NCBI GenBank assembly: GCA_029260055.1
Contig: JAJDDX010000424.1
Coordinates: forward strand, 1 to 64,000
Direction of reading: 5' to 3'
DNA length: 64,000 bases
Source: Phycisphaerae bacterium
GTDB taxonomy: Bacteria; Planctomycetota; Phycisphaerae; UBA1845
Shown here: in pieces, positions 1 through 64,000 of the stretch
Position numbering within the stretch: the stretch's first letter is position 1
How the letters are laid out: each line of letters starts with the position of its first letter
Position numbers and translations under genes: made by a program
Notes under the pieces: generated by a model
What the model was told of the DNA's origin: nothing
What the model saw: only the letters and a program-made list of their open reading frames with translations
The model's database searches: none

Positions 1-1035
1 TCGATCAAGCTCGTCGGCGATACGATCGAGTATTGTGCCAAGCATGCGCCTATGTACAGCCCTGTAAGCGTCTGCGGCTACCACATTCGCGAGTCCGGCG
101 CCAACCCAGCCCAGGAGATGGCGTACGCCTTCTCGATCGCCAAGGCCTACATTGACCACACACTCGAGCGCGGCCTGAAGATCGACGACTTTGCCTCGCG
201 TCTGTCCTTCAATTTCGACATCCACGGGAACCTCTTCGAACAGGTGGCGAAGTTCCGCGCGGGGCGCCGGCTGTGGGCGACGATCCTGAAGGAGGAGTAC
301 GGCGCCCGTGATCCCAAGTCGATGTGGCTGCGAATGATCGCCGGTGGCGGCGGCGGTGGTCTCACCGTCGAACAGCCGGAGAACAACATCGTCCGCGGCG
401 CTTACTACGCACTGATCAGCGCGCTGTCCGGTACGCAGACGATGGCCTTGTGCTGCTACGATGAGGCCTACACGATACCCTCGGAGAAGGCGGCCCGTCT
501 TTCTCTGCGCACCATGCAGATTCTGATCGAGGAGATGGGCCTTTGTGATACGGTCGACCCGCTCGCGGGTTCCTACTACGTCGAGACGCTCACCAACCAG
601 ATCGAGGAGCAGATCCGCGAGTTGATGGGAGAACTGGAATCGCAGGGCGGGATCGTCAAGGGCGTGGCTGAGGGGCGCGTGCAGGACGCCGTGTCGAAGC
701 AGGCATTCGAGCACCGCAAGAAGCTGGAAAGCGGTGAGTTCCGCAAGGTCGGCGTGAACTGCTATCGGATGGAAGAGGAAGAGCGAGAAGTCGACCTCCA
801 TCCGTTCAAACAGGAGGACTGTGCGTCGCAGGTCGAGCGACTGAGCCGCACGCGGAGCGAACGGGACAACGACCAGGTGGCAGTGGCGGTCGGTCGCGTG
901 CTGGCTGACGCCAAGGCCGGGCGCAATGTCATGCCCGGGTTGATCGAGGCGGTCAAGGCTTACGCAACCGTGGGCGAACTGACGAAGTGCCTGGTCGAGG
1001 CTTACGGTCGATACGACGAGCCGATTCGCTTCTAA
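1..1035 (+). CDS. Acyl-CoA mutase large subunit (methylmalonyl-CoA mutase family), 5'-truncated
   Basis: The gene is open from base 1 in frame 1, so its start lies outside the window; 344 residues are visible. It matches the C-terminal part of the TIM-barrel catalytic domain of coenzyme B12-dependent acyl-CoA mutases: 'SVCGYHIRESGANPAQE' near the left edge, 'FRAGRRLWATILKE', and 'DPLAGSYYVE' followed by a helical tail. These enzymes rearrange the carbon skeleton of CoA thioesters (methylmalonyl-, isobutyryl- or 2-hydroxyisobutyryl-CoA). The chain ends without the cobalamin-binding DxHxxG domain, so this is a large subunit that needs a separate small B12 subunit, not seen here. About 146 bases separate it from the molybdenum hydroxylase genes on the same strand. 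Which acyl-CoA it uses cannot be told from the fragment. Confidence 0.88.
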   Translation, partial: SIKLVGDTIEYCAKHAPMYSPVSVCGYHIRESGANPAQEMAYAFSIAKAYIDHTLERGLKIDDFASRLSFNFDIHGNLFEQVAKFRAGRRLWATILKEEYGARDPKSMWLRMIAGGGGGGLTVEQPENNIVRGAYYALISALSGTQTMALCCYDEAYTIPSEKAARLSLRTMQILIEEMGLCDTVDPLAGSYYVETLTNQIEEQIRELMGELESQGGIVKGVAEGRVQDAVSKQAFEHRKKLESGEFRKVGVNCYRMEEEEREVDLHPFKQEDCASQVERLSRTRSERDNDQVAVAVGRVLADAKAGRNVMPGLIEAVKAYATVGELTKCLVEAYGRYDEPIRF

Positions 1036-1099
1036 CGAGGAAGGCCGTTGCTGATAGCACCGGCAAGTCGTGGCTTGCGCGTGTAGCGGTTTAGATGAA

Positions 1100-1129
1100 C
1101 ACGGGCAAACGAGTTTGCCCATGCCACCC
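1100..1129. repeat. Half copy of a palindromic spacer repeat
   Basis: The sequence CACGGGCAAACGAGTTTGCC followed by CATGCCACCC matches the right half of the two complete elements at 6112-6200 and 7509-7594 (CACGGGCAA, a variable loop, TTGCCCATGCCACCC). It forms its own short hairpin (GGGCAAAC / GTTTGCCC). It lies in the spacer between the mutase and FAD-subunit genes. No gene is seen in this spacer. Confidence 0.7.
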
Positions 1130-1181
1130 ATGCCGACGTCCTAGACGGGCGGCGGAGAAGTAAGTCGGGCGAAGACTAGCT

Positions 1182-2048
1182 ATGACAGTGATTCAGGAAT
1201 ACCTGGCGCCGCGAACGCTCGAGGAGCTAACGCGGCTCGTCGGCGACGGCGAGGCGGCGATCTACGCCGGTGGGACCGACCTCGGTCCGCGATGGAACAA
1301 GGATGTCGTCGAGAAGCCCGCGACCGTGATTGATGTCAAGGCGATCGCGGAACTCCACGGTGTTCGCGTCGACGGGGAAGAGGTCGTCATCGGCGCCTGC
1401 ACGCTGATGAGTCAGATCGAGGCGGACCCGATGCTGCGGAAAAGCGCGGGTGCATTGGCTCCGGCGGCAGGCCGGGTCGCGTGCCCGCAGATTCGAAATC
1501 GGGCGACGATCGGCGGGAACTTGTGCAATGCGTCGCCCGCAGCCGACACAGCCGTGCCGCTGATCCTGCTCGACGCAGAAGTCGAACTGGCATCGGTGGG
1601 TGACGATGGCGTCGTCAGGCGACGGGTGCCGATCACCGAGTTCTTCACCGGACCCGGGTCGACGTGCCGTAAGCCGGGCGAAGTGCTGACCTGCGTACGA
1701 TTCAAGCCACTGCCTGACACCACGTCTTGCGCGTGGGACAAGTTCGGTACGCGTCCCGCGATGGAGATCGCCGTCGCGTCCGTCGGTGTCATGCTCGAAC
1801 AAGCGGATGGCGTGGTGAAACGAGCCCGCGTAGGTTACGGCTCGGTGGCGCCGACGCCGCTACGCGGTCACAAGGCCGAGGCGGAGTTGGCGGGCAAACG
1901 GCTTACAGCCGAGGTGATCGAGCGGGTAACGGCCGCCGCGCGTGATGAGATCAATCCCATTTCCGATGTGCGTGCGGGTGCGGAGTATCGGCGCACCGTG
2001 ATCGGCGTGATGCTCGGGAGGATGTTGAACGATGCCGCAGGTGCTTGA
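1182..2048 (+). CDS. Molybdenum hydroxylase FAD-binding subunit
   Basis: This 288-residue protein has the fold markers of the FAD subunit of xanthine dehydrogenase/CO dehydrogenase/4-hydroxybenzoyl-CoA reductase enzymes. The flavin pyrophosphate motifs are YAGGTDL (residues 28-34) and IRNRATIGGNLCNASPAAD (104-122). It passes electrons between FAD and the 2Fe-2S subunit. At 288 residues it has the normal length for CoxM/XdhB-type subunits and is shorter than HcrB of true 4-hydroxybenzoyl-CoA reductase, which carries a 4Fe-4S insertion; no such Cys-rich insertion is visible. Its 3' end overlaps the next gene by 17 bases, implying coupled translation. The family is clear; the substrate is not. 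Confidence 0.9.
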   Translation: MTVIQEYLAPRTLEELTRLVGDGEAAIYAGGTDLGPRWNKDVVEKPATVIDVKAIAELHGVRVDGEEVVIGACTLMSQIEADPMLRKSAGALAPAAGRVACPQIRNRATIGGNLCNASPAADTAVPLILLDAEVELASVGDDGVVRRRVPITEFFTGPGSTCRKPGEVLTCVRFKPLPDTTSCAWDKFGTRPAMEIAVASVGVMLEQADGVVKRARVGYGSVAPTPLRGHKAEAELAGKRLTAEVIERVTAAARDEINPISDVRAGAEYRRTVIGVMLGRMLNDAAGA

Positions 2049-2523
2049 CACACTCGATCTGGCCTTCGAGGTCAACGGCGACGCGGTTAGCGTGAAAGTG
2101 CCGCCGGGCGCGACACTGCTGGACGCGCTGCGAGACGCGCTCGAGCTGACCGGCACCAAGCTGGGCTGCGGCGAGGGCGAGTGCGGCGCGTGCTCGGTGC
2201 TGCTGGACGGCCGAGTCGTGAACAGCTGCCTCGTGCTCGCCGCGGAATGCGCCGGCGCGAAGATCGTCACGATCGAAGGGCTGGCGGCGAACGGTAAGCT
2301 CCACGCGATTCAACAGGCATTCGTGGACCAAGGCGCGATCCAGTGCGGCTTCTGCACGCCGGGTATGATCATGGCGACGCATGCCCTGCTGGCGGACAAC
2401 CCGACTCCTTCCGAGGCTGACGCGAAGCGGGCGCTGGAAGGTAACCTGTGTCGCTGTACCGGCTATCGCAAGATTCTCGATGCCGTGCTCTCCCTTGCAA
2501 ATGGAGGGGTGGCTCATGATTAG
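2032..2523 (+). CDS. Molybdenum hydroxylase 2Fe-2S subunit
   Basis: The 163-residue protein carries both [2Fe-2S] clusters of the molybdenum hydroxylase small subunit. The plant-ferredoxin-type cluster is bound by Cys46, Cys51, Cys54 and Cys66, and the four-helix cluster by Cys105, Cys108, Cys140 and Cys142 in CGFCTPG and CRCTGY. It relays electrons between the molybdopterin and FAD subunits. It overlaps the FAD subunit gene upstream and shares 8 bases with the large subunit gene downstream, so the three form one translationally coupled unit in the order FAD, FeS, Mo. Length and all eight Cys fit the family, so this call is firm. Confidence 0.95.
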   Translation: MPQVLDTLDLAFEVNGDAVSVKVPPGATLLDALRDALELTGTKLGCGEGECGACSVLLDGRVVNSCLVLAAECAGAKIVTIEGLAANGKLHAIQQAFVDQGAIQCGFCTPGMIMATHALLADNPTPSEADAKRALEGNLCRCTGYRKILDAVLSLANGGVAHD

Positions 2524-4888
2524 AACCGACGTGGCTACGGAAGCGGATGCCAAGCGTACGACCAAGGAGCCGAGCTTCATCGGCAAGCGCGTGCCGAAGC
2601 TCGATGCGCCGGACAAGGCGACGGGCCTTGCCCGCTACCTCGATGATATCAAGCTGCCGCGCATGCTGTACGGCAAGATCCTCTTTTCGGGTCGCCCGCA
2701 CGCGCGGATCGTGAACATCGACACCGCTGCTGCCAAGGCGCTGAATGGCGTGCGCGCGGTGATCACGGCGGATGACATCGAACTGGTGCCGTTCGGGTTC
2801 GGCAGCGACAACACGGCCCTCAAGAAGGGCACGGTCACCTGCGTGCGCGATGAAGTCGCCGCGGTGGCGGCCGACACGCCGCAGATCGCCGCCGAGGCAA
2901 TCAAGCTGATTCGCGTGACGTACGAAGACCTACCCGTCGTGGCTTCGGTCGCAGAGGCGCTGGCCGACGGGGCTCCCGTCATTCACGAAAAGGCGCCCAA
3001 CAACATCCCGTTCAACTTCGATTACCTTCACGGCGACATCGAGCAAGGCATTGCCGAATCGGATGTGATCGTTGAGGACACGTTCAACCTACAACGCGTG
3101 ACTCACTGCTGCCTCGGTACGTCCGGGATCATTGCCGAATTCGACGCAACCGGAAAGCTGACGCTGCACTCGCTCTCGCAAGTACCGTTCCTCTATACGC
3201 ACGACCTGTCGCGCATCATCGGCATCCCGCCGCAGCGCATTCGCGTCATTCAACCGCCGATCGGTGGTGGCTTCGGTAGTAAGCTGGACGTTCACCCCTT
3301 TGAGCCGATCTGCGTCTTTCTCGCCAAGGCGACGCAGCGACCCGTGCGCATGCACTTCACGCGTGAGGAGGAGTTCTTCGCCACGCCGACGCGCCAGCCG
3401 ATGATCATCCGTCTCAGGAGTGGGGCGAAAAAGGACGGCACGTTCACCTTCCGTGATGTCAAGATGACGCTGGATAACGGCGGTCGCACCTCGTGGGGTG
3501 CCACGACGCCGTGGATCAGCATGCGCACGTTCTCGTCGCTCTACCGGGTGCCGCACGTTCGGCAGGACGTGGACGTGGTCTACACGAACAACATCTACGC
3601 CTGCGCGTTCCGCGGCTACGGCAACCCGCAGGCGACGTTTACCATCGAGGCTCAGATCGACAGCCTGGCCGAGAAGATCGGCATGGATCCGCTCGACATT
3701 CGTTTGAAGAACGCCCAGGAACCGGGTGAGACGACGGGGCAGGGGATGGTGCTGCGGACCTGCGGATTGGCGGAGTGCCTGGATACGGCGGCGCGGAATG
3801 CCGGCTGGGAGGTGAAGCACTCCGGTGCGCAGAAGCCGACGCACGGTATCGCCCGGGGGATGGGCATGGCGTCGCTGTTCCACGTCGGCGGCGGTGCGAA
3901 GATCTACCGCTCCGACGGATGCGGTACCATGCTGAAGGTGGACGACTTCGGCGGCGTGACGGTGCAAACCGGCTCGTCGGAGATTGGGCAGGGCTCAGAG
4001 ACGGTCATTGCCCAGATCGTGGCCGAGGAGCTCGGCTTGCCGATAGCCAATATCCGCATCATCAACAACGATACTGCGTTGACGCCGTGGGACGTGGGCG
4101 TCCACGCCAGCCGTACGACGTTCATCGCCGGTAACTCCGCCCTGCGCGCGGCACGGGAAGCCCGCGGGAAACTGCTCGATGCCGCCGCGGCCATGCTGAA
4201 ACGCGACGCCGACGAAATCGATCTGGCGGACGGCAAGGTCGTTGATGGGGATACCGGTGAGCCGCTCGAATCGATCGGCAAGGTCATTCGCGGTATGCAC
4301 TTCGGCGGCAAGCACGAACTGGTCATGACGACGGACTTCTACGAACCGCCGAGCAAGGCACCCGACAAGGAGCAGAAGGGCGACATCTCCGCGTGCTATG
4401 CCTTCGGCACCCATGTGGCGGAGGTCGAAGTCGACTTGGATACCGGCGTGGTCAAGGTGCTCGGTTTCAGCGCCGCGCACGACGTGGGCCGGGTGATCAA
4501 CCAACTCGGCATCGAGGGCCAGGTGGAAGGCGGTATCGCCCAAGGGATCGGCTACGCGCTGTCCGAGGAGTTGAAGGTCGAAGGCGGATACGTGCTCAAT
4601 CCCACGTTCACCGACTACAAGCTGATGACCACGCAGGAACTGCCCGAGATCAAGACGGCGTTCATCGAGACGCAGGACCCAGCCGGCCCTTATGGCGCCA
4701 AGGGGATCGCCGAGGCGCCGCTGGTGCCCGTGGCGGCTGCCATCGCCAACGCGGTCTACAATGCCACGGGCGTGCGCATCACCGAGTTGCCGCTCACGCC
4801 GGAGCGTGTGCTTGCCAAGCTGCAGGAAGCACGCGGCGACAAGAGCGGCGAAACGTACGGCGAAACGTGCGGGCAGCCCCATGGATAA
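2516..4888 (+). CDS. Molybdenum hydroxylase large (molybdopterin-binding) subunit, 4-hydroxybenzoyl-CoA reductase/xanthine dehydrogenase family
   Basis: The 790-residue protein begins at the ATG at 2516, which follows a strong GGAGGGG site about 8 bases upstream and overlaps the FeS gene; a longer open frame to the left is only an extension inside that gene. Family motifs in order: 'KATGLARYLDD' near the N-terminus, PPIGGGFGSK, CAFRGYGNPQATF, SSEIGQGSET and a C-terminal GAKGIAEAP with the Glu in the position of the catalytic base. Overall it resembles the alpha subunit of 4-hydroxybenzoyl-CoA reductase as well as aldehyde/xanthine oxidoreductases. The enzyme hydroxylates or dehydroxylates its substrate at a molybdopterin cytosine dinucleotide centre. 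Neighbouring CoA-transferase, thiolase and mutase genes suggest a CoA thioester substrate; this is inference. Confidence 0.88.
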   Translation: MIRTDVATEADAKRTTKEPSFIGKRVPKLDAPDKATGLARYLDDIKLPRMLYGKILFSGRPHARIVNIDTAAAKALNGVRAVITADDIELVPFGFGSDNTALKKGTVTCVRDEVAAVAADTPQIAAEAIKLIRVTYEDLPVVASVAEALADGAPVIHEKAPNNIPFNFDYLHGDIEQGIAESDVIVEDTFNLQRVTHCCLGTSGIIAEFDATGKLTLHSLSQVPFLYTHDLSRIIGIPPQRIRVIQPPIGGGFGSKLDVHPFEPICVFLAKATQRPVRMHFTREEEFFATPTRQPMIIRLRSGAKKDGTFTFRDVKMTLDNGGRTSWGATTPWISMRTFSSLYRVPHVRQDVDVVYTNNIYACAFRGYGNPQATFTIEAQIDSLAEKIGMDPLDIRLKNAQEPGETTGQGMVLRTCGLAECLDTAARNAGWEVKHSGAQKPTHGIARGMGMASLFHVGGGAKIYRSDGCGTMLKVDDFGGVTVQTGSSEIGQGSETVIAQIVAEELGLPIANIRIINNDTALTPWDVGVHASRTTFIAGNSALRAAREARGKLLDAAAAMLKRDADEIDLADGKVVDGDTGEPLESIGKVIRGMHFGGKHELVMTTDFYEPPSKAPDKEQKGDISACYAFGTHVAEVEVDLDTGVVKVLGFSAAHDVGRVINQLGIEGQVEGGIAQGIGYALSEELKVEGGYVLNPTFTDYKLMTTQELPEIKTAFIETQDPAGPYGAKGIAEAPLVPVAAAIANAVYNATGVRITELPLTPERVLAKLQEARGDKSGETYGETCGQPHG

Positions 4889-6089
4889 ACTGACCGTCCT
4901 ATCACTGGAGCAAGCGCTCTCCCTTTCATACGCGACGCAGCGATTCGTGCACCTCGGCTGGCGCGTGATCCGCATCGAAGCCACGCCTACGGGAAAGCGT
5001 CTGCCCGGTGATCCGAATCGCTACGTGGGCAAGGTCGACGATGAAGCCGGCGAGTCCGATCGCCACGCGTACTTCGTGGGGCCCAACGTCGGAAAGGAAG
5101 CGATCAGCCTGAACCTCAAGGACGAGCGCGGACGCGAGGTGTTACGGCGGCTCGTCGCGGAGTTGCCGGCTGACGTGTTCGCGTGCAATACCTTGCCGCG
5201 CCGATACGAGGAACTCGGCATAGACTACGACACGCTACGGGCGGCGAACCCGGGTTTGATCTGGGCGGGGCTGTCTGCGATGGGGCCCGACTACCCCGAC
5301 GCGCCGGGTTACGACCCCGCGCTGCAGGCGATGACGGGGTACATGGATGTGACCGGCGATCCAGAAGGACCGCCGATGCTCTGCGGCGTGCCCTTCGTGG
5401 ACCTCAAGGCCGGCGACGAGGTATTCGCGAACGTGTGCCTGGCGCTCGCAGAGAAGGCGCAGAGCGGCAGAGGATCGCGCATTGACGTGTCGATGGCGCA
5501 GGCGGCCGCCTCGTGGTTGGTCACGACGATCCCGCTGCTGGACCTCGGATACGATGCGTCGGAGGTGCGTCGTAGCGGCAACGAACACCGAGAGTTCGTG
5601 CCCGTCAACGTCTATCCGACTTCGGACGGACACGCCTACCTAGCGATTGGTAACGACGTGCAGTGGGCTCGGCTGGTGGCGGTCGACGCGTTTGCGCCGC
5701 TCGGCTCACCCGCGCGCGAGACGAACGAAGGGCGCTGCGGGCAGCGCGAGTCGATCCATAAGGAGATCGGCGCGATTACTCGTGGCTTTACGACCGTTGA
5801 GATCGTTGAACTGCTCGCTACGAAGGGACTAGTCGTTGCGCCGATTCGCACGGTCCCGCAAGTGTGCGAGACAGCGCCGATTCGCGACGTACTGCTTACG
5901 ACCGAGGCGCCGGATGGTAGAAGTGTACGCCTGCCTCCGCCGTCTGTTGAGCAGGAGCATGTCGTATCGTGCGGGCGGCGGTTGCCCTACGCGCCCAATT
6001 ACGCGCAAGATACCGACAGCGTGCTTGCCGAAGCCGGCTTCGCCGCCGGCGACATCGAAGGTTTGAAAGAAGCGGGCATCGTGGCCTAG
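4881..6089 (+). CDS. CaiB/BaiF (class III) CoA-transferase
   Basis: The ATG at 4881 overlaps the end of the Mo subunit gene by 8 bases and gives 402 residues, the usual size for the family. The N-terminus (VLSLEQALSLSYATQRFVHL, then 'GWRVIRIEA') and the block 'AISLNLKDERGREVLRRL' are typical of class III CoA-transferases, and the Asp in 'PFVDLKAGDEVFANV' is the expected catalytic residue that forms the acyl-enzyme anhydride. Such enzymes move CoA between carboxylic acids, activating the pathway acid without ATP. The gene closes the coupled block of four. Its last 14 codons recur, mostly with third-base changes, 120 bases downstream (see 6208-6249). Substrate unknown. Confidence 0.88.
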   Translation: MDKLTVLSLEQALSLSYATQRFVHLGWRVIRIEATPTGKRLPGDPNRYVGKVDDEAGESDRHAYFVGPNVGKEAISLNLKDERGREVLRRLVAELPADVFACNTLPRRYEELGIDYDTLRAANPGLIWAGLSAMGPDYPDAPGYDPALQAMTGYMDVTGDPEGPPMLCGVPFVDLKAGDEVFANVCLALAEKAQSGRGSRIDVSMAQAAASWLVTTIPLLDLGYDASEVRRSGNEHREFVPVNVYPTSDGHAYLAIGNDVQWARLVAVDAFAPLGSPARETNEGRCGQRESIHKEIGAITRGFTTVEIVELLATKGLVVAPIRTVPQVCETAPIRDVLLTTEAPDGRSVRLPPPSVEQEHVVSCGRRLPYAPNYAQDTDSVLAEAGFAAGDIEGLKEAGIVA

Positions 6090-6111
6090 CGCGGGTGAGT
6101 ATTGACCCGGC

Positions 6112-6200
6112 GGGTGGCATGGGTCCCGGCATGCCGGGATTTGCCCGTGAAGGTCGGCTCCGGAAGGACACGGGCAAGCTCGCGCTTGCCCATGCCACCC
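6112..6200. repeat. Complete palindromic spacer element, copy 1
   Basis: An 89-base element bounded by a 12-base perfect inverted repeat, GGGTGGCATGGG and CCCATGCCACCC. Inside lie a second pair (TTGCCCGTG / CACGGGCAA) and a GC-rich subhairpin (TCCCGGCATGCCGGGA). The centre is unpaired and variable. Copy 2 at 7509-7594 is the same element in the opposite orientation, and half a copy is at 1100-1129. All three sit between genes of the CoA cluster. It may be a REP-like or MITE-like element, or an mRNA-stabilising hairpin. Confidence 0.85.
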
Positions 6201-6207
6201 ATTCCCC

Positions 6208-6249
6208 GGTGATATCGAGAATCTGAATGAGGCCGGCATCGTGGCCTAG
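6208..6249 (+). pseudogene. Remnant 3' end of a second CaiB-type gene
   Basis: Fourteen codons ending in TAG read G-D-I-E-N-L-N-E-A-G-I-V-A-stop, against G-D-I-E-G-L-K-E-A-G-I-V-A-stop at the true end of the CoA-transferase (6048-6089). Six of the eight differing codons are synonymous, so the copy descends from a protein-coding paralogue and is not a fresh duplication. The remnant starts 7 bases after the palindromic element. The simplest reading is that a tandem paralogue was deleted down to its tail by an event involving the element. It ends 18 bases before the thiolase-like gene. Confidence 0.7.
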
Positions 6250-6267
6250 TGAAACGGAAGGTTCATC

Positions 6268-7470
6268 ATGAAGTTCGAGAAGGCATACATACCCTACGGC
6301 GCTTACTGGTCGACCCCGTATTGCAGGTGGCAGGGGAGCCTGAGCCACTTGCACGCACTGAAGTTCGCGGCTCAGGTTGCAGCCAAGGCCCTCGCCGATC
6401 GGAAGATATCACCCGAGGTGCTCGACGGTCTTTTCTTAGGCTCGACGGTGCCGCAGAAGTCGAGCTTCTACGGCGCGCCGTGGGCGGCCGGCCTGATCGG
6501 CGCACCGGGCATCACCGGGCCGTTGGTATCTCAGGCGTGTGCCACGTCGGGCCGGGTGATCACCAGCGCGGCACTCGAGATCGAGAGCGGTAATCACTCC
6601 GCGATCCTCGCGATGCTGTGCGATCGGACGAGCAACTCGCCGCACATTTATTACCCCAACCCGATGGGTATCGGTGGCGTCGGCGACAAGGAGGATTGGG
6701 TCTGGGACAACTTCAGCCGTGACCCGTTCGCGAAGAACTCGATGCTCGAAACGGCGGACAACGTCGCGAAGCGCGCCGGCATCGACCGAGCAGCCCAGGA
6801 CGATGTCGCGCTGATGCGCTACAAGCAGTACCAGGACGCGCTGAAAGACGACTGCGCGTTTCTTAGGCGCTTCATGGTGATGCCGTTGGAGGTCAAGGGC
6901 CCGTCCGGCAGGAAGGTGATCAAGACCGTTACGGGTGACGAAGGCGTGTTCGCCACCACGGCAGAGGGGCTTGCCAAGCTCAAGCCCGCGGCGGACGGCG
7001 GCACCGTCACGTTCGGAACGCAGACCTACCCAGCCGACGGAAACACGGCGGTCATCGTGACGACGCGCGAGAAGGCGGCTGAGCTGTCGCGTGATAGCAG
7101 CAAGTTGATTCGCCTGGTCTCCTACGGCCAGGGTCGTGCGGATAAGGGATACATGGCGATGGCCAACGTCCCCGCGACGCAGCAGGCGCTGAAGCGGGCA
7201 GGTATCACGATCAAGGACGTAAAGGCGATCAAGACGCACAATCCGTTCGCCGTCAACGATGTCTACTTCGCCAACGAAATGGGCGTCGACACATCCGCCA
7301 TGAACCGATATGGCAGCTCGTTAGTCTGGGGTCATCCGCAGGCGCCGACCGGAGCGCGGCTGATCATCGAGTTGATCGAGGAACTCGTCGTACTTGGCGG
7401 TGGATACGGGTTGTTCACGGGTTGTGCAGCCGGCGATACGGCGTTGGCGATTGTCGTGAAGGTAGACTAG
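6268..7470 (+). CDS. Thiolase-family protein (acetyl-CoA acetyltransferase-like)
   Basis: This 400-residue protein has the thiolase nucleophile in 'VSQACATSGR' (Cys91) and the His motif 'WGHPQAPTGAR' (His356), plus 'HNPFAVND' (His324). Thiolases cleave 3-ketoacyl-CoA with CoA or run the reverse condensation. The second catalytic Cys normally just before GGG near the C-terminus is replaced by Leu (VLGGGYG), while a Cys lies 10 residues later in 'FTGCAAGD', so catalysis may be altered. The gene starts 18 bases after the CaiB remnant and shares the strand and theme of the upstream cluster, consistent with the thiolytic step of an acyl-CoA pathway. The family is firm; the activity is inferred. 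Confidence 0.82.
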   Translation: MKFEKAYIPYGAYWSTPYCRWQGSLSHLHALKFAAQVAAKALADRKISPEVLDGLFLGSTVPQKSSFYGAPWAAGLIGAPGITGPLVSQACATSGRVITSAALEIESGNHSAILAMLCDRTSNSPHIYYPNPMGIGGVGDKEDWVWDNFSRDPFAKNSMLETADNVAKRAGIDRAAQDDVALMRYKQYQDALKDDCAFLRRFMVMPLEVKGPSGRKVIKTVTGDEGVFATTAEGLAKLKPAADGGTVTFGTQTYPADGNTAVIVTTREKAAELSRDSSKLIRLVSYGQGRADKGYMAMANVPATQQALKRAGITIKDVKAIKTHNPFAVNDVYFANEMGVDTSAMNRYGSSLVWGHPQAPTGARLIIELIEELVVLGGGYGLFTGCAAGDTALAIVVKVD

Positions 7471-7508
7471 GCTTCCCTCGAGTGCTGACGGCTTAAGCCG
7501 AACCGTCT

Positions 7509-7594
7509 GGGTGGCATGGGCAAGGCCCAGCTTGCCCGTGACGGAGTCTGAAACAACACGGGCAAATCCCGGCGCGCCGGGACCCATGCCACCC
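7509..7594. repeat. Complete palindromic spacer element, copy 2 (inverted)
   Basis: This 86-base copy has the same 12-base ends (GGGTGGCATGGG / CCCATGCCACCC), but its GC-rich subhairpin (TCCCGGCGCGCCGGGA) is on the right, so the element is inverted relative to 6112-6200. The reverse complement matches copy 1 closely except in the central loop. It lies in the roughly 200-base spacer between the thiolase-like gene and the small gene at 7669. Confidence 0.85.
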
Positions 7595-7668
7595 GCTTCG
7601 GCTGCCTGTTGACGATGTCAACGAAGCTGAGGGCGATGCCTGAAACGGCGCACCGGGAAGGGGCCTAG

Positions 7669-8154
7669 ATGGATATACCAATCGAGCAGCGGTTCAAAGT
7701 GCTTTGCGAGATCGTTCGAGCGCAGCATTTCGCGTGGCGCGAAGCGGCGCTGGCGATGGCGCCGGACCTTGATCCGGTCGAACTGACGAACGAGATGTGG
7801 CGCATCACCGGCGTGCAGACCGCCAAGGCCTACGTCAAGCGCCTCGATGCGGACAAGCCGATGGCCATGCAGATCGCAAATGCCATCGCCTGGTCATCCG
7901 TGTGCATGGGGGAAGATGCAGCCGTCGAGGCGGGCGAGGGCGACGAGGCTTTCGTCAAACATGACGATTGCCCCTGGTTCCACTGGCACAAGCGGCTGAA
8001 CTTGCTCGCGGAGGATCGGCCCGGGTGCGATATGTGGTTCAATACGCTGGTCAGCGAGGTCAATAAGGCCCTCGGCACCAGCGTCAAGATCGAAACGAAG
8101 AGTACGCTGCCGGACGGATGTGATTGCTGTCTGAGGCGCCTCTGGGTCGATTAG
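7669..8154 (+). CDS. Small conserved-looking protein of the CoA cluster, function unknown
   Basis: The 161-residue protein is soluble, with no signal peptide or membrane segment. It has an N-terminal helical half ('RFKVLCEIVRAQHFAWREAA'), then 'DDCPWFHWHKRLN' and a C-terminal 'DGCDCCLRRLW' with closely spaced Cys that could bind metal or act in catalysis. The layout is faintly like L-2-amino-thiazoline-4-carboxylate hydrolase-type proteins, but I do not recognise it with confidence. It is the last gene of the rightward CoA cluster, ahead of a hairpin at 8201 and the convergent sulfur genes, so a role linked to that pathway is plausible. Confidence 0.6.
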   Translation: MDIPIEQRFKVLCEIVRAQHFAWREAALAMAPDLDPVELTNEMWRITGVQTAKAYVKRLDADKPMAMQIANAIAWSSVCMGEDAAVEAGEGDEAFVKHDDCPWFHWHKRLNLLAEDRPGCDMWFNTLVSEVNKALGTSVKIETKSTLPDGCDCCLRRLWVD

Positions 8155-8200
8155 CCGCAATTGCGTTTGACGCGCTTCGCCCGGTCAGACCCCCCTCTTT

Positions 8201-8219
8201 CCCCCCTTGGCAAGGGGGG
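8201..8219. terminator. G/C hairpin between convergent genes
   Basis: CCCCCCTTG, a single G, then CAAGGGGGG form a perfect 9-base-pair hairpin, a very stable structure in either strand. It lies between the 3' ends of the rightward gene ending at 8154 and the leftward sulfite reductase gene ending at 8265. There is no clear U tract, so it may be a bidirectional transcript end or a dispersed palindrome; placement favours a terminator. Confidence 0.5.
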
Positions 8220-8264
8220 ACGAAAGAAGGCGAATAGGAACACTGCGGAGAGCCTGAGTCCGCG

Positions 8265-10631
8265 CTACGCCTTGCGGATGACGACGCGGAAACGGTTGCC
8301 CTGCTGCTCCTCGGACAGCACTTCGTGTCCGTCCTTCTCGGCGCTGCGTGGTACGCTCTTGCCGCCGGCCTCATCCAGCATGACCGCAAGCACCTGTCCC
8401 TGCTGCATCTGATTCAACATCATCTTCGTCTTGACGTAGTTCAGCGGACAGGTCACGCCGGCAAGATCGGCCTCACGATCAACGGTCACGTCACTCGACG
8501 CCTTGGCGGGAGCGGGTGAGGGAGCGTCACCAGCAGCCGGCGCCACGGGCACGCAGGCCTTCGAGGACGCCACGGCCTTGAACCGAAGCGATTGATCCAT
8601 GTTGGCGTAAAGCTCTTCGACGGCGGTGACGAGTGATGCCACCTCGCCGGGGTCCGCATCGAACGCTTCCCAGCACGGCTTCGCCACGACCTTGCGTGCA
8701 TCGGCGATGAGTTGGCCGATCGTGCCGTCCACCAACTCAGTCTTGACGAAGTGCTCTTCAAAGAGACGAAGGGCGTCGGGTGCGTCTTTCGCTTCCTCGC
8801 CGCGCGTGATCAGCAGGGCACGCGACGCGAGTTCGATAGCTGAGCCGAGCTTGCCGGAGTCCATCGCCGCGCGAGCGCTGGTGAGGTCCACCTTGATCAG
8901 GTCGAACACGCCGGCGCTGCACTCTCCGGCGCCGCGGCCGGCCAGCGAGAAGGGCTCCTCCGCTGACCAGTCGTAGTAGTAGTTGCGGTCTTCTGTAAAG
9001 GGCGGCACGTCCTGGTGTTTTTCCGCCGTCGTGACCGCCAAGTCCCGTCCGCCGTTTTCGAGGAAGGCGTCGAAGTCGGGATAGTGCTTGGATTCACGAA
9101 ACGCACGCAGGTACTCGGTCACGAACGCCGGGATGCTCCTTGCGGGGACGACCTCCTTGCCCTCGGCGAGACGAGTCGTACCCTCGCCGACGCGGCCACC
9201 GACCTGCATGACGTAATGCGGTGCGAGGCGGCCGTTCACGCGGCGGGCTGTCCCGTAGAACCCCAGCGAGGCGATCGGCTGACGTCCACAGGCGTTCGGG
9301 CAGCCGTTGATGTGCAGCTTGAGGTCGACTGCGTCGTCGAGATCGATGTCCGCCTTCCGAAGCTCACCACTAACCGCCTCCGCCAATCCCTGGGACAGGC
9401 AGATGCCCAACCGGCAGGTATTGGCACCTGTGCAGGCGATCATCTCACGCTGTGCCGGCGAGTCACTGGCGGCAAGATCCAACTCCGTAAGCGCGCGGTG
9501 CAGGCCGGGTAGCTCAGTCTCCGTGACCCATCGCATGACCAAGTTCTGCGACGGCGTGGCGCGCACGACGCCTTCGCCGAACTCGTCGGCGACTTGGGCG
9601 AGGCTCTCGATCGTGTCCGCGGAGAACTCACCGAGAAAGCGCGGCACGTGGACCATGAAGTAGCCGGGCTGTTTCTGTGCAGCGACGTTCATCTTGCGCC
9701 AGCGATCGAAACCCTCCATCGGCTCAGCGGCCGGCGCGGGCTCATGGGGCGTGAACTCGCGCGGCTCGCGAAGCTCCGGGGTCGTGGGTCCTTCCGCGCG
9801 CAGTTGCGCCAACTCCTCGCGATAGAGGTTGCGGAAACCGTCGAACCCCTTGTCCTCGACGAGGAAGCGCAGCCGAGCCTTCTGTTTGTTCTTGCGGTTG
9901 CCGTGCTTATCGAAGACGCGTTTGATCGCCTCGGCGATAAGGTATGTGTCGCCAACCGGCACGAACTCTTCGAGTAGTTGCCCGACGCGGCTTTGAGCGC
10001 CCATGCCGCCGCCCGCGTAGACCGCAAAACCGGGTCCATCGGGACCTTCCTTCGCGACGAAGCCCACGTCGTTGATCATCACGCCCATGCAATCGGTCGA
10101 GCATCCCGAGAAGGTGATCTTGTACTTCCTCGGCAACTGGAAGCTGACGGGGTCGCGCAGCATGAGTTCGGTCAGCGCGTTGGCGTGAGGCGTTACGTCG
10201 AAGGTTTCCAGTGGACAGACGCCGGCATCGGCGCACGCGGTGATGTTGCGTAGTGTGTTGCCGCCGCCGCCCTTGGATGAGAGGCCGGCTGAGTATAGGT
10301 CGACAAGGGCGGGATGGATGTTGTCGATCGTCACGTCGTGGACTTGAATGTCCTGGCGCGTTGTGACGTGAAGCAGCCCGCTTCCGTAGGTGCTCGCGAC
10401 GCTCGCGAGTTTTCGCATCTGGTGGGGGAGCATGGCGCCGCCGGGCAACCTCACGCGCAGCATGAACGTCCCGTTTTGACGCTGCTCGTAGACGCCCTGA
10501 GGCACGCGGAACGAGCGGAACTGCGTAGCGTTCGTCTCACCCGACTTGTATCGCTGCGTTTCCTCTTTGAATCGGTCGAGGTCATCCGGCAATGTCGGCG
10601 GAAGGTCGTAGAGCGTATCCATGGACTGCAC
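8265..10631 (-). CDS. Sulfite (nitrite) reductase with C-terminal HEPN-like and TusA domains
   Basis: The 788-residue protein joins three parts. Residues 1-560 are a ferredoxin-type sulfite/nitrite reductase with the siroheme/[4Fe-4S] ligands Cys400-x5-Cys406 and Cys444-x3-Cys448 in 'ACTGANTCRLGIC' and 'GCPNACGRQ'. Residues about 575-680 are helical and resemble a HEPN-like module. Residues about 718-788 are a TusA-type sulfur carrier with the active Cys728 in 'GVTCPLNYVK'. The reductase would make sulfide from sulfite (six electrons), and the fused carrier could take up the sulfur as persulfide. It starts at GTG 10631, or at ATG 10622, after an AGAGGAAAG site, 21 bases downstream of the cysteine synthase gene. 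Nitrite as substrate cannot be excluded. Confidence 0.85.
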   Translation of the reverse strand: MQSMDTLYDLPPTLPDDLDRFKEETQRYKSGETNATQFRSFRVPQGVYEQRQNGTFMLRVRLPGGAMLPHQMRKLASVASTYGSGLLHVTTRQDIQVHDVTIDNIHPALVDLYSAGLSSKGGGGNTLRNITACADAGVCPLETFDVTPHANALTELMLRDPVSFQLPRKYKITFSGCSTDCMGVMINDVGFVAKEGPDGPGFAVYAGGGMGAQSRVGQLLEEFVPVGDTYLIAEAIKRVFDKHGNRKNKQKARLRFLVEDKGFDGFRNLYREELAQLRAEGPTTPELREPREFTPHEPAPAAEPMEGFDRWRKMNVAAQKQPGYFMVHVPRFLGEFSADTIESLAQVADEFGEGVVRATPSQNLVMRWVTETELPGLHRALTELDLAASDSPAQREMIACTGANTCRLGICLSQGLAEAVSGELRKADIDLDDAVDLKLHINGCPNACGRQPIASLGFYGTARRVNGRLAPHYVMQVGGRVGEGTTRLAEGKEVVPARSIPAFVTEYLRAFRESKHYPDFDAFLENGGRDLAVTTAEKHQDVPPFTEDRNYYYDWSAEEPFSLAGRGAGECSAGVFDLIKVDLTSARAAMDSGKLGSAIELASRALLITRGEEAKDAPDALRLFEEHFVKTELVDGTIGQLIADARKVVAKPCWEAFDADPGEVASLVTAVEELYANMDQSLRFKAVASSKACVPVAPAAGDAPSPAPAKASSDVTVDREADLAGVTCPLNYVKTKMMLNQMQQGQVLAVMLDEAGGKSVPRSAEKDGHEVLSEEQQGNRFRVVIRKA

Positions 10632-10652
10632 CTGTCGTCTTTCCTCTCGCGT

Positions 10653-11651
10653 CTAGCCCTGCGGGTTGCCCTCGTCTCCGAGAATGTCCGCGAAGTAACT
10701 GGCGTATTTGAAGCCACTGTCCGGTGAGATGGCGACGGCTACGCCCTCGTGGTCGCGACTGAACTCGGCGGCCGCGTGTACGATGGCCCCAGTCGAAGGG
10801 CCGACTATCAATCCTTCCTTACGGAAGAGCTGTTTTGTCATTTCGTAAGCGGGCTCGTCGTCGACGCGGATCACGTGGTCGATCAATTCCGTATCGAGAA
10901 TGCCCGGTGTCTTGGATTCCTGAAGGTTCTTCAGGCCCGGCAGACGGTGTCCTTTTTGCGGTTCGATGGCGACCACCTGAACGCTGCTGTCCTGTTCCTT
11001 GAGGTACTTGCCGGTGCCGGTGATCGTCCCACACGTGCCGTAGCCGACGAAGAGATACTTGACTTGCCCTTCCGTCTGCTTCCATATCTCCGGCCCGGTG
11101 GTTTCGTAGTGCGCCCGGACGTTGTCGGCGTTCTCATACTGATTCGGCATGGCGTAGGCCGGTCCGTCACCGGCACTGTCGGCGATCGAATGTGCCAGCG
11201 CGATGGCTCCATCCTTGGGATGGTCCACTGGGCAGAGGTCGTCCGGCGTGGGCCAGACTTCCGCCCCGAGCATGCGCATCAGCACCTTCTTCTCTTCCGG
11301 CACGGCGTCCGGCACGGTGACGGTCAGGTGCTTGCCCATGAGCGTCGCCAGCGCTGCCAGCGCTATGCCCGTGTTGCCCGACGTCGGTTCGACCAGTCGT
11401 TTGCCCTCGAGTTCGCCGCGCTCTTCCATCCCCTTGAGGAGGTAGAAGGCCGTCCGGTCCTTGATCGATCCGAACGGGTTGTACCATTCGAGCTTCAGGA
11501 ACAGGTTGAAGGCATCGTTGCTTACGCTTTTGCGAAGCCTCAGCAGCGGCGTCGGCTCGTCCGAGTTCGCAATGAGCTGCCGAATGTCGTCGTAGCGGCG
11601 AAGCGCCGGATCTGAAGCGAGGCCGCCGTTTTCCGTTGGTTCTGCCATCAC
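10653..11651 (-). CDS. PLP-dependent cysteine synthase (CysK/CysM-type)
   Basis: The 332-residue protein is a fold-type II PLP enzyme: the Schiff-base lysine is Lys64 in 'FGSIKDRTA' and the phosphate-contact loop is PTSGNTG at 89-95. A Gly-rich loop 'GYGTCGTITG' and 'GPSTGAIVHAA' follow. It would replace the activated hydroxyl of O-acetylserine or O-phosphoserine with sulfide; the two cannot be separated by eye. The start is GTG 11651 or the adjacent ATG at 11648. It is the first gene of a two-gene operon with the sulfite reductase-TusA fusion, which would supply the sulfide, so the pair forms a compact cysteine-forming unit. Confidence 0.9.
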   Translation of the reverse strand: MMAEPTENGGLASDPALRRYDDIRQLIANSDEPTPLLRLRKSVSNDAFNLFLKLEWYNPFGSIKDRTAFYLLKGMEERGELEGKRLVEPTSGNTGIALAALATLMGKHLTVTVPDAVPEEKKVLMRMLGAEVWPTPDDLCPVDHPKDGAIALAHSIADSAGDGPAYAMPNQYENADNVRAHYETTGPEIWKQTEGQVKYLFVGYGTCGTITGTGKYLKEQDSSVQVVAIEPQKGHRLPGLKNLQESKTPGILDTELIDHVIRVDDEPAYEMTKQLFRKEGLIVGPSTGAIVHAAAEFSRDHEGVAVAISPDSGFKYASYFADILGDEGNPQG

Positions 11652-11932
11652 ATAGCCCTATGGGGTCAAACACGCACCAGTCAAACCGTAGCCGTTACAT
11701 CGACTTCCGGTCAGAAGCGGTCCGCTTCGCGTGCGTGCGAAAGTCGACCGCAAGAGAGGCGTACGGTGCCTTCGGCGGTCGACGAGAGAAGACTTTGTTC
11801 CGATAAGCTCGCTGTGACGGCGCGATATGGAACGACCCTCTCTATCGCCCACGACGCTGATGCCAGTATAGCTGCTGCTCCCGTGCGATTAAAGCCCGTG
11901 GCCACGCGCGCCGCGAAACGGGTCCACCCCTA

Positions 11933-11948
11933 CTTCAGGGGCCTGAAG
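11933..11948. repeat. Short perfect inverted repeat
   Basis: CTTCAGG, two Gs, CCTGAAG: a 7-base-pair perfect palindrome inside the divergent region. It could be an operator or a REP-type unit. No second copy was found in the window. Confidence 0.4.
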
Positions 11949-12067
11949 CCGCGAGCCACGCGAATATCGTCCGTTCCGCCGCCCGGTCGCCGGCTTCCCG
12001 GGGCTATGTTCATTAGTAAAGGAAGGGCGCCCGGGGCGGGCTGACAGCGGTCCGTCGGGCAAGGCGG

Positions 12068-12097
12068 TTGACGTTATCGGGCCCGATTGGGTAGGGT
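12068..12097 (+). promoter_or_regulatory. Possible sigma-70 type promoter for the RidA/PLP pair
   Basis: TTGACG is followed after 18 bases by TAGGGT, a fair -35 and a weak -10, about 80 bases ahead of the RidA-like start. Matches this loose occur by chance in GC-rich DNA, so this is tentative. Confidence 0.25.
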
Positions 12098-12176
12098 TTG
12101 TGGGTCAACGTGTCAATTCCAGCGGTCGGCGGCCTCGCTCGTTCGACCGGTTCGCGCAATTCAGCAGGAGCTCGAC

Positions 12177-12665
12177 ATGGATACGAACGAAGCGACGAGA
12201 CGCCAGTTCCTCTCAAAGGCATCAGTTGTCGGCGCCGCGGTAGCAGCCGGTTCCGGGGCGACCGCACTGGCGTCGTCCGACAGCGCGGGGCCGAGCAGGA
12301 AGGTGATCGAAGGCAGCCCGTACGCCACGTTCTCGCGCGCGGTGGCGTTCGACCGCGTCGTGTTCGTGGCCGGTGTCGTGGGGCAGAAGCCGGGCACGCG
12401 CGACTTGGCGTCGGCGGAGTTCGGGGCGCAATGCCGCCAGGCGATGGAGAACCTCAAGGCGTCCGTCGAGGCGTCCGGTTCGAGCATGGACAAGGTGCTC
12501 AAGTGCAACTGCTTCCTGACGGACGCGGGCGACTTCGGCACGTTCAACAAGATCTACAGCAGCCACTTCCCGAACGACCCGCCGGCCCGATCGACGGTCG
12601 TGGTCAAGGAACTGGTCGTGCCCGGAGCGAAGCTCGAGATCGACTGCATCACGTGCGTGGAGTAA
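12177..12665 (+). CDS. Tat-exported RidA/YjgF-family protein
   Basis: The ATG at 12177 follows AGGAG by 6 bases and gives 162 residues; an open extension upstream has no such site. The N-terminus has a twin-arginine signal ('RRQFLSK') and a hydrophobic Ala/Gly stretch, then a RidA domain: 'SRAVAFDRVVFVAGVVGQKP', 'QCRQAMENLKASVEASGSSM' and 'PPARSTVVVKEL' with the Arg used in catalysis. RidA proteins hydrolyse reactive enamine/imine intermediates released by PLP enzymes, usually in the cytoplasm. Here the Tat signal places it across the inner membrane, and the next gene encodes a Tat-exported PLP enzyme. Some RidA relatives have other roles, so the substrate is open. Confidence 0.85.
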   Translation: MDTNEATRRQFLSKASVVGAAVAAGSGATALASSDSAGPSRKVIEGSPYATFSRAVAFDRVVFVAGVVGQKPGTRDLASAEFGAQCRQAMENLKASVEASGSSMDKVLKCNCFLTDAGDFGTFNKIYSSHFPNDPPARSTVVVKELVVPGAKLEIDCITCVE

Positions 12666-12699
12666 GGGCGGCGCCGTTCGGCGCTACGGAGGATATGTG

Positions 12700-14013
12700 A
12701 TGGTAAACCGACGTGAGTTTCTGGGCGCCATCGGGCTGCCCGCCGCATCGATTGCACTGACCGGCGGACTTTCGTTCGACTCTGACGGCGCAGCGCGTGC
12801 GGCCGATGCCATCGGGTCGCTCGGCGATCGAGACGACACGCCGGAGGCACTCGCCCACGACGAGGACTTCTGGTTCCAGATCGGCCAGGCCTTTACCGTC
12901 GATCGCTCCTTAGTGAACCTGAACAACGGCGGGGTCAGTCCGTCGCCGCGCATCGTGCAGGAGGCGATGAAGCGGCATCTGGATTACTCGAACACCGCGC
13001 CGTGCTACGTGTTGTGGCGGGTGCTCGAACCGCAACGAGAGCCGGTGCGTCGCCGCTTCGCTCGCGAATTCGGCTGTGATGCGGAGGAGGTCGCCTTCAC
13101 ACGGAACGCCTCGGAGGGTCTCCAGATTTGCCAATTCGGGTTCGACCTTCGCCGCGGTGACGAGGTTCTGACCACGAACCAGGACTACCCCCGCATGATC
13201 ACGACCTTCAAGCAGCGCGAGCGGCGCGAGGGGATCGTGCTCAACCAGTTCTCCGTGCCGGTTCCAGCCGAGGACCCGGCCGAAATCGTCTCGCTCTTCG
13301 AGCGGAATATCACACCGAAAACGAAGCTGATCCTGATGTGCCACGTGATCAACCTGACGGGGCAGATCATGCCGGTGCGCGAGGTCGTCGCCATGGCACG
13401 GGCCAAGGGCATTCCGGTCATCGTGGATGGTGCCCACGCGCTGGCGCACTTCGCGTTCAAGCTGTCCGATTTGGATTGCGACTACTACGCGACCAGCCTG
13501 CACAAGTGGCTCTTCGCGCCGCACGGAACCGGCATGCTCTACGTGCGCCGCGACAAGATCGGCGGGCTGTGGCCGCTGATGGCAGCCGAGGAGAAGCAAA
13601 ACGACGACATCCGCAAGTTCGAGGAGATCGGGACGCACCCGGCCGCCAACTACCTGGCGATCGGCGAAGCGCTGACGTTCCACCAGGGCTTGGGTGCGGA
13701 AAGGAAGCAGGCACGCCTGACCCGCCTTCGCGACTATTGGGCGCGGCGACTCCTCGAGCACGATCGCGTGCGTCTTCACACCAGTCTGAAGCCGGGCTTC
13801 GCATGCGGCATCGCGAACGTACAGATCGAGGGGATCGATCCGGCTGAGCTCAATAGCTGGCTCTGGACGACGCACCGAATTCTCTGTACGCCGATCGTCC
13901 ACGACGAGTTTACGGGCATCCGCGTATCACCCAGCGTCTACACGATGCTCCCGGAACTCGATCGCTTCTGCGATGCGATCGAACATGTCATCCGTGAGGG
14001 GTTGCCGGCGTAG
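12700..14013 (+). CDS. Tat-exported class V aminotransferase-like PLP enzyme
   Basis: The ATG at 12700 lies 7 bases after GGAGG and fits better than the GTG three bases earlier; the product has 437 residues. It opens with a twin-arginine signal ('NRREFLGA'). The catalytic domain is of the isopenicillin-N-epimerase/cysteine-desulfurase type: 'NNGGVSPSP', the PLP-contact Asp243 in 'VDGAHALAH' and the Schiff-base Lys269 in 'SLHKWLFAPHGTG'. These PLP enzymes run epimerase, lyase or transaminase reactions. It follows the RidA-like gene by 34 bases on the same strand, so the two are probably co-transcribed and act in the same compartment. Exact reaction unknown. A convergent gene begins 34 bases after the stop. 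Confidence 0.85.
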   Translation: MVNRREFLGAIGLPAASIALTGGLSFDSDGAARAADAIGSLGDRDDTPEALAHDEDFWFQIGQAFTVDRSLVNLNNGGVSPSPRIVQEAMKRHLDYSNTAPCYVLWRVLEPQREPVRRRFAREFGCDAEEVAFTRNASEGLQICQFGFDLRRGDEVLTTNQDYPRMITTFKQRERREGIVLNQFSVPVPAEDPAEIVSLFERNITPKTKLILMCHVINLTGQIMPVREVVAMARAKGIPVIVDGAHALAHFAFKLSDLDCDYYATSLHKWLFAPHGTGMLYVRRDKIGGLWPLMAAEEKQNDDIRKFEEIGTHPAANYLAIGEALTFHQGLGAERKQARLTRLRDYWARRLLEHDRVRLHTSLKPGFACGIANVQIEGIDPAELNSWLWTTHRILCTPIVHDEFTGIRVSPSVYTMLPELDRFCDAIEHVIREGLPA

Positions 14014-14047
14014 CGATGATGCGTTCCGCAGGACGGGCTTCGCCGCG

Positions 14048-15202
14048 TCAGTCTCGCTCCAGGAGCGCCACGGTGACAGCCTCGCCGGGAATCAGAGTGA
14101 TACCACTGTCGAGGGCGACCACGAATCCGCGTCCCCACACAGGGTAGGTCGGGGCTTGGCGATGTCGTGGCGGAGCCTCGTCGACGGTCTCTGACAAGCT
14201 CACCACGGTTCCCGGGTACGCCCGCCGCGCGCCGTCAGTACCGGGCGTGCAGTTGACGAGCGCCCGTGCGCCGACCCCGGCAGAGAGAATCATGTGCTCT
14301 GGGAGGTATGCAATCACACGGTCGGCTGCCGTGGGCGAGACCGTTACCAGCAGGTCCCCGCCTTGAACGTGATCACCGGCGTGTGCGAGCATAGCAGTGA
14401 CCTGTCCGTCGATCGGAGCGCGCAACACGTGAGCATCGATGCGCCGCACGATCTCGTCGATGCTCCGTTGCCGCACGTCGATGGAAAGCCGTAGCGGGGC
14501 AAGCACCGGCTCGAGTAAGGCGTCGACCTTCCGACGCTCTTCGAAAGCGAACCGGCGGCGATCCGCCTCGACAAAGGCTTGCTTAAGGCGGTCGAGCAGT
14601 GCGGTGCTTTCAGTGAGATTGGCCTCCAGCGACTCGACGCGGGTGCGCATCTCGTTGAGTTCGCGAAACGCGGCGTGCTCTTCGTCGTGCAGGTCCTGTG
14701 CGATTTCGTATTCCACGGCTGCCCCGCGCAGCAGCATGCGGTCTCGGGCGTTGATCGCGACCTGAGCCAGGTAGTCGATGTGAGCCGCATCGCGATCCAC
14801 GGCAAAGCGTCGCGCGAGATCCTCGACGTCGGCTGTCGCTCGGCCATTGTCCGCCACGAGGCGTGCCTGTTCCGCGACGACCTCGGCTCGGAGTCGTTCG
14901 ATGTGCTCTTCGACGGCCGCCAACTCGATCCTCTCCTTGTGGTCGTCTAGAGAGACCAGGATTTGCCCGCGGGTCACGTGGTCGTACAGCCCTACATGGA
15001 CGCCGCGGATGACGCCCGTCTCCGGGTGAGCGAGTGTGACGGGTTGCCGGTCGGCGAAGCCGGTCGCCGCGCCGGTGCTGCCGAGCTGTCGGTGCAGATG
15101 GACCGCCGCCGCAATCGCCGAGAGCCAAACGCCGATCGGCACGACGACCGTCAACAAACGGCGTACGCGGCGGCGCTTCTGCATAGAACTTCCCGTTCGC
15201 AC
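14048..15202 (-). CDS. HlyD-type membrane fusion protein
   Basis: The 384-residue protein has a basic N-terminus (KRRRVRRLL) and one membrane anchor near residues 14-34, then a split biotinyl-lipoyl-like domain ('HPETGVIRGVHVGLYDHV', later 'VLRAPIDGQVTAMLAHAGDH') around a long helical hairpin at about residues 90-245. A beta-barrel segment follows with 'VIAYLPEHMILSAGVGARAL'. This is the layout of HlyD/EmrA adaptors that bridge inner and outer membranes. No transporter is adjacent. It is the last gene of the CotH-VTC-DUF4956 unit, starting 18 bases after the DUF4956 stop, so it may connect that surface-modification system to the outer envelope. An alternative start is the Met at residue 7. 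Confidence 0.82.
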   Translation of the reverse strand: MRTGSSMQKRRRVRRLLTVVVPIGVWLSAIAAAVHLHRQLGSTGAATGFADRQPVTLAHPETGVIRGVHVGLYDHVTRGQILVSLDDHKERIELAAVEEHIERLRAEVVAEQARLVADNGRATADVEDLARRFAVDRDAAHIDYLAQVAINARDRMLLRGAAVEYEIAQDLHDEEHAAFRELNEMRTRVESLEANLTESTALLDRLKQAFVEADRRRFAFEERRKVDALLEPVLAPLRLSIDVRQRSIDEIVRRIDAHVLRAPIDGQVTAMLAHAGDHVQGGDLLVTVSPTAADRVIAYLPEHMILSAGVGARALVNCTPGTDGARRAYPGTVVSLSETVDEAPPRHRQAPTYPVWGRGFVVALDSGITLIPGEAVTVALLERD

Positions 15203-15220
15203 GTCAACCTCCGCGCGGCC

Positions 15221-15931
15221 TCAGGCCACGTCCTCATGCTCTTGTTCCACGACCAGATGGATTGCGTCGATAGGGAACGACTCCTTCAGCGCCGCGACGA
15301 GGTCCGGACCGTGCCCCGGGTCTCGCAGGCGGATCTTGTAGGCGCACTCGTAGGTCGGTCCACTCTCTGGTGACGGCGACACGGACTCGTCCACCGAGAT
15401 GATCGAGTAGCGCCGACAGAACCGGGATATCAGGCTGTCCAACCCGTCGGCATCGAGGGCGGACGCTCCCAATCGGAACCGCAACAGACTATCGAGCGCG
15501 TGCCAGGCGCCGAAGTTCGTCATATGTAGATACAGCCCCGTCGCGTTGGCTGCGACCGCGCCGATCAACGCCGTTCCGTAGAACCCGAAACCCGCCGCCA
15601 TGCCACAGATCAGGCAAAGGAAGACGTAAGCCGTGTCGCGGGCGTCGCGTACCACCGTCCGGAAACGGATGATCGCCAGGCCGCCCAGCAGTCCCACCGC
15701 GACCAGCGAATTAGAAGCCACCAGCGACATGCTCAGCGCCGACGTGATCGAGATCAGCACGAGGGCCTGGGTGAAGCTCCGCGAGTAAGATACGCCGCGG
15801 TGCGTCCACTTGTAGCACCAGGCATTCAACTGCCCGACGATGAAAGCGACCAGAAGGGCCAGCACGAGCCTCTCCGCCACGTGGTTGTGCACGCCCTGGA
15901 CGGGCTGAAATAGCTCGTTCAGTAAGTTCAT
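15221..15931 (-). CDS. DUF4956-type membrane protein
   Basis: The start at 15931 overlaps the stop of the VTC-domain gene in an ATGA, giving 236 residues. The first 140 residues contain four or five hydrophobic segments ('LVLALLVAFIVGQL', 'ALVLISITSALSMSLVA', 'SLVAVGLLGGLAIIRFR', 'FLCLICGMAAGFGFYG') with the 'GGLAIIRFRT' turn characteristic of DUF4956 proteins. The C-terminal part is soluble. DUF4956 proteins regularly neighbour VTC-domain and CotH proteins. Their biochemical role is not established; the context suggests an envelope modification complex. Confidence 0.82.
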   Translation of the reverse strand: MNLLNELFQPVQGVHNHVAERLVLALLVAFIVGQLNAWCYKWTHRGVSYSRSFTQALVLISITSALSMSLVASNSLVAVGLLGGLAIIRFRTVVRDARDTAYVFLCLICGMAAGFGFYGTALIGAVAANATGLYLHMTNFGAWHALDSLLRFRLGASALDADGLDSLISRFCRRYSIISVDESVSPSPESGPTYECAYKIRLRDPGHGPDLVAALKESFPIDAIHLVVEQEHEDVA

Positions 15932-16716
15932 GTCGACAGACGCCTCATCCCACTGCCCTGCCGCGCGCGGCGGTCTGCGGCCTGAAAGCACATGACATAC
16001 TTGCACACGCCCCGACGGATCACTTCCACGCGCCGCAGCATATCGGCCACCCAGAAGGGATAGCTGTTGGTGAACTTGATCTCGAGAATCACGCCCCGGC
16101 TTCCGGTGGGCCACCACATGTCTCGCTGCCCGCTGGTTGGCGGCGCAAGGATCCCGCAGTGAACGTCGCGGTCCAGCGTCATGCGAATCCGCTCCGCCGA
16201 ATGGCCCTCGTACGCCTCACGCCTGTAGAAAACACCGAGCACGGGCTGCGCGCCGATCCGCCTGCGCAGTTGCAGGAATTCGTTCATGTTGGTTTCGGTC
16301 GTAAGATCGCAATTCCACTTCTTCCCCAGAAGTCCGTCGTTGCTCCAGAGCAGTTCCTCGCCGGCCTTATCCGAGAGCCGAGCCCGCGTCTTTTGCACGA
16401 TCCCATTGATCTTGCGTTTGACCTCGAAGAACCCGGGCAGCCCCGTCGTAGGCGCTTCTGGTCGACGGTACGTTCGCATCCTGAGCTTATAGCGATTGGC
16501 CTGTTTACCGAGCGTATGCCGCAACAACTCGCGCGAGGGTGAATCCAAGTAGGTGGACACGACCGGATACTCGAACCCAGCCAGCCGCGAGGAATGCGGA
16601 TCCGGCGGAAGATGGTCGAGACACCATCGACGGACCTCGGCCGCCTGCGTTTCGCTGATGACGTACTTCGCCTCATAGCGCTGCCATTTCAATGACCCGT
16701 TGCGGTTGCCGGTCAT
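15928..16716 (-). CDS. VTC-domain protein (polyphosphate polymerase-like)
   Basis: Starting at the Met at 16716 the protein has 262 residues; a longer frame to 16794 adds sequence with no family match. It shows the tunnel-domain motifs of the VTC/CYTH superfamily: 'RYEAKYVI', 'YLDSP', 'KLRMRTY', 'FFEVKRK', 'RREAY', 'LDRDV', 'ILEIKF' and 'CKYVMCF'. The basic residues bind nucleotide and polyphosphate, and the Glu residues bind metal. In yeast the domain makes polyphosphate from ATP; bacterial copies beside CotH and DUF4956 are less well understood. It overlaps the DUF4956 gene and follows CotH by 103 bases on the same strand. Confidence 0.87.
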   Translation of the reverse strand: MTGNRNGSLKWQRYEAKYVISETQAAEVRRWCLDHLPPDPHSSRLAGFEYPVVSTYLDSPSRELLRHTLGKQANRYKLRMRTYRRPEAPTTGLPGFFEVKRKINGIVQKTRARLSDKAGEELLWSNDGLLGKKWNCDLTTETNMNEFLQLRRRIGAQPVLGVFYRREAYEGHSAERIRMTLDRDVHCGILAPPTSGQRDMWWPTGSRGVILEIKFTNSYPFWVADMLRRVEVIRRGVCKYVMCFQAADRRARQGSGMRRLST

Positions 16717-16819
16717 TACTCGCGGCCCTCGCCGCCGAATCGCGCACCGCGTACCGCGAGGATCATCCGCTTGCAGGTGGTTACCCACATACAATACTGA
16801 TGGTTACACCGCGTACTCG

Positions 16820-18598
16820 TCACGGAGTTGTTTCCAGGAACTCGACCACCGCCTCGCGACGACGGCCGACATGGTCCATGAGACCATCGAGCCCCTGGTG
16901 GAACTCCTGAGGACCGGATAGCAACGTGTAACCGGGTTGCTCTCCCGCAGGCCCTACGACGTATGGCGCGATCAGGTCGTGGACTGCTTGGTAGCGCGCC
17001 TGTGTCGGCGCCACCGCGAAGGCACCTTCGCTCGCTTCCCGCACGTAGGAGACGTATTTGGCCCAGTAGACCGGGTCGTCCGCAAGATAACGAATCAGCG
17101 GCCAGTCGTCGGTTACCTCGGCCAGCGAAAGCGACAGCGGCCCGCCGAGCCCTCCGGCGAACATGCCCTCTTCCGCGTTCTCGCCTTGTACCGCGACATC
17201 TGTTGGTTCGGTGCCCGGCTCCGCCGCCTCGCCATCTTCAGTCGGCGGCACCATGGACCCCGATTCATCCCCTGCCAGCGACATGTTGTAGTCCCACGGA
17301 ATCCACTGGAGGCGACCGTCATCCCCGGGATCGGCGTAGAGGTAGTAATTCTGAGCCATGTTGCCGTACTGATCCCAATTCTGAATGACCGTGTTCACGG
17401 CCAGCCAGCGGAGGAACCCGTCGACATTCAAGGTCGCCTCAAGGCCCGCACGCCAGGCTGCGGGGTCAGTTCGATCGGCGTGAAGCGCGGCGACGGCGCC
17501 CTCGACATCACTCCAGTTCTCCTCTTTCTGGTTCGTTTCCTTGTCGAAGGCCCATTCGTCGAACGAAGTCCAGTCCGAAAGCGGCTTGTACAGGTTGCCG
17601 TCGTCGTTGCCGAACCTCGTTTGGAGGAAGGGGTCGTCAGGTACTTCGGTCATCACGTAGAGTCCGAAGTAGGTCGGCCCTTCTCCGTGGTCAACGTACA
17701 CACGGCTAAACGCGGTGCTCGGAGCGGGCAGGCCGGCGTCCCTGAGTATGTCGTGCGCGACCTTCTCGCGCATCAGGGATGAGTCCGACCAGCTGTTCCC
17801 CAGCGACAGTTTCTTGAAGCCGAAGAACCGTTGATTATCGATTTCCGGATGCTCGTCCTCGAATTCGTCGAAATCCAGGCGGAGCGGGTGCTTCTCGACG
17901 CCGGCCATCCAGCTAAACGCCAATGACGATTGCCCCTTGAATCGAATTCCGACGTGCCACCAGGTGTTGCCCTCGAATTCGACAGTGCAGGGCACGAAGA
18001 TCGGGTTGGCGTCCCCGCCCATCGGCGGCGGTTCGTCGGGTAAGCCCTCGAAGTCACCGGGCTCGCCGCCGGGGCCCGGCGGTCCGCCAATGATGACGCC
18101 TCCTTCAGGGAAACAACCCAACGTGCCGGGTTCCATCGGGAAGCAGGTGCCGGCGAAGTCCGTGCCGAAGAGCGTGCCGGTGCAAGCGTCTCCCTCCTCC
18201 ATTCCATCGCAGAGGCCGAGCAACTCCTCCGGAGTGCCGTCGCCGCCGATCATTGGTCCACCGCCGACCCCGGAGCCGGGTTCGCCGAACGTCTCGGTCA
18301 TGTCATCTTGCATCGCCTGCCAATCGCTCGGCGCGATCGTGATGTCCAGACGGTTCACTTTGTCATCGGGAAACACGACATCGTAGTCGGGCGCGGCGCT
18401 CCGTCCGTGTGTCGGCTCGCTCCAGCCCACAGGCCGTGCGGCGGTGTCCGGCTGTGACTCCGACTGCTCCGTATCGCCATCGGGCGATGGTGCGTTCGGT
18501 GGCGACGGGTTGCACGACGCGAGCGGCAAGACCGCCGCGATCGCGAATCCAACTGGGATGAATCTTCCAGTGCCCAAGCGTATCGAGTTCATAGTCAT
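16820..18598 (-). CDS. CotH-family kinase lipoprotein
   Basis: The 592-residue protein has a lipoprotein signal with LASC (Cys29) and a Pro/Ser/Asp-rich linker. The CotH protein-kinase-like fold follows: 'VGIRFKGQSSLAFS', 'KKLSLGNSWSDSSLMREKVA', 'YFGLYVMTEVP', 'GNLYKPLSDW' and 'WIPWDYNMSLAGD' with the acidic metal-binding residue. CotH of Bacillus phosphorylates spore-coat proteins. The lipid anchor here predicts action outside the inner membrane. A Gly/Pro-rich, Cys-containing insertion at about residues 108-200 ('GDACTGTLFGTDFAGTCF') is unusual and may be a surface loop. It is the first gene of the CotH-VTC-DUF4956-HlyD unit. Substrate unknown. Confidence 0.87.
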   Translation of the reverse strand: MTMNSIRLGTGRFIPVGFAIAAVLPLASCNPSPPNAPSPDGDTEQSESQPDTAARPVGWSEPTHGRSAAPDYDVVFPDDKVNRLDITIAPSDWQAMQDDMTETFGEPGSGVGGGPMIGGDGTPEELLGLCDGMEEGDACTGTLFGTDFAGTCFPMEPGTLGCFPEGGVIIGGPPGPGGEPGDFEGLPDEPPPMGGDANPIFVPCTVEFEGNTWWHVGIRFKGQSSLAFSWMAGVEKHPLRLDFDEFEDEHPEIDNQRFFGFKKLSLGNSWSDSSLMREKVAHDILRDAGLPAPSTAFSRVYVDHGEGPTYFGLYVMTEVPDDPFLQTRFGNDDGNLYKPLSDWTSFDEWAFDKETNQKEENWSDVEGAVAALHADRTDPAAWRAGLEATLNVDGFLRWLAVNTVIQNWDQYGNMAQNYYLYADPGDDGRLQWIPWDYNMSLAGDESGSMVPPTEDGEAAEPGTEPTDVAVQGENAEEGMFAGGLGGPLSLSLAEVTDDWPLIRYLADDPVYWAKYVSYVREASEGAFAVAPTQARYQAVHDLIAPYVVGPAGEQPGYTLLSGPQEFHQGLDGLMDHVGRRREAVVEFLETTP

Positions 18599-18831
18599 TC
18601 CCTTCTGCGGTATTCGGTTCGGAGCAGGTGTCCACGCCGTCTGCAGGGAGCGCCCCGCGCGCCTGGCCCGGGCGGGTCTTCCGAACCATTTTCTGCGGCA
18701 CGGAAGTGTCGTTCAACGGTGTTGGGGTAGAAGGCAGGCCCGCGTGACGAGTGGCAGGCGGGCGGTGATAAAAGGTTTGAATCGGCTCGAGCGGTCTTGA
18801 CCTAAGTCGTAGGGGCGCACTTCTGGGGGCG

Positions 18832-20718
18832 TTAGGGCGTCGCGTCGTCCGCGTCGTCCTTGTCCTGCTTCTTCTCTTTCTCGGCGGGTGCGTCTTCTTT
18901 CTTCTCGGGGCTCTCCTCGGCCTCAGCCGGCTCGTCTTCCTCGTCGTCCTTCTTCTTGCGGCGGAAGCCCTCGGGTGGCGGGCCGTCCATCGTCATGACC
19001 TGGAAGCTGCCGCTGCTGCCACCTTTCCCGCTGAGCATGTCGTCGATCTGTTTCGAGTCCATGCCCATGCCCTCGAGGAGTTTGCGCAGTTCCTCCGGAT
19101 CGTCGATGGTCATCACCTGGGCGCCGGCCGGGATCTCCATCCCGTGCTCCATTGTCATGTGCGGCGCCTCACCACTCGTCTCTTTTCCGTCGCTGTCGCG
19201 CGTTCGCTCCATGGGGGTGGTGCGCTTGCACACGAGAACGGGGACATGGTCTTCCTGCAGCAACAGCGCGAGCGTGTAGACGGCCGTCAGCCAAGCGTCG
19301 CCGGCGCATCGCTCTTCAAAGTCGAGCGGTTTGTAGGACGGGTTGGGAATCTGCGCGAACGATCCGTCGCCGCGCTGCAGCGTCGTCATGAGAAGCCGGA
19401 AGTCATCGAGGAACTGCCCCCACGCACGACTTCCGATTTGCCGGCGAAGGATGGCGGTATTGAGGATGTGCAGCGGCACCGCGACACGACCCGCGACGAT
19501 CTCCTTGCCGAGCCTGCTGTTGTATTCCGTCAGTTGAGTGAGGAACGAATCGTAAGGCGTGCAGCCTATCGACCTCAGGGCGGCGCCCGCGCCTGCGCTT
19601 CGACCCGCCTCGCTTCTTCGATCGAATCCCGGTACGTCCGTAGCGACGACGTTACCGTCACCGGTCCGCGCCTTGATGTATGCGCACGCTTTCTCGATCG
19701 GCTCATTCGGCCCCATCACCCCGGCGCGTTCCGCCATGCCGATCGCGAAGAGCGCCTGGTTCGTGGCCAGCGTAGCTTCGTTGTATCCGTAGGAGCCCGG
19801 ATCATCCGTCAGCGGCCAGCCGCCTTCCTCGTCCTGGAGCGAAATCAGTCGGCCCATGCCGTATCCCATGGCTTGCATGAGATCGATGTTCATAGCTTCC
19901 GTTGCGGACAACTCGGCGAGGAACATCAGTGCGTAAGAGATACTGAGGGCCGACAAATCGTCCGGTGGAGCCTCGCCCTCAGGCACCTCGCGGAAGTTCG
20001 AGCTAGCCAAGTCGAAGCATCGCTTCAGATTCTGCGAATACTCCCCGTCGCTAAGCGTGCTGCCTGAGCCCAAAAACGCGAGACCGGCCAGCGAGGTGAC
20101 GGTGAGCCGAGAGGCGGGCGTGTTGCCGGCGGTGTCGAACGATCCGTCTTCATGTTGAGCTTTGGCGAGGTAAGCAAGTCCCTTGCGACCGGCGAGTGTG
20201 AAACGCTCGAGCGCCAAAGGGTAACCCTCCTCGAGTGAGGGCACGCCTGCCGGAATCGAGAACTCCGTTACCTTCCCGTCGCGAAGACGCGCCAAGGCCA
20301 CTTGCTTCTTGCCGGCTGAGATATCGGCTTCGATACGTTCGAGCAGATCGAGCGTCGGGTCTTCCTTGTTCGGAAGGTAGGCATCGCCGGCCTTGATGAG
20401 GACGTCGCCTTCCCGGCAGCCCGCCTCGGCTAGCGGTGACTGATCATGAATCTTCCTCAGCACGATTCCGCCGAGACTGAGAGTCCGACCGGCGTTGTCG
20501 GGGTCCGCGACCTTGACGGTCTTGGCGGCTGGGTGCCCTTCCGCGCCTAGCCAGCTAAGGTTATGGAACTTGGTGACTTGGGGGTCGACGTAATCCGTCA
20601 CCAATGATCGAGTCGAGGAAGAAGTTCCACGCGTCGTCCAAAAGAGTGCGCCCGCCACGAGCGCGACCAGGACCACTCCTCCTAGGATCACTTTCGGCTT
20701 CATCTTCGTCTTATCCAA
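18832..20718 (-). CDS. Membrane-anchored PDZ plus alpha/alpha-toroid repeat protein
   Basis: The 628-residue protein has an N-terminal membrane anchor ('VILGGVVLVALVAGALFW') and a PDZ-like region (about 75-165, 'GIVLRKIHDQSPLAEAGCRE'). Residues about 170-500 are repeats of the squalene-cyclase/prenyltransferase toroid type ('GLAYLAKAQHEDGSF', 'LISLQDEEGGWPL', 'LLMTTLQRGDGSFAQ'). The tail of about 50 residues is charged, rich in Lys, Glu and Asp. No DxDD cyclase acid motif was seen, so it is probably not a hopene cyclase. It is the last gene of the MacAB-like operon. The PDZ and toroid suggest a scaffold or binding role in the periplasm. Confidence 0.7.
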   Translation of the reverse strand: MDKTKMKPKVILGGVVLVALVAGALFWTTRGTSSSTRSLVTDYVDPQVTKFHNLSWLGAEGHPAAKTVKVADPDNAGRTLSLGGIVLRKIHDQSPLAEAGCREGDVLIKAGDAYLPNKEDPTLDLLERIEADISAGKKQVALARLRDGKVTEFSIPAGVPSLEEGYPLALERFTLAGRKGLAYLAKAQHEDGSFDTAGNTPASRLTVTSLAGLAFLGSGSTLSDGEYSQNLKRCFDLASSNFREVPEGEAPPDDLSALSISYALMFLAELSATEAMNIDLMQAMGYGMGRLISLQDEEGGWPLTDDPGSYGYNEATLATNQALFAIGMAERAGVMGPNEPIEKACAYIKARTGDGNVVATDVPGFDRRSEAGRSAGAGAALRSIGCTPYDSFLTQLTEYNSRLGKEIVAGRVAVPLHILNTAILRRQIGSRAWGQFLDDFRLLMTTLQRGDGSFAQIPNPSYKPLDFEERCAGDAWLTAVYTLALLLQEDHVPVLVCKRTTPMERTRDSDGKETSGEAPHMTMEHGMEIPAGAQVMTIDDPEELRKLLEGMGMDSKQIDDMLSGKGGSSGSFQVMTMDGPPPEGFRRKKKDDEEDEPAEAEESPEKKEDAPAEKEKKQDKDDADDATP

Positions 20719-20776
20719 TCATGCTTGGTGTGGTTCGCTTCGACGCCAACGCGTGCGCCGATCCGAGTGTACGTGG

Positions 20777-22027
20777 TCAAGGCCGCTGGCCTCGCTGAGC
20801 CATTGTGTCAAGGTAGCGCTGCAGGGACAACAGCGCGAATCCGGTGCCCCATTTGTTGCCGTAATCCGCGGCGGCTGTGTCCCACCAGCTACCGTCCTCC
20901 TCCTGCGTCCGGATCATAGTCCACGCAAGACGGTCCCATCGCTCCTGCGGATAGTCCTTGCCCAGGAGCATAGCCAACTCGGTGGCGTAGTTGTAGCCGT
21001 AGAAGTAGAAGTAGCCTGAAATCTGATGGACCGCGGTGTGGGGTTGGATCAGCTTGCGTCCGTCTTCCAGGTAGTTCTCGCCTTCCTTGAACACGGCGAA
21101 GCTCGTCAGGATGTCGTCACGGTCGAAGCGCCCGACGGTGTGCAATGCCAGCGCCGCGACGACCGTGCGCGATCCCGCACCGAGCTTCTTCAACATACTC
21201 GAAGGCCTGTTTCGATGGGCCGACGAGTAGACGAAGCTTCCGTCCGGTACGCGCATGAGCTGCAGAATGCGGGCGGCGTCATCGACCATGCCCTTCTTGA
21301 CGGGCAGCCCGAGATCCTCGGCTCGTTTGAGGCAGATGATCATGTTGGCCGTCGTGAAGGACATCGAGTCGAAATCGCCCATCGGCGAGGCGTAGTATCC
21401 CCATCCGCCTTCGTGCTGCTGGTACTTGGCAAGACCTTCGATGCAGATGGCGGCTGCCGTGCGGATCCGGTCGCGGAAGGGCTTGCTGTCGTCGTGCGAG
21501 AGCCAGCGCGTCAGGAAGTCCAGTTTGTAGCAGTATCCCCAGATGTTGAAGCTTTCGCCTTTGTTGTAAGCGAATTTGGCGGTGTCCAGCAGGGCTTCCT
21601 GTGCCTTGAACAACGCTGCTTGCTGCTCCGCTGTGCGGTTCGGCGTCTCCATCAAGGCGTGGGCACAGATCGCGGTGCACGCCAAGCGCACGCCATCGTT
21701 GCTGCCACGGTTGCCCGTCTGGAATCCGAAGTCTTTGAGGCTTGCGACTTGTGGGTCGTGCGAGCCCCAGGTCCCGTCCTTGTTCTGCGATCTGACGAGG
21801 AAGTCGAGCCCGTCCTTGCGAGCTTCGACAGCCCGCTCGATGAGTTGCTTCGTTGACAGCGTCGGATCGAGTTGGTGTGCGTCCTCGCGGACAGGCTTCT
21901 TCTTATCTTGTATTTGCCTGTCCTGTGCCGACGCGCCAAGCGCACAGGCGCACACGGCCAACACGAAAGGTACGAGCACGCTTGCCGTTCGAGCCAGGCG
22001 GGATGCAGGTAAGCTTCGGTGGCTCAT
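20777..22027 (-). CDS. Exported alpha/alpha-toroid (prenyltransferase/squalene-oxidase repeat) protein
   Basis: The 416-residue protein has a signal peptide (hydrophobic stretch to about residue 35, ending ALGASAQ). It is built from toroid repeats with the QW-like signature: 'FLVRSQNKDGTWGS', 'LAKYQQHEGGWGYYAS', 'LQLMRVPDGSFVYSS' and 'IRTQEEDGSWWDTAA'. Catalytic acidic motifs of terpene cyclases are not seen. The gene lies 6 bases after the MacB-like permease and 58 bases before the PDZ-toroid gene, so it is part of the exporter operon. It resembles planctomycete proteins annotated only as repeat-containing; a binding or structural role is likelier than catalysis. Confidence 0.75.
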   Translation of the reverse strand: MSHRSLPASRLARTASVLVPFVLAVCACALGASAQDRQIQDKKKPVREDAHQLDPTLSTKQLIERAVEARKDGLDFLVRSQNKDGTWGSHDPQVASLKDFGFQTGNRGSNDGVRLACTAICAHALMETPNRTAEQQAALFKAQEALLDTAKFAYNKGESFNIWGYCYKLDFLTRWLSHDDSKPFRDRIRTAAAICIEGLAKYQQHEGGWGYYASPMGDFDSMSFTTANMIICLKRAEDLGLPVKKGMVDDAARILQLMRVPDGSFVYSSAHRNRPSSMLKKLGAGSRTVVAALALHTVGRFDRDDILTSFAVFKEGENYLEDGRKLIQPHTAVHQISGYFYFYGYNYATELAMLLGKDYPQERWDRLAWTMIRTQEEDGSWWDTAAADYGNKWGTGFALLSLQRYLDTMAQRGQRP

Positions 22028-22033
22028 GTCCGA

Positions 22034-23302
22034 TTACTCCGCCCGAAGTGCCAGCACGGGATCGAGGCGGGCGGCGTTGATGGCCGGCACCGTCCCGAAG
22101 ATAAGACCCGTCAGTACGGAGACAATGATACCCAGTGGGAAAGAGAGCGGCTGAAACGCGACGGTCCAATCGGCCAGGGAACCAACAGCCACGGCAAGCG
22201 CGGCTCCCGTCCCGACGCCGATGGCACCGCCCAGGCAGCACAATAGCGCGCTTTCCCCGACAAAGAGCCGTACGATATCCCGACGCGTCGCCCCGAGCGC
22301 GCGACGAAGCCCGATCTCCTGCCGCCGCTCCGCCATGTTGGCCAGCATGATGTTCATGATGCCGATGCCACCGACGAGCAGCGAGATGGCAGCCAGTGAT
22401 CCCATCACCCAGCGGAAGATCTGCTCGGCCTGCTTGTGCTCTTTCAGCAGCGAAAACGGTATCGTGACGGCGACGTCGTCTTGCCTGTGACGCTGACGCA
22501 TCAGATTCTGTGCCGCCTGAGCGACAAGCTTCAGCGGCTTGCCGTCGCGGACCCGCAGGACCGCACGGTTCACTTCCAATTCCGTCGCTTCGCTGACGCC
22601 TTGTCCGCCGCGCGTCTGGAGTTTGCCAAACCGTGCGAACGACGTGGCGAAGGGAATATAGGCTGCGTTGTCGGGGTTCGACAGAATTCCACCGCTGCCC
22701 GTCTGCCCCTTGCGCGGCATGACGCCCACGACCTTGAAGTGTGCTCCGCCGATCTTGACGACCTCGTCCACCGCGGATGAGAGTGGGAAGAGCTTGCGGG
22801 CCGCATCGGCTCCCAACACGCAGACAGCCGACGCGTTGGCTTCATCCGCGGCTGCCAGAAACCGACCCGAAGCTACGTGGTGTTCCATCACTTCGGTGTA
22901 CTCCGGCGTCGTAGCGACGACGTTGATGTCCGAGAGTTGGAGGTTCGCGTAGACATCAGAGAGCATGACACGCATCGGCACGATGCTCTCGATCTCCGGC
23001 ACGGTCTCTTTGAGGATATCCAGGTCCAGTCGAGTCATCCCGAAGCGAGCGACCCATGAATCCTCCGAGCGTTGTCGTTCCTGCTTTCGGATGTCCTCGG
23101 GTTTGACGCTGTCGAGGATGAGGTTGTGCAAGCCCATCCGCTCGATGCGCCCGATGACGTCGCGGCGGGCCACCTCGCTGATCGATAGCATGCAAATGAC
23201 CGAAGCCACACCGAAAATGATGCCGAGCGCCGCAAGGAACGAGCGCGTCTTGTGCAGCATCAGGTTCTGCCAAGCTTCGGCAACCAGTTTAAGTTGAGCC
23301 AT
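22034..23302 (-). CDS. MacB/FtsX-type ABC transporter permease
   Basis: The 422-residue protein has the FtsX-family topology: one N-terminal transmembrane segment ('FLAALGIIFGVASVICMLSI'), a large periplasmic domain (about residues 45-290), then three C-terminal segments. The signature 'MAERRQEIGLRRALGATRRD' joins the second and third, and the C-terminus reads 'PAINAARLDPVLALRAE'. These permeases act by mechanotransmission, coupling cytoplasmic ATP hydrolysis to work in the periplasm. The gene overlaps the ATPase gene by 14 bases. Order: adaptor, ATPase, permease, toroid protein, PDZ-toroid protein. Confidence 0.92.
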   Translation of the reverse strand: MAQLKLVAEAWQNLMLHKTRSFLAALGIIFGVASVICMLSISEVARRDVIGRIERMGLHNLILDSVKPEDIRKQERQRSEDSWVARFGMTRLDLDILKETVPEIESIVPMRVMLSDVYANLQLSDINVVATTPEYTEVMEHHVASGRFLAAADEANASAVCVLGADAARKLFPLSSAVDEVVKIGGAHFKVVGVMPRKGQTGSGGILSNPDNAAYIPFATSFARFGKLQTRGGQGVSEATELEVNRAVLRVRDGKPLKLVAQAAQNLMRQRHRQDDVAVTIPFSLLKEHKQAEQIFRWVMGSLAAISLLVGGIGIMNIMLANMAERRQEIGLRRALGATRRDIVRLFVGESALLCCLGGAIGVGTGAALAVAVGSLADWTVAFQPLSFPLGIIVSVLTGLIFGTVPAINAARLDPVLALRAE

Positions 23303-23972
23303 TTACCACCTCGCCATCTTTCAGACGGATGCAGCGATCGGTGCGCGCCGCTAACTGTGCATCGTGGGTTACGATGATGATCGTCTTGCCCTCTTCATTC
23401 AGCGATTTGAGGAGGTTATACACCTCGTCGCCGTTCTCTTCGTCCAGGTTGCCGGTCGGCTCGTCCGCGAGAATCAGGCTCGGGTCGGTGAGCAGAGCCC
23501 GGGCGATCGCCACACGCTGCATCTCACCGTTGGACAGCTCGGTGGGGCGATGGTCGATCCGGTGGGAAAGCCCCACGCGATCCACCAGTTCGAGCGCGCG
23601 TTTCCGCGTGTCGGTGCTCGACGTCTCCGGTGCGTACCGAGCGGAGAGGAGGACGTTCTCCAGCACCTTGATTTGCGGCACGAGGTGGAAAGACTGGAAG
23701 ATGAATCCGATCTCCTTGCCGCGAACCTGGGAGCGTTCAAAGTCGCTCAATCCGTGCGCTTGCCGGCCACGAATCCGGTACTCGCCGGACGTGGGGCTGG
23801 TCAGCAGCCCGAGCAGGTAGAGCAGCGTCGATTTGCCCGATCCGGACTTGCCGACGATGGACATGAACTCAGCCTCTTCGATCGTGAGGCTGACCTGCCG
23901 CAGCGCGTGGACGTCGCCGCCGCGCATCGCGTAGACCTTCGAGATGTTGTCGATCGCAATCAGCGGGTCCAC
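23289..23972 (-). CDS. MacB/LolD-type ABC transporter ATP-binding protein
   Basis: The 227-residue protein has Walker A 'GKSGSGKST', a Q-loop, the family's 'SQVRGKEIGFIFQSFHLVP' block, Walker B 'LILADEPTGNLDEEN' and the switch His in 'IIIVTHD'. The signature reads LSNGEMQR in place of LSGGQ-type, a small deviation known in some MacB-type ATPases. It powers the partner permease encoded by the overlapping gene, and lies 3 bases after the adaptor gene. The trio is like MacAB, which extrudes periplasmic substrates through a TolC-type channel; no TolC gene is present here. Confidence 0.94.
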   Translation of the reverse strand: MDPLIAIDNISKVYAMRGGDVHALRQVSLTIEEAEFMSIVGKSGSGKSTLLYLLGLLTSPTSGEYRIRGRQAHGLSDFERSQVRGKEIGFIFQSFHLVPQIKVLENVLLSARYAPETSSTDTRKRALELVDRVGLSHRIDHRPTELSNGEMQRVAIARALLTDPSLILADEPTGNLDEENGDEVYNLLKSLNEEGKTIIIVTHDAQLAARTDRCIRLKDGEVVNGST

Positions 23973-23975
23973 GGT

Positions 23976-25469
23976 CTACTCCTTATCGGGATCGTAAAGC
24001 GTGACCCGCTCGCCGGGCCGCAGCCCTTCGGTGATTTCGACATACTTGCCGTTGGTGGCGCCGACCTTGACTTGGCGCCTGTCGGCGCGGTCGCCATCCT
24101 TGACGAGGCAGTAGTGCTCGCCCTCTTGCGAGAACACAGCCAGCACAGGCACCTGGACCGCGTCGGGCACCGCATCGGCGTGAACCGTGACGCGGCAGTT
24201 CATGCCGGACCGCAACTGCTGGTAGATGCCTTCGTACTTCCCTCGCACCGTGAACTCACGCAGCTCCGACAGGAAACCCTGTCGCGATGCCACCTGGTCC
24301 ACCTTCGTGATCTTGCCCGCGATCTTCAACGCCGGAAACGCGTCGGGTCGAACCGTCAGGGCGAGGCCTTCTTTCATGTGCTGAATGTCGTTTTCGAAGA
24401 CGCGCATCTTGACGGAGAGGTTTTCCATGGATGCAACGGTGATCAGAATCTGGTGCGTCCGCACCCGGCCACCGATGCGCATCTCGTCTCCGGCGCCACC
24501 ACCGAACATCATCACGCCGGCGGGCATCTCATTTCCCATCGACCCGTAGAAGACGATGCCGTCCCGAGGGGCTAAAAGGCTGAGGTGCTTGCCGTCCTCT
24601 TCGTACTTGCCCAGCTCCCGTTTCGCCTTGTCGAGCTCCCGCTGCGCCTTGCTGGCGGCCGCACTCTTCTCGGCGAGCTCGGCCGAAAACTCGATCTGCT
24701 TCTTCTTGAGCTCCGCTTCCTTCTTGTTGACCTCGAGCCCCTTGGTCTTTACGTCCTCCTGGTTCTCGTAGGTCTTGTAGTGCTCGACGTCGCGAACGGT
24801 GTTCTTCAGTGCCAACTCGAGGTTCTCGATCTGGCGCTGCTCACGTTCGATGAGGATATTCTCGGTGGCTGTGTGTAGCTCTCGCTCGACGTAGAGCTGC
24901 TTGAGTTGTTCGAAGTCGACCTTGGCATCCGCCAGCCGGTCCTTGGCGTCCTTGATGTCCTTGGCCTGCTTGTCCTCGAGCTCGTGCTTCGCCTTCTTGG
25001 CGGCTCCCTCTGCCGCGAGCTTGGCCATCTCGAGTTCGGTTTCGAGCTGGTGTAGCGTCGCTTGTTGATCGATCTGGCCCGCGTCGTGGTCCGCCTGAGC
25101 CTTGTTCCGCGCGACTTCCTTGTCCGTCACTTCGTTTCTGGCGTCCTCCAGGGCCCGATCCAGGTTGTCCTGGTCGAACTCCATCAGAACGTCATCCTTC
25201 TTGACCTCGGTGCCTTCCGGGACAAGTGACGTGACGATGAGGTCGCCCTTGTATGCCTTGGGCTCGACGCGAAGCTCATCCTTGTCTTCCGCCTCGAACG
25301 TGCCCGAAAGCTCGACCTCGATCGGAAGGTCCTTCTTGACGACCTCGGCCTCCAGCGTGCCGCCTTGCCCGCCCCCGGCGTAGGCCGATGCCGGACCTGA
25401 GAGGAGCAGGGCGGCTGTGATGCACAGGCAGCCCCACCGACCATACGGATTACTTCTCACTCGACTCAT
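23976..25469 (-). CDS. MacA/HlyD-type periplasmic adaptor subunit
   Basis: The 497-residue protein has a signal peptide ending near ASAYA, a first lipoyl half ('TLEAEVVKKDLPIEVELSGT'), a very long Lys/Glu/Ala-rich coiled-coil hairpin (about residues 105-300), the second lipoyl half ('LSLLAPRDGIVFYGSMGNEM') and a beta-barrel plus membrane-proximal domain ('YVEITEGLRPGERVTLYDP'). This is the MacA/RND-adaptor architecture with a hairpin longer than in MacA. A 'MMFGGGAGDEMRIGG' loop interrupts the region after the hairpin. It is the first gene of the five-gene leftward operon. Confidence 0.88.
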   Translation of the reverse strand: MSRVRSNPYGRWGCLCITAALLLSGPASAYAGGGQGGTLEAEVVKKDLPIEVELSGTFEAEDKDELRVEPKAYKGDLIVTSLVPEGTEVKKDDVLMEFDQDNLDRALEDARNEVTDKEVARNKAQADHDAGQIDQQATLHQLETELEMAKLAAEGAAKKAKHELEDKQAKDIKDAKDRLADAKVDFEQLKQLYVERELHTATENILIEREQRQIENLELALKNTVRDVEHYKTYENQEDVKTKGLEVNKKEAELKKKQIEFSAELAEKSAAASKAQRELDKAKRELGKYEEDGKHLSLLAPRDGIVFYGSMGNEMPAGVMMFGGGAGDEMRIGGRVRTHQILITVASMENLSVKMRVFENDIQHMKEGLALTVRPDAFPALKIAGKITKVDQVASRQGFLSELREFTVRGKYEGIYQQLRSGMNCRVTVHADAVPDAVQVPVLAVFSQEGEHYCLVKDGDRADRRQVKVGATNGKYVEITEGLRPGERVTLYDPDKE

Positions 25470-25890
25470 AGCGTTTTCTCCCAGCCGCTTCTTTATGCTG
25501 TGGATGACGACCGTCTGTATTTCGCCTTGGGAATCAGCACGGAAGGCGTTTTTCCCCGCCCGTCGCCCAGGTTCACTTTGCGGAATCTATCTAGGTTGAC
25601 GACCAGCGCCGGAGCCCAAGCTCCTGCTTACAAGACGAGCGTTGCGAGCGTAACCCGCCACGAAAACCGGTTTCTTTGAAGAAAAACCGGCAGTTCCCAG
25701 GTGGCGGGCACGACCCCCTCGCCCGCGCGAGGACGGCTGGTGGTGCCGGGAATCGGCCCCGGAACGGGCTCCTTCGAAGCGAGTTGGCTTCGACTTGCGT
25801 TGGTCGTAACCTTGGCGGCGGCGTAATCCCGGGCTTCGGCTGCTGCCGCGCCCTTTCCGCACGAGGGCTGCCGTGGCCTCTGTACACTGG
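25470..25890. other. Divergent intergenic region of about 420 bases
   Basis: It lies between the MacA-like start (leftward) and the methyltransferase start (rightward). No gene is supported. It contains the nested inverted repeat at 25654-25708. Promoters for both units must lie here, but none could be picked with confidence. Confidence 0.5.
25654..25708. repeat. Nested inverted repeat
   Basis: An outer pair CCCGCCAC / GTGGCGGG encloses an inner, slightly imperfect pair CCGGTTTCTT / AAGAAAAACCGG. The 55-base unit could fold as a two-tier hairpin. The sequence is unrelated to the CoA-cluster element. It may be a REP-like unit. Confidence 0.5.
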
Positions 25891-26700
25891 ATGACCATGG
25901 TGATCGCAAACGATGACGAGAGCGCGGCCGGTGAAGGCGCGTCCATTGAGTCCGTTCCGGGGCACGTATTCCTGGCCAAGATGGGCAAGAAGCTTCTTCG
26001 CCCCGGAGGCCGTCGAGCCACGGAAGAGCTGTTCACGCTGGCCGACCTGAAGCCGGGTGAGCGAGTCTGCGAGATCGCCACGAATCGCGCGGTGACCGCC
26101 ATGGAGTTGGCCGGGCGGTTCGGCGTTGAGGTGGATGGTGTCGACGCGAGTGAGGACTTCCTGTCGCTCGCTCGAAGGAACGTTGCCGCCCGCGGCTTGC
26201 AGGATCGCGTTCGGCTTCACGTGGGCAAGGGTCATGAGTTGCCGTTTGACGACGGCTCGTTCGATGTGGTGACCGCTGAGGCGGTGATCACGATGCTCCC
26301 GCTGAAGCGGAAGGCCGAGACGGTGACGGAGGCTGCGCGGGTGCTTCGGCCAGGCGGGCGTCTGGTGATCCACGAATTGGCGTGGGCTGACGACACGGAG
26401 ACGGAGATTCAAAAGGAATTGGTCGCCGCCATTCGTCACGGTGCCAACCCGCTGACCATGGAGCAGTGGAAGGCTCTGGCCACAGAGGCGGGGCTGGGCG
26501 ATGTCACCGTGCGTACGGGTATGATGTCGTTGATGTCGCCGCGCGGCCTGATTCGCGATGAAGGGATCGGCGGCGTGTGCCGGATAGGGTTCAACGTGCT
26601 GCGCACACGCGGCGCGTTTTCCCGTTTCAAGACGATGGCGCGTTTCTTCCGGCGCCATCACCAGCGACTGCGTTACATCGTGATGTGTGCGGTGAAGTGA
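25891..26700 (+). CDS. Class I SAM-dependent methyltransferase
   Basis: Counting from the ATG at 25891 (a GTG at 25873 and an ATG at 25897 are alternatives), the protein has 269 residues. Motif I reads 'GERVCEIATNRAVTAMELA', less Gly-rich than usual; motif II holds the acidic residue in 'VEVDGVDASEDFL'; motif post I is 'HELPFDDGSFDVVTAEAVI'; and 'EAARVLRPGGRLVIHEL' is the UbiE-type motif III. It transfers a methyl group from S-adenosylmethionine to an unknown acceptor, probably a small molecule or lipid. The basic C-terminus (FKTMARFFRRHHQRLRY) may contact a membrane or nucleic acid. It stands alone between two leftward operons. Confidence 0.82.
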   Translation: MTMVIANDDESAAGEGASIESVPGHVFLAKMGKKLLRPGGRRATEELFTLADLKPGERVCEIATNRAVTAMELAGRFGVEVDGVDASEDFLSLARRNVAARGLQDRVRLHVGKGHELPFDDGSFDVVTAEAVITMLPLKRKAETVTEAARVLRPGGRLVIHELAWADDTETEIQKELVAAIRHGANPLTMEQWKALATEAGLGDVTVRTGMMSLMSPRGLIRDEGIGGVCRIGFNVLRTRGAFSRFKTMARFFRRHHQRLRYIVMCAVK

Positions 26701-26741
26701 GCCGACACGGCGGCCGCGCCCAATGACCGGCGATCGGCTCA
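26698..26741. terminator. Weak inverted repeat at the methyltransferase stop
   Basis: TGAGCCGA, overlapping the stop codon, pairs with TCGGCTCA across a 28-base GC-rich loop. It lies between convergent genes (methyltransferase and the CHAT partner), where a terminator is expected, but the long loop and lack of a U tract make it weak. Confidence 0.3.
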
Positions 26742-26789
26742 GTCGGTGCCGCTGACATCATGGTCGCGGTTATCGTCGTGGCCCGCCGA

Positions 26790-27275
26790 TCACGAGCCGC
26801 CGGAGATCAGGCCCACCAGCTTCTTGATTAGCGGCGTGATCATCGCGCTATCCGTGGGCTTTTTGATGAATTTGAAGGTCCAGCGGCCCTCTTTGTCGCG
26901 GGTGATCTCGATGTGGCTTTGCAGGGCGAACAGCGCCGCGCTCATGAGCACCGTGGCGCTGACGGGGTCCAGGGCGAAGGATCGCATCTGCCCGCTGGAG
27001 GCATGGTTGATGAGGCTCTCAATGGGCCCGGCGTAGCGCTCGTCGCAGGCCAGCAACGCGAGCGTCTGGCGGGCGACTTCGGCTTGCGGCGCGGCGGCGG
27101 TTGCATCCGGAACGTCGAACTCGTCGCGCAGGGCGCTGCCGAGGTCGGGCGTCCACTCGAGCGTGCATTCGCCGGCGAGCTCACGCGGCTTGATGACCGC
27201 ATCGAGTAGGCGCACGGCCGCCGCGTCGTCGAGTTCGCCGATGTTCCGCGCCAGTTCGGCGGCGTTCGTGGTCAT
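26790..27275 (-). CDS. Small partner of the CHAT-STAND-TPR protein, unknown function
   Basis: The ATG at 27275 gives 161 residues. No signal peptide is seen; one weakly hydrophobic helix lies at about residues 105-121. The C-terminal quarter reads 'IEITRDKEGRWTFKFIKKPT' then 'LIKKLVGLISGG', suggesting a beta-hairpin followed by a helix, a compact domain of the sort paired with CHAT proteases or STAND proteins. It starts 44 bases after the giant gene's stop on the same strand and is almost certainly co-transcribed. It could be the protease's substrate, an inhibitor or a target-recognition partner; nothing in the sequence decides which. Confidence 0.65.
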   Translation of the reverse strand: MTTNAAELARNIGELDDAAAVRLLDAVIKPRELAGECTLEWTPDLGSALRDEFDVPDATAAAPQAEVARQTLALLACDERYAGPIESLINHASSGQMRSFALDPVSATVLMSAALFALQSHIEITRDKEGRWTFKFIKKPTDSAMITPLIKKLVGLISGGS

Positions 27276-27318
27276 GTTCGGGTTCCTTCTCGGTTGCGGT
27301 TTTGGTGCTCTTGCGCGC

Positions 27319-30300
27319 TCACTCGTTCGTGGTTGGCGCGGGCGCGCCGTCACCCGCGCTGGCATCGGCGTTTGGACCGGCGGCGTCACTCGGACTGGCG
27401 TCGTCTACATCCGGTATCTCCGGCCACGCGCCGAGCCCCGCTTCGTCCCACATCGCCCGGAGTTTCGCCTGCACGTCGGGCGGCGCGTGCTTCCAAGTCA
27501 CGAGATAATTGCGGGCGGTGCGTTCGACTTCGTGCGGAGCGTTGCATCGCATGAATGTCTGGCTGGACTTGATGAGCCACTTCGCCGCCTCCTCGTCCCG
27601 CCCTTGGCGTCCCGCAATGATTCCGAAGTGTTCGTACGTACCGGCTGCGGCATATTCGTCGCCCAGCTTATCGAAGATCGCAAGAGCCTTGCCATACCAC
27701 TGTCCGGCTTTCGCAAAGTCATGCCGCTCTTGTGCGAGGTTCCCCAGTTGGCCGTACGTCATGGCCGCATGTTGATCGCTTCGCAGTTTCTCGAAGCTTG
27801 CAACGGCTTTGAGGTACCACTGCTGTGCGGCGACATGCTCCTGCTGTTTCTGGGCGACGATTCCCAGATGGTGGTAGGTCATCGCGGCGGCGTGTTCATC
27901 GTCCTGGTTCTTGTTGATCGCCAGCGACTTGAGACACCACCGTTTTGCGGCGGCGAAGTCGCTCTGCTGTTGCGCTACTATCCCCAATGCGAGGTAGACC
28001 TTAGCGGTGCCGGCATCATCCGGCTGCGCCTCCATTATCGCCAGCGATTTGAGGTACCATCTCTCGGCGGCGGCGGGGTCGTGCTGCTTGGCCGCGATAT
28101 TCCCCAGTTGGGCGTACGTGGTGGCGGCGCCAGATTCGTTCCCCGTTTTCTGCTCGATCGCAAGCGACTTGAGATACCACTCCTCGGCGGCGGCGAAGTC
28201 GCGCCGTGCCTCGGCGATCATCCCCAGTTGGTGATAGGCGGCCGACTCTCCCTGGCGGTCTGCTCGCGTCTTCTGCGCGTTCGCTAGACGCGTGAACAAG
28301 TGGGCGGCGCCGGCGAAATCGCGCGCGTTCAGGGCAAACGAACCCATGGACTGCGTTAGGGCGCAGACGCCAATGTCGATGCCAAGCCGCTCGGCCTCGG
28401 TGAGGGCGTGGTGGAAGTTGGCGCTGTGTGCAGCGAAGAATCCTCGCTGTTCGTGGAGTTCTCGCGGGGCAAGTTGGTCGGCTACTTGCGCCATCACATC
28501 CACAAACGCTCTGGTCCAGATGCCGCGGGCATCGGCGTCCGCTGCTGACAGCGCCGTGGCACTAAGGTAGCCGGTCAGTGCGGGGTGCATCTCGAAAACC
28601 GATGCAACCCGATGGCGAAGCAGGCCCGCTCCGCAGAGCGCCTCTGCGAAGCGATCGATGACCGCGCGTGACGGGCCTTCATCGACCTGTTTGGCCATGT
28701 GTTCCAGGTAGTTCGCGTCCACGAAGCCCTCGTGCAGGGCAAGCGGAATCAGGAGCGGACGCTGTTCCTCCGGCAGCGAGTCCTCCACGAACCGCAGCGT
28801 GGCGGCCAGTTTGGCGCTGACCTCGTCCTCGTCGAGGCTCAGGTCCGCCAGGTTGCTGCGCAGGGCGGCTGCGAGTTGCCCGGCGCTGCGCTCGGCGAGC
28901 TTGGGGATGATGGCCCGCATCGCCAGCGTGTGGCCACCGAGCAGGTCCATCAGCTCGATCATGTCGCTGTCGGTGCGGTCGACCTTTAGCCCCTGGTCGC
29001 GCAGGACGACCTCGCAGTAGTCCCATCGCTCGTCGCCCTCCAGTCCGCCGATGGTGAGCAGGAATCGGTTTTCGTTTCCCAGCCACTCCTCCGTCGAGCG
29101 GCTGGTGATGATCACCTTGGTCTTGCCGCCGCGAAGCTTCTTGAGGAAGGTGAGGAGGAGTTCGCGATCCTCGTCGGTCAGGTTTGCGGTGACCGATGTG
29201 CCGGCGATCCCCTTGGCGACCTCGAAGTTGTCCCAGACGATGACGAAGCGGTTTTCCTTGAAGGCGGCTGACAGGGCGTCGAGCTTTTGCTCCATCGGTG
29301 CCTTGATGAAGTCGGGTCCGTAGATCGCCGTGCCCATGCCGTGGATGACGAACTCGGCGTTGCGGATGTCGTTGAACGTGAACCAGAGGCATCCGTTGCC
29401 GAGCCCCTCCGTGGCCTCGAGCCATTGCGCGAAGCCGCGGGCCAGCGTGGTCTTACCAACGCCGCCGAGCCCGTGAATCAGTATCCCCGCGGGCGGGCGA
29501 AGCATTGCCCGTTCCAGGGCGAGCAGCGGGCCGTCGCGGCCGATGAAGCCGTAGGGGTTGTCCTCGTCGCGGGCGCCCTCCGGGAGTTGCGATTCACCGC
29601 GCTGAGCCGTTTTCTTCGCTTCCGTCGCGAAGGAGAAATCCAGGGGCTTCTGCTGGTAGACGACGGGCACGAGCCAATCCTTGAGCGGGAAGTCGCCTCG
29701 CGCGCAGATGCGGCCCGGATGGGCGAGCATTTGCTGCCGCCCCGCGCGCACGCCCTGGGCGACGTTGCCGGCCTCAAAGAGCCGCTCGTAAAACGCCGGC
29801 ACGAAGTGTCTTGCGCCGCTGACGTAGAGCGAGTAGGCCATCGCCACCACGCTGCGCATGCCGGACTTCAGCAGCGACGCGGCCACCGACGCGAAGGCGT
29901 CCTCCGCGTGGGAGTCGATCATCGCGGACTGACAGGCGTTGAGCACGACGGCGGGGACGGCGGATTCTTTCAGCAGGTTGCTGAGCTGCTCGGTGTCGAC
30001 CTGGTCGGGCTCGCCCTTCTCGTCTTCAAAGACGAGCACGCCGCGTGAACCTTGCAGGCTGTGTCTCTGGTCGGCCGTCGCGCCGTCTGGTGAGGTCGTG
30101 CCGTAGCCGCCGTGTCCGTCGAAGTGCAGGATGTGGTAATGGTGCGGGTGTTCGCGCAGATGGCGGCGCAGTTGGTCGAAGGTCGGCGGCCGCAGAACCG
30201 TGACGTGGGCGGGGAGGTGATGTTCGTCGATCAACTCCACCAGCGGCCGCGAGATGGAGCGGTATCGCACGTCCTCCTTGTACGGCCGAGCTGTGACCAG

Positions 30301-30813
30301 CAGGATGTTCACGCGATCCTTCGGCAAGCGTTCATCGAGTGGTGGCGGATCGACGATCTCGTTGATGCGGCGTTCGATCTGACAGGTTTGCGCGAGCAGG
30401 CCGGCCGAGGAATCCTCCAGCGCCTCCCACGGCCACGCGAGGATGCGCGGATCGTCACTGGATACCTGCAAGTGCAGGCGATCGTAGTGTCCGTCGTTCG
30501 TGGCTTGTGCAAGGAACGCGCCGCCCTGTTTCGTGTCGAACAGGGTGTCGAACGCTTGTCGCCCCCATGTGCGGAGGGCGTCGAGCACGCGGTCGGCGTG
30601 GTCGGTCTCCGGCGCAAAGGGGTAGGCAAGGAACTGTTCGAGGTACCAGCGGAGTTCCCGCACGAGGCCGCTGTCGGGCCTGCCGTCGACGGGGAAGCCG
30701 ACGGGTGGCGTGATGGCGGCCGACTTCGTGCGTTTGCCGTCTTTTAGGCGTTCGACGTGGAAGGTGGGGCTATCGTCGGGGCCACCCGTGTGTCGGATGA
30801 TAAGCGTGTTCAT
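27319..30813 (-). CDS. CHAT protease-STAND NTPase-TPR protein
   Basis: The 1164-residue protein has three modules. Residues about 110-390 form a CHAT (caspase/separase-like) protease with the His in 'HFDGHGGY' (His234) and the Cys in 'VVLNACQSA' (Cys294). Residues about 420-750 form an NB-ARC/STAND-type NTPase with Walker A 'GLGGVGKTT' (448-456), Walker B 'FVIVWDNFE' (523-531) and 'KVIITSRST'. Residues about 830-1085 hold six tandem TPR-like units of exactly 40 residues. A Pro/Ala/Asp-rich tail follows. This is the layout of an inflammasome- or apoptosome-like sensor: TPRs or a partner sense a trigger, the NTPase oligomerises and the protease is released. Such proteins act in phage defence or cell death. 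The small gene downstream is its likely partner. Confidence 0.88.
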   Translation of the reverse strand: MNTLIIRHTGGPDDSPTFHVERLKDGKRTKSAAITPPVGFPVDGRPDSGLVRELRWYLEQFLAYPFAPETDHADRVLDALRTWGRQAFDTLFDTKQGGAFLAQATNDGHYDRLHLQVSSDDPRILAWPWEALEDSSAGLLAQTCQIERRINEIVDPPPLDERLPKDRVNILLVTARPYKEDVRYRSISRPLVELIDEHHLPAHVTVLRPPTFDQLRRHLREHPHHYHILHFDGHGGYGTTSPDGATADQRHSLQGSRGVLVFEDEKGEPDQVDTEQLSNLLKESAVPAVVLNACQSAMIDSHAEDAFASVAASLLKSGMRSVVAMAYSLYVSGARHFVPAFYERLFEAGNVAQGVRAGRQQMLAHPGRICARGDFPLKDWLVPVVYQQKPLDFSFATEAKKTAQRGESQLPEGARDEDNPYGFIGRDGPLLALERAMLRPPAGILIHGLGGVGKTTLARGFAQWLEATEGLGNGCLWFTFNDIRNAEFVIHGMGTAIYGPDFIKAPMEQKLDALSAAFKENRFVIVWDNFEVAKGIAGTSVTANLTDEDRELLLTFLKKLRGGKTKVIITSRSTEEWLGNENRFLLTIGGLEGDERWDYCEVVLRDQGLKVDRTDSDMIELMDLLGGHTLAMRAIIPKLAERSAGQLAAALRSNLADLSLDEDEVSAKLAATLRFVEDSLPEEQRPLLIPLALHEGFVDANYLEHMAKQVDEGPSRAVIDRFAEALCGAGLLRHRVASVFEMHPALTGYLSATALSAADADARGIWTRAFVDVMAQVADQLAPRELHEQRGFFAAHSANFHHALTEAERLGIDIGVCALTQSMGSFALNARDFAGAAHLFTRLANAQKTRADRQGESAAYHQLGMIAEARRDFAAAEEWYLKSLAIEQKTGNESGAATTYAQLGNIAAKQHDPAAAERWYLKSLAIMEAQPDDAGTAKVYLALGIVAQQQSDFAAAKRWCLKSLAINKNQDDEHAAAMTYHHLGIVAQKQQEHVAAQQWYLKAVASFEKLRSDQHAAMTYGQLGNLAQERHDFAKAGQWYGKALAIFDKLGDEYAAAGTYEHFGIIAGRQGRDEEAAKWLIKSSQTFMRCNAPHEVERTARNYLVTWKHAPPDVQAKLRAMWDEAGLGAWPEIPDVDDASPSDAAGPNADASAGDGAPAPTTNE
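27561..28326 (-). repeat. Six in-frame 120-base TPR-coding repeats
   Basis: Conserved TY/AY pairs recur at residues 860, 900, 940, 980, 1020 and 1060, and 'WYLKSLAI'-like segments keep the same 40-residue phase. The DNA repeat is therefore 120 bases long and in frame. Units differ at many codons, so it is an older array, but the exact period shows growth by unit duplication. It should not be mistaken for a non-coding repeat. Confidence 0.75.
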
Positions 30814-31041
30814 GTCGGTTCCTTGACGCGCTGTGTCCTTGTGCCGGTCGGTGGCGGTGCGGGATTGCGCGGGATGGGGTCGTGTCGAATCGCTCCTATG
30901 ACGTGCCGCCTGTCAAGTCGCGTCGTCGGCGGAGCGGGCTTACGACTTCGGGTGACTCGCCGTAGCGACGCGACCAGTCTACAGCAACTCATTCAGGAGA
31001 TGAAGAGGTTTTCTCAGTGATTCGTCGCAATGGCCGACAAC

Positions 31042-31065
31042 CGTGTAGGTGAAAACACCTACACG
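31042..31065. promoter_or_regulatory. Perfect palindrome with AAAA loop
   Basis: CGTGTAGGTG, AAAA, CACCTACACG: a 10-base-pair perfect hairpin or dyad. It lies 14 bases past the end of the dockerin-like remnant and about 230 bases upstream of the CHAT gene, both leftward. Without a U run it is a poor terminator on the coding strand; it may be an operator for a dimeric regulator or a dispersed palindrome. Confidence 0.5.
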
Positions 31066-31079
31066 CGATGCCCGCCGGG

Positions 31080-31200
31080 TCAGTTGGCGGCGAACCTTGC
31101 TGAAAACTCGCCGAAGTCGTCCAGGTCGACATCGCCGTCTGTGTCGGCGTCGAAGGTTGCCAGGCAGGACTGGGCCGTCGTTGGCAGCGGCGGTCTTGCT
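31080..31200 (-). pseudogene. Dockerin-like C-terminal remnant
   Basis: The leftward frame ends in 'CLATFDADTDGDVDLDDF' then 'GEFSARFAAN' and a stop, matching the calcium-loop dockerin-like ends of planctomycete secreted proteins. No start, signal peptide or body domain is attached: upstream sequence in frame is unremarkable and overlaps the end of the lipoprotein gene. It is best read as the tail of a lost secreted protein. The alternative, a very short independent gene, is less likely. Confidence 0.6.
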
Positions 31201-31221
31201 TGGCATCGCCCCTGCGCGTTA

Positions 31222-31731
31222 CTAGTCTTGGAGAATGCGAACGTCCCAGCCGGTCGGCGTCCCATCAAGGGCTCGAAGGGCGACTCTGGTGTTCTTGTCC
31301 TCGACATCAACGACGTCTTGTAGCAGGAGGATGGGCTGCAGGTCGGGGTCCTTTCCTGCTTCGCCGGGCGGGACCCTATAGTGAAACACCTTGTATTGTA
31401 TCTGTAGGGGGTCCGCGTCTACGAGATTCAGGCCGATGAAGACGCCGTTCGCTTTTGTCTCGTCAGTGACACCCGGTGTGTAGAAGACCGGATTGGGCCC
31501 CGCGGAATCGATCTCGACGAACTCCCCCGACGGCAGGTTGTGGGCGGTGTCCGCCACCCGGCGCGGCGGCTCCAGGCCGAGGTTGACCGGGTAGGGCGTC
31601 AGCGTTTCAAAAGTGCGGTTATGGAACTCAATCTTCGACGTGAAATCGCACCCGGCTGATACGACGATTGCGCCGACGGCACACCAGCAGATCTCACACC
31701 ACGAGACTAGTCGTCTTTTCGTTCGAGACAT
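31222..31731 (-). CDS. Small lipoprotein, unknown function
   Basis: The Met at 31731 follows a GGAG site and gives 169 residues with a basic N-terminus, a hydrophobic segment and a lipobox-like 'VVSAGC', so the mature protein would be lipid-anchored. The mature part is soluble ('EFHNRTFETLTPYPVNLGLE', 'FIGLNLVDADPLQIQYKVFH', 'LLQDVVDVEDKNTRVALRAL') and predicts beta structure resembling small outer-membrane lipoproteins of the DUF1425 sort, but this is weak. It has no operon partner; the dockerin-like remnant follows its stop. Confidence 0.6.
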   Translation of the reverse strand: MSRTKRRLVSWCEICWCAVGAIVVSAGCDFTSKIEFHNRTFETLTPYPVNLGLEPPRRVADTAHNLPSGEFVEIDSAGPNPVFYTPGVTDETKANGVFIGLNLVDADPLQIQYKVFHYRVPPGEAGKDPDLQPILLLQDVVDVEDKNTRVALRALDGTPTGWDVRILQD

Positions 31732-32040
31732 GATTCTCCAAGCTCCTTTGGAACTGACGTTTCCGAAATGACACGGTCCCAAGCGAAGGGGTACGCATGG
31801 TACGAGTTCAGCCTCGTCGACTCAACAGACCGCGTGAGCGCTTTAGCTCGTCTTTCCATCGTTTCAGCATTTTGTCGTCTCGCGTCTCGGAACCGAGAGG
31901 GCGGAATGGGCCGCAGCAATCCTTGCGCGCTGGCAAGCAGGTGGTGGGGGCGTTCTGTAAGAACATGTCTCGGGCGTGAGGGGTGCGCGGGGTCCGTGGC
32001 ATACTTGTAGTGACAGGCCTGTAGATGCGGAGGCAGCGAG
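31732..32040. other. Divergent intergenic region of about 310 bases
   Basis: It lies between the leftward lipoprotein and the rightward sigma factor gene. No gene is supported. A perfect 10-base palindrome ACAGGCCTGT at 32013-32022 lies 18 bases before the sigma start, just after CATACT at about 32000, a possible -10. Confidence 0.45.
32013..32022. promoter_or_regulatory. Palindrome before the ECF sigma gene
   Basis: ACAGGCCTGT is a perfect 10-base palindrome placed between a possible -10 and the GGAGG ribosome site (32029-32033) of the sigma gene, where a repressor or autoregulatory site would be expected. Short palindromes arise by chance. Confidence 0.25.
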
Positions 32041-32640
32041 GTGGAGATCGCGGGCACAGCCAGCGAGATCGAACAGATAGTCGGCACGGTCAGCCCGTGC
32101 GGGCGTCGTGATGCGCTGCGCCAGGTGTTCCGAAGTGTCGGGGGCGGCGTCTATCGCTTCATCCTTGTTCGCGTCGGGGGCGACCGCGACGTGGCGGACG
32201 ATCTGCTGCAGCAGACGTGCTACGAGGCGGCGCGGCACCGTCGCCCGCCGGCGGATGTCGACGAGTGCGAAGCGTGGCTCCGCGGCATCGCACGGAACTT
32301 GGTCCGAAGGCACTGGCGAAGCGCGAGGCGAGATGCGGGGCGTGTGTCGATCGCCGATCCCGCGGTCGCGAATCGCCTGGCCGACGACTTGGAGACGCGT
32401 CCGCTGCCGGTGGACGCGCTGGTCAAGGAAGAGTGGACGACTCAGTTGCTGTTGGCGGTTACATCGCTGGCGGCAGCGGATCAGGAGCTGATCTTCGCGT
32501 ACTACTTCGACGGCCGTCCCCAGGCTGCGATCGCTAGCGACCTGGGGGTGACGGACAAGAGCGTCGAGAATCGGCTCTATCGAGCGCGGGGTCGCCTTCG
32601 AGAGGCCCTGCGGCACATGGGAAGGTCTGGTGAGCGATGA
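32041..32640 (+). CDS. ECF-type RNA polymerase sigma factor
   Basis: The GTG at 32041 lies 7 bases after GGAGG; the product has 199 residues. Region 2 is seen in 'YRFILVRVGGDRDVADDLLQ' and region 4 in 'LAAADQELIFAYYFDGRPQA' with the helix-turn-helix 'IASDLGVTDKSVENRLYRAR'. Such factors redirect RNA polymerase to a small stress or envelope regulon. It shares an ATGA with the next gene, which encodes a single-pass membrane protein likely to hold it inactive. A typical ECF/anti-sigma arrangement; regulon and signal unknown. Confidence 0.9.
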   Translation: MEIAGTASEIEQIVGTVSPCGRRDALRQVFRSVGGGVYRFILVRVGGDRDVADDLLQQTCYEAARHRRPPADVDECEAWLRGIARNLVRRHWRSARRDAGRVSIADPAVANRLADDLETRPLPVDALVKEEWTTQLLLAVTSLAAADQELIFAYYFDGRPQAAIASDLGVTDKSVENRLYRARGRLREALRHMGRSGER

Positions 32641-33722
32641 GCGAATCACGCGACCCCGATCAACAGTTACATGAGAATCTTCGCCTGTGGGGCGGTCAGA
32701 TCGACGCGCCGCCGGGACCTTCGAAAGAGGTCATGGCCCGGTGCGCCGACTCGCTAAGCCCGGCCCGTCAGGCTCGAGAGTGGAGGATACTGAGGATGAT
32801 GAAGAAACCGTCCGTACTGTCAGGATTGGGGCTCGCCGCATGTGCGGCTCTGGTGGTCACGTTCCTGCTTCCGTTTGGCAAAGCGCCCATGGTGCAGGCC
32901 GCCACCATCATGGAGAAGCTCAACCAGCAGGTCGAGCAGAGCCAGGTGCTCGAGGTGACCATCGACAACGTCACACTTGAGGAGGCGTTTCTCGAAGGAA
33001 CCATCCAAATCTCTCAGCTCGGCATAGCGGGTGATTTGGAGGTCAAGGTGGACGAGGGTGACGGCGAGAAGATCGAGCTGGATCTGGCGCTCGCCATCGG
33101 GCCCGACGGGGGCTGGGTGCTCATTCGCAAGCTGGTCATATCCGATCCGGATGTCCAGGCGGTGTTGAATGCGTTCCTGCCGGCCGGCTCCGACACACTT
33201 GTGATCCTGCCGGGCGATGAGCTGGGCGGCGACATCACGCCCGACATCATGGGGGAAATCGGCGACATCCTCTCGGCGGACGTGTTCGATGCGCTACGCG
33301 AGGCGATCGAATCGCAGGAAATCGACGGCGCTACGATCGAGAATCAACGTGACGGGACGGTGCTGCTCACATTACCGCTGGACAGCGCCGAGACGCTGGC
33401 TGCGCTCGAGCGGCTGCACGCCGCCGGTTCCTCTGATGACGACGAAGAGAAGGCAAAGCGAACAGCGCACCATGAGATAGCCCAACACGTCCACGGCGAC
33501 GACGAGTTGATCGGGAGCACGCTGAAGGTGGTCTACGATCCCGCGACTCAGCTCGTGCGTTCGTTTACCATCGAGGACTTCGGCGACAGCGACGGGAGCA
33601 TCAGCGTCACGATCGGTGAGGGCGAACCCGACCCGGCGCGGTTCGACAGCAGCCGCGTGACGACGCCGCAAACGCGTACGCTGGACCTCAGCATGCTCAA
33701 GGAGATGTTCCACGGCAGTTAG
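32637..33722 (+). CDS. Membrane protein paired with the ECF sigma factor (putative anti-sigma factor)
   Basis: The 361-residue protein overlaps the sigma gene by 4 bases. The first 55 residues are cytoplasmic in type, then one membrane segment ('VLSGLGLAACAALVVTFLLP') leads to a large acidic exported domain rich in Asp, Glu and Ile ('LEVTIDNVTLEEAFLEGTIQ', 'LKVVYDPATQLVRSFTIEDF'). No zinc-binding HxxxCxxC anti-sigma motif is visible in the N-terminal part, so the call rests on position and topology. The exported domain loosely resembles LolA/LppX-like sheets or DUF4179-type anti-sigma proteins. A strong terminator follows. Confidence 0.65.
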   Translation: MSESRDPDQQLHENLRLWGGQIDAPPGPSKEVMARCADSLSPARQAREWRILRMMKKPSVLSGLGLAACAALVVTFLLPFGKAPMVQAATIMEKLNQQVEQSQVLEVTIDNVTLEEAFLEGTIQISQLGIAGDLEVKVDEGDGEKIELDLALAIGPDGGWVLIRKLVISDPDVQAVLNAFLPAGSDTLVILPGDELGGDITPDIMGEIGDILSADVFDALREAIESQEIDGATIENQRDGTVLLTLPLDSAETLAALERLHAAGSSDDDEEKAKRTAHHEIAQHVHGDDELIGSTLKVVYDPATQLVRSFTIEDFGDSDGSISVTIGEGEPDPARFDSSRVTTPQTRTLDLSMLKEMFHGS

Positions 33723-33766
33723 CGAGGTAGGCGCTTCGTTAGCATCCATGCCATCCGGAAAACGCG

Positions 33767-33807
33767 ACGCCCGCGGCGGTCGACAGGACTTTGCCGCGGG
33801 CGTTTTT
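33767..33807 (+). terminator. Rho-independent terminator after the sigma/anti-sigma operon
   Basis: ACGCCCGCGGC and GCCGCGGGCGT form an 11-base-pair perfect stem around a 15-base loop, followed at once by TTTTT. It sits 45 bases after the stop at 33722 and before the rightward CoA-ligase gene, a textbook intrinsic terminator. Confidence 0.85.
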
Positions 33808-33841
33808 CATGTGGCGAAGCGGGTTGCCGCCAATTCTCATG

Positions 33842-33863
33842 GCCCGCCTTTGCAGTGGCGGGC
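33842..33863. repeat. Short hairpin before the CoA-ligase gene
   Basis: GCCCGCC, an 8-base loop, then GGCGGGC and TTAAATT. It lies about 95 bases ahead of the CoA-ligase start, after the stronger terminator. It may be a second terminator or a leader hairpin. Confidence 0.35.
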
Positions 33864-33957
33864 TTAAATTGGTTAAATGCCAGTGTGGGGCCGGTGCCGG
33901 ATCCCGCGTTCGAACAGTTGGCTGAAACAGAGCCCTTGTGCGATCGTGAGCGTAACC

Positions 33958-35538
33958 ATGTCTGCGCCCGTTGACTTGCCGGACCGAATGAACGCCGCCG
34001 CGATCTTCGTGGATGCCAACGTGGAGGCCGGCCGAGGCGGGCAGGTGGCGATCCATGACGCCGGAAGGGGCGTCAGTTTCACCTACGACTTTGTTCTCGA
34101 GATGACGAACCGGACGGGCAATGCGCTGCGTGCGCTCGGTGTGCGTCGGGAAGAGCGTGTCATGCTCCTGCTGCTCGATTCGCCTGAGTTCGTCTTTAGC
34201 TTCTTCGGGGCCATCAAGATCGGCGCGGTGCCGATCCCTACCAACACGTTGCTCAAACCGCACGATTACGAGTACCTGCTCAACGACAGCCGCGCCCGCG
34301 TGCTGATCGTTAGTGAATCGCTGGCCGCGCAGCTCGAACCGATTCTGCCTCGCGCCGCGTACCTGGAGCACATCATCGTCGTCGGTGAGCCCGGCGAGGG
34401 GCAGTTGGGCTATGCGGCGTTGGTCGACGCAGCCCCAGCAGAGCTTTCTCCCGAGATGCTCAGTAGAGACGACGCGTGTTTCTGGCTCTACAGCTCGGGG
34501 ACGACGGCCTTCCCGAAAGGTGCGGTCCATCTGCAACACGACATGATCGTGGAGGCTGATCTGTACGCACAGCAGGTGCTGGGCATCGGTGAGAGTGACC
34601 GCTGCTTTTCGGTCGCTAAGCTCTTCTTTGCTTACGGGCTCGGCAACGGGTTGTACTTTCCGTTTCGCGTCGGCGCGTCGACGATTCTCCATCCCGGCAA
34701 GCCTGATCCAGCCAGGATGTATGAGATCATCCAGGAGCACCGCCCGACGATCTTCTATTCCGTGCCCACGGGCTATGCCGCCATGCTCGCCATCGAGGAT
34801 GCCGCTTCGCGATTCGACTTGAGCAGTGTGCGACTTTGCGTGTCGGCTGGCGAGGCGTTACCCGCGGCGCTGTACGAGCGATGGCAGGAGCGCTTCGGCG
34901 TCGAAATCCTCGACGGAATCGGCTCTACCGAGATCCTTCACATCTTCATCTCGAATCGACCGGGTCGCGTGAAGCCCGGGTCGATCGGCGAAATCGTGCC
35001 CGGGTACGAGGCCAGGATTCTGGATGAGCACAACCGGGTGGTAGCGATCGGCGAGGTGGGAGACTTGCTGATCAAAGGCGATTCGACCTGCCAATGCTAC
35101 TGGAATCAGCACGAGGCGACGAAGGCCACGATCGAGGGCCATTGGATTCGCACCGGTGACAAGTGCTCGCGCGACGCGGATGGCTACTTCTGGTATCAGG
35201 GGCGGTCCGACGACATGCTCAAGGTCGGTGGCATTTGGGTGTCACCCGTGGAGGTCGAGAGTATTCTGACTACGCACCCAGCCGTTCTGGAAGCCGCGGT
35301 CGTCGGCATGGACGATGCGCATGGTCTGAGCAAACCGAAGGCGTTCGTCGTGCTCAAGGAAGGTCCGCCGGCCGACCCGGATGGCCTAGCGGCTGAGCTG
35401 CAGGCGTTCGTGAAGGAGCGAGCCGCGCCCTACAAGTTCCCGCGCTGGGTGGAGTTCGTTACCGAACTGCCCAAGACCGCCACGGGGAAGATTCGACGAT
35501 ACATGTTACGGGACTCGCAGGCTGGATGGCACGCCTGA
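33958..35538 (+). CDS. Aryl-CoA ligase (benzoate-CoA ligase family)
   Basis: From the ATG at 33958 the protein has 526 residues. ANL-superfamily motifs: the P-loop 'YSSGTTAFPKGAVHLQHD', 'FYSVPTGYAAML', 'DGIGSTEILHIFISN' (A5), the 'WIRTGDKCSRDADGYFWYQG' hinge block (A7/A8) and the C-terminal Lys in 'LPKTATGKIRRYMLR'. The A5 block with GSTE(I/M)LHIF and the wording around it is typical of benzoate- and hydroxybenzoate-CoA ligases. It activates an aromatic acid with ATP and CoA. It stands alone, but could feed the 4-hydroxybenzoyl-CoA-reductase-like enzyme at 1-5 kb. An upstream in-frame extension lacks a ribosome site. Confidence 0.82.
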   Translation: MSAPVDLPDRMNAAAIFVDANVEAGRGGQVAIHDAGRGVSFTYDFVLEMTNRTGNALRALGVRREERVMLLLLDSPEFVFSFFGAIKIGAVPIPTNTLLKPHDYEYLLNDSRARVLIVSESLAAQLEPILPRAAYLEHIIVVGEPGEGQLGYAALVDAAPAELSPEMLSRDDACFWLYSSGTTAFPKGAVHLQHDMIVEADLYAQQVLGIGESDRCFSVAKLFFAYGLGNGLYFPFRVGASTILHPGKPDPARMYEIIQEHRPTIFYSVPTGYAAMLAIEDAASRFDLSSVRLCVSAGEALPAALYERWQERFGVEILDGIGSTEILHIFISNRPGRVKPGSIGEIVPGYEARILDEHNRVVAIGEVGDLLIKGDSTCQCYWNQHEATKATIEGHWIRTGDKCSRDADGYFWYQGRSDDMLKVGGIWVSPVEVESILTTHPAVLEAAVVGMDDAHGLSKPKAFVVLKEGPPADPDGLAAELQAFVKERAAPYKFPRWVEFVTELPKTATGKIRRYMLRDSQAGWHA

Positions 35539-35745
35539 ATAGTGGCCCGCTTCCGTGCCAATCCCGCAACGTCTACTGCGACGTCGCTGCAAGCCGCCAT
35601 TTGGCGTCAGGCCTGGTGTCTACCCCGGCGGGCCAGCCGCCCTTTCAGCAGCGGAAGTCTCGGCCCCGATCGATCTGCCGCCGCTATACGAGTCCGGTGG
35701 CCGACGTGCCAGGCGCACATCTTCGTGGCGTTCGGAACCGTTTAC

Positions 35746-37188
35746 TCAACGGCGATCATCCGACATGAAACCCGTCGCGTTCTCGGTTACCAAGGCTGCG
35801 AGATTGGCGAGCAGCAATAGGCCTCGGGCCAGGAATGGTCGCCACTTCGTTTCCGATCCAGTGTCGACGCTGAGAACACCACGCACCGTCGTGCCCGACA
35901 TCATTGGGACGAGATATACCTGTCTGGTCTGCTTCGAAAACTCGTAATAGAACATCGTGGCCGAGTCATGCCGAGGTGGCACATCGGTATGATAGATGGG
36001 GATCGTTGACCAATTCTTCGAATAGGCATAGCGCGGCTGGAGTTCGCCATCGACCATCGCCTTGATGAGGCTCCGGGAGCTCTCAAGTTCTACTCCCTCC
36101 GCCAGTCTCTCACAGTGGCCTTTCGCGAGGCGGAACGTGCCGCTGGCTTTGTCATCCCCAGTCTGCCTGACAAGCCTCCCCAAACGGCCGGCGTCTTTTC
36201 CATCGAGAACGAATTCATCCGATTTGTGAGCCCCTCTGATTAGCAAACGGTCTTGGCTCTTGGTAACAGCAAGGATCAAATGGGGGCTACCGCGTTCGAC
36301 GCGCTCCAGAAGCGAGTTGACCTCGTCGACCACGGGCTGAAGGTTGGCGACTTCTTGGGATACTCCCGTGAGCCCGGCCGCAGAGATCTTGACCGCGCTC
36401 TCGAGGCACTCTGTGGTGAACTTCCAGTCACTCCTCGCTGGATCAATGACTTCACGGATGAACTCTTCGGTTCGTGGCTCAGGGTGTTCGAGGATCTTCT
36501 CTGGAGTATCATACTCTATGAGCTGGCCGCTGTCTATCACGGCCACTCGCGAGGCGGCGCGAGTAAGAAAGTCTACGCGATGAGTGATCATCACGACCGT
36601 GCGAGAAGAATCGGGAATGTACAGCTCCTCAATGAGTGCAAGGACGCGTTCCATTGCCTCAGGATCCAGGTGGACCTCTACTTCGTCGAGCAGGAGGATC
36701 TCCGGAGCGGTGGCGAACGTCCGAGCGATTGCCACGCGTCGCCGCACTCCGCCCGAGAGCGAAGATGGATACATGTCCCACTGTTGTTTCGCCACGCCAA
36801 GACGCTCCAGCCAATACTCCGCACGCTCCTCGGCATCCCGAAAAGCGAGGTCGCGCGTGTACTGCAGTGGGTGCGCCACATTGCTCTTGACCTTCATGTG
36901 CGGCCATAGTGACGGCTCCTGGAACACAACACCGATGCGTTTCCTGACATTGATCGGCCAGCCGCCACTCCGGTCCTTTAGGACCTCGTCGCCATCGAGG
37001 AAGCCAAGTTGTATCGTGCCGGAATCGAAGCCGATAAGGCCGGCGACGCATTTTAGCAGGGTGCTCTTTCCCGCGCCGTTCCGTCCCAGAATACAGACAA
37101 GATCGCCACGGTTGATATCGAGTGATAGGTCGGCGAGTGCAACGTCTCCGTCGAACGACTTACTCAATGCGGTAACCTGAATTGCCAT
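35746..37188 (-). CDS. ABC importer ATPase with C-terminal GAF-like domain
   Basis: Starting at the Met at 37188, four bases after the permease gene's stop, the protein has 480 residues, about twice the usual size. Residues 1-240 are an ABC ATPase of the polar-amino-acid type: Walker A 'GRNGAGKST', signature 'SLSGGVRRRVAIARTF', Walker B 'ILLLDEVEVHLDP' (DEV where DEP is usual) and switch 'VMITHR'. The C-terminal half is unrelated to ABC subunits; its end, 'VPMMSGTTVRGVLSVDTGSE' followed by a helix, looks like a GAF sensory fold. It may sense a ligand and tune transport. Base composition looks less GC-rich than neighbouring operons, so recent transfer is possible. Confidence 0.8.
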   Translation of the reverse strand: MAIQVTALSKSFDGDVALADLSLDINRGDLVCILGRNGAGKSTLLKCVAGLIGFDSGTIQLGFLDGDEVLKDRSGGWPINVRKRIGVVFQEPSLWPHMKVKSNVAHPLQYTRDLAFRDAEERAEYWLERLGVAKQQWDMYPSSLSGGVRRRVAIARTFATAPEILLLDEVEVHLDPEAMERVLALIEELYIPDSSRTVVMITHRVDFLTRAASRVAVIDSGQLIEYDTPEKILEHPEPRTEEFIREVIDPARSDWKFTTECLESAVKISAAGLTGVSQEVANLQPVVDEVNSLLERVERGSPHLILAVTKSQDRLLIRGAHKSDEFVLDGKDAGRLGRLVRQTGDDKASGTFRLAKGHCERLAEGVELESSRSLIKAMVDGELQPRYAYSKNWSTIPIYHTDVPPRHDSATMFYYEFSKQTRQVYLVPMMSGTTVRGVLSVDTGSETKWRPFLARGLLLLANLAALVTENATGFMSDDRR

Positions 37189-37192
37189 GTCT

Positions 37193-38791
37193 CTAGGCGC
37201 CTCGACCTGTGGGACGTCCCATTCTCTTTTCAAACTGATCCGCGAACCACGCAATCGGAATGACGATTACCAAGTAGCAGGCAACCATCCAGAAGTACGC
37301 CCAAAACGTGTCGTAAGTCTCTCGCAGTGCCTGCTGTGAGCGATTCAGGAGTTCGGCGACACCGATTATCGATGCGAGTGACGAGAGTTTGATAGTCGTA
37401 AAGTACTGGACAAGCAACGGCTTCCCGATCAATCGGAGGATGAGCGGTCGTTTGAATTGCCATGCAATCTGTATCTCTGTGTAACCGAACGCCTTTGCAG
37501 CGAGGATCTGAGTCTCCGGTAGGTTCTGCAGCCCCGTGGTGATTATTGTAGCGGCAAACGGGGATAAGTTGATCGCCAGGGCGATGATCGCGGCCGTCGC
37601 GGCACTCATGCTGGGGAGGAAGCCCGCGTAGTACACGACCAGTATCAAGACGAGAGCTGGAATGCCGAGGAACACATACACAGTGCCCTTGACGAGTCGG
37701 CGAAACCGCGTTGATGGTTCTTTCGCAAGCACAGCGCCAAGCGCGATGCCGAGGAGTGTTCCGAGGAAGATGGCAGTGAGCGATACGTACAGCGTGTAGA
37801 AGATGCCCGAAGCTAGTGCGCCGGAGTACCTGGTAAGGAAGTGCCACCCGCGGGCGAGAAACGAAACCTGCTGGGCGGGTCCTACCAGCGCTTGCGTTGA
37901 AGCAGTAGGCTTGGCAAAAGGGATGCCAGGATAATCAAGGCGAAGGTTGCGAATCCACCCGGTGCTTGCCAGAGCGTCGAGTTGAGTGTTAATGTGCGCG
38001 CGAAGTTCGTCCTCTCCTTTCTTGACCGCCCAACAGATCGGAAGGACGCTGTAGGGTGCATCCGCCAGTGCGTCGCGGACATCTGGATTCGCTCGCGCGT
38101 AGCGGCGCAGAATGAACTGATCGGACAGCGCGACATCGGCTCGCTCTTGTTTGACCGAAAGTGGGGCTAACGTAAGATCCGCTCCTTGTAGAACTTGTAG
38201 CTGGGCATGCTGAAAGTGCTTTGTCGCGTACTCGTAGCCGAACTCTCCAAGAACAGTAGCCACGACCAGACCAGGCTGATCGAAATCGTCTATTGAATCG
38301 ACGTTGATAAAGCGACGATCGTCGACTCGTACGAGCGCGCCGTTGCCCAAGTGGAAGATCGGATCTGTAAAGTCGACGATCTGCTCGCGCTGGGGTGTTC
38401 GAAACGTCCCTGCGATGCTCAGATCGAACTTGCCTTGATTGAGGCCGGTGCCAAATGCGCCCCAGTCTGTTGGAAGGAACTTGATGGAATCTGGCGGAAC
38501 ACCGAGGGAGTCGGCGACCTCATACAGAACATCGACAAGGAAACCTTTCGGCTCACCCGATGTCGCGTCGCACGACGTCACGTCAAAGTAAGGGATGTAG
38601 CCAACCTTGAGCGTTCCTTCGCGACTTATGCGAGCGAGAGTAGACGACTGTTCGGTAGAAGGCGGGCCGAAGAAGCGATCGCGGAGACCGAAGAAGTCGT
38701 TAAAGAGGCCGATTGCAGCGACCAGCACGCCAAGGGTCAGTGCGAGCCAACGGAACGGATGGGCGCGTGGGGCAGCCGTCATCCAAGGCAC
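37193..38791 (-). CDS. Fused solute-binding and permease subunit of an amino-acid-type ABC importer
   Basis: The 532-residue protein starts with a membrane anchor ('FRWLALTLGVLVAAIGLF'), then a solute-binding domain of the family 3 type (about residues 55-295: 'GTLKVGYIPYFDVTSCDATS', 'KFDLSIAGTFRTPQREQIVD'). A HisM-type permease domain follows (about 315-525) with five or so membrane segments and the EAA-like loop 'ETQILAAKAFGYTEIQIAWQ'. Only one permease is encoded, so it should form a homodimer. The ATPase gene follows after 4 bases. Binding-permease fusions are known in amino-acid importers; the substrate (an amino acid or small polar ligand) is not defined. Confidence 0.87.
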   Translation of the reverse strand: MPWMTAAPRAHPFRWLALTLGVLVAAIGLFNDFFGLRDRFFGPPSTEQSSTLARISREGTLKVGYIPYFDVTSCDATSGEPKGFLVDVLYEVADSLGVPPDSIKFLPTDWGAFGTGLNQGKFDLSIAGTFRTPQREQIVDFTDPIFHLGNGALVRVDDRRFINVDSIDDFDQPGLVVATVLGEFGYEYATKHFQHAQLQVLQGADLTLAPLSVKQERADVALSDQFILRRYARANPDVRDALADAPYSVLPICWAVKKGEDELRAHINTQLDALASTGWIRNLRLDYPGIPFAKPTASTQALVGPAQQVSFLARGWHFLTRYSGALASGIFYTLYVSLTAIFLGTLLGIALGAVLAKEPSTRFRRLVKGTVYVFLGIPALVLILVVYYAGFLPSMSAATAAIIALAINLSPFAATIITTGLQNLPETQILAAKAFGYTEIQIAWQFKRPLILRLIGKPLLVQYFTTIKLSSLASIIGVAELLNRSQQALRETYDTFWAYFWMVACYLVIVIPIAWFADQFEKRMGRPTGRGA

Positions 38792-39125
38792 TCCCGTGAC
38801 TTTCGGTAGAACAAACGCATCGGCGATTCAGGAAGTGCCCGACGTGACAGAGGCGCAGTCCACATGGAGAAAGCGAAGGAATCCTCGTCTCGGCTAACAC
38901 GCAAGCGTGGACTCTGTCCATCCCGAGTTTCCCGCTTATCAGACATTGAGTGGCAATCATACTCAAGCACCCCGCTCGATTCAAGGGAATACGGGTTTTG
39001 GCGCCGTGATTTGCACCCGTCTGGCCGGTGCCGCGTGCCAGTCATGCCCCGGCCGCCTGCACGACGGAGCATGCTCATGGCCTCCCCGGCGCGGCGCCCG
39101 CATCTCCCCGGTGATACGCTCAGTA
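38792..39125. other. Intergenic region of about 330 bases
   Basis: This gap separates the end of the leftward beta-propeller gene (39126) from the start of the leftward ABC importer operon (38791). I see no gene and no convincing promoter or terminator motif. The importer promoter should be here. Confidence 0.45.
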
Positions 39126-41042
39126 TTACGACTCTACGCGGTAGGCCGTTACGCGGTTGCCCAGGAACGTCGGGATGATCAACAGGCTTTCGTCTGCGAT
39201 GTACTCAAAGTCGGCGCTGTTCAGGCGCGCGTCCATCGTGTCGAGAAGCTCGACGACATCGCCGGACGGCGTGATTCGGTAGACTTGTCCTTCCCAGTGC
39301 GACACGAGGTAGTTCCCGTTGCTGTCCACCCTGATCCCGTCGATCACGCCCGCTCCGAGGCAGGCGATGGGTGTTACGTGCCCGCTTGCGAGGTCGACGC
39401 GCTTGAGGAGGCCGTCCCCGGAGTTGCCGACGAGGAGCGCGCCATCATGGGCGAACAGGACGTTGGCGCGGTGGAGGTCGAAGCCCTTCTTCCAGACGTT
39501 GAATTGGCTGTCCTTGAAGGTGAAGATGTCTCTTGCACCGGGCACGTCGCTCGTGTTCGAGATGTAAGCGGTTCCCGTTTCATCGAAGGCCACGTCGTTG
39601 AGGAACCTGTGCCCCGACACGGGGTACCTTGCCACGACGCGCGCTTCGTCAAGGTCGATCTCGACCAGGTTGCCGGCAAAGCCTTCGAGGACGTAGAGTT
39701 TGTCTTCGTGGATGGTCATGCCGCAGGGGCCGTCCAAGCCGGTGATCCACTTCAGGTCCTGAATCTCGCCGTCTGTCTTGACGCGGGAGATGAAGCCCTG
39801 TCCCGCGTGGCTCGCCTCGACGCGATCGAAACTCGTGACGTAGAGCACGTTGCGCTCGGGATCGAACAGCACGGATTCGGGTATCCTGAAGACGGGCTCG
39901 GTCTCCCACACCTTCGTGAGCAGTTCATGCCGCTTCACCGGTGCGTCGAGAGTCCGGTTCGTGCTGCACATGAAGCCCGAACCGCCGAAGGACTCCGTCA
40001 CGATCAGGAGGATCTCGTTGAGGCCCTTTTCGAGGCGCAGGTAGACCTTGTCGTGAAGCCCGACGATGCCGAGGAACGAGCGATCGCGGCTGCGATATCC
40101 GCTGGTGCCGGTGAACACGGGCCTGCTGTTTAGAAATACCGTCACGTCATCGCTGTAGCCGAGTGACAGTTCGATGTCTCGTACACGCTCGGAGTTGACG
40201 ACGGTCTTGGCGAACACGCATTGCGGGCTCGGGCCGGGTGCCGCGACAGCGCGGGACAGGTTTACGAGCCCGGACGGCTCGGCGCTGGCGGGTTTCCACT
40301 CCGCGTTGAAGATTGTAAAGAAGTTGGGGTAGGTTGACTTGTCGATCCGATCAGCCGGGAAGGGTCTGGAGACTTGCCACGCCGTCAGCATGCCCTTGGG
40401 CGTCTCGATGGCCGGCGGCTCGTCGAATTCAAGGGCGTCCGTGGCCCGGTAGCGGAAGTTCGAGAACCAGGCGGTGTTGTCCCTGGGGCCCATCAGACCG
40501 ATCGAGCCTTTGCTGCGACCGTGCTTCAAATCGTGGATGGTCAGGGCCGGCTCCTCGGCGTCGCCCAGAAACACGCGTGCTTGGCTGCCGAGTACTTCGA
40601 TCTTGAGGGTGACCCAACTCTCACGTGGGATCATCGCTGGTGCCGTGGACCCGTCGCCGTGATAGAGCTGCCAGCAGGCGACTCCATTGAACACCGGCGT
40701 GTACTGCACCGCGTCCGGATACAAGCCCGCGCGATGCGGTCGAACGTAGACCCGTTCGTACTCGCCTTCGGTGGCCATGCGGAAGATGATGCCGGGGTAG
40801 GAGCGTTTGCCGTCCACGGCGAGGTCGACCTCGATGACGCCGTTTTCGAACTCGACATCCTCGAGCACGGCCACGCCCGACAGTGCGGTTCGCCCGAGGT
40901 GTTGCTCTACGCCGGCGTTTACGAGCGTCCACCGGTCGGCCCCGAACTCGCCATCGCCCGCCCACGCAGTAGCGGCCGCCAAGGCCGCTATGAGGGCGAC
41001 GATCACGTGATCCCGTTTCGAAATCGAGCGTTTGCGGTGCAT
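39126..41042 (-). CDS. Secreted protein: laminin-G/DUF1080-like domain plus beta-propeller
   Basis: From the Met at 41042 (or 15 bases earlier) the 638-residue protein has a signal peptide ('HVIVALIAALAAATAWAG'). Residues about 35-200 resemble a concanavalin-like LamG/DUF1080 sandwich ('GVIEVDLAVDGKRSYPGIIF', 'GSIGLMGPRDNTAWFSNFRY'). A jelly-roll segment follows. Residues about 385-635 are an SMP-30/NHL-type six-bladed propeller ('SVLFDPERNVLYVTSFDRVE', 'GPCGMTIHEDKLYVLEGFAG', 'HRFLNDVAFDETGTAYISNT'). A lactonase/gluconolactonase-like or binding role outside the cell is likely; catalytic metal ligands were not traced. It is divergent from the amidohydrolase gene. Confidence 0.75.
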   Translation of the reverse strand: MHRKRSISKRDHVIVALIAALAAATAWAGDGEFGADRWTLVNAGVEQHLGRTALSGVAVLEDVEFENGVIEVDLAVDGKRSYPGIIFRMATEGEYERVYVRPHRAGLYPDAVQYTPVFNGVACWQLYHGDGSTAPAMIPRESWVTLKIEVLGSQARVFLGDAEEPALTIHDLKHGRSKGSIGLMGPRDNTAWFSNFRYRATDALEFDEPPAIETPKGMLTAWQVSRPFPADRIDKSTYPNFFTIFNAEWKPASAEPSGLVNLSRAVAAPGPSPQCVFAKTVVNSERVRDIELSLGYSDDVTVFLNSRPVFTGTSGYRSRDRSFLGIVGLHDKVYLRLEKGLNEILLIVTESFGGSGFMCSTNRTLDAPVKRHELLTKVWETEPVFRIPESVLFDPERNVLYVTSFDRVEASHAGQGFISRVKTDGEIQDLKWITGLDGPCGMTIHEDKLYVLEGFAGNLVEIDLDEARVVARYPVSGHRFLNDVAFDETGTAYISNTSDVPGARDIFTFKDSQFNVWKKGFDLHRANVLFAHDGALLVGNSGDGLLKRVDLASGHVTPIACLGAGVIDGIRVDSNGNYLVSHWEGQVYRITPSGDVVELLDTMDARLNSADFEYIADESLLIIPTFLGNRVTAYRVES

Positions 41043-41210
41043 ACGGTGGCTCCTCACCCAGGCTACGAGGGCTCATCATCGGGCTGATCCAATCGACGAA
41101 GTGTAAGGCCCCACGCCTTGCGAACGCACTGGTCGCTTTGTCGGTTCTTGTCACGACCGAGCGTTTGCCCCCGGTTTGCCGGAAGGCCCGGCTTCAGCTA
41201 AGAGTAGGAC

Positions 41211-42239
41211 GTGCGTTTCGACGAGGACAGCCGGCCGGGTGTGAACGAGTCGCCATCGCGGCCCGTGATCGATGCGCACATTCACATCTTCTGCTTTGGC
41301 GAGAATCCCACGGACGGCTTCATGTCCGACACCACGCGCCGCAGTTGGCTGACGCGACTGCTCATGTGGATGACGAAGCTGGAACGCGAGCCGGGCGACA
41401 CGCTCTCGGCGAAGATGCGCCACATGCTGATCCGCCATCTCGAGCAGTCGGTGCTCGATTACGCCATCGTGCTGGCCCAGGACGCGATCTATGGCCAAGA
41501 CGGAGTCCGTCGTGACGCCGATACGCATTTCTACGTGTCGAATGACTACGTGTTGGAACTCGCGCGCGAGTGCCCGAAGGTTCTGCCGGGCGTATCGATC
41601 AACCTTTGGCGCGCGGACGCTGTACGAGAGCTCGAACGATGCCACGCGGCCGGCGCGCGCTTGGTGAAGATTCATACGGCGATCCAGGGTGTCGATCCGA
41701 GCCTTCAGCGGTTTGACCCGTTTTATCGACGTGCGGCTGAGCTGGGCATGGTGCTCACGTTTCACACCGGCTATGAGCATGCCTGTCGTGTGGTATCGCA
41801 GAAGTACGCCGATCCGGCGTTGCTTGCTCGGCCGCTCGATCATGGGCTGAAGGTCATCGCGGCTCACCTCGGGACCTGCGCCTTCTTCGATCCCGAGGAC
41901 TTCTATCCAAACTTCGTGGCGATGATGGGGCGGTATGAGAACCTCTACGGTGACACGGCAGTGCTCGCCACGTCCATACGTTGGCATGCCTTGCGGCGGC
42001 TCGCCCGGGAGCCCGCGTGGTTCCGCGCACGAATCATGCACGGCAGCGATTATCCGCTTCCGCCGTCACGCTTCCCGTACTTGCTGAGGACGGGTCTTTT
42101 TCCGAAAGAGCGAAGAAACCCTCTCGACATGGATCTCCTGATCAAGCGGGCGTACGGCCTGGGGCCGGATTACGAGAGCGGAGTGTGGAGGTTGTTGGCG
42201 GGCGAGAAACCGCCGCCGGGAGGCCCGTCGCTCCAGTGA
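41211..42239 (+). CDS. Amidohydrolase-2 family metal-dependent hydrolase
   Basis: The 342-residue protein, starting at GTG 41211, is a TIM-barrel amidohydrolase: 'IDAHIHIF' (His23, His25) binds the first metal, 'ARLVKIHTAIQG' carries the Lys at the end of a strand, 'FHTGYEH' and 'IAAHLGT' supply further His, and 'HGSDYPLPP' gives the catalytic Asp. This subfamily contains decarboxylases and hydrolases of aromatic or lactone substrates (ACMSD, LigI, resorcylate decarboxylase type). The presence of aryl-CoA genes elsewhere in the window makes an aromatic acid decarboxylase attractive, but this is inference. No ribosome site close to consensus was seen, so the start is uncertain. Confidence 0.82.
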   Translation: MRFDEDSRPGVNESPSRPVIDAHIHIFCFGENPTDGFMSDTTRRSWLTRLLMWMTKLEREPGDTLSAKMRHMLIRHLEQSVLDYAIVLAQDAIYGQDGVRRDADTHFYVSNDYVLELARECPKVLPGVSINLWRADAVRELERCHAAGARLVKIHTAIQGVDPSLQRFDPFYRRAAELGMVLTFHTGYEHACRVVSQKYADPALLARPLDHGLKVIAAHLGTCAFFDPEDFYPNFVAMMGRYENLYGDTAVLATSIRWHALRRLAREPAWFRARIMHGSDYPLPPSRFPYLLRTGLFPKERRNPLDMDLLIKRAYGLGPDYESGVWRLLAGEKPPPGGPSLQ

Positions 42240-42257
42240 GCGGCGGCGCCGGGGCAC

Positions 42258-42932
42258 TCAGTCACTCATCGTCGCACGTCGTTCCGCCGGAAGGGAGCGT
42301 TCACGCTGGTCGAACAGCTTCTTGCCGGTAGTATGATTGTGTGCGAGTTGGACGAGTTCGGCGAGCGAAGCGACGCGCAGCTTGCTGTTAATGCGTGCCC
42401 GGTGGGACTCCACCGTCTTGTGGCTGATCCCGAGGTTCGTGGCGATCTCCTTCGTGCGCCTTCCTTTCACGACGAGTCGTGTGATCTCGTCTTCTCGCGG
42501 TGTCAAGCACTTGAAGCGCTCGTCGAGGCGCGCCCACTGTCGTCGCCGGGACCGGTGTTTTTCGTCTTCGTCAATGCAGGTGTGGACGCGATCGAGCAGC
42601 ACGTCCGTGCGAACGGATTTCTCGAGCACGTCGCGAGCGCCCCGTTTCATGGCTCCCACTGCCAGCCGCATGTCCGAGCGTGCGGTCAGGAGAATCGTGG
42701 GTATCCAAGAGCCCTGCGCCGTGAGCTGATCGAGTACATCGAGGCCGTCGAGGTCGGGGAGACTGGCGCCGAGGATGAGGCAGCCGGGCCGACCGTCATA
42801 GGCATCGAGGAAGCTGCCAGCTGAGGCGTGAACATCCGTCGCCAGGGAGCTCGACGTAAAGAACCGGCGCAGCGCCGACCGGACGCTGCTGCTATCGTCA
42901 ACGATGAAGACTGTCGGACGTCGCTTCGCCAT
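42258..42932 (-). CDS. FixJ/NarL-type response regulator with a degenerate receiver domain
   Basis: The Met at 42932 gives 224 residues. The receiver has the acidic pair Asp12-Asp13 in 'FIVDDSSSV', Thr83 in 'ILLTARSD' and Lys105 in 'VLEKSV', but the phospho-acceptor Asp is Gly55 in 'GCLILGASLPDLDGLDVL' (codon GGC). It therefore cannot be phosphorylated at the usual residue. The output domain is an intact LuxR-type helix-turn-helix ('LTPREDEITRLVVKGRRTKE', 'IATNLGISHKTVESHRARI'). It probably works as a phosphorylation-independent or partner-controlled transcription factor. No histidine kinase is adjacent. Longer frames upstream lack receiver homology. Confidence 0.88.
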   Translation of the reverse strand: MAKRRPTVFIVDDSSSVRSALRRFFTSSSLATDVHASAGSFLDAYDGRPGCLILGASLPDLDGLDVLDQLTAQGSWIPTILLTARSDMRLAVGAMKRGARDVLEKSVRTDVLLDRVHTCIDEDEKHRSRRRQWARLDERFKCLTPREDEITRLVVKGRRTKEIATNLGISHKTVESHRARINSKLRVASLAELVQLAHNHTTGKKLFDQRERSLPAERRATMSD

Positions 42933-43416
42933 ACTCGTGTGAGCGGCCGTCACGCGCCGCAGGGCGCATGCGCGCTCTGCCGACCGCGCGGTACCGATAA
43001 AGGGAAGCCCGCCGAACTCCCGGCGGGGCACGCAAACCGAACAACGCCGGGCCAGGGGGCATCGGTCAGATCCCCCTAAGGGGATTAGACGCCCAGGGAC
43101 CCGCTGGATCAGCGTGCCCAAGCCCGGTTCAAGCACCGCGGCATGCACCATAAGCACACCGCCCCCCCACGCAGGGCCGCGCCCCGCACCCCGGGCATCT
43201 CAAATTAACAGAGACTCTAGCCGTTCGCGCGAAGGCGCACGCCCATACACAGGGCACACTCTCCACGCGATCCTTTCCTACTAGCGTAAGTGCGCGGAAT
43301 CCGGTATACTGTGCGTGAAATCTGAGATTCTCCTCGCTTTCTTTTGGTCTGCCCCGGAGGCACGCATGTCGCGCACCGCCGTGGGGCGGCAACGCTGGCT
43401 TTGAGTGGGGAACCAC
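42933..43416. other. Divergent regulatory region of about 480 bases
   Basis: It lies between the leftward response regulator and the rightward sigma-kinase operon. No gene is supported. It holds the ATCCCC/GGGGAT dyad at 43070-43085 and a TATACT at 43305-43310 about 105 bases before the sigma start, a plausible -10 without a recognisable -35. Confidence 0.5.
43070..43085. promoter_or_regulatory. ATCCCC-CTAA-GGGGAT dyad upstream of the response regulator
   Basis: A 6-base-pair inverted repeat with a 4-base spacer lies about 138 bases upstream of the response regulator start and about 330 bases upstream of the sigma gene. Its size suits a dimeric LuxR/NarL-type DNA-binding domain, so it could be an autoregulatory site. 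The link is inference. Confidence 0.35.
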
Positions 43417-44007
43417 ATGGACACCGGGTCGAGCCACACCGGATTCTCGCGCAGTCCAGACTCGGGCCGAGAGACGATTCTCCGGCTCGTCGCGGCGCAC
43501 GAACCATCGATCCGCCGGATCATCGGGCAGCGCAGCGGACCGGGCGTACTTCGACGAACCACACTCGACGACTTGTTCCAGGAGACGGTCACGGCTGCGC
43601 TGAGAGGAGCGAATTCGTTTGTCTACATCGACGATGCTCGCTTCGTGGCATGGATGACGACAATCGCACGAAACGTCATCGCGCGAACCGGCAGAGATGC
43701 GGCGCGCCGCCCCGGGGAACGGCGTCTCAAGAGCCCGGAGTCTTCCGGCGTGGGTGTGGTCGACGACGAACTCGTTTCACCCGAGCGGACACCGTCGAGT
43801 GTCGTCTCAGCCAGAGAGTGCGAGGTCGCGCTCGGGCGGGCGTTGAGCAGGCTCCCCGACCATTATCGCGAAGTCATCACGCTCTATCGAATCGAGGGGC
43901 TTTCGATGGCCGACGTGGCCGAGAGGATGGGGCGCACCGAAAGCGCGTGTTGCAGCCTCTTTCTTCGCGCCATGAAGGTCCTTCGCACGAAGTACCCAAT
44001 CCGATGA
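43417..44007 (+). CDS. ECF-like sigma-70 family RNA polymerase sigma factor
   Basis: The ATG at 43417 (a GTG lies 12 bases upstream) gives 196 residues. Region 2 is seen in 'TTLDDLFQETVTAALRGANS' and 'ARFVAWMTTIARNVIARTGR'; region 4 in 'LPDHYREVITLYRIEGLSMA' and the helix-turn-helix 'DVAERMGRTESACCSLFLRA'. It belongs to the planctomycete group of ECF sigma factors encoded beside Ser/Thr kinases. Its stop overlaps the kinase start (ATGA), so the pair is co-translated, and the membrane kinase is the probable control input by phosphorylation, as reported for other kinase-linked ECF groups. Confidence 0.88.
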   Translation: MDTGSSHTGFSRSPDSGRETILRLVAAHEPSIRRIIGQRSGPGVLRRTTLDDLFQETVTAALRGANSFVYIDDARFVAWMTTIARNVIARTGRDAARRPGERRLKSPESSGVGVVDDELVSPERTPSSVVSARECEVALGRALSRLPDHYREVITLYRIEGLSMADVAERMGRTESACCSLFLRAMKVLRTKYPIR

Positions 44008-46571
44008 GCCCTCGCGAGCGATCTTCAGCGGAATTCACTGCCGTCGTGCAGGAGTATTTCTCGGAAGTCGATGCCGGCACGGCGCCCGACCGGAGTGAGT
44101 TCGTGGCGCGGCATCCGGAGTGTGCCGACGAGCTTCGCATCTTCTTCGACGATCTCGAATTCCTGGATCACAAGATAGCCGAGAGTCCGCTCTCGAGCGG
44201 GTCCGCGAGCGCCGCGGAGGCTCCCGGGCGAGCCGCCGCGGATCGTGCCGGAGCGAGTTCGGACCCCGGGGCTGCCGACGAGCTGCCGGACATCGCTGGT
44301 TACCGGCTGATCACCGAACTGGGCGGTGGCGGTCAGGGCACCGTCTACATGGCGGAGCAGAGTTCGACGCGTCGGGTTGTGGCTCTGAAGCTCCTTCGCG
44401 AAGGGGCGTTTGCGTCGCGGGCGGACCGGCTTCGCTTCCAGAACGAGATCGAGCTTGCGTCGAGCCTTACCCACCCGGCTGTCGTTCGCGTTTACGCTTC
44501 CGGTCAGGCCAACGGGCATTCCTATTTTACGATGGAGTTTGTCGACGGCGATCCTCTCGACATCCACGTCCGCACGCAGGAGGCGAGCATCGCCGAGGTC
44601 TTGCGGCTGTTCAAGAAGACCTGCGACGGCGTCAGCTACGCTCATCGTCACGGTGTGATCCACCGCGATCTGAAGCCTTCCAACATCCTGGTCGACGTTA
44701 ACGGAGAGCCTCACATCCTGGATTTCGGGCTAGCCAAGCGGGTTGCCGGGGTCATCGGGCCGGGCGCCAGGCCTGTGACCGAAATCGGGCAGTTCACCGG
44801 CACGTGGCAGTACGCCTCGCCCGAGCAGATTCGGGGGAATCCGTCGCTGGTCGACACGCGGACGGACGTATACACGCTGGGCGTCATTTTGTACGAGCTG
44901 CTCGCGGATAGCCTGCCGTATCCGGGCAGCAGCGAGTCGCGCGGTGCGATTGCTCGGCACATTATCGGCACTTACCCGAAGCGGCTCCGGTCGGTCCGCC
45001 CGGAGGTCTCCCCCGACCTCGAAGCCATCGTTCTCAGAGCTCTGCACAAGGAGTGCGACGAGCGGTACCAATCGGTCGCGGAGCTCAGGGACGATATTCA
45101 GCGCCATCTGGACGGGCTACCGATTCACGCCAAGCGCGACAGCGTCCTGTATGTCGCTCGCCTTGCGGTCCGACGACACCGGTGGCGCGTCGGCGCGGCT
45201 GCAGTCAGCCTGGCCGCACTGATTGTGTTCGCGGTGGTCGTTTCGTTGCTATATTCGAGCGCTGAGCAGGCCCGAGCGACACTGGAGGAGCGCATGGACC
45301 TCCGGCGCAACAGTCAAGGCTATCTCGTTCGGCATGTCGACGAACTCAGTTTTGCCCGCAACCTGCTGCGCGAAACTGCCCTCGCTCATCCGGACCTCCC
45401 GGAACTGCAGCGATGGCGCAAGCCGGTCTTTACATCCCCTGAGGAGACCCTGGACCTCGCCATCGCGGGTATGCCGAAGGGCATGCCGGACGTGATGTAC
45501 GAGCCGGCGGCGCCTGAGTACGCCGTCGCGGAGGCGTGGCTGCGGTCACGGGCGCGGCAGCTAAGCGACGTCGAGGAGCTCACGTCCAACTACCGATTGG
45601 CATTCGGGGGCGCCGAAGGTGAATACACGGGAACTTACTGGGCACTGAGCGACCGGCCGGTCGGACACTTTGCCGCGCAGAACGCCGGGAGTGCGCTCGT
45701 TGGGAGAGCGCTTATGTCCTTCCGTGCCGGACAACCTGAGGAAGCCCTCGCGAGCCTCGATGCCGCAAGAATGATAGCGCTGGGGCTTGGAGATGGGCGT
45801 TACAACCTGCACAAACGCGCCGCGTTGCACATTCGCGGGTGTACGTACGATGCCGTTCTCGATATCCTCGGAAACTGCGGTGGAGACGCTTCGCTTGCCG
45901 CTCCGTTCGTGTCTTGGATTCGTCGGGATCCGGCGTTACCGGACCTGAGGTCCGCATTGGTGACGCGTCGCATGCGTGCGGCGCAAGCCATCGAGTCGGC
46001 TACGGTCGCCGACGGCGCAGGGGCATACGTCGATTTGGACGAGCTGAATCGGTTTTCGAGCGGTCTGATCAACAAGGTGGGCCAACTGACGGACGAGAAC
46101 CGCGAGCGGTTGCGCGATGCGAAGCCCAGCGAGGCGATCGAGTTGATCGATCAGCACGTGGCAGCGGTCGCTCTCCCGGCGCGGGACGCTGCCATGTTGC
46201 CCGGGCACGATCGCAACCAATCCGCGTTGGATCCGAGCCACCCCATCGCAGCACTGATGCCGAATCTGAAGATGCTCCGTCGTACGCATCGCATAATCGA
46301 CCTTCGACGGACGGCCGCGATGCTCGTCGGCGGTATCTGTGGCTACCATTCCGAGCGTGGCGAGTGGCCGGTGACGCTGCAGGCGTTCCTTCCGGATGTT
46401 GGCCCCATATCGCCGGAGATGGTCATGCACGAGGCGTACTCGTACGTTCTTTCGGATGGTATGCCGACTCTCTACGCCGTTCGTTCCGTTGGTGACGGCG
46501 ATGCCGGGCCGTTCCGTCCTTTCACGACCGGTCCAGCCGGTTCCGTCGTTTGGCGCTCCGCGGAGCCTTGA
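44004..46571 (+). CDS. Membrane Ser/Thr protein kinase linked to a sigma factor
   Basis: From the ATG at 44004 the protein has 855 residues; the open frame continuing upstream is antisense-like overlap with the sigma gene. A planctomycete-type N-terminal helix region ('EYFSEVDAGTAPDRSEFVAR') precedes the kinase domain (about 99-375): Gly-rich loop 'LGGGGQGTVY', Lys129 in 'VALKLL', HRDLKPSN (220-227), DFG (240-242) and 'SPEQIRG'. One membrane segment lies at 396-418, followed by about 435 residues outside with no recognised fold ('DLPELQRWRKPVFTSPEETL', 'EEALASLDAARMIALGLGDG'), perhaps the sensor. It is cytoplasmic kinase, periplasmic sensor in topology, and probably acts on the overlapping sigma factor. 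Confidence 0.92.
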   Translation: MSPRERSSAEFTAVVQEYFSEVDAGTAPDRSEFVARHPECADELRIFFDDLEFLDHKIAESPLSSGSASAAEAPGRAAADRAGASSDPGAADELPDIAGYRLITELGGGGQGTVYMAEQSSTRRVVALKLLREGAFASRADRLRFQNEIELASSLTHPAVVRVYASGQANGHSYFTMEFVDGDPLDIHVRTQEASIAEVLRLFKKTCDGVSYAHRHGVIHRDLKPSNILVDVNGEPHILDFGLAKRVAGVIGPGARPVTEIGQFTGTWQYASPEQIRGNPSLVDTRTDVYTLGVILYELLADSLPYPGSSESRGAIARHIIGTYPKRLRSVRPEVSPDLEAIVLRALHKECDERYQSVAELRDDIQRHLDGLPIHAKRDSVLYVARLAVRRHRWRVGAAAVSLAALIVFAVVVSLLYSSAEQARATLEERMDLRRNSQGYLVRHVDELSFARNLLRETALAHPDLPELQRWRKPVFTSPEETLDLAIAGMPKGMPDVMYEPAAPEYAVAEAWLRSRARQLSDVEELTSNYRLAFGGAEGEYTGTYWALSDRPVGHFAAQNAGSALVGRALMSFRAGQPEEALASLDAARMIALGLGDGRYNLHKRAALHIRGCTYDAVLDILGNCGGDASLAAPFVSWIRRDPALPDLRSALVTRRMRAAQAIESATVADGAGAYVDLDELNRFSSGLINKVGQLTDENRERLRDAKPSEAIELIDQHVAAVALPARDAAMLPGHDRNQSALDPSHPIAALMPNLKMLRRTHRIIDLRRTAAMLVGGICGYHSERGEWPVTLQAFLPDVGPISPEMVMHEAYSYVLSDGMPTLYAVRSVGDGDAGPFRPFTTGPAGSVVWRSAEP

Positions 46572-46605
46572 CACCGCTTGTTCCGGTCAGCCGTGGCGTG
46601 TGGGC

Positions 46606-46983
46606 CTAACGGGTTGACCCGACAACAGGGCAATCCTCGCACTCGATCGAGACCGTACCGGCCGGGCAAGTGCCGATCTCGAGCAGGCATTCGTTGTCCG
46701 CCAAGCAGCACAACGGCTCCTTTTGCGGTGGGGGGCTGGCCTGAACTGTCGGACCGCCGGCATCTGCGATCGGCGCCGTATCCCAATCCGGGTCCGCATG
46801 ACAGACGCCCTGTTCCGGGTCGTCGCACGACGTATCTTCGGCGACGTTGGCGGCGGCCGAGTCATCAGGTGTCAGCGCCGTGACGCTGAGCCCGTCGATT
46901 GTGACCATATCTGTTGAAGCCGTCGATGAGCTCGCGGCGATCATCGCTACTACAAGAACCAGCAAACCAGTTGAAGTCTTCAT
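46606..46983 (-). CDS. Small secreted Cys-rich protein, unknown function
   Basis: The ATG at 46983 follows an AGGGAGA site and gives 125 residues with a signal peptide ('GLLVLVVAMIAASSSTAST'). The mature part has eight Cys, including 'CCLADNECLLEIGTCPAGT' and 'ECEDCP', and an Asp/Ala/Pro-rich middle. The C-terminal Cys pattern recalls the Cys-rich segments of the large secreted family at 48.8-55.9 kb, for example 'CxxDxDC'. It could be a short surface or disulfide-bonded protein. Convergent with the kinase gene: 34 bases separate the two stops. Confidence 0.6.
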   Translation of the reverse strand: MKTSTGLLVLVVAMIAASSSTASTDMVTIDGLSVTALTPDDSAAANVAEDTSCDDPEQGVCHADPDWDTAPIADAGGPTVQASPPPQKEPLCCLADNECLLEIGTCPAGTVSIECEDCPVVGSTR

Positions 46984-47715
46984 TCTAATCTCCCTTCGTT
47001 TCGTTGGCGCGCAGCATCCCCGCAAACGGCAGGGCTGCCGCGCGCAACACAGCTTTTGGATGACAGTAGTAAGCGGACAGCTCGGGGCGATTTGCTCGGT
47101 GTGAGCAGCCCGCGTGTCCGCACACTCTTTGTAGTGCTATCTAAGGGTGCCCGCCCAGGAAGAAGAACGCTTACCCGCGGCGGCTGGCATACCCGACCAT
47201 CAACGTCGCTCGATCCCGTCCTATAGGGTAAGTACTTAAACGGCCACGATCGTTCGCTCAAAATCAGGAAATGTTTCAGATCGCGCCGAAGGGCGAACCG
47301 GTGGCGCCGAATTGCGGTGTCGATGCGTGCTGTTTGGACGCGAGCGGCGCAATACATAGCGCGCCCTCACGGCGGTCGGTCAGGCCGGCCCGCGCGACGA
47401 AATCACCGGGTCAGGTGCCATACCGACCGTGTGAAAAGCTGACGAGAATGATGGCCCGGTGAACCCCCGACGGCGCGCGTGCCGCTACTACTATACGATG
47501 CGATCGGCCCCTTCCCGGCGGCGCCCCCGGATGGCCGACGTTCACGTAACTCGTTGAACTCACGGAGATTATGTACGCAGGCCTGCTTCGCGGCGCTGCA
47601 CGGTGGGGGAGAGCCCCGGTCGGGCTTTCAGCCAATGTCGCGCCAACCAGTGACCGATAAACACGGGGCTTCCAGAACTGCGGAAGGCGATCGATTCCCT
47701 TACGGAGTTGACGAG
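46984..47715. other. Divergent intergenic region of about 730 bases
   Basis: It lies between the leftward small secreted protein and the rightward gene at 47716. Open frames here have no ribosome site or recognisable domain. An imperfect hairpin (GAGAGCCC / GGGCTTTC) lies at about 47610-47629. No tRNA or repeat array was recognised. Confidence 0.4.
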
Positions 47716-48678
47716 ATGCAGATCCATGCTGTTGGCACCCAGCCGGTCAGTGCGTTTCATTCGAACCGGCCACAACTCGCGGAGGCGAGCTCATCCAGGC
47801 AATCGGTGACCGCTCCTTCCGGCGAAACTGAACCGATGCCCGCTCCGCCGCCGGACGAGGTGAAGCCGCCCAAGGGCCACGCCCATGGACGCGCCGGCGA
47901 CGCCCACGTGCCCGGCGTGGTCCGATTGCTGGAAGCTGGGCACTTTCGCGGAGTATCCGACGTCCGCCTCCGGATCAACTTCAACGATCAGCTTACGGCT
48001 CGGGCCCAGGCAGGAGCCGAGCCCGTGGTGGCTGCGGGCGCTACTCGCCTCGGCGAGACGGTGACGGCAGCCGCCGAGGGGTTGCTGGCTTCGTACGCCG
48101 CTGATGACGAGGCGCGCGCGGCGCTAAGCGAACTGCTTGACACGTTCAGCGTGTCGGTCGAAGCGGCTGGTAGCGGTGCAACCGCGAATGGGGCGATCGA
48201 CGCCGGCGAGTTGGAGGCATCGCTGCAATCGGCGTTCGACGACATGGTCGGAGGATTGGAGGCGCTGTTTGCTACTCCGGTCGACGAGCCACCGGCGGGC
48301 GATGTTGATGTGCCGGTTGACGGTACCGGCGTTGATGGCGTCGCCGACCCGCTCGCTCCCACTCCGATCGACGCCGGTGGCGCGCTCGCACAGCCCTTGG
48401 CGGCGGGCGTAGCCGGGGAGTCGGTGCCTGTCGAAGTAGAGCCGGAGGCGGAGGCCGCCGATCCGGAGGCTGGCGTCACGACGACGACGCTGGACGAGGC
48501 TTTGGCAGCTTTGACGGATATGTTCCGTGAGGCGTTGTCGACCTTGCTTACGTCGGTCGATTCGGCGCTGCGGCTGCCGGAGCCGTCGGCGCCGCACGGG
48601 AACGGTGCGGCCTTCGAGAAGTTCCTGGCGATCTACCGCGATCTTCAAAACGGCGTCGCGGTAGACGAGGTCGGGTAG
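47716..48678 (+). CDS. Ala/Pro/Asp-rich protein of unknown function
   Basis: The ATG at 47716 lies 8 bases after GGAG, so I prefer it to the longer frame opening at 47479. The 320-residue protein has no signal peptide. An N-terminal disordered, Pro-rich part ('PMPAPPPDEVKPPKGHAHGR') is followed by 'VRLLEAGHFRGVSDVRLRIN', a helical Ala/Glu-rich middle, an acidic low-complexity stretch ('VEVEPEAEAADPEAGVTTTT') and a final helix ('FEKFLAIYRDLQNGVAV'). I do not recognise a family. The shape suggests a structural or scaffold protein. It converges with the leftward tandem family. Confidence 0.6.
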   Translation: MQIHAVGTQPVSAFHSNRPQLAEASSSRQSVTAPSGETEPMPAPPPDEVKPPKGHAHGRAGDAHVPGVVRLLEAGHFRGVSDVRLRINFNDQLTARAQAGAEPVVAAGATRLGETVTAAAEGLLASYAADDEARAALSELLDTFSVSVEAAGSGATANGAIDAGELEASLQSAFDDMVGGLEALFATPVDEPPAGDVDVPVDGTGVDGVADPLAPTPIDAGGALAQPLAAGVAGESVPVEVEPEAEAADPEAGVTTTTLDEALAALTDMFREALSTLLTSVDSALRLPEPSAPHGNGAAFEKFLAIYRDLQNGVAVDEVG

Positions 48679-48767
48679 ACGGGCGCGCAGAAGAGGACAA
48701 GATCCCGGCCGCACGCGCTCACGGGCCGCGCCTTTCGACTCGCTCCACCGCGCCAGCTTGCAGCATG

Positions 48768-49703
48768 TCAGCCATCTAGTCGCCGAATAGCTCGTCCCCG
48801 GACCTTGGCCGCGGAAAGGAGCATGAGGGCGAGGATCACGATTCCCCACTGAGACACTGCCGGGACTGGCTCGACCTGGCATTCGTCAGGAACGCCGTCG
48901 CCGTTATCGTCGGCGCTTTCTCCTGTTGCGATGTCGCATTCGTCAGGCGTGCCGTTGGCCTGGCAGTCGTGGCTCATGCCTTGGGTGATGTCCTGGTCGT
49001 CAGGAATGCGGTTGCCGTTGCAGTCGTCGGCGCCGACATGCAGGGTCAACGTCGCCGACCAGTCCAACGGTATGCTTTGGTCGTCGTCATCCAAGAGGAA
49101 TGTATGGTCGGGGTTCTGCAGGAGGCCGAGGGCAAAAGAACCGCCGGCGTTTTCGCCCACCTCCAGCCACATGGTTCCCAGATACTTGCGGTTGCCGTCA
49201 TCCGGAACGCCCCACGGGGCGCTGAGCAGGGTCCCGGCGATTCCGTAGTTCCCAAGAAGTGCATCGCCTGACGTGCAGTCGGTGGCCCAGATTGCCAGGC
49301 GGCCGACGAACAGGTGGCCGGGTCGATGGTTCGGCTGTTCGATATACAGGGAGCCGCCGCATTCGCACAGGCTGCCGTCGCAGGCCGATGCGCCGAAACA
49401 ATCCTCGTCCTCAGTGCAGGGTAGCTCCGCGAGTTTGATCAGTCCGGTTGTGCCGCTCGCAAGGGACGTACCGTCCAGGCGAAGCTGATACGTCTTGACC
49501 AAGGCAGGCGCCCAGTCCTGAAGGTAGAACTCGATCTTCAACGAGTCGCCCGGTTGTACGACGAGATCTGCGGACGGCAAGTTCGCTGTCGAACCGTTGA
49601 TCTCGACGACCTCCATGGTCATGACTGCGGGCAGCGCCAGCGCGGTCGCCGAGAAGACTCCGATCAGACTTCCGGTGAGGCACAAAGTTGCGGCGTGTTT
49701 CAT
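48768..49703 (-). CDS. Secreted Cys-rich repeat-tailed protein, tandem copy A
   Basis: From the ATG at 49703 the 311-residue protein has a signal peptide (MKHAATLC... ending 'TALALP'), a beta-rich domain opening 'AVMTMEVVEINGST' with six Cys in the middle ('CTEDEDCFGASACDGSLCEC'), then 'GADDCNGNRIPDDQDITQGM', two Asp/Cys repeats ('DCQANGTPDECDI') and a C-terminal anchor 'VPAVSQWGIVILALMLLSAA' with a basic end. The tail resembles IPTL/PEP-CTERM-type sorting signals. The beta domain looks like a cohesin-like or carbohydrate-binding sandwich ('LPSADLVVQPGDSLKIEFYL'). It is likely surface-exposed. It is one of three tandem paralogues, with a fourth fused into 51940-55842. Confidence 0.75.
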   Translation of the reverse strand: MKHAATLCLTGSLIGVFSATALALPAVMTMEVVEINGSTANLPSADLVVQPGDSLKIEFYLQDWAPALVKTYQLRLDGTSLASGTTGLIKLAELPCTEDEDCFGASACDGSLCECGGSLYIEQPNHRPGHLFVGRLAIWATDCTSGDALLGNYGIAGTLLSAPWGVPDDGNRKYLGTMWLEVGENAGGSFALGLLQNPDHTFLLDDDDQSIPLDWSATLTLHVGADDCNGNRIPDDQDITQGMSHDCQANGTPDECDIATGESADDNGDGVPDECQVEPVPAVSQWGIVILALMLLSAAKVRGRAIRRLDG

Positions 49704-49808
49704 CGTTTCTCGTTTCCTTCTTTCCGGATCGTATCGTGCAGTAGCCACACTCAAGTCTCAGGCCGTAGTTTTTACCATGTCGGGCAGCCCGCCATCCGTT
49801 TCGACGGG

Positions 49809-50744
49809 TCAGCCGCAGGCTCGTCGAGGCGCCCGTCTTCGAATCTTCGCCGCAGTGAGAATCAAGAGGGCAAGGATGGCGAGCCCCCATTGCGAGATGG
49901 CTGGAACCGGTACGGCTTGGCATTCATCAGGAACACCATTGGCGTCATCGTCGGCGCTTTCTCCTGTTGCGATGTCGCACTCATCCGGGACGGCGTTGGC
50001 CTGGCAGTCGTCACTCGTGCCTTGGGCGATGTCCTGGTCGTCGGGCATGCGGTTGCCGTTGCAGTCGTCGGCGCCGACGCGCAGCGTCAGCGTGGCCGAA
50101 CGGTCCAACGGCAGGTTCAGGTAGTCTACATCCTCGAGGAACACTTCGTAGGGTATTTGAAGGAGGCGGAGCGTGAAGTCGCCGCCGGCGTCCTCACTCA
50201 CCGTCAGGAGTAACGTTCCCATGTGCTTGGGGATGCCTTGATCCGGAACGCCCGACAGCGGATGAAACAGCGTTCCGGCCAGTGCGTAGCTTCCTTCGAG
50301 TCCCCACGATGATGTGCAGTCGGCTGCGACAATGGCCTCGCGGTCGGCGAACACGTGGTCGGGGCGGCTGCTCGGCGCTTCCACATATGCTGAGCCGTAG
50401 CAACTGCACAGGTCGCCGTCGCATGTCGCGCCCTCGAAGCAGTCGCCGTCCGTCGCGCACGGCAATTCCGTCAGTGTGATCGCGCCGCTAGTGCCGCTCG
50501 CAAGTGAGGTACCGTCCAGGCGCATCTGGTAGGTAAGAAGCAACTCGGGCGCCCAACCCTGTAGATACATTTCGAGCTTCAAGGAGTCACCCGGGTTCAC
50601 GACGAGATCGCTCGACGGTAGACCCGCGGTCGAGCCGTTGACCTCGACGACTTCCATGGTCACGACGGCCGGCAGAGCCATCGCCGTTGCCGAGAAGAAA
50701 CCGATCAGGCTTCCGCAGAGCCACAAGGTCAAAGCGTGTTTCAT
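49809..50744 (-). CDS. Secreted Cys-rich repeat-tailed protein, tandem copy B
   Basis: The ATG at 50744 matches the MKHA start of copy A and gives 311 residues; the open frame above it overlaps copy C's tail and is not coding. It has a signal peptide, the 'AVVTMEVVEVNGSTAGLPSS' opening, a Cys block 'CATDGDCFEGATCDGDLCSC', 'GADDCNGNRMPDDQDIAQGT', two Asp/Cys repeats and the anchor 'VPAISQWGLAILALLILTAA'. Point differences from copies A and C are spread through the gene, so the duplication is not recent. Secretion and surface anchoring are inferred from the signal and tail; biochemical function is unknown. Confidence 0.75.
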   Translation of the reverse strand: MKHALTLWLCGSLIGFFSATAMALPAVVTMEVVEVNGSTAGLPSSDLVVNPGDSLKLEMYLQGWAPELLLTYQMRLDGTSLASGTSGAITLTELPCATDGDCFEGATCDGDLCSCYGSAYVEAPSSRPDHVFADREAIVAADCTSSWGLEGSYALAGTLFHPLSGVPDQGIPKHMGTLLLTVSEDAGGDFTLRLLQIPYEVFLEDVDYLNLPLDRSATLTLRVGADDCNGNRMPDDQDIAQGTSDDCQANAVPDECDIATGESADDDANGVPDECQAVPVPAISQWGLAILALLILTAAKIRRRAPRRACG

Positions 50745-50847
50745 CGCCTCTCGTTCCTTTCCTTCTGGATCGTAATGTGCATTCGCCACACGAACTCTCG
50801 GGCCGAAGTCCCTCCATGGCGGGTGCCCCACCATCCGTCTCGGCGCG

Positions 50848-51837
50848 TCAGCCGTCGGCCCGTCGAAATGCCGTGCCTCTAGTTTTCGCCGCGATAAGGA
50901 GCAAGAGGGCAAGGACGGCGAGTCCCCACGCGGAGACAGCCGGCACGGGCTCGAACTGGCACTCATCAGGAATGCCGTCGCCGTTGTGGTCCACGCTGCT
51001 CCCTTGTACGAGATCGCACTCGTCAGGGACGGCGTTCAGCTGACAGTCTTCACTCGCACCCTGCGTGAGGTCGCACTCATCCGGGACGGCGTTGGCCTGG
51101 CAGTCCTCACTCGTGCCTTGGGCGATGTCCTGGTCGTCAGGGATGCGGTTGCCGTTGCAGTCGTCGGCGCCGACATGCAGGGTCAACGTCGTCGACCAGT
51201 CTAGCGGAATGAGGTAGTCGTTTTCGTCCGCGACGAATGTCTGGTCGGCATTCTGCAGGAGGCCGAGCGTAAAACCGCCGCTGGCGTTTCCGCTCACCGT
51301 AAGCAACATGGTTCCCATGTACGTTCGTGTTCCCGGGTCCGGGATCCCCGGTATGCCGAACGCGATTCCGCCGAAGCCGTAGTTGCCGGCCAAGGCGAGC
51401 ATTGAAGTGCAGTCGACGGCCAAGATGGCGTCTTGTCCGAAGAACACGTGATCGGGCCGGCTGCCGGGTGGCTCGATGTACAAGGAACTCCAACAGTGGC
51501 ACAAGTTACCGTCGCACGCCGATTCGCCGTAACAGTCACCGTCGGCGGTGCACGGCAGTTCCGCCAGAGAGATCGTTCCGGTCGTGCCACTCGCGAGAGA
51601 TGCGCCGTCGAGGCGCAATTGATAGTAGAAGAGCAGGCCAGGCGCCCAATCCTGAAGATAGAATTCGACTTTCAACAAGTCGCCCGGGTTCACGACGAGA
51701 TCGGCGGACGGCAAACCCGTTGTCGAGCCGTTGATATCGACGACTTCCATGGTCATGACGGCCGGCAGAGCCAGGGTGGCCGTCGAAAACAACGCGATCA
51801 GGCCTCCGCTGAGGCATGAGGTTTTGGCGTGTTTCAT
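50848..51837 (-). CDS. Secreted Cys-rich repeat-tailed protein, tandem copy C
   Basis: The ATG at 51837 gives 329 residues, 18 more than copies A and B, because it has an extra Asp/Cys repeat unit ('DCQLNAVPDECDLVQGSS'). Otherwise the plan is the same: signal peptide, 'AVMTMEVVDINGSTTGLPSA', Cys block 'CTADGDCYGESACDGNLCHC', 'GADDCNGNRIPDDQDIAQGT', repeats and the 'VPAVSAWGLAVLALLLLIAA' tail. The one-unit difference shows the acidic repeats expand and contract. The Asp-rich loops may bind calcium, as in thrombospondin type-3 or dockerin repeats; this is inference. Confidence 0.75.
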   Translation of the reverse strand: MKHAKTSCLSGGLIALFSTATLALPAVMTMEVVDINGSTTGLPSADLVVNPGDLLKVEFYLQDWAPGLLFYYQLRLDGASLASGTTGTISLAELPCTADGDCYGESACDGNLCHCWSSLYIEPPGSRPDHVFFGQDAILAVDCTSMLALAGNYGFGGIAFGIPGIPDPGTRTYMGTMLLTVSGNASGGFTLGLLQNADQTFVADENDYLIPLDWSTTLTLHVGADDCNGNRIPDDQDIAQGTSEDCQANAVPDECDLTQGASEDCQLNAVPDECDLVQGSSVDHNGDGIPDECQFEPVPAVSAWGLAVLALLLLIAAKTRGTAFRRADG

Positions 51838-51939
51838 CGATCTTCGGTCCCTTCCTTCAGAGCGGTCATGTGCATTCGCGGCACGACATTTGGGCCGTAG
51901 TTCTTCCATGGAGGGCGTCCCATCATCCGTTTCGGTGCG

Positions 51940-54900
51940 TCAGGCGTGGGCTCGTCGACACGTCGCGCTTCTGGTTTTCGCCGCTATTGAGAGCAACAGG
52001 GCGAGGACGATTAGTCCCCACTGGGAGACGGCCGGGACGGACACGGTTTGGCATTCATCCGGGATGCCGTCGCCATCGTCATCGCCACTGCTACCTGATG
52101 CGATGTCGCATTCGTCCGGTGTGCCGTTGGCCTGGCAGTCCTCGCTCGCACCCTGCGTGATGTCGCACTCATCCGGCACGCCGTTCGCCTGGCAGTCGTG
52201 GCTCGTGCCTTGGGCGATGTCCTGATCGTCGGGGATGCGGTTGCCGTTGCAGTCGTTGGCGCCGACGCGCAGGGTCAACGTCGCCGACCAGTCCAACGGT
52301 ATGATCTGGTCATCAGAGTCCACGAGGAATGTTTGATCGGGATCTTGCATGAGGCCGAGCGTGAAAGTGCCGTCGGCGTTTTCGTCCACCGTAAGGAACA
52401 TGGTTCCTATGTATTTGGGCGTGCCTTGATCCGGTACGCCCCACGGCGGAGTAAGCAGCGTCCCACCTACGAGGTAGCTCCCTTGCTGTGCGAGGTTTGA
52501 GGTACAGTCGCCGACAATGATGGCGTCGCGTCCGAAGAACAGGTGGTCGGGTCGACTATCCGTCGCTTCCACATACACGGACCCGCTGCAGTCGCACAGG
52601 TTGCCGTCGCATACCGATTCGCCGTAACAGTCGCCGTCCGTGGTGCAGGGCAGCTCGGCGAGCAGGATTGCGCCGGTCCCGCTGCTTGTCAGTGACGCAC
52701 CATCCAGGCGCAACTGGTGCGTATTGGCCAACAGGGGCGCCCAATCCTGAAGATAGAATTCGACTTTCAACAAGTCGCCCTGATTCGCGACGAGGTCGTC
52801 CGACGGCAGGCCCGCCGCCGAGCCGTTGACCTCGACGACTTCCATGGTCATGACGGCCGGGGTCGGCTCGATTTGGCATTCATCGGGAACGCCATCGCCG
52901 TTGTCGTCGGTGCTGCTGCCTTGTGCGATGTCGCACTCATCCGGTACGCCGTTCGCCTGGCAGTCGTCGCTGCTGCCTTGGGCGATGTCGCACTCGTCAG
53001 GCACGTCGTTTAGCTGGCAGTCCTCGCTCGTACCCTGTGCGATGTCCTGGTCATCGGGGATGCCGTTGGGCTGACAGTCCACCACGAGGCCGCTGACGTG
53101 AAGTTCGCCGGTGAACGCATCGCCGTCTCGCGCCCCGACGCGGATCAGGTATGTCCTTTGCGCCTCGACGTCGATGGTGCTGGAGGAGCCGACGCCGCAA
53201 CTGCCATCGAGCGCGTCATCGTTGCAGGTGATGAGTCGATCTCCCGTCGCGGGACAGTCGCCACCGTCGTATACGAGTAGGATGGTGTCGCCCTGGGGTA
53301 CCGAGCAGGTATCGAACGTGACGGACCCTGCTACGGGTGCCGTGTACTCGAACCAGACATCGCCCGTCAAGTCGACCGCGCACGCCTCGCCCGGGCACTG
53401 CGCCGTCGCTCCGTTCAGATCGAAGTTCGACGATGTTGCGGCGATGGTTGCGGTGTCACAGGTATTGTTGACTGGGACGTCGCCCGGCGGGCTGCAGGGG
53501 GCCGTGGCCGGTGACGTGACAGTGAGGCGGTATTCTCCGGCAGCGTACTCCGCTTTCGCCCCCAAAAGGACGTAGTAAGTCTCGCCGATGTTCAGGTCGT
53601 AGAGACAGATCGCTGCTTGTCCGTCTTGGCAACTGATCCAGTCGCTGTCGTCGTTGCAGCCGATCGGCACGAGTGAGTTGCATGCGGCCTGTTCGTCGGT
53701 GTGGTCCGTCGCTCGGAAGACCTGAAGCAGCGCGTCCCATGCCGGCAAGTTGTTGGCCCCGCAGGTGTCGACTCGGGCGCTCGCCTCCGAGGCGGTGAAC
53801 TTGGCCCAGACGCCGCCGAACCCTTGAGTTCCCGCCCCGGCTCGGTGGCAACAAAAGCCTTCACTTGCGTCGGTTGTGGCACCTCTGTTATCAAGCGTTG
53901 TGGCGCCGTTTGCCTCGCAGCTCTGGCCTGCGGGGCAGTCCGTGTCGTCGAAGCACTGATCGAGGCTGACCGAGCATTCGTTGAGCATGTATGCACCGCT
54001 GTCCGGGGTCGGACCGAAGCACGTGTCGTTACCGACCGGGAGGTCCGTGCATACGGCGACCGCGCGGGTGGCACACGTGCTGTCCCATTCCCAGATGCAG
54101 CAGAACGGGTCCATATCGCAGACTGTGTCGCAGCAGGTCGGGACGTTGCAGCCCACGGTGCCGTTCGCTAGGTCGCACGATCCCTCCGCGAATCGGCATA
54201 TCCAACTGATGCAGTCCTGTTGTCCCTGGCCGCAGAATTGCCCCGGCTGCCACACGGCGGCGTGGCCGTCGTCGTCCAGGTGTGATTCGCATGTCGTTTC
54301 ATCGAGATCGACGCACGTTTCGCCGAACGGAGAATTCGGCGGTGTGCAGCAGGCCGCGGTGCCGCAGGTCGGGTCGAACGACACGCCAAGATCGGTGCAG
54401 ATTTGGGTCCGGGTGCAGGTCTCGCCGACGGGGCAATCCGCGTCGACAACACACGCATCGTCGGTGAGGCTGCATGCTATCGGGCAGTCGGCATCGACGG
54501 TGCATTCGTCGCTGGTGATGCTGCACGTGTTGGGGCACTTTGCGCCCGACTCAAATCGTACCGTGGACCCCTGGCAGGCGATCTCCTGGACCTCGCGACA
54601 GAATTCTCGCGGCGTGCCCGCTCCCGGCGTAGACAGGTCGCAACATGCACCCGTTGGCGAATTGCCAAGGCAGCGAACGGTGATGGCGAATCCCGACCAC
54701 GGGTTACCACCGAACCAGTACAAGTTGCAGTCCGATCCGTCTTGCAGCCCGAAGAAGTCGTCGGTGTAGCCGAGTGCGGCCTGCCCCGAGAATATGGAGC
54801 TTGCCGCTCTATCGAACTTGTAGGCTACCCACAGGGGCATCGCGCCGGTGTTCAGTGCGACGCCGCCGGGAAAGTCGAAGCGAGCGAATGCGGGTGAATC

Positions 54901-55842
54901 GTCAGCGATGAACGCTGCGGTTCCTTGGGTTCCTTCTATCACGAAGGCATCACCGCAGAAGCGCCGGAGTTCAGCCGTTACGGTGACGGTGCCGCCGCCG
55001 GTGGCGACGCCGCCGATGTCGTAGCTGCTCAGGACGCAGTTATCGATGATCAGTTCGACATCGTCCACGATCCACCAGTTCGGAGGGAAGACCCACCGCA
55101 TTCCGCCTAGATTGGCGTTGTAGTAAGCGAGGAACTCTCGGTCGAAGGGCGGTTCGCAGTAGACCTGGGTGTGGAAGCCGGCGTAGAGCGTCGTGCCGGC
55201 GAAGCTGGCGCTGCAGGGTTCGAACGGGATGTCATAGATGTTCGACGTGAAGCCAACCTCGGCGGGGGTACCAACGACCCAGCCGGGGCCCGCGCGGTCG
55301 AACGAGACACCGAGCCACACCGTATTGTCAATGGCCACGGGGCTGGCCGACAGGTCAAGCAGTACGGAATGAAGTCCGTCATCGGCGATCGCCAGGGAGC
55401 CGTCGGTGCCTGGCAGGACCACGCCGCCGCCGTTCGGGCAGCCGTCGTACAGCGCGAAGCTGACGGTGAAACCGGGGCCGGTGCCGTCGCCGCCGCCGGC
55501 GACGAGGAACTCGTATGCCTTGACCGGGCAGCCGTTCACCGCCTCGGTGTGCAGATCGTCCGCCACCAGGGTGTCCGGCGGAAGCTGCAGGAAGACGTCC
55601 GGCGGCGGTGAATTGGCGTAGACCGGATCGTCAAGTATCAGGCCTCCCGCCGAGCCGGCCGAGCCCGTTGTCGCGTTGTAGTAATGTCTTTGAGGTTCGA
55701 GTCCCGGTGGGATCGAACGGAGCACAGCCGCAGAAGCCTGTGCTTGGTTTGCCGGGCTGCCGTTGTCCGCGGTGATGTCTCCGTTGGCTGCGAGGCCCGC
55801 CGTACCGATGACCCAAATCAGCGCACTTGTGACCGAAACCAT
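51940..55842 (-). CDS. Giant secreted Cys-rich surface protein fused to a fourth family copy
   Basis: From the ATG at 55842, nine bases after GGAGAG, the protein has 1300 residues. After a signal peptide come beta-sandwich regions ('GGLILDDPVYANSPPPDVFL', 'GTLYAGFHTQVYCEPPFDRE'), a long Cys-rich stretch with 'CTVDADCPIACSLTDDACVV'-type units, two segments like bacterial pre-peptidase domains ('ETYYVLLGAKAEYAAGEYRL', 'GSVTFDTCSVPQGDTILLVY') and three Asp/Cys repeats ending 'VPDECQIEPTPAV'. There the sequence switches to 'MTMEVVEVNGSAAGLPSDDL' and continues as a full paralogue of copies A-C with its own repeats and SQWGL tail. A natural protein of this type would end in the tail right after 'EPTPAV', so this looks like a gene fusion. 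Confidence 0.8.
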   Translation of the reverse strand: MVSVTSALIWVIGTAGLAANGDITADNGSPANQAQASAAVLRSIPPGLEPQRHYYNATTGSAGSAGGLILDDPVYANSPPPDVFLQLPPDTLVADDLHTEAVNGCPVKAYEFLVAGGGDGTGPGFTVSFALYDGCPNGGGVVLPGTDGSLAIADDGLHSVLLDLSASPVAIDNTVWLGVSFDRAGPGWVVGTPAEVGFTSNIYDIPFEPCSASFAGTTLYAGFHTQVYCEPPFDREFLAYYNANLGGMRWVFPPNWWIVDDVELIIDNCVLSSYDIGGVATGGGTVTVTAELRRFCGDAFVIEGTQGTAAFIADDSPAFARFDFPGGVALNTGAMPLWVAYKFDRAASSIFSGQAALGYTDDFFGLQDGSDCNLYWFGGNPWSGFAITVRCLGNSPTGACCDLSTPGAGTPREFCREVQEIACQGSTVRFESGAKCPNTCSITSDECTVDADCPIACSLTDDACVVDADCPVGETCTRTQICTDLGVSFDPTCGTAACCTPPNSPFGETCVDLDETTCESHLDDDGHAAVWQPGQFCGQGQQDCISWICRFAEGSCDLANGTVGCNVPTCCDTVCDMDPFCCIWEWDSTCATRAVAVCTDLPVGNDTCFGPTPDSGAYMLNECSVSLDQCFDDTDCPAGQSCEANGATTLDNRGATTDASEGFCCHRAGAGTQGFGGVWAKFTASEASARVDTCGANNLPAWDALLQVFRATDHTDEQAACNSLVPIGCNDDSDWISCQDGQAAICLYDLNIGETYYVLLGAKAEYAAGEYRLTVTSPATAPCSPPGDVPVNNTCDTATIAATSSNFDLNGATAQCPGEACAVDLTGDVWFEYTAPVAGSVTFDTCSVPQGDTILLVYDGGDCPATGDRLITCNDDALDGSCGVGSSSTIDVEAQRTYLIRVGARDGDAFTGELHVSGLVVDCQPNGIPDDQDIAQGTSEDCQLNDVPDECDIAQGSSDDCQANGVPDECDIAQGSSTDDNGDGVPDECQIEPTPAVMTMEVVEVNGSAAGLPSDDLVANQGDLLKVEFYLQDWAPLLANTHQLRLDGASLTSSGTGAILLAELPCTTDGDCYGESVCDGNLCDCSGSVYVEATDSRPDHLFFGRDAIIVGDCTSNLAQQGSYLVGGTLLTPPWGVPDQGTPKYIGTMFLTVDENADGTFTLGLMQDPDQTFLVDSDDQIIPLDWSATLTLRVGANDCNGNRIPDDQDIAQGTSHDCQANGVPDECDITQGASEDCQANGTPDECDIASGSSGDDDGDGIPDECQTVSVPAVSQWGLIVLALLLSIAAKTRSATCRRAHA

Positions 55843-56145
55843 GGGCTTCTCTCCGTGGTGCACCTGCACCTTCCTCCGTTAAGTATCTGTATGGTACGAA
55901 CGCCGATCTGAATGAACCGCGATCACTCAGGTACGTGCTGCAGCTTCGGGCCCACCCCAGGAATGCCCCTTAGAACAAGAGGTAACGTGGACGATCCCCA
56001 CCGCGACCTGCGATTATACCGTGTCGGCATTCGGCAGGTCAAGTCCAAACCCGGACTTGCAGGCCCCTGTTCGGCGCACTGTGGGATCGGGGCCACGTCT
56101 GGGGTATCAGGAGGTCGGTGCGGGCTCTTTGCCGCCTATTCAGGG
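55843..56145. other. Intergenic region of about 300 bases
   Basis: It lies between the start of the giant surface-protein gene and the stop of the next leftward gene. No gene is seen. The promoter of the giant gene should be here; none could be assigned with confidence. Confidence 0.45.
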
Positions 56146-59100
56146 CTACTTCCGGGATGCCGTTCGCTTGTCGACCGGGCAGATCACTCGGAAGCCGACG
56201 TTGAATACGGGCTGCCAGTCGGGGTAGTGCAGTCGGAATGCGGAGCGGCAGCGTTTCGGGCGGTCTCGCCAGGATCCACCGCGGACGACGCGCTCACCGT
56301 TGGCCGCATTGTTGTTGCGGTCATCGTCGGCGTAGGGGTACGGCTGGTAGGTGGACTGTGTCCACTCGGCCACGTTCCCGTGCATGTCGTGCAGTCCCCA
56401 GGCATTTGGCTGAAACGTGCCAACGTTCGCTACGACTCTGTGGCCGTCGTCGAAGCGGGCGTCCTTGGGTAAGTAGTCGGAGCGCGGGTCGGGGTCTTTG
56501 ACCGGTTGGGGGTTCACGCCCTGCACCACGAGCTTGCTGGTCGATGCGTCCGCCATGTTCGCGAGCTTGGAGAAGTCCGTGTCGAGGCCGCCATAGCTCA
56601 ATCGCGTAGCCGTGCCGGCGCGGGCTGCGTATTCCCATTGGGCTTCCGTCGGGAGAGCGAACGACTCGCCCGTCTCTTTCGAGAGCCACTGGCAGAACGC
56701 TCTGGCCTGACGCCAGGTGACGCGGATGACGGGCTGGTCAGGCAGGTTGGCCGGATAGCCGGGCGTCGTGTGGTCTTTCCATCGCTGGTCGTAGTAGCCG
56801 CTGTCGTGTTCTGCATCAAAGCGGATGAATTGCCGGTTGGTCACTTCCAGTGTGCCCATCCAGAAGGGTTCGTCGATGGTCACGGCGCTTGTCGGTGCTT
56901 CGTCGGCGTCTCCGTACTCATCCCCCATGACATACTGCCCGGCCGGTATGAGCACCAGGTCCATGGTCACGCCATCGCCGAGGTCGAGTGTTCGTCGTGT
57001 GGCGGGGCCGGCTGCCTGTTGCCGGCGCAGGGCTTCGTCGGCGTCGAAGGGCCAGCCGTTGCATTGCACGGCTGCTGCCGGTTTCCTGTTGACCGGCGCG
57101 GGTGTGACCGGCTCGGCCTTGGGCGTGTCAATCCGTACGATCGCCTCGGGATCATCCTCGATGTTTGCGAAAAGCTTGCGGTAGCGAAGGCGCATCGCAT
57201 AGGACTTTTCGAATCCGCGCGAGCCCACATGCTCGGTCCACGTGCCGTGGTCCGGGACGTTGAAGTCGATCCACGTGATGAGGCGATCCCATTCCACCTG
57301 GCTGAGCTGCACGTTGTGGTGACCCTTGCGGAGCATTTGAACGAGTTCGCTCGTGTTGGCGCGGAATTCGGCCGGGCGCAACAGATGATAGTCGCTCTCG
57401 GGTCCGGGGCGGCGCACGTAGGGGTGCAATTCGAGATAGCTCTTGGTGAACCCGCCCCAGCCGCGAGCGTTGTCGGCGAAGTTGGGAAGGGCGGGCTCGT
57501 CGTCACGCGGGTTGCCGTCGTGGCACGCGACACACTTTCGGTCGAGCACGGGCTGAACCTCGCGCGTGAAGCTGAAACCGCGTGTCGGTCCGTGCCACGG
57601 CGCGATCTGACGTGGTCGATAGGCGGTGGCGACCGTCCGTCGATTCGGAACGGTGGTGTTCGGTGCCTCGTGGCAGCCGACGCACGAGAGCATCTCACCC
57701 GGCATCGCGGTGAACCAACTGCGCATGAGTTGCAGCGCCTCGCCGCGATCGTTGATCGGTTGGACAGCGAGCGGCGTATTCGCCGGAACGGTGAACAGTG
57801 CCGATCCGTCGGCCTCGACCGGGACCGTGCCGAGGATGCGCTTCACATCCCAGCCGCCTTCCACCGCTGCGTGTTGGTGGCCGCCGATTTCGTTGTAGCC
57901 GTAGTGCCATTCGATGACGCGCAGCGCCTTGATGTCGCCGCGCGGTACACCTGCGAGGCCGGGGCCGTTGTAGACGTCGGCCATGTAGACGGTCGCATCG
58001 GTGCGGTCGGGCCGGACCCTGTCGGGAATGACGGGCGGGCGCTCGCGCTTGACGAGCGGCACCGGTTCGAGCAGCGCCTGGCCGCGCTCTTCGTGGAGCA
58101 GGACCATGTTGTCGAAGACGTCGACGAGATAGATTCCCCAGTGGCTATCCGGCGCGGGCTTGCACGAGACCAGGAAGTACTTTTCGCTGAGCGGCCACGG
58201 TTGGAGGAACTTCGGCCACGAGTCGTCGACGAGTTGATCGACGATGATCGGTTCGACCTTCTTGCCGCGGCCCGGGATGCGCTGAACGACGCCGTCGGCC
58301 TCGTGCGTGCCTTTTGCGGTGTCCAGGACGATCAACTCTCCCATGCGGGGAACGCCATGATGGCCGGAGACGACGGTTACGAGTTTTGATGGATGGCCGG
58401 GGATCGGTCGCGAGTAGAAGATCGAGTTGGGCCAATAGGAGTTCGACCCGTAGACGGGCATCTGGCTTGTGCCGTCGGGGTTCATGCGCATGAGCAGCCG
58501 CGTGAAGTAGTGTGGCGTGTCGGTGTATTCCCACCGGGCGAAGAGGACTCCGCCGTCGGGCAGCACGGTCGGGTGCCAGTTGTGATCCTGGTCGAAACAG
58601 AGCTGGCGGACGTTTTTCCCGTCATCACCCATGATGTAGAGGTTACTGACGGCGTCGGCGCCGCCGACGCAGGGGACGCCCTGGCACACCGCGGCGGAGG
58701 CGAAGACGATGCGGCCATCCGGCAGATAGCAGGCGTCGTAGTTGTCGGTTTCGGTGATGGGGCCGCTGGTGACTTGGCGCAGGTTGCCGCCGTCGATACC
58801 GATCTCGAACACCTGCCAGCGATGATCGTCATCGAGGGATGAGAACAGCAAGCGGTCGGCGTCGAAGTGGAGGTCGACATCGCCTACGAAGACATTCCGC
58901 TCGGGTTTGTAGAGCGTGTCGAGTTGCGGGCGATCGCGAAAGGAGGACATGCGGCAGATGGCGTCGTCGTAGCCGGTTCGCGGGAGTGCACAATTGCCTT
59001 GCCAGTTCTGCGGCAGGCCGGTTCGTGGTCCGGTGTTGGCTCGTCTCACGATGAGTAGCTCGTCGAAGTCGAGCAGCGGGTTGGCTAGAAGCACCTTGCG

Positions 59101-60096
59101 CTGGATTGCGATGATGCGCTCGGCACGATCGAGGACCTCGTCGGTCCCCTGTTCGAGTTCGGCTCGGACGGCGGCGGCCTTGGCTTCGATACCCTCGAGT
59201 TGACGGCGGTAGTCGGCTGCTCCGGCATATCGATCGCCGAAGGACTCGGTCAGGTCGGCGGCTGCGAGCCGCAGCGCTTCCGCATCGAACAAGCGCATCT
59301 GAACTCTCGCTCTGGCGAGCCGATCGCGCCGTAAGCGTGCCTTGTCGAAGAGCGTGATCCACTGCGCGTCTTGGATGGGTTTCTGATCGCCGACGAGCTG
59401 TGCAAGCCGTGTGCGCATCGGTTTTGCGGCGGCGCCGATCTGATCGAGCAAGCCGGAGACGATCCTACCTGCGTGCCGCAGATCATCGGCCGGCGTCGCA
59501 TACGTCGCGTCTTCCGTAAGCGGCTTGAACGACGAATGGGGTGACGTCGTGCTCTGCGTGGCGAACTTGTTCAGGGCGATGTTGGTGTCCGGGGTGCCGG
59601 TGCCGAAGATTTGCACTTCGTCGAGGTGGAACATCGTTTCTTCACGAAGCCAAAGACGCACGTAGCGGGCTGATTCACCGTCGAGCGCAACGGTCAATGG
59701 CTCGCCCTTTTCGTGGCCATAGAACTCCGAGCCGTCGTGACGGTAGACCTCATTCCATGTGTTGCCATCGTCGGAGAGGTGTACGGTGATGGTGCGGGCA
59801 CGCTCCCAGAGACCGACGCGGTTGAAGATGACGATGCGGTCGAGCGGGTCCGATTCGGCAAGGTCCACCTGCCACCAGGGGGCGAGCTCCTTGGACGTGT
59901 GGAATGCGAAGCCGCCGTCGATCACGCCGTCGACACCCCCGGCTGCGTCGCGGGAGGGGTCCTTCTCGTATGCCTTGCGTATCGCGTGGGTCCATGCGGC
60001 GCGTGCGTCGGCGCTCGGGGCATTCTGCGCGGTGGCGATGCCGGTTGTAGCCAGGATCAACAATGTCGTAAGCTTGGTAATGGCTCTCATGGTCAT
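56146..60096 (-). CDS. Secreted dihaem c-type protein, HzsA-like, with discoidin and FGE-sulfatase domains
   Basis: The 1316-residue protein has a signal peptide (ending ATAQ), an F5/8-type discoidin domain (about 30-165: 'GGFAFHTSKELAPWWQVDLA', 'HLDEVQIFG'), a helical linker, a TolB-like propeller (about 360-700: 'VFEIGIDGGNLRQVTSGPIT', 'PTVLPDGGVLFARWEYTDTP'), and a region with two c-haem sites CVGCH (805-809) and CVACH (855-859). This block resembles the alpha subunit of hydrazine synthase. From about 1040 a formylglycine-generating-enzyme-like domain follows ('VLIPAGQYVMGDEYGDADEA', 'LPTEAQWEYAARAGTATRLS', 'DMHGNVAEWTQSTYQP', 'RVVRGGSW'). Planctomycetes carry many such proteins outside anammox. 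Electron transfer or oxidation of an unknown substrate outside the cell is likely. Confidence 0.82.
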   Translation of the reverse strand: MTMRAITKLTTLLILATTGIATAQNAPSADARAAWTHAIRKAYEKDPSRDAAGGVDGVIDGGFAFHTSKELAPWWQVDLAESDPLDRIVIFNRVGLWERARTITVHLSDDGNTWNEVYRHDGSEFYGHEKGEPLTVALDGESARYVRLWLREETMFHLDEVQIFGTGTPDTNIALNKFATQSTTSPHSSFKPLTEDATYATPADDLRHAGRIVSGLLDQIGAAAKPMRTRLAQLVGDQKPIQDAQWITLFDKARLRRDRLARARVQMRLFDAEALRLAAADLTESFGDRYAGAADYRRQLEGIEAKAAAVRAELEQGTDEVLDRAERIIAIQRKVLLANPLLDFDELLIVRRANTGPRTGLPQNWQGNCALPRTGYDDAICRMSSFRDRPQLDTLYKPERNVFVGDVDLHFDADRLLFSSLDDDHRWQVFEIGIDGGNLRQVTSGPITETDNYDACYLPDGRIVFASAAVCQGVPCVGGADAVSNLYIMGDDGKNVRQLCFDQDHNWHPTVLPDGGVLFARWEYTDTPHYFTRLLMRMNPDGTSQMPVYGSNSYWPNSIFYSRPIPGHPSKLVTVVSGHHGVPRMGELIVLDTAKGTHEADGVVQRIPGRGKKVEPIIVDQLVDDSWPKFLQPWPLSEKYFLVSCKPAPDSHWGIYLVDVFDNMVLLHEERGQALLEPVPLVKRERPPVIPDRVRPDRTDATVYMADVYNGPGLAGVPRGDIKALRVIEWHYGYNEIGGHQHAAVEGGWDVKRILGTVPVEADGSALFTVPANTPLAVQPINDRGEALQLMRSWFTAMPGEMLSCVGCHEAPNTTVPNRRTVATAYRPRQIAPWHGPTRGFSFTREVQPVLDRKCVACHDGNPRDDEPALPNFADNARGWGGFTKSYLELHPYVRRPGPESDYHLLRPAEFRANTSELVQMLRKGHHNVQLSQVEWDRLITWIDFNVPDHGTWTEHVGSRGFEKSYAMRLRYRKLFANIEDDPEAIVRIDTPKAEPVTPAPVNRKPAAAVQCNGWPFDADEALRRQQAAGPATRRTLDLGDGVTMDLVLIPAGQYVMGDEYGDADEAPTSAVTIDEPFWMGTLEVTNRQFIRFDAEHDSGYYDQRWKDHTTPGYPANLPDQPVIRVTWRQARAFCQWLSKETGESFALPTEAQWEYAARAGTATRLSYGGLDTDFSKLANMADASTSKLVVQGVNPQPVKDPDPRSDYLPKDARFDDGHRVVANVGTFQPNAWGLHDMHGNVAEWTQSTYQPYPYADDDRNNNAANGERVVRGGSWRDRPKRCRSAFRLHYPDWQPVFNVGFRVICPVDKRTASRK

Positions 60097-60149
60097 CTCA
60101 CTATTTCGCTCGCCGGCAATCGAGCCTATGAAGCAGTTGTCGCTTCGTA

Positions 60150-61967
60150 CTACAAAGCGCGCAGATACGCGATCAGGTCTTCAAACTGTGGCTCGGTCAG
60201 GTGCGATGTAATGCCGTGTCGGTCGTCCTTGTTGCATCCGAAAAGGACATCACGCAGTTTCGCGGCCGAGCCGTCGTGCAAGTAAGGGGCGGTTCGCCAC
60301 AGCTCCGCGAGCGTCGGCGTGTCGAACGTTTCGGTCCGGTCGAGTTTGCCGCGCGTGCCCACATCATATTGTTTGAGATCAGTATACAACGGTGCGGGGT
60401 GGCAGCGCGCGCAACCTGTGGTCTCCTGCTCGAACACCTCGCGACCGCGCTGAATCTGTGCGGCGAGCGGGCCGGTGTCGCCGGCGAAGGGGCTCTTCAC
60501 CGGTTCGAGCGAGCGCAGGTAGGCGCGGACATCTTCGAGATCGGCGGTACTGATCTGCTGGAACGCGATGTGCGTAAACCCGGCTGCGGAGGCCACTTCC
60601 ATCGATGCACGCGCGCCGCGCGACATAACCGGCGGCGTCTTGTGGCTCCATACGAGGGAGCGTACGTTCTTGGGATTGCCGAGTCCGTCGTTGAGCAGGT
60701 CCCAGTTCATACCGTCCGCGCGCGTATCGGGATGGCACGTCGCGCAGCTAAGCCATGTTTGTTTGGAGTATGTCGCGTCGTGGAAGATCCGTTCGCCGCG
60801 CCGTTCGGCATCGGGTTCGGGTTGGTTTTGGAGCGTCACGACGGTGCGCAGGGCGGCGTTGTGTGCATCCAGCAGAAGCACCGTGCCCGAAAAGTACATC
60901 GCGACAGCAAGCGTCTTTCCATCAGGCGAGACGGCCAAGCCACGCGGCCCTTTGCCCGGCAAAGGCGTTCGCCGAATCGCGCCGGCACGGGAGAGCGCCG
61001 CTATGTCGTCTTCCAATCCCTTGCGTTTGTCTGCGAGCAGCGCCGATAGGCCGGGGAGGTCGATGGTCGCGAGCTGGTGCGTGCCCGAGAGGGTCACCCA
61101 CAGCCGGCTTCCGTCGGGTGCGACGGCGACGCCCCACGGGTCGGCTGCGCCCTCGAGCAGGTAGTCGAGCAGTACCGTCCCCAGGCGTCGGTGCGACTTC
61201 AAGTCGATCACACTCAGTGCGTTCGTGTTGACCCAGCCGCGCTCGATCTGCGTGGTCGGTAGGTTGGTACGGCCGAGCGTATGTACGACGTACGCCCGCC
61301 TACCATCCGGGTCGATGGCGACGCCGCGTCCGCAAGACGAGCCGGACGGGAGACGAATGTGGGCGAGTTCGGCACGTAGTTCGAGGTCGACCAAGGTGAC
61401 GACGGCCGATTGGCCTGGCCTATCCGCACGACCTTGGGGAATCAGGTGGCTGACGACCGCAAGCGACTCGTCCGGTGAGATCGCCACCGCGAACGGCTGG
61501 CGCGACGTGGGGACGACCGTTCTTCGTACGGTGCTCCCGAGCTTCGCCACGGTGACGCCGTCTCTCGCATAGTCGGCGGCGACGAGCATGTTATGGTTCG
61601 GGGCGAATGCGATCCCTCGCAACCACAAGCCCGCTTCGAATCGGCGCGTGACCGAACCTTTGTCCGCGTCGATGTCGGCGATCGTGCCGACGCGAGATTC
61701 CGCCACGTACAGGTGCGAACCGTCGGGAGCCCACGTGATGCCGGCGGGGCGGTCATCCACTGCGCACTCGTGCAGCACGTTCGCTCCAGCGACGCCGATC
61801 AGTGTTACGACGCCGGCTGTGTGGTCCGAGACGGCGAGCATGGCGCCGTCCGGCGAGAAAGCCAGATCGATCGGGGAGCGGTAGGGGGGATCGGCCCATG
61901 CCGAGGTGCCCGCGCACAATACGCAGGCCATAAGAGCGGCACATCGACGGGTGCGGGCGTCCGGCAT
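60150..61967 (-). CDS. Secreted dihaem cytochrome with N-terminal beta-propeller
   Basis: The 605-residue protein has a signal peptide (ending SAWAD). Residues about 30-390 are a YVTN/SMP-type propeller ('IDLAFSPDGAMLAVSDHTAG', 'GVAVAPDGSRLWVTLSGTHQ', 'GLAVSPDGKTLAVAMYFSGT'). The C-terminal third is like dihaem cytochrome-c peroxidases, with haem sites CATCH (408-412) and CARCH (519-523) and the 'RTETFDTPTLAELWRTAPYL' segment that precedes the second-haem Met/His region in MauG/CCP proteins. It may reduce peroxide or pass electrons to the HzsA-like partner, whose gene begins 53 bases downstream on the same strand; the two may be co-transcribed. Confidence 0.84.
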   Translation of the reverse strand: MPDARTRRCAALMACVLCAGTSAWADPPYRSPIDLAFSPDGAMLAVSDHTAGVVTLIGVAGANVLHECAVDDRPAGITWAPDGSHLYVAESRVGTIADIDADKGSVTRRFEAGLWLRGIAFAPNHNMLVAADYARDGVTVAKLGSTVRRTVVPTSRQPFAVAISPDESLAVVSHLIPQGRADRPGQSAVVTLVDLELRAELAHIRLPSGSSCGRGVAIDPDGRRAYVVHTLGRTNLPTTQIERGWVNTNALSVIDLKSHRRLGTVLLDYLLEGAADPWGVAVAPDGSRLWVTLSGTHQLATIDLPGLSALLADKRKGLEDDIAALSRAGAIRRTPLPGKGPRGLAVSPDGKTLAVAMYFSGTVLLLDAHNAALRTVVTLQNQPEPDAERRGERIFHDATYSKQTWLSCATCHPDTRADGMNWDLLNDGLGNPKNVRSLVWSHKTPPVMSRGARASMEVASAAGFTHIAFQQISTADLEDVRAYLRSLEPVKSPFAGDTGPLAAQIQRGREVFEQETTGCARCHPAPLYTDLKQYDVGTRGKLDRTETFDTPTLAELWRTAPYLHDGSAAKLRDVLFGCNKDDRHGITSHLTEPQFEDLIAYLRAL

Positions 61968-62020
61968 GAATCGACTCCTCCGCTACTGACTTCGATGCAC
62001 AGCCTTCCGGGCTCGAACGC

Positions 62021-62902
62021 TCACGATTGCTTCAGGTCGTTATAGAGTTCGAGCGCTGCTTCCGGCGACATTTGGTCGTGAACGACACCGCGCACGGCCT
62101 GGATCATCGCTTTCGGGTCGTCCGCCTGGAAGATGTTGCGCCCCATGTCGACGCCGGCTGCCCCTTGGTCGATCGCGTGATGGGCCATCTCCAGGGCGTC
62201 GAGTTCCGGCAGTTTCTTGCCGCCGGCGATCACGATCGGGACCGGGCAGCCCGCGGTCACCGTCTCGAACCCCTCTTGGCAGTAGTATGTCTTGACGACC
62301 TGAGCCCCGTTTTCCGCGAGCACGCGTGACGCCATGCCGAGGTACCGCGCGTCGCGCGTCAGTTCCTGGCCGACGGCTGTGACGCCGAGTGTGGGAATGC
62401 CGTAGCGATTACCCGCTTCAATCATCCTGCAGAGGTTGCGGATCGTCCTTGCTTCGAACTTCTTGTCGCCGATGGCCACCATTACCGCCATCATCGAGGC
62501 GTTCAGACGAATGGCGTCTTCGATTTGAACGCCGACACATTCGTCGTTGAGTTCGGTCAGGACGGTCGACCCGGCGGAGCACCGAAGCGAGATAGGTTTG
62601 CTACACGTCGGCGGAATGCACGTACGCAGCACGCCTCGCGAGCACATGAGGCAGTCGGCATGTTCGATCAGCGGCACGATCGAAACGTCGATGCGCTCGA
62701 GCCCCGATGTGGCCCCCATGATGTATCCGTGGTCGAATGCCAGCATGACGGTCTTTCCGGATTTCGGATCGAAGATGCGCGACAGGCGGTCCTTCATGCC
62801 CCAGTCGTAGCTGTGAGCGCCTTTTAGTTCGGAGGTCGGATTCGCAGCCGGGGCTCCGACTCTGAAGGCGTTCGCGGAGACGTTGCCGTTTGCGTCAGGC
62901 AT
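62021..62902 (-). CDS. LsrF-type class I aldolase/thiolase
   Basis: Starting at the ATG at 62902 (8-base overlap with the DhaL gene) the protein has 293 residues, the length of LsrF. '[20 protein letters not shown]' and '[20 protein letters not shown]' match LsrF-family enzymes closely; '[14 protein letters not shown]' holds the Schiff-base-type Lys and '[20 protein letters not shown]' the phosphate-binding part. LsrF cleaves 3-hydroxy-5-phosphonooxypentane-2,4-dione in AI-2 breakdown. Here the gene is coupled to DhaL and DhaK subunits in place of lsr genes, so the enzyme probably acts on a different phosphorylated keto-sugar. Family firm, substrate unknown. Confidence 0.85.
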
Positions 62903-63533
62903 TCGTGAATCCCTCCGTAAAGCCGGCGAAGATGAGCGACATCGAGGCGGCACCGGGGTCGACGTGACCGATCGAGCGCTCGCCGATATGCCGTGCTCGT
63001 CCGAACGCAGCTACCATCTGTTTCGTCGCTTCGGCGCCGGCGGCCGCGGCGTGTGCTCCGGCGTTCAGCGCGTCCGCTATTGATCGGCCTTCGTTAGCCG
63101 CGGTACGGATTGCGTCGGTGGCCGGCACCAGGGCGTCCATCATGGTCTTGTCGCCCGGTTTGGCCTTGGTGTTCAGTTGCAGGTTGGCGACACCCGCCTC
63201 CAGCATGCCCGCGAATTCCGCGGCGTCCAGCGCGGTATCGCCGGCCTGTTCGCTCATGCCCAGGAACCAGGAGCCGTAAAGTGGGCCTGTCGAGCCGGCG
63301 TCCGTACCCATCGCAGCCCAGCCGATGTCCGCCAGCAGTGAAGCGAGCTTCTTGTCGCCGTGGTTGTCCATGGTTCGAGTGATCGCATCGGCGACTTTGC
63401 CCATGGCCGTGCCGTGGTCGCCGTCGCCGGTGGCTGCGTCCAGGGTCGAGAGGGTCTGCTTGGCGTTGCGCACGCGCTCGGCCGCGGACGCCCACATGCG
63501 CCTCATGACATCATAATCGACATGGTCGGCCAC
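62895..63533 (-). CDS. DhaL-type kinase subunit
   Basis: The 212-residue protein matches DhaL (the ADP/ATP-binding subunit of dihydroxyacetone-type kinases): the Mg-phosphate binding Asp residues are Asp32, Asp37 and Asp39 in 'LDAATGDGDHGTAMGK', and 'GSTGPLYGSWF' is the nucleotide loop. In PTS-type systems ADP is bound permanently and rephosphorylated by DhaM; in ATP-type systems DhaK and DhaL are fused. No DhaM is visible here. The gene lies 17 bases after DhaK and overlaps LsrF, so the three are one operon for phosphorylating and cleaving a ketose. Confidence 0.9.
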   Translation of the reverse strand: MADHVDYDVMRRMWASAAERVRNAKQTLSTLDAATGDGDHGTAMGKVADAITRTMDNHGDKKLASLLADIGWAAMGTDAGSTGPLYGSWFLGMSEQAGDTALDAAEFAGMLEAGVANLQLNTKAKPGDKTMMDALVPATDAIRTAANEGRSIADALNAGAHAAAAGAEATKQMVAAFGRARHIGERSIGHVDPGAASMSLIFAGFTEGFTNA

Positions 63534-63550
63534 GGCACCGGTACCTCAGT

Positions 63551-64000
63551 TCATCGCCCGACCCAATAGGGTGCGTTGGCCGGGGCCTTGAGCAGTTGCT
63601 CCAGTTCGTCGTCGAGTTTGGCGACGAACATCTGGAACCCGCCCATCTCCTGGACCGTAAGGTACTCGCCCACCATGGAATGAGCTATGTGCATGCCTTT
63701 CGACTCGACGATCTGCATGACCCGGCGGAACACGACGAAAAGCTCCATCTGAGTCGTGGCGCCGGCGCCGTTGAGCATGACGAGTAGTCGATCGTCGGCT
63801 TTCGCCTTGATCGCCAGCAGCAACTGCGTGAGCATCGTCTCAGCGGTCTCATCGGCGGTCATTACTTTCGAACGCCCGGTGCCCGCTTCGCCGTGCTGCC
63901 CCATGCCGATTTCCATCTCGTCTTCAGCCAGTTCGAAGATCTCCTGGCCCGACTGCGGATGCGTGGCTGGTTTGAGCGCGACGGCCAGCGTGGCCATGTT
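63551..64000 (-). CDS. DhaK-type kinase subunit, 5'-truncated at the window edge
   Basis: Only the C-terminal 149 residues are in the window; the frame stays open to base 64000. The segment includes 'EIGMGQHGEAGTGR', matching the 'EIGxGIHGEPG' motif of DhaK with its substrate-contact His, and 'RLLVMLNGAGATTQMELFVV' then 'YLTVQEMGGFQMFVAKLDDE', matching the K2 domain's 'NGLGGTPxxELY' and 'G...TSLDMAG' regions. DhaK binds the ketone covalently through His and positions it for phosphoryl transfer by DhaL. The 'IHGEPG' to 'QHGEAG' change and the absence of a canonical 'TSLDMxG' block suggest a substrate other than dihydroxyacetone. It ends 17 bases before DhaL. Confidence 0.85.
   Translation of the reverse strand, partial: NMATLAVALKPATHPQSGQEIFELAEDEMEIGMGQHGEAGTGRSKVMTADETAETMLTQLLLAIKAKADDRLLVMLNGAGATTQMELFVVFRRVMQIVESKGMHIAHSMVGEYLTVQEMGGFQMFVAKLDDELEQLLKAPANAPYWVGR

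Follow-up and report, generated by a model that had tools for sequence, protein, structure and literature searches.

A putative exported PLP enzyme-RidA pair in a Phycisphaerae bacterium and its recurrence across bacterial phyla

The recognised role of RidA is chiefly cytoplasmic: it protects against the enamines of PLP enzymes. Two adjacent genes of a Phycisphaerae bacterium raise the question of whether such a protein could also serve a PLP enzyme outside the cytoplasm and, if so, what the two would do there. The locus lies in a 64,000-nucleotide stretch of contig JAJDDX010000424.1, referred to here as the window, from a host genome of 7.6 Mb (G000). A first-pass annotation had proposed a periplasmic PLP reaction with its own clean-up protein. 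Judging from sequence comparisons, we read the pair as a conserved extracytoplasmic PLP enzyme-RidA module in which an imine or enamine, the probable product of the enzyme, would be hydrolysed by RidA, and we assign this reading a probability of roughly 0.68.

The upstream gene (12177-12665, plus strand) encodes a RidA-family protein of 162 residues. Its frame runs from the ATG at 12177 to the TAA at 12663-12665, and a Shine-Dalgarno-like AGGAG can be read at 12166-12170. The domain search placed the protein in the Rid family (PF01042; 99.2 bits, with the cut-off at 27.3), and its best matches among PDB sequences were L-PSP/RidA proteins (E 3e-20). The narrower model TIGR00004, for Rid family detoxifying hydrolases, gave 95.9 bits, under its cut-off of 106.25. 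The N-terminus, MDTNEATRRQFLSKASVVGAAVAAGSGATALASS, matched the NCBI TAT-signal model TIGR01409 over residues 7-29 with 17.7 bits (cut-off 16.7), and the predicted twin-arginine signal occupies 12177-12275, with the RR pair at residues 8-9 (12198-12203). In alignment A2, the deaminase-site residues Arg138 (codon 12588-12590) and Glu154 were invariant in all 26 rows, and RR was kept in 21 of 21 Tat-type rows. Arg138 stands at the position of the catalytic arginine, which imine hydrolysis by RidA requires, as described in the cited part of PMC4433059. The predicted structure had a mean pLDDT of 80.1.

After a gap of 34 bases (12666-12699), a gene on the same strand (12700-14013) encodes a 437-residue, PvdN-like PLP enzyme of the aminotransferase class V fold. 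Its frame extends from the ATG at 12700 (alternatively a GTG at 12697) to the stop at 14011-14013 and is preceded by a Shine-Dalgarno-like GGAGG (12688-12692, read from the sequence). PF00266 scored 137.5 bits which, together with Lys269 (13504-13506, within SLHKW) and Asp243 (13426-13428), identifies a class V PLP enzyme; by alignment, these residues are the PLP-binding lysine and the PLP aspartate, and Lys269 aligns with the HK of PvdN, SufS and C-DES. The N-terminus, MVNRREFLGAIGLPAASIALTGG, carries the motif RREFL in a predicted twin-arginine signal (12700-12807; RR at residues 4-5, 12709-12714). Twin-arginine signals on two proteins encoded 34 bases apart had been claimed at first pass, and the claim holds at the level of prediction, by TIGR01409 for RidA and by an RR in both proteins whose conservation marks it as more than a chance motif. 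Alignment A1 comprised the window enzyme and 33 relatives (34 rows, 53-79% identical to the window protein), the closest named relatives being mostly Planctomycetota MAGs. Arg4 and Arg5 were at least 90% conserved in these rows, and D243, K269, R408, E308, E309 and G311-P314 were invariant. Tyr163 was also invariant in the family; by alignment, PvdN, SufS and C-DES have at this position a histidine, which we take to stack on PLP.

PvdN is the nearest among curated models, sequences and solved structures. The PvdN model NF051467 gave the top score among curated models (170 bits over residues 1-428), the PvdN structure 5i90 was the best PDB sequence match (E 1e-38; E 5e-51 in a profile search), and the predicted model of the enzyme (mean pLDDT 83.5) also fitted 5i90 best, with a TM score of 0.87 by target length. 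The score of 170 bits nevertheless falls far under the cut-off of 650, the eight neighbouring genes scanned between 7669 and 20718 offer no pyoverdine context, and a PvdN orthologue was rejected on these grounds. Unlike PvdN, the window enzyme also has a conserved FEEIGTHP segment and Tyr163. With SufS, C-DES and EgtE-type class V lyases it shares the fold, the PLP lysine and the PLP aspartate, but it has a predicted Tat signal, and no invariant or near-invariant cysteine was found in the region of the SufS active cysteine (C-terminal loop) in the 34 rows and the 4w91 alignment. A cysteine desulfurase (SufS/IscS) was rejected for lack of this conserved catalytic residue. By these tests, therefore, the protein is a class V enzyme that is neither PvdN nor a desulfurase. 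Beta-elimination and O2-dependent oxidation by PLP enzymes can yield enamines or imines. Among relatives, both reactions have been published, the former for LmbF and EgtE and the latter for CcbF, Cap15 and PvdN (PMC11794154, in the part cited).

The first-pass annotation had suggested a search for conserved pairing and had named an unconserved pair as grounds for refutation; the pair does recur across phyla, and the proposal withstood this test. The pattern scan for the enzyme returned 182 stretches, including 170 relatives, and among the best 80 of these a RidA gene was located near the enzyme gene in 23 loci; a 24th match (L113, 25 bits, opposite strand) was dropped. The chance expectation for a RidA within 6 kb is about 0.8 of 81 loci, at a rate taken from 146 Rid matches in 176.3 Mb (40 genomes). 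Among the neighbour clusters listed, RidA was the commonest family, with 22 of 81 loci; the second commonest had 10. In the 23 loci, RidA was placed downstream on the same strand in 16, upstream on the same strand in five and upstream and divergent in two, and ten of the 16 downstream genes overlap the enzyme stop codon by 1 or 4 bases. The pairs span about eight phyla, with groups taken from record titles: Planctomycetota, KSB1, Neomarinimicrobiota/Marinimicrobia, Rubricoccaceae/Rhodothermaceae, Balneolaceae/Rhodohalobacter (the latter looked up as Balneolota), Gemmatimonadetes, Thermoanaerobaculaceae, Latescibacterota and one plain "bacterium". L035 and L036 duplicate in sequence the G015 and G016 loci (L012 and L009), and L079, from the named species Rhodohalobacter sulfatireducens, and L089 were located in G080 and G081; each was treated as one case. 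In 57 of the 80 enzyme loci, no convincing RidA was present in the fetched stretch, and 43 of the 56 loci without any RidA match were still flanked on each side by 900 bases or more. One of the loci with no RidA found nearby, L117, encodes an enzyme 77% identical to that of the window.

Signal types across the homologues were assigned with our own hydrophobicity-and-motif script and by eye, in place of SignalP. The motif RRx[FLMIVW] was observed in 91 of the 107 enzyme loci whose N-terminus is intact, a set that includes some duplicates. The other 16 loci all belong to Balneolaceae, in which RK or KR replaces the RR of the Tat-like motif (within L348-L366). By the same heuristic, all 23 neighbouring RidAs have an export-type start, comprising four Tat, 16 lipobox/lipoprotein and three Sec-like. 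The four Tat proteins (L035, L036, L070 and L102) are of the window type and are all encoded upstream of the enzyme, and those with a lipobox or Sec-like start are mostly downstream. In the RidA tree, 15 Tat rows formed one clade (100/99), and the lipoprotein neighbours fell mostly in another region; a common clade (p 0.14) and a single clade of the neighbours (p 0.25) were both compatible with the AU test. At most, the tree suggests that Tat and lipoprotein RidAs were recruited separately. The cross-phylum pairing, the 23 of 23 export-type starts and the kept arginine favour the periplasmic PLP reaction with a dedicated clean-up protein that had been proposed from the window. A further exported protein, L189 (from the genome of L103), contains two Rid stretches in a single frame.

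The two genes also tended to occur in the same genomes. Of the 51 genomes in the window's family, 20 encode a Tat-type RidA (53% identity or more, all further matches lying at or below 44%) and 19 the enzyme (E no higher than 1e-60); 15 have both and 27 neither. Tat-RidA was present in 15 of 19 enzyme-positive versus 5 of 32 enzyme-negative genomes (Fisher 1e-5), and the discordant genomes consisted of five with Tat-RidA and no enzyme and four with the enzyme and no Tat-RidA. The script scored 19 of the 20 RidAs as Tat; in the remaining one, L020, the match to the signal region lies farther upstream within the locus. Among genomes about 90% complete or more, the counts were 10 of 11 positive versus 1 of 20 negative, the negatives including G007 with 6% contamination. 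The genes are adjacent in three of the 15 genomes with both (G000, G015 and G016) and on separate contigs in 12, and in most of these genomes the link is therefore one of co-occurrence and not of an operon. In Balneolaceae (58 genomes, enzyme in 20), a close lipoprotein-type RidA, defined as 141 bits or more, was found in 14 of 20 positive versus 1 of 38 negative genomes (Fisher 5e-8), and by coordinates 13 of these 14 lie directly beside the enzyme gene. Independent pairs on rpoB trees gave 4.4 in the same direction versus 0.5 in the other for Balneolaceae (median p 0.22) and 1.9 versus 0.1 for the window's family (median p 0.5; a tree of 30 of the 51 genomes, chosen to include every discordant one). 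These tree-corrected tests agree in direction and are too small for significance.

A broader set of 40 enzyme-positive genomes, spanning many groups, represented 40 of the 80 loci; it was picked mostly for long contigs, and the classes were read by hand. An exported Rid protein was encoded in 35 of them, adjacent to the enzyme in 12 and elsewhere in 23 of the other 28, and none was seen in five. L224 and L263, which seemed to be spurious, were left out, G094 (L334) was ambiguous and L271 had no match to the RidA profile. As a control, 20 enzyme-negative genomes yielded 48 Rid-family matches, one of them exported. In Rhodothermales, an exported Rid of another subfamily was present in 10 of 10 enzyme-positive genomes and in two or three of six negative ones; its presence in the negatives means that it is not enzyme-specific. 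Exported Rid proteins of a low-scoring PVANYV subfamily (L247-L249, L254-L257, L335 and L336) occur in Rhodothermales whether or not the PLP enzyme is present.

How the module might work can be outlined from characterised relatives. PvdN and PtaA of fluorescent pseudomonads are Tat-exported as folded PLP enzymes; in the part of PMC6206403 cited here, cytoplasmic PLP binding is required for Tat export of PvdN, and its relative PtaA carries PLP into the periplasm inside the folded protein. The window enzyme resembles them in its predicted Tat signal, and the earlier suggestion that Tat export fits cofactor loading before secretion finds, by analogy, a documented case in its nearest characterised relative, PvdN. 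The window enzyme would likewise fold and bind PLP in the cytoplasm before Tat export, and would act in the cell envelope on an amino acid or an amino-acid-bearing compound, releasing a reactive imine or enamine through beta-elimination or O2-dependent oxidation. RidA would be exported separately, by Tat in the window and by lipoprotein or Sec signals elsewhere, and would hydrolyse the imine or enamine to a 2-oxoacid and ammonia, completing the reaction and sparing the cofactor. From the kept RidA arginine together with the PvdN/PtaA precedent, we infer that the enzyme makes the imine or enamine and that RidA removes it. RidA may even be needed more outside the cytoplasm, because PLP would arrive there only inside the folded protein, and any cofactor lost to attack by an enamine would be irreplaceable. 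We also lean slightly towards a wider proposition, in which a widespread, unrecognised module of about eight phyla combines a Tat-exported PLP enzyme releasing imines or enamines with a deaminase from more than one Rid lineage, exported by Tat, lipoprotein or Sec signals since PLP would be irreplaceable outside.

Other explanations of the pair have to be weighed against these data. The PLP enzyme could work alone, as an aminotransferase, an epimerase or a PvdN-like carboxamide-forming oxidase, while RidA serves other extracytoplasmic amine oxidases, the two sharing envelope amino-acid catabolism and no common substrate. Such separate functions would suit the 12 of 15 window-family genomes with the genes on different contigs, the five with Tat-RidA and no enzyme, and the periplasmic L-amino acid oxidase (LAAO)-RidA partners already described (in the cited parts of PMC5053998 and PMC10805672). 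We consider them unlikely, given the adjacency with stop/start overlap in ten loci of several phyla and the near absence of exported RidA from enzyme-negative relatives. The invariant deaminase-site Arg and Glu of 26 aligned RidAs make it quite improbable that exported RidA instead stabilises the exported enzyme, as its chaperone or as a binding protein, although chaperone activity has been published for chlorinated E. coli RidA (PMC4284807, as far as cited).

Still less credible is the view that the RR stretches are non-working and that both proteins stay in the cytoplasm, like ordinary RidA-PLP enzyme clusters. The RK or KR of the Balneolaceae enzymes would agree with it, but RR with a hydrophobic stretch is kept over phyla, neighbouring RidAs carry a lipobox and PvdN provides a precedent. 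Gene orders and signal types differ between phyla beside the same enzyme, and the pairing far exceeds the chance rate; it is therefore very improbable that common descent and horizontal transfer alone account for the adjacency and co-occurrence, even with independent-pairs tests that did not reach significance.

The favoured reading, an extracytoplasmic PLP enzyme-RidA module, can be placed beside known systems. As in the cytoplasmic clusters in which RidA accompanies threonine dehydratase, cysteine desulfurase and others (PMC4433059, in the part cited), the RidA gene adjoins that of a possible enamine-releasing PLP enzyme; in contrast to them, the window pair looks exported on both sides, and the words "signal" and "periplasm" are absent from the main text of that article. 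A periplasmic L-amino acid oxidase occurs with RidA in Chlamydomonas (LAO1/LAO2) and Gluconacetobacter (lao-cccA-ridA), according to the cited parts of PMC5053998 and PMC10805672. These are, by analogy, the nearest precedents: RidA partners an imine-making enzyme outside the cytoplasm, imine-making being only proposed for the window enzyme, but the oxidase is a flavin enzyme and ours a PLP enzyme. Tat export of PLP enzymes (PvdN, PtaA) and the periplasmic partnership of RidA with a flavin oxidase have each been described before. RidA exported with a PLP enzyme was not found in the open-licence PMC full text searched, and within this literature the combination is apparently new. If true, the exported pair would extend the RidA idea to the cell envelope and point to a new PLP reaction in the envelope of many little-cultured phyla. 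The dependence of an exported, cofactor-locked PLP enzyme on an imine deaminase would become testable, and exported RidA would offer a way to track down other enzymes that produce imines outside the cytoplasm.

The surroundings of the pair were also inspected. Scanning 11600-14600 against Rfam and for promoters and terminators yielded nothing of use, and no constant second neighbour of Tat-RidA was recognised by eye in 19 loci of the window's family. The eight neighbours in 7669-20718 are ATC-hydrolase-like, sulfite/nitrite reductase, PALP, HlyD, DUF4956, VTC, CotH and DUF6288-like genes. The gene at 7669-8154 on the plus strand resembles L-2-amino-thiazoline-4-carboxylate hydrolase weakly, with 22.2 bits for a cut-off of 28.1, and a PALP-family PLP enzyme is encoded near it at 10653-11651 on the minus strand; these two genes hint at a possible cysteine theme upstream of the pair. 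The idea that the sulfite/nitrite reductase and PALP genes tie the pair to sulfur was discarded, as both genes are on the opposite strand and no such family appeared among the neighbour clusters listed. The reductase (8265-10631, minus strand) combines two NIR_SIR halves and a C-terminal TusA sulfurtransferase domain in one frame of 788 residues. Directly downstream of the pair, HlyD-like, DUF4956/MgtC-like, VTC and CotH kinase genes stand in a row on the minus strand (14048-18598).

Follow-up and report, generated by a model that had tools for sequence, protein, structure and literature searches.

Avs/AVAST and other STAND antiphage proteins consist of an effector domain, a STAND NTPase and a C-terminal repeat sensor. 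CHAT-STAND-TPR proteins are built like the NLR proteases of animals and fungi, and to our knowledge the targets of their protease domain are mostly unknown. STAND proteins with a TPR sensor should be kept closed by their TPR array as long as no ligand is bound; ligand binding would then be followed by ATP-driven assembly (PMC6468293). For proteases of related build, the product of a neighbouring gene was shown to be the target. In the fungus Podospora, a TPR-CHAT protease activates the adjacent gasdermin (PMC12881547), and in Craspase the TPR-CHAT protein Csx29 cleaves the co-encoded Csx30 (PMC10028731). In the EACC1-caspase pairs ("System 4", Kaur et al., 2020), EACC1 was proposed as the transmembrane component (PMC7159879).

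Here, a gene pair from a Phycisphaerae bacterium is compared with these systems. It lies within a stretch of 64,000 nucleotides (the window), and its features, all on the minus strand, are the following:

27319 to 30813, minus strand: receptor gene encoding a CHAT-STAND-TPR protein of 1164 residues (open reading frame and Pfam matches)
29716 to 30483, minus strand: CHAT (caspase-like) protease domain, residues 111-366 (PF12770, E 2.5e-20; a genome scan gave the same span)
30112 to 30114, minus strand: catalytic His234 in HFDGHG (kept in 12 of 12 aligned proteins)
29932 to 29934, minus strand: catalytic Cys294 in NACQS (kept in 12 of 12 aligned proteins)
28564 to 29547, minus strand: STAND (NB-ARC/AAA-like) NTPase and winged-helix region, about residues 423-750 (weak Pfam matches and conserved motifs)
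29446 to 29472, minus strand: Walker A GLGGVGKTT, residues 448-456 (motif conserved in homologues)
29221 to 29241, minus strand: Walker B IVWDNFE, residues 525-531 (motif conserved in homologues)
27517 to 28236, minus strand: six TPR units of 40 residues, residues 860-1099 (TPR_12 and repeat analysis)
27276 to 27318, minus strand: intergenic stretch of 43 nt, with AGAAGGAA at 27283-27290 ahead of the ATG of the partner
26790 to 27275, minus strand: small partner gene encoding 161 residues of an undescribed family (open reading frame; relatives in other genomes)
26979 to 27275, minus strand: predicted N-terminal helical region of the partner, residues 1-99, with the motif RIxxLxDxxAxRxL and the ELARQALLLLAEDP helices (alignment and low-confidence model)
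26919 to 26966, minus strand: predicted hydrophobic helix of the partner, residues 104-119 (hydropathy and low-confidence model)
26862 to 26918, minus strand: predicted beta-hairpin of the partner, residues 120-138, best conserved together with the following KKPT (alignment; strands in the low-confidence model)
26799 to 26849, minus strand: predicted C-terminal helix of the partner, residues 143-159 (alignment and low-confidence model)

A preliminary description of this DNA had reported an intact CHAT His/Cys dyad, intact Walker A and B motifs and six TPR-like units of 40 residues, all of which were recovered here by the domain match, the alignment and the repeat analysis. Its layout of a 1164-residue gene followed by a 161-residue gene was likewise accurate, except that the spacing given as 44 bases measures 43 nt. 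The repeat units start at residues 860, 900, 940, 980, 1020 and 1060, each being exactly 40 residues long, and the array matches TPR_12 with an E value of 7.6e-28. The NTPase matches in Pfam are weak and below the cut-offs (AAA_16 3.5e-4, NB-ARC 5.4e-4, NACHT 7e-3), while Walker A, Walker B, the TSR sensor and the winged-helix HP (MHD-like) are conserved in homologues; judged by these motifs instead of the family score, the NTPase is of the STAND type. Its GxP motif (window 28927-28935) reads GHT in place of the GHP, GNP or GYP of relatives, with a possible effect on nucleotide binding. The structure model of residues 1-840 is of low confidence (pLDDT 50). In another genome (G093, L017 4746-6638), the same TPR array and the C-terminal motif AMWREAGLG are fused to another N-terminal region, downstream of an ATPase-like gene, which marks the sensor part of the receptor as a seemingly modular unit. 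The receptor shares the effector-STAND-repeat build with Avs/AVAST proteins (PMC12931631, PMC12799240). In contrast to these, it has no Avs match in PADLOC, and the CHAT effector combined with a small partner represents another make-up. PADLOC assigned only general TPR, SAVED_CHAT and BovA domains to the receptor and matched the pair to no catalogued antiphage system.

The small gene has its own ATG, preceded by the ribosome-binding-like stretch named above. No terminator-like site was found in 27276-27318 on the minus strand, a scan restricted to sigma-70-like promoters gave none in 26500-31400, and Rfam gave no match across the window. By the sequence evidence, the small gene is truly coding, since it has homologues in other genomes and its GC contents by codon position (0.64/0.48/0.87) resemble those of the neighbouring receptor gene. 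An antisense frame of 374 residues (27163-28287, plus strand) was dismissed as a gene for want of support. The protein is without a match in Pfam, NCBIfam, PADLOC and PDB, in line with its earlier placement outside known families. Seven members could be aligned with 11 invariant columns. The order of elements is an N-terminal RIxxLxDxxAxRxL helix, the ELARQALLLLAEDP helices in the middle and, in the C-terminal third, the hydrophobic helix, the hairpin and a short helix, the two halves being separated by a variable loop. The structure model (mean pLDDT 51) is of low confidence and was used for secondary structure alone. The highest 19-residue hydropathy window of the window's protein covers residues 100-118 (mean KD 1.72), and the best means of all seven members range from 1.45 to 1.88; as a transmembrane segment, the helix is thus borderline. 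The predicted hairpin stretch of the family reads QTHxxFERDxxGxWTLKxEKKPT, and identity among relatives reaches 38-54% in this region (residues 117-142).

Relatives of the partner at about 30% identity were found in the genomes G072 (same order as the window genome) and G128, in Zavarzinella formosa (Planctomycetota), on plasmid pACPOL1 of Acidisarcina polymorpha, in an acidobacterial MAG and in the genome G272, with a relic in G047. In five genomes (window, G072, G128, Zavarzinella and Acidisarcina) the partner lies directly 3' of a CHAT-STAND-TPR gene, and in the MAG it follows a TPR array that is cut by the contig end. The spacings are, with the window first, +43, +4, -29, +4, 0 and about +22 nt, and the partner is the 3' gene in every receptor-linked case. 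Over residues 1-780, the four other partner-bearing receptors are 52-59% identical to that of the window. Receptors above 50% identity occur in 3 of 397 genomes of the class (the window's own, G072 and G128), each of them with the partner. On pACPOL1 (L018 4382-7922), the receptor is annotated as separate CHAT and TPR genes, apparently owing to a frameshift, and the partner stands behind the TPR gene. No comparable small gene was found behind the other three CHAT genes of the window genome, and no relative of the partner among IMG/VR contigs and phages. Loss of adjacency in related genomes had been named beforehand as the observation that would speak against a functional pair; what was found is a partner kept 3' of CHAT-STAND-TPR genes in two phyla. 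A purely accidental neighbourhood of the two genes, without functional relation, is hardly conceivable: orphan copies in G272 and G047 are all that was found in favour of this reading, against the same 3' position in five of five receptors of the clade and in a sixth, truncated one, across two phyla and at distances of -29 to +43 nt. The pair is a genuine conserved two-gene unit, and the partner family is absent from current libraries. A small gene fixed at the 3' slot in two phyla is a candidate direct partner and makes the question of the protease target testable.

Among published systems, the EACC1-caspase pairs (PMC7159879) are the nearest kind. They also comprise two genes, combine a constant caspase-family protease with variable domains, STAND NTPases and repeats among them, and include a small protein of similar layout: a hydrophobic helix containing small residues, then beta strands and a further helix. 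However, EACC1 is the 5' gene whereas the partner is the 3' gene, and the protease described here belongs to the CHAT family. With the gene order reversed and no EACC1 match, the pair falls outside this group. Hmmscan gave no EACC1 match (PF19953) for the partner and four relatives and none in the window genome, and hhalign against two EACC1-type sequences gave a probability under 1% with a thin profile. EACC1 matches are rare in planctomycetes (3 of 392 genomes); as yardstick loci, L050 1468-1881 and L052 1345-1689 carry EACC1-type genes, each followed by a caspase-like gene. In the gasdermin pairs (PMC12881547, PMC9612521), a CHAT or caspase-like protease likewise adjoins a gene whose product it activates, and the sensors are of the NLR type; the partner described here differs in its size of about 150-160 residues and in its predicted elements, which are mostly helices with one hairpin in the low-confidence model. 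Searches of Pfam, NCBIfam and PDB returned no gasdermin family match for it. Craspase (PMC10028731) resembles the pair in joining a CHAT protease with TPRs to a co-encoded substrate, whereas the receptor of the window has a STAND core, with CHAT first and TPR last, no CRISPR effector was seen alongside, and Csx30, at 565 residues, is far larger than the partner. Of the preliminary proposal, the two-gene system outside family libraries stands. In kind, the pair is not wholly without precedent, the EACC1-caspase, fungal TPR-CHAT/gasdermin and Csx29/Csx30 pairs following the same logic of a protease plus partner. The locus is a fresh variant of protease-centred conflict systems that are already known.

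From the conserved pairing, the intact motifs, the hydropathy of the partner, these parallels and the conflict-type traits given below, a two-gene NLR-like system in which the receptor protease acts through the partner, as a switch for self-killing or immunity, is proposed, a reading to which we would give an even chance. Herein, the TPR array would sense a ligand (probably a protein of an invader) and keep the receptor inactive in its absence; ATP binding by the STAND core would lead to receptor assembly, which would switch on the N-terminal CHAT protease, with the output running via the co-encoded partner. The partner may be the substrate of the protease, a putative cut in the loop before residue 100 freeing a C-terminal module of hydrophobic helix, hairpin and short C-terminal helix that would act at the membrane. 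Alternatively, it may be an adaptor at the membrane, docking or gating the receptor in the way suggested for EACC1. Both roles appear about equally compatible with the sequence; that of substrate and effector is slightly favoured, because documented CHAT pairs cleave the product of the neighbouring gene and a variable loop separates the halves of the partner. What the sequences show is the conserved gene pair, its intact motifs and the layout of the partner, while sensing, activation, cleavage, membrane action and immune purpose are all steps that we infer. If the partner is indeed a cleaved membrane effector, the pair would represent a parallel to pyroptosis that does without gasdermin. The interest of the pair is real, though moderate until the role of the partner is tested.

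Partners that occur apart from a receptor bear on this role. G272 holds one intact and one frameshifted copy (L031 1613-2053 and L032 about 2287-2708), neither of them near a receptor of this clade. Both orphans are surrounded by copies of a short repeated sequence whose frames read ...RFATAQAGCLCYE..., and in L031 a frame resembling a REP-type transposase is found next to the partner. In G047, which belongs to the window's own family, only the last 57 residues of the partner remain (65% identity, L006 9300-9470), without a receptor. Tolerance of an intact stand-alone copy speaks against constitutive toxicity and would agree with the partner being a pro-form, adaptor or inhibitor. On its own the partner is probably non-toxic, and the receptor-less copy of G272 leaves room for another role. 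The persistence of such copies would also be expected if the partner were a harmless inhibitor or chaperone of the receptor, comparable to an antitoxin, holding the CHAT protease in check until titration or loss of the partner leaves it free to kill by cleaving host proteins; tight coupling and the 3' position would suit a stoichiometric partner of this kind. Nevertheless, the receptors of G063, Tolypothrix and Streptomyces have no partner homologue, which means that the protease core can as a rule do without it, and the conserved hydrophobic helix would be needless in a soluble inhibitor. We consider this explanation distinctly unlikely.

Turning from the partner's role to the purpose of the pair, the system proposed above has to be weighed against a pair for regulated proteolysis or housekeeping signalling, e.g., a switch in stress or development, that takes no part in defence. 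This reading draws on the chromosomal-type setting among housekeeping genes without a defence island, on a GC content of the pair equal to that of its surroundings and on STAND-TPR proteins such as MalT, which are established as ordinary regulators (PMC6468293). In the window, the neighbours of the pair encode an ABC exporter, a methyltransferase, an AMP-ligase and similar proteins. The expected location in a defence island was not borne out, as PADLOC gave no credible defence gene beside the copies of the window, G072, Zavarzinella and Acidisarcina. Its "mad3/AriA/PtuA" matches at 35746-37254 belong to an ABC-transporter ATPase (PF00005), and a "mad2" match lies near the Zavarzinella copy. 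At 43344-46571, the window encodes a large Ser/Thr kinase-domain protein that is unrelated to the pair.

Against a housekeeping pair stand the very patchy spread, the plasmid copy, a likely transfer across phyla, the self-identical TPR arrays and the orphan and decayed remnants. A tree built on the CHAT-STAND regions unites the five receptors that have the partner in a single clade (SH-aLRT 100). Within it, the window receptor clusters with the plasmid copy of the acidobacterium (SH-aLRT 93) instead of with G072 of the same order, which makes exchange across phyla likely. The end branch leading to the window is 1.06 for the partner versus 0.24 for the receptor, by which the partner is estimated to evolve faster than the receptor. 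At the DNA level, self-identity of the TPR units averages 87% in G128 and reaches 98% in Zavarzinella, but is only 54% in the window. Fungal NLRs carry repeats with high internal conservation (PMC4986451), of which such arrays are reminiscent. Taken as sequence traits, the spread over 3 of 397 genomes of the class, the plasmid copy, the self-identical arrays and the fast partner are features of the conflict type, and a pair for regulated proteolysis or housekeeping alone appears unlikely, though still to be reckoned with.

CHAT-STAND-TPR proteins were found in at least four phyla in this analysis. Beside receptors at 27-36% identity (cyanobacteria, actinobacteria and G063), no homologue of the partner was found; the receptor of G063 is 32-33% identical to that of the window. 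In three distant cases, a different small protein is encoded in or beside the 3' slot. A small frame in Nonomuraea (L027 from 6183), without annotation in the record used, overlaps the end of the receptor gene (LDPVSLASLIVSAAALAWTVY), the gene of Nostoc SO-36 lies at L029 10606-11010, and that of Calothrix (L038 8056-8502) is oriented opposite to the receptor. Homology of the partner to the Nonomuraea and Nostoc proteins was rejected: they share a layout of LDPxS/LDPxI plus hydrophobic stretch, yet the hhalign probability is under 1%. That CHAT-STAND-TPR proteins as a rule have a small hydrophobic-helix partner encoded in this slot is an appealing thought, as yet unproven. A still wider reading, which we put forward as possible but doubtful, is that the partner represents a new class of death effectors that act at the membrane after activation by CHAT, distinct from gasdermins yet likewise released by an NLR-like receptor; other lineages would have their own version of this device in the small proteins of Nonomuraea, Nostoc and Calothrix. 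All three of these proteins have a hydrophobic helix, and those of Nostoc SO-36 and Calothrix are 51% identical to each other.

Follow-up and report, generated by a model that had tools for sequence, protein, structure and literature searches.

An apparent in-frame seam between a truncated sorting tail and a predicted cohesin-like module in a giant planctomycete surface protein

The locus raises the question of how a giant exported protein came to carry, within a single open frame, a long body of one family and a C-terminal part resembling the small genes that lie beside it, and what such a combination could mean for the cell surface. The window, the whole stretch of 64,000 nucleotides that was analysed, belongs to contig C362 of a Phycisphaerae draft genome (7.6 Mb, 500 contigs, 4.84% contamination). 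The giant frame has no internal stop and extends over 51940-55869 if an alternative GTG start at 55869 is used. Downstream and on the same strand lie three tandem genes, copies A-C, each with a cohesin-like domain of about 200 residues. A sequence-only reading had proposed that the giant is fused in frame to a neighbouring paralogue at a 'PAV' motif, through a deletion between two tandem genes that removed one tail and one signal peptide. The features needed to follow the argument are given below, the signal peptides of the giant and of copies A-C having been judged by eye only.

51940..55842, minus strand: the giant, an exported protein with 1300 aa when read from the ATG, open frame
53080..55842, minus strand: N body, residues 1 to about 920 including the signal peptide; paralogues in the same genome are 45-62% identical
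52861..53079, minus strand: repeat segment R1, four DxNxNGxPDxCD-type repeats plus a putative sorting-tail stub 'CQIEPT', of the local A-C family type; copy C is the best match genome-wide
52852..52860, minus strand: junction CCGGCCGTC, encoding Pro-Ala-Val, common to tail and post-signal-peptide contexts
52255..52860, minus strand: fused module D, whose predicted cohesin fold is intact from the first strand on (AlphaFold, Foldseek, VIA-align)
52036..52254, minus strand: repeat segment R2, four repeats
51940..52038, minus strand: IPTL-CTERM type sorting tail of the giant, with motif VPAVSQWG, membrane helix and basic end (PF18203, TIGR04174)
52027..52035, minus strand: CCGGCCGTC inside the giant's own tail, a proxy for the lost left-hand parent
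50848..51837, minus strand: copy C, with signal peptide, cohesin-like module, repeats and IPTL tail
51757..51765, minus strand: CCGGCCGTC behind the signal peptide of copy C, a proxy for the lost right-hand parent
49809..50744, minus strand: copy B, architecture as copy C
48768..49703, minus strand: copy A, architecture as copy C; IPTL score under both cutoffs

The junction reads TGCCAAATCGAGCCGACC-CCGGCCGTC-ATGACCATGGAAGTCGTC, with nine shared bases at 52852-52860. When its flanks are aligned to all contexts of the array, the left one shares 32-36 of 45 bases with the four tails but only 8-11 of 45 with the signal peptides, whereas the right one shares 31-33 of 36 bases with the mature starts of copies A-C and 12-14 of 36 with the tails; the nine bases in the middle are compatible with both classes. 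The right-hand 22-mer occurs four times in the window at up to three mismatches (0 in 100 shuffles), and the left-hand 26-mer is unique genome-wide, even allowing three mismatches. The proposed chimeric seam is borne out, with a switch confined to 52852-52860 and a match on each side, and so is the proposal that a tail and a signal peptide were lost. It is the DNA of both flanks that is convincing for a seam; the three residues PAV alone would not be, and they were rejected as evidence of fusion, because unrelated domains, too, can be preceded by ...DEC and then 'PA' with a hydrophobic residue. A candidate for a second fusion of the same type, on contig C14 (DECQGRPMPAARFHIDG), was likewise rejected: the next domain there stands behind repeats, in an FG-GAP-like protein, and there is no sign of a lost tail.

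The PAV codons stand in identical phase in the tail and post-signal-peptide contexts, so that a deletion joining them would be in frame whatever its length, and the claim that the frame was retained at the fusion holds as well. In the present array, the distances from a tail PAV to the PAV of the next signal peptide are 270, 271 and 273 bp. The string CCGGCCGTC is the longest one common to the giant's tail and the signal-peptide stretch of copy C, but about 7% of composition shuffles of these two stretches share a block of at least 9 bp, and the length of the microhomology was therefore rejected as proof of mechanism. That length is unremarkable; it is compatible with a microhomology deletion and is no proof of one. 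The same figures bear on an assembly artefact, in which two genes would have been misjoined during short-read metagenome assembly. The draft state and contamination of the genome and the repetitive array speak for such a misjoin, which is nevertheless very unlikely: assemblers need overlaps far longer than the 9 bp shared here, the left 26-mer has no second place in the genome, and the joint is precisely in frame.

On the protein level, the 76 residues ahead of the seam are 76% identical to the repeats and tail start of copy C, ungapped into PAV, which is the best match in the whole genome. R1 matches the giant's own second repeat block as well as copy C; the matches to copies A and B rank behind these (66-71% over 59 residues), and those to other contigs are lower still. 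The motif CQ(I/V/F)EPxPAV is common to the giant's seam and to the tails of copies A and C. Tail-like matches number more than 100 in this genome, and in nearly all inspected tails the motif lies about 31 residues from the stop, a spacing expected of C-terminal sorting signals (PMC1569441). The left side of the seam can therefore be read, from these sequences, as a truncated sorting tail.

The intact tail of the giant scores 23.0 bits against PF18203 (cutoff 20.8) and 21.2 against TIGR04174 (cutoff 20.5); copies C and B exceed the PF18203 cutoff only. Its membrane helix falls at model residues 359-382, and the giant thus has the motif, membrane helix, basic end and signal peptide of an IPTL-CTERM substrate. 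The number of tail-like matches and their distance from the stop are as in PEP-CTERM/exosortase sorting (PMC1569441) and its IPTL-CTERM variant, whereas the sorting enzyme is at present only presumed, since a search of the same genome for an XrtH exosortase gave five matches, the best of them (83.4 bits) below the cutoff of 86. The giant would be exported via its N-terminal signal and probably anchored through its IPTL-type tail, as the substrate of an exosortase.

On the right side of the seam, PAV stands immediately behind the signal peptide in copies A-C, and the same holds for a 48%-identical paralogue with a single domain on contig C276 (ALAIPAVFEMEVV). Relatives that carry the same domain internally, behind repeats, have DEC and then the domain without PAV, for example ...DECELA|TMALVPV. 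The PAV of the giant would thus be a remnant of a mature N-terminus, and module D is best read as derived from a separate secreted protein. These observations also bear on ordinary domain shuffling, by which recombination between repeats would have set a cohesin-like module behind a repeat block, the PAV overlap being a coincidence of linkers. In the family, proteins with a module between repeats are frequent (subtilase-like and triple-module ones among them), and 'PA' plus a hydrophobic residue after DEC is found ahead of other domains as well. Shuffling is nonetheless an improbable explanation: the repeat-module relatives have the module straight after DEC, both flanks here fit two specific parental contexts in DNA with the switch inside 9 bp, and repeat recombination would leave tail and signal peptide in place.

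A deletion ending at PAV would also suit the structure of the fused domain. A model of residues 916-1300, built with AlphaFold from a 29-sequence alignment, has pLDDT mostly above 90 over D, and the first strand of D starts at PAV, so that the seam leaves the domain whole. The best PDB matches of D in Foldseek are cohesins (E 1e-7); in VIA-align, the match to 6kgc_A has Z 14.4 over 142 residues with rmsd 2.9, and cohesins occupy the top 45 or so rows, at a sequence identity to D of merely 6-17%. The model shows the nine-strand jelly-roll sandwich of the cohesin fold. The Pfam cohesin model PF00963 has no match on D, on copies A-C or on their relatives, and C362 is not among its own-genome matches; since that model does not find D, the module is called cohesin-like. 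D and copies A-C have a predicted cohesin fold in common, each with an IPTL-CTERM tail at the end. This fold, which the sequence-only reading could not reveal, changes the meaning of the fusion. Among the four modules dN is 0.20-0.25 and dS 0.65-0.90 (dN/dS about 0.26-0.37), indicating that D is under purifying selection on average.

The label 'paralogue' stood for only part of the giant: residues from about 922 to 1300 belong to the A-C family, whereas residues 1-920 are unrelated to it and belong to another family, whose members have Ig-like and dockerin-like ends. Thirteen paralogues of this N body were found in the same genome, on contigs C30, C183 (an array of eight), C317 (two), C460 and C408. 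Twelve of them end in a 190-residue module composed of an Ig-like domain and two EF-hand loops (DVDGSRASDPSDII...DADRSGVTDPSDII), and the one on C408 ends in a different EF-hand pair. Among complete relatives, 13 distinct proteins have the Ig-like plus dockerin-like end and three have another EF-hand pair, counts from which relatives matching only part of the N body were left out, and which come from searches that scored a limited number of candidates per genome. No cohesin-like module was found in the 13 paralogues or in the complete relatives seen. The giant has no match to the Ig-like plus dockerin-like end and no RQPH motif, and it alone, among the N-body members seen, lacks the dockerin-like end and carries a cohesin-like module. 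Near residue 920 the giant gradually ceases to resemble the N-body paralogues and comes to resemble copy C closely, which points to a second seam at that place.

The designation dockerin-like rests on several comparisons. In the C30 module, helices stand behind two EF-hand-like loops, with equivalents in alignment A2, and the modelled end (pLDDT 88) superposes on dockerins over 56-66 residues with rmsd 1.7-2.8 and Z 5.9-6.9. The Pfam dockerin model PF00404 gives weak matches in 8 of 16 members (best E 1.4e-4), with C30 under the cutoff and one C317 paralogue over it in a whole-genome search, and the best PDB sequence match of a profile of these ends is the CipA X-dockerin (E 0.011). The Ig-like half resembles CopC and S-layer Ig domains (Z 8-9), a common sandwich from which no kinship was concluded.

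Considering both seams, the giant is fairly probably a chimera of at least two steps, in which a dockerin-family body was joined to the end of a cohesin-like gene and a PAV-to-PAV deletion took place, the order of the steps being left free. In one step, a dockerin-bearing surface-protein gene would lose its Ig-like plus dockerin-like end and, at a point within the DxNxNGxPDxCD repeats around residue 920, be linked to the repeats and tail of an A-C-type cohesin-like gene. In the other, a deletion from the tail PAV codons to those that came just after the signal peptide in a fourth tandem copy, some 270 bp by the present spacing, would take out tail, stop, intergenic stretch and signal peptide at once; the frame would be preserved by the common codon phase, and the cut, just ahead of the first strand, would leave the cohesin-like domain whole. 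This tail-to-signal-peptide deletion seems the best mechanism for the PAV seam. The resulting protein has a single signal peptide, body, cohesin-like module and sorting tail.

The opposite direction, with the fused gene ancestral and its neighbours split off from it, acquiring signal peptides and tails, is hardly likely at all. It draws on a scan of the contigs of GTDB 220 for the pattern of the giant, which gave 25 pattern matches and no confirmed relative that could polarise the event. Against it, this genome has further single cohesin-like proteins with signal peptides, on C276 and C459, and N-termini point to such proteins in other genera too; moreover, the N-body family members seen never carry the cohesin-like module. 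Synteny was followed through the neighbouring HZS-alpha/FGE gene, whose relatives lie in Phycisphaerae, other Planctomycetota, Hydrogenedentota and similar groups; none of the 80 loci (up to 61% identity) had a cohesin-like module or the giant nearby.

The chimeric origin would have a functional side. The body of the giant would be held covalently on a tail-anchored cohesin-like module, a task that in the paralogues the dockerin-like plug would perform, and the same module could additionally recruit other dockerin-bearing proteins. The giant may be anchored at the surface, and D may bind dockerins. That the fusion is a covalent short-circuit of a cohesin-dockerin pair, in which a body normally attached by its plug is fused directly to the surface cohesin-like socket, is a tentative idea. 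It is possible, though doubtful, that the fusion is real and D a cohesin-fold beta-sandwich that binds no dockerin and serves, say, as a structural spacer, and that the dockerin-like end was lost for unrelated reasons; the missing Pfam match and the low identity of D to cohesins agree with this. Other evidence argues against a non-binding D. Pfam models give 39 dockerin matches in this genome and, over the cutoff, six or more cohesins, so both halves of a cohesin-dockerin system are present; the proteins on C276 and C459 have a D-type module followed by a dockerin-like end, a domain order like that of adaptors; and the fold match is high, with cohesins filling the top rows.

The locus shares with the cellulosomes (type I and II cohesin-dockerin pairs and the X-dockerin of Clostridium thermocellum CipA) the predicted cohesin fold of D and copies A-C, the dockerin-like module with two EF-hands that follows an Ig-like domain in the N-body paralogues, and the weak profile match mentioned above. 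It differs in that D has no sequence-level cohesin match, no cellulases were noticed here, the tail is of IPTL-CTERM type, and the giant's body and cohesin-like module form one chain. A 'planctosome' of freshwater planctomycetes has been proposed from domain content, with cohesin and dockerin modules and thrombospondin-type repeats (PMC6461901). It resembles the present case in these planctomycete modules, in the thrombospondin-type-3-like calcium repeats and in having anchor and adaptor proteins, although the published anchor is a lamin-tail domain and the system binds peptidases, whereas an IPTL-CTERM tail would serve as the anchor here and the bodies have no known function. Homologues differing in their C-terminal sorting signal, that is, signal exchange, have been described (PMC3237569) and likewise have one body family with varied C-terminal ends, but here a dockerin-like plug is swapped for a cohesin-like socket with its anchor. 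In a limited search of the open-access literature, no report of a fusion between a dockerin-family body and a cohesin-type anchor came up, and nothing relevant on tandem fusion by microhomology was found in the literature searched.

In the N-body family, dockerin-like ends occur in 25 inspected proteins, and one gene has a surface cohesin-like module instead. Gene fusions often flag partners (the 'Rosetta stone' argument), and if the short-circuit reading is true, this one would indicate which of the at least 39 dockerin-like modules have the A-C type cohesins as their cognate partners. The fusion would provide a concrete pairing in a non-cellulosomal planctomycete cohesin-dockerin system, systems hitherto proposed from domain content (PMC6461901). 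It also suggests how surface proteins of bacteria can become very large: Pro-Ala-Val codons are shared in phase by the tail motif and the start behind the signal peptide, so that a deletion between neighbouring genes would yield a longer, in-frame and well-folded protein. The giant's own tail and the signal-peptide context of the next gene, copy C, share the same nine bases today, and the fusion could therefore recur.

In one relative (genome G031, contig C48, locus L015), a single protein carries three cohesin-like modules in tandem with DEC repeats between them, a layout like that of a scaffoldin. The loci L016, L019, L021, L023, L025 and L026, from other genera, encode a subtilisin-like protease followed by DEC repeats and then by a cohesin-like module of the type found in the giant. 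In the draft genome that contains the giant (G000), contigs C459 (L007) and C276 (L008) each encode a single secreted protein in which a cohesin-like module is joined to a dockerin-like end, as would be expected of an adaptor scaffoldin. Multiple DEC-repeat matches are also spread out over contig C14 (L134, 1-11500), where the one protein that was read resembles FG-GAP proteins and contains long DEC repeats.

Paralogues of the giant's N body form an array in G000, each ending in an Ig-like plus dockerin-like module:

C183, 6.8-30.5 kb (L003, L004), all same strand: eight N-body paralogues in tandem.

The IPTL-type tail has more than 100 matches across the whole G000 genome, lying about 31 residues from the stop in nearly all those inspected, and the genome holds 4-5 XrtH-like exosortase candidates, with scores below the family cutoff.

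Two adjoining genes of the window encode multidomain proteins:

56146-60096: 1316-aa protein with F5/8-type discoidin, hydrazine-synthase-alpha middle and FGE-sulfatase domains.
60150-61967: protein with both a beta-propeller and a MauG-like cytochrome c peroxidase part.

About 80 relatives of the 1316-aa protein were retained, spanning PVC and neighbouring phyla.
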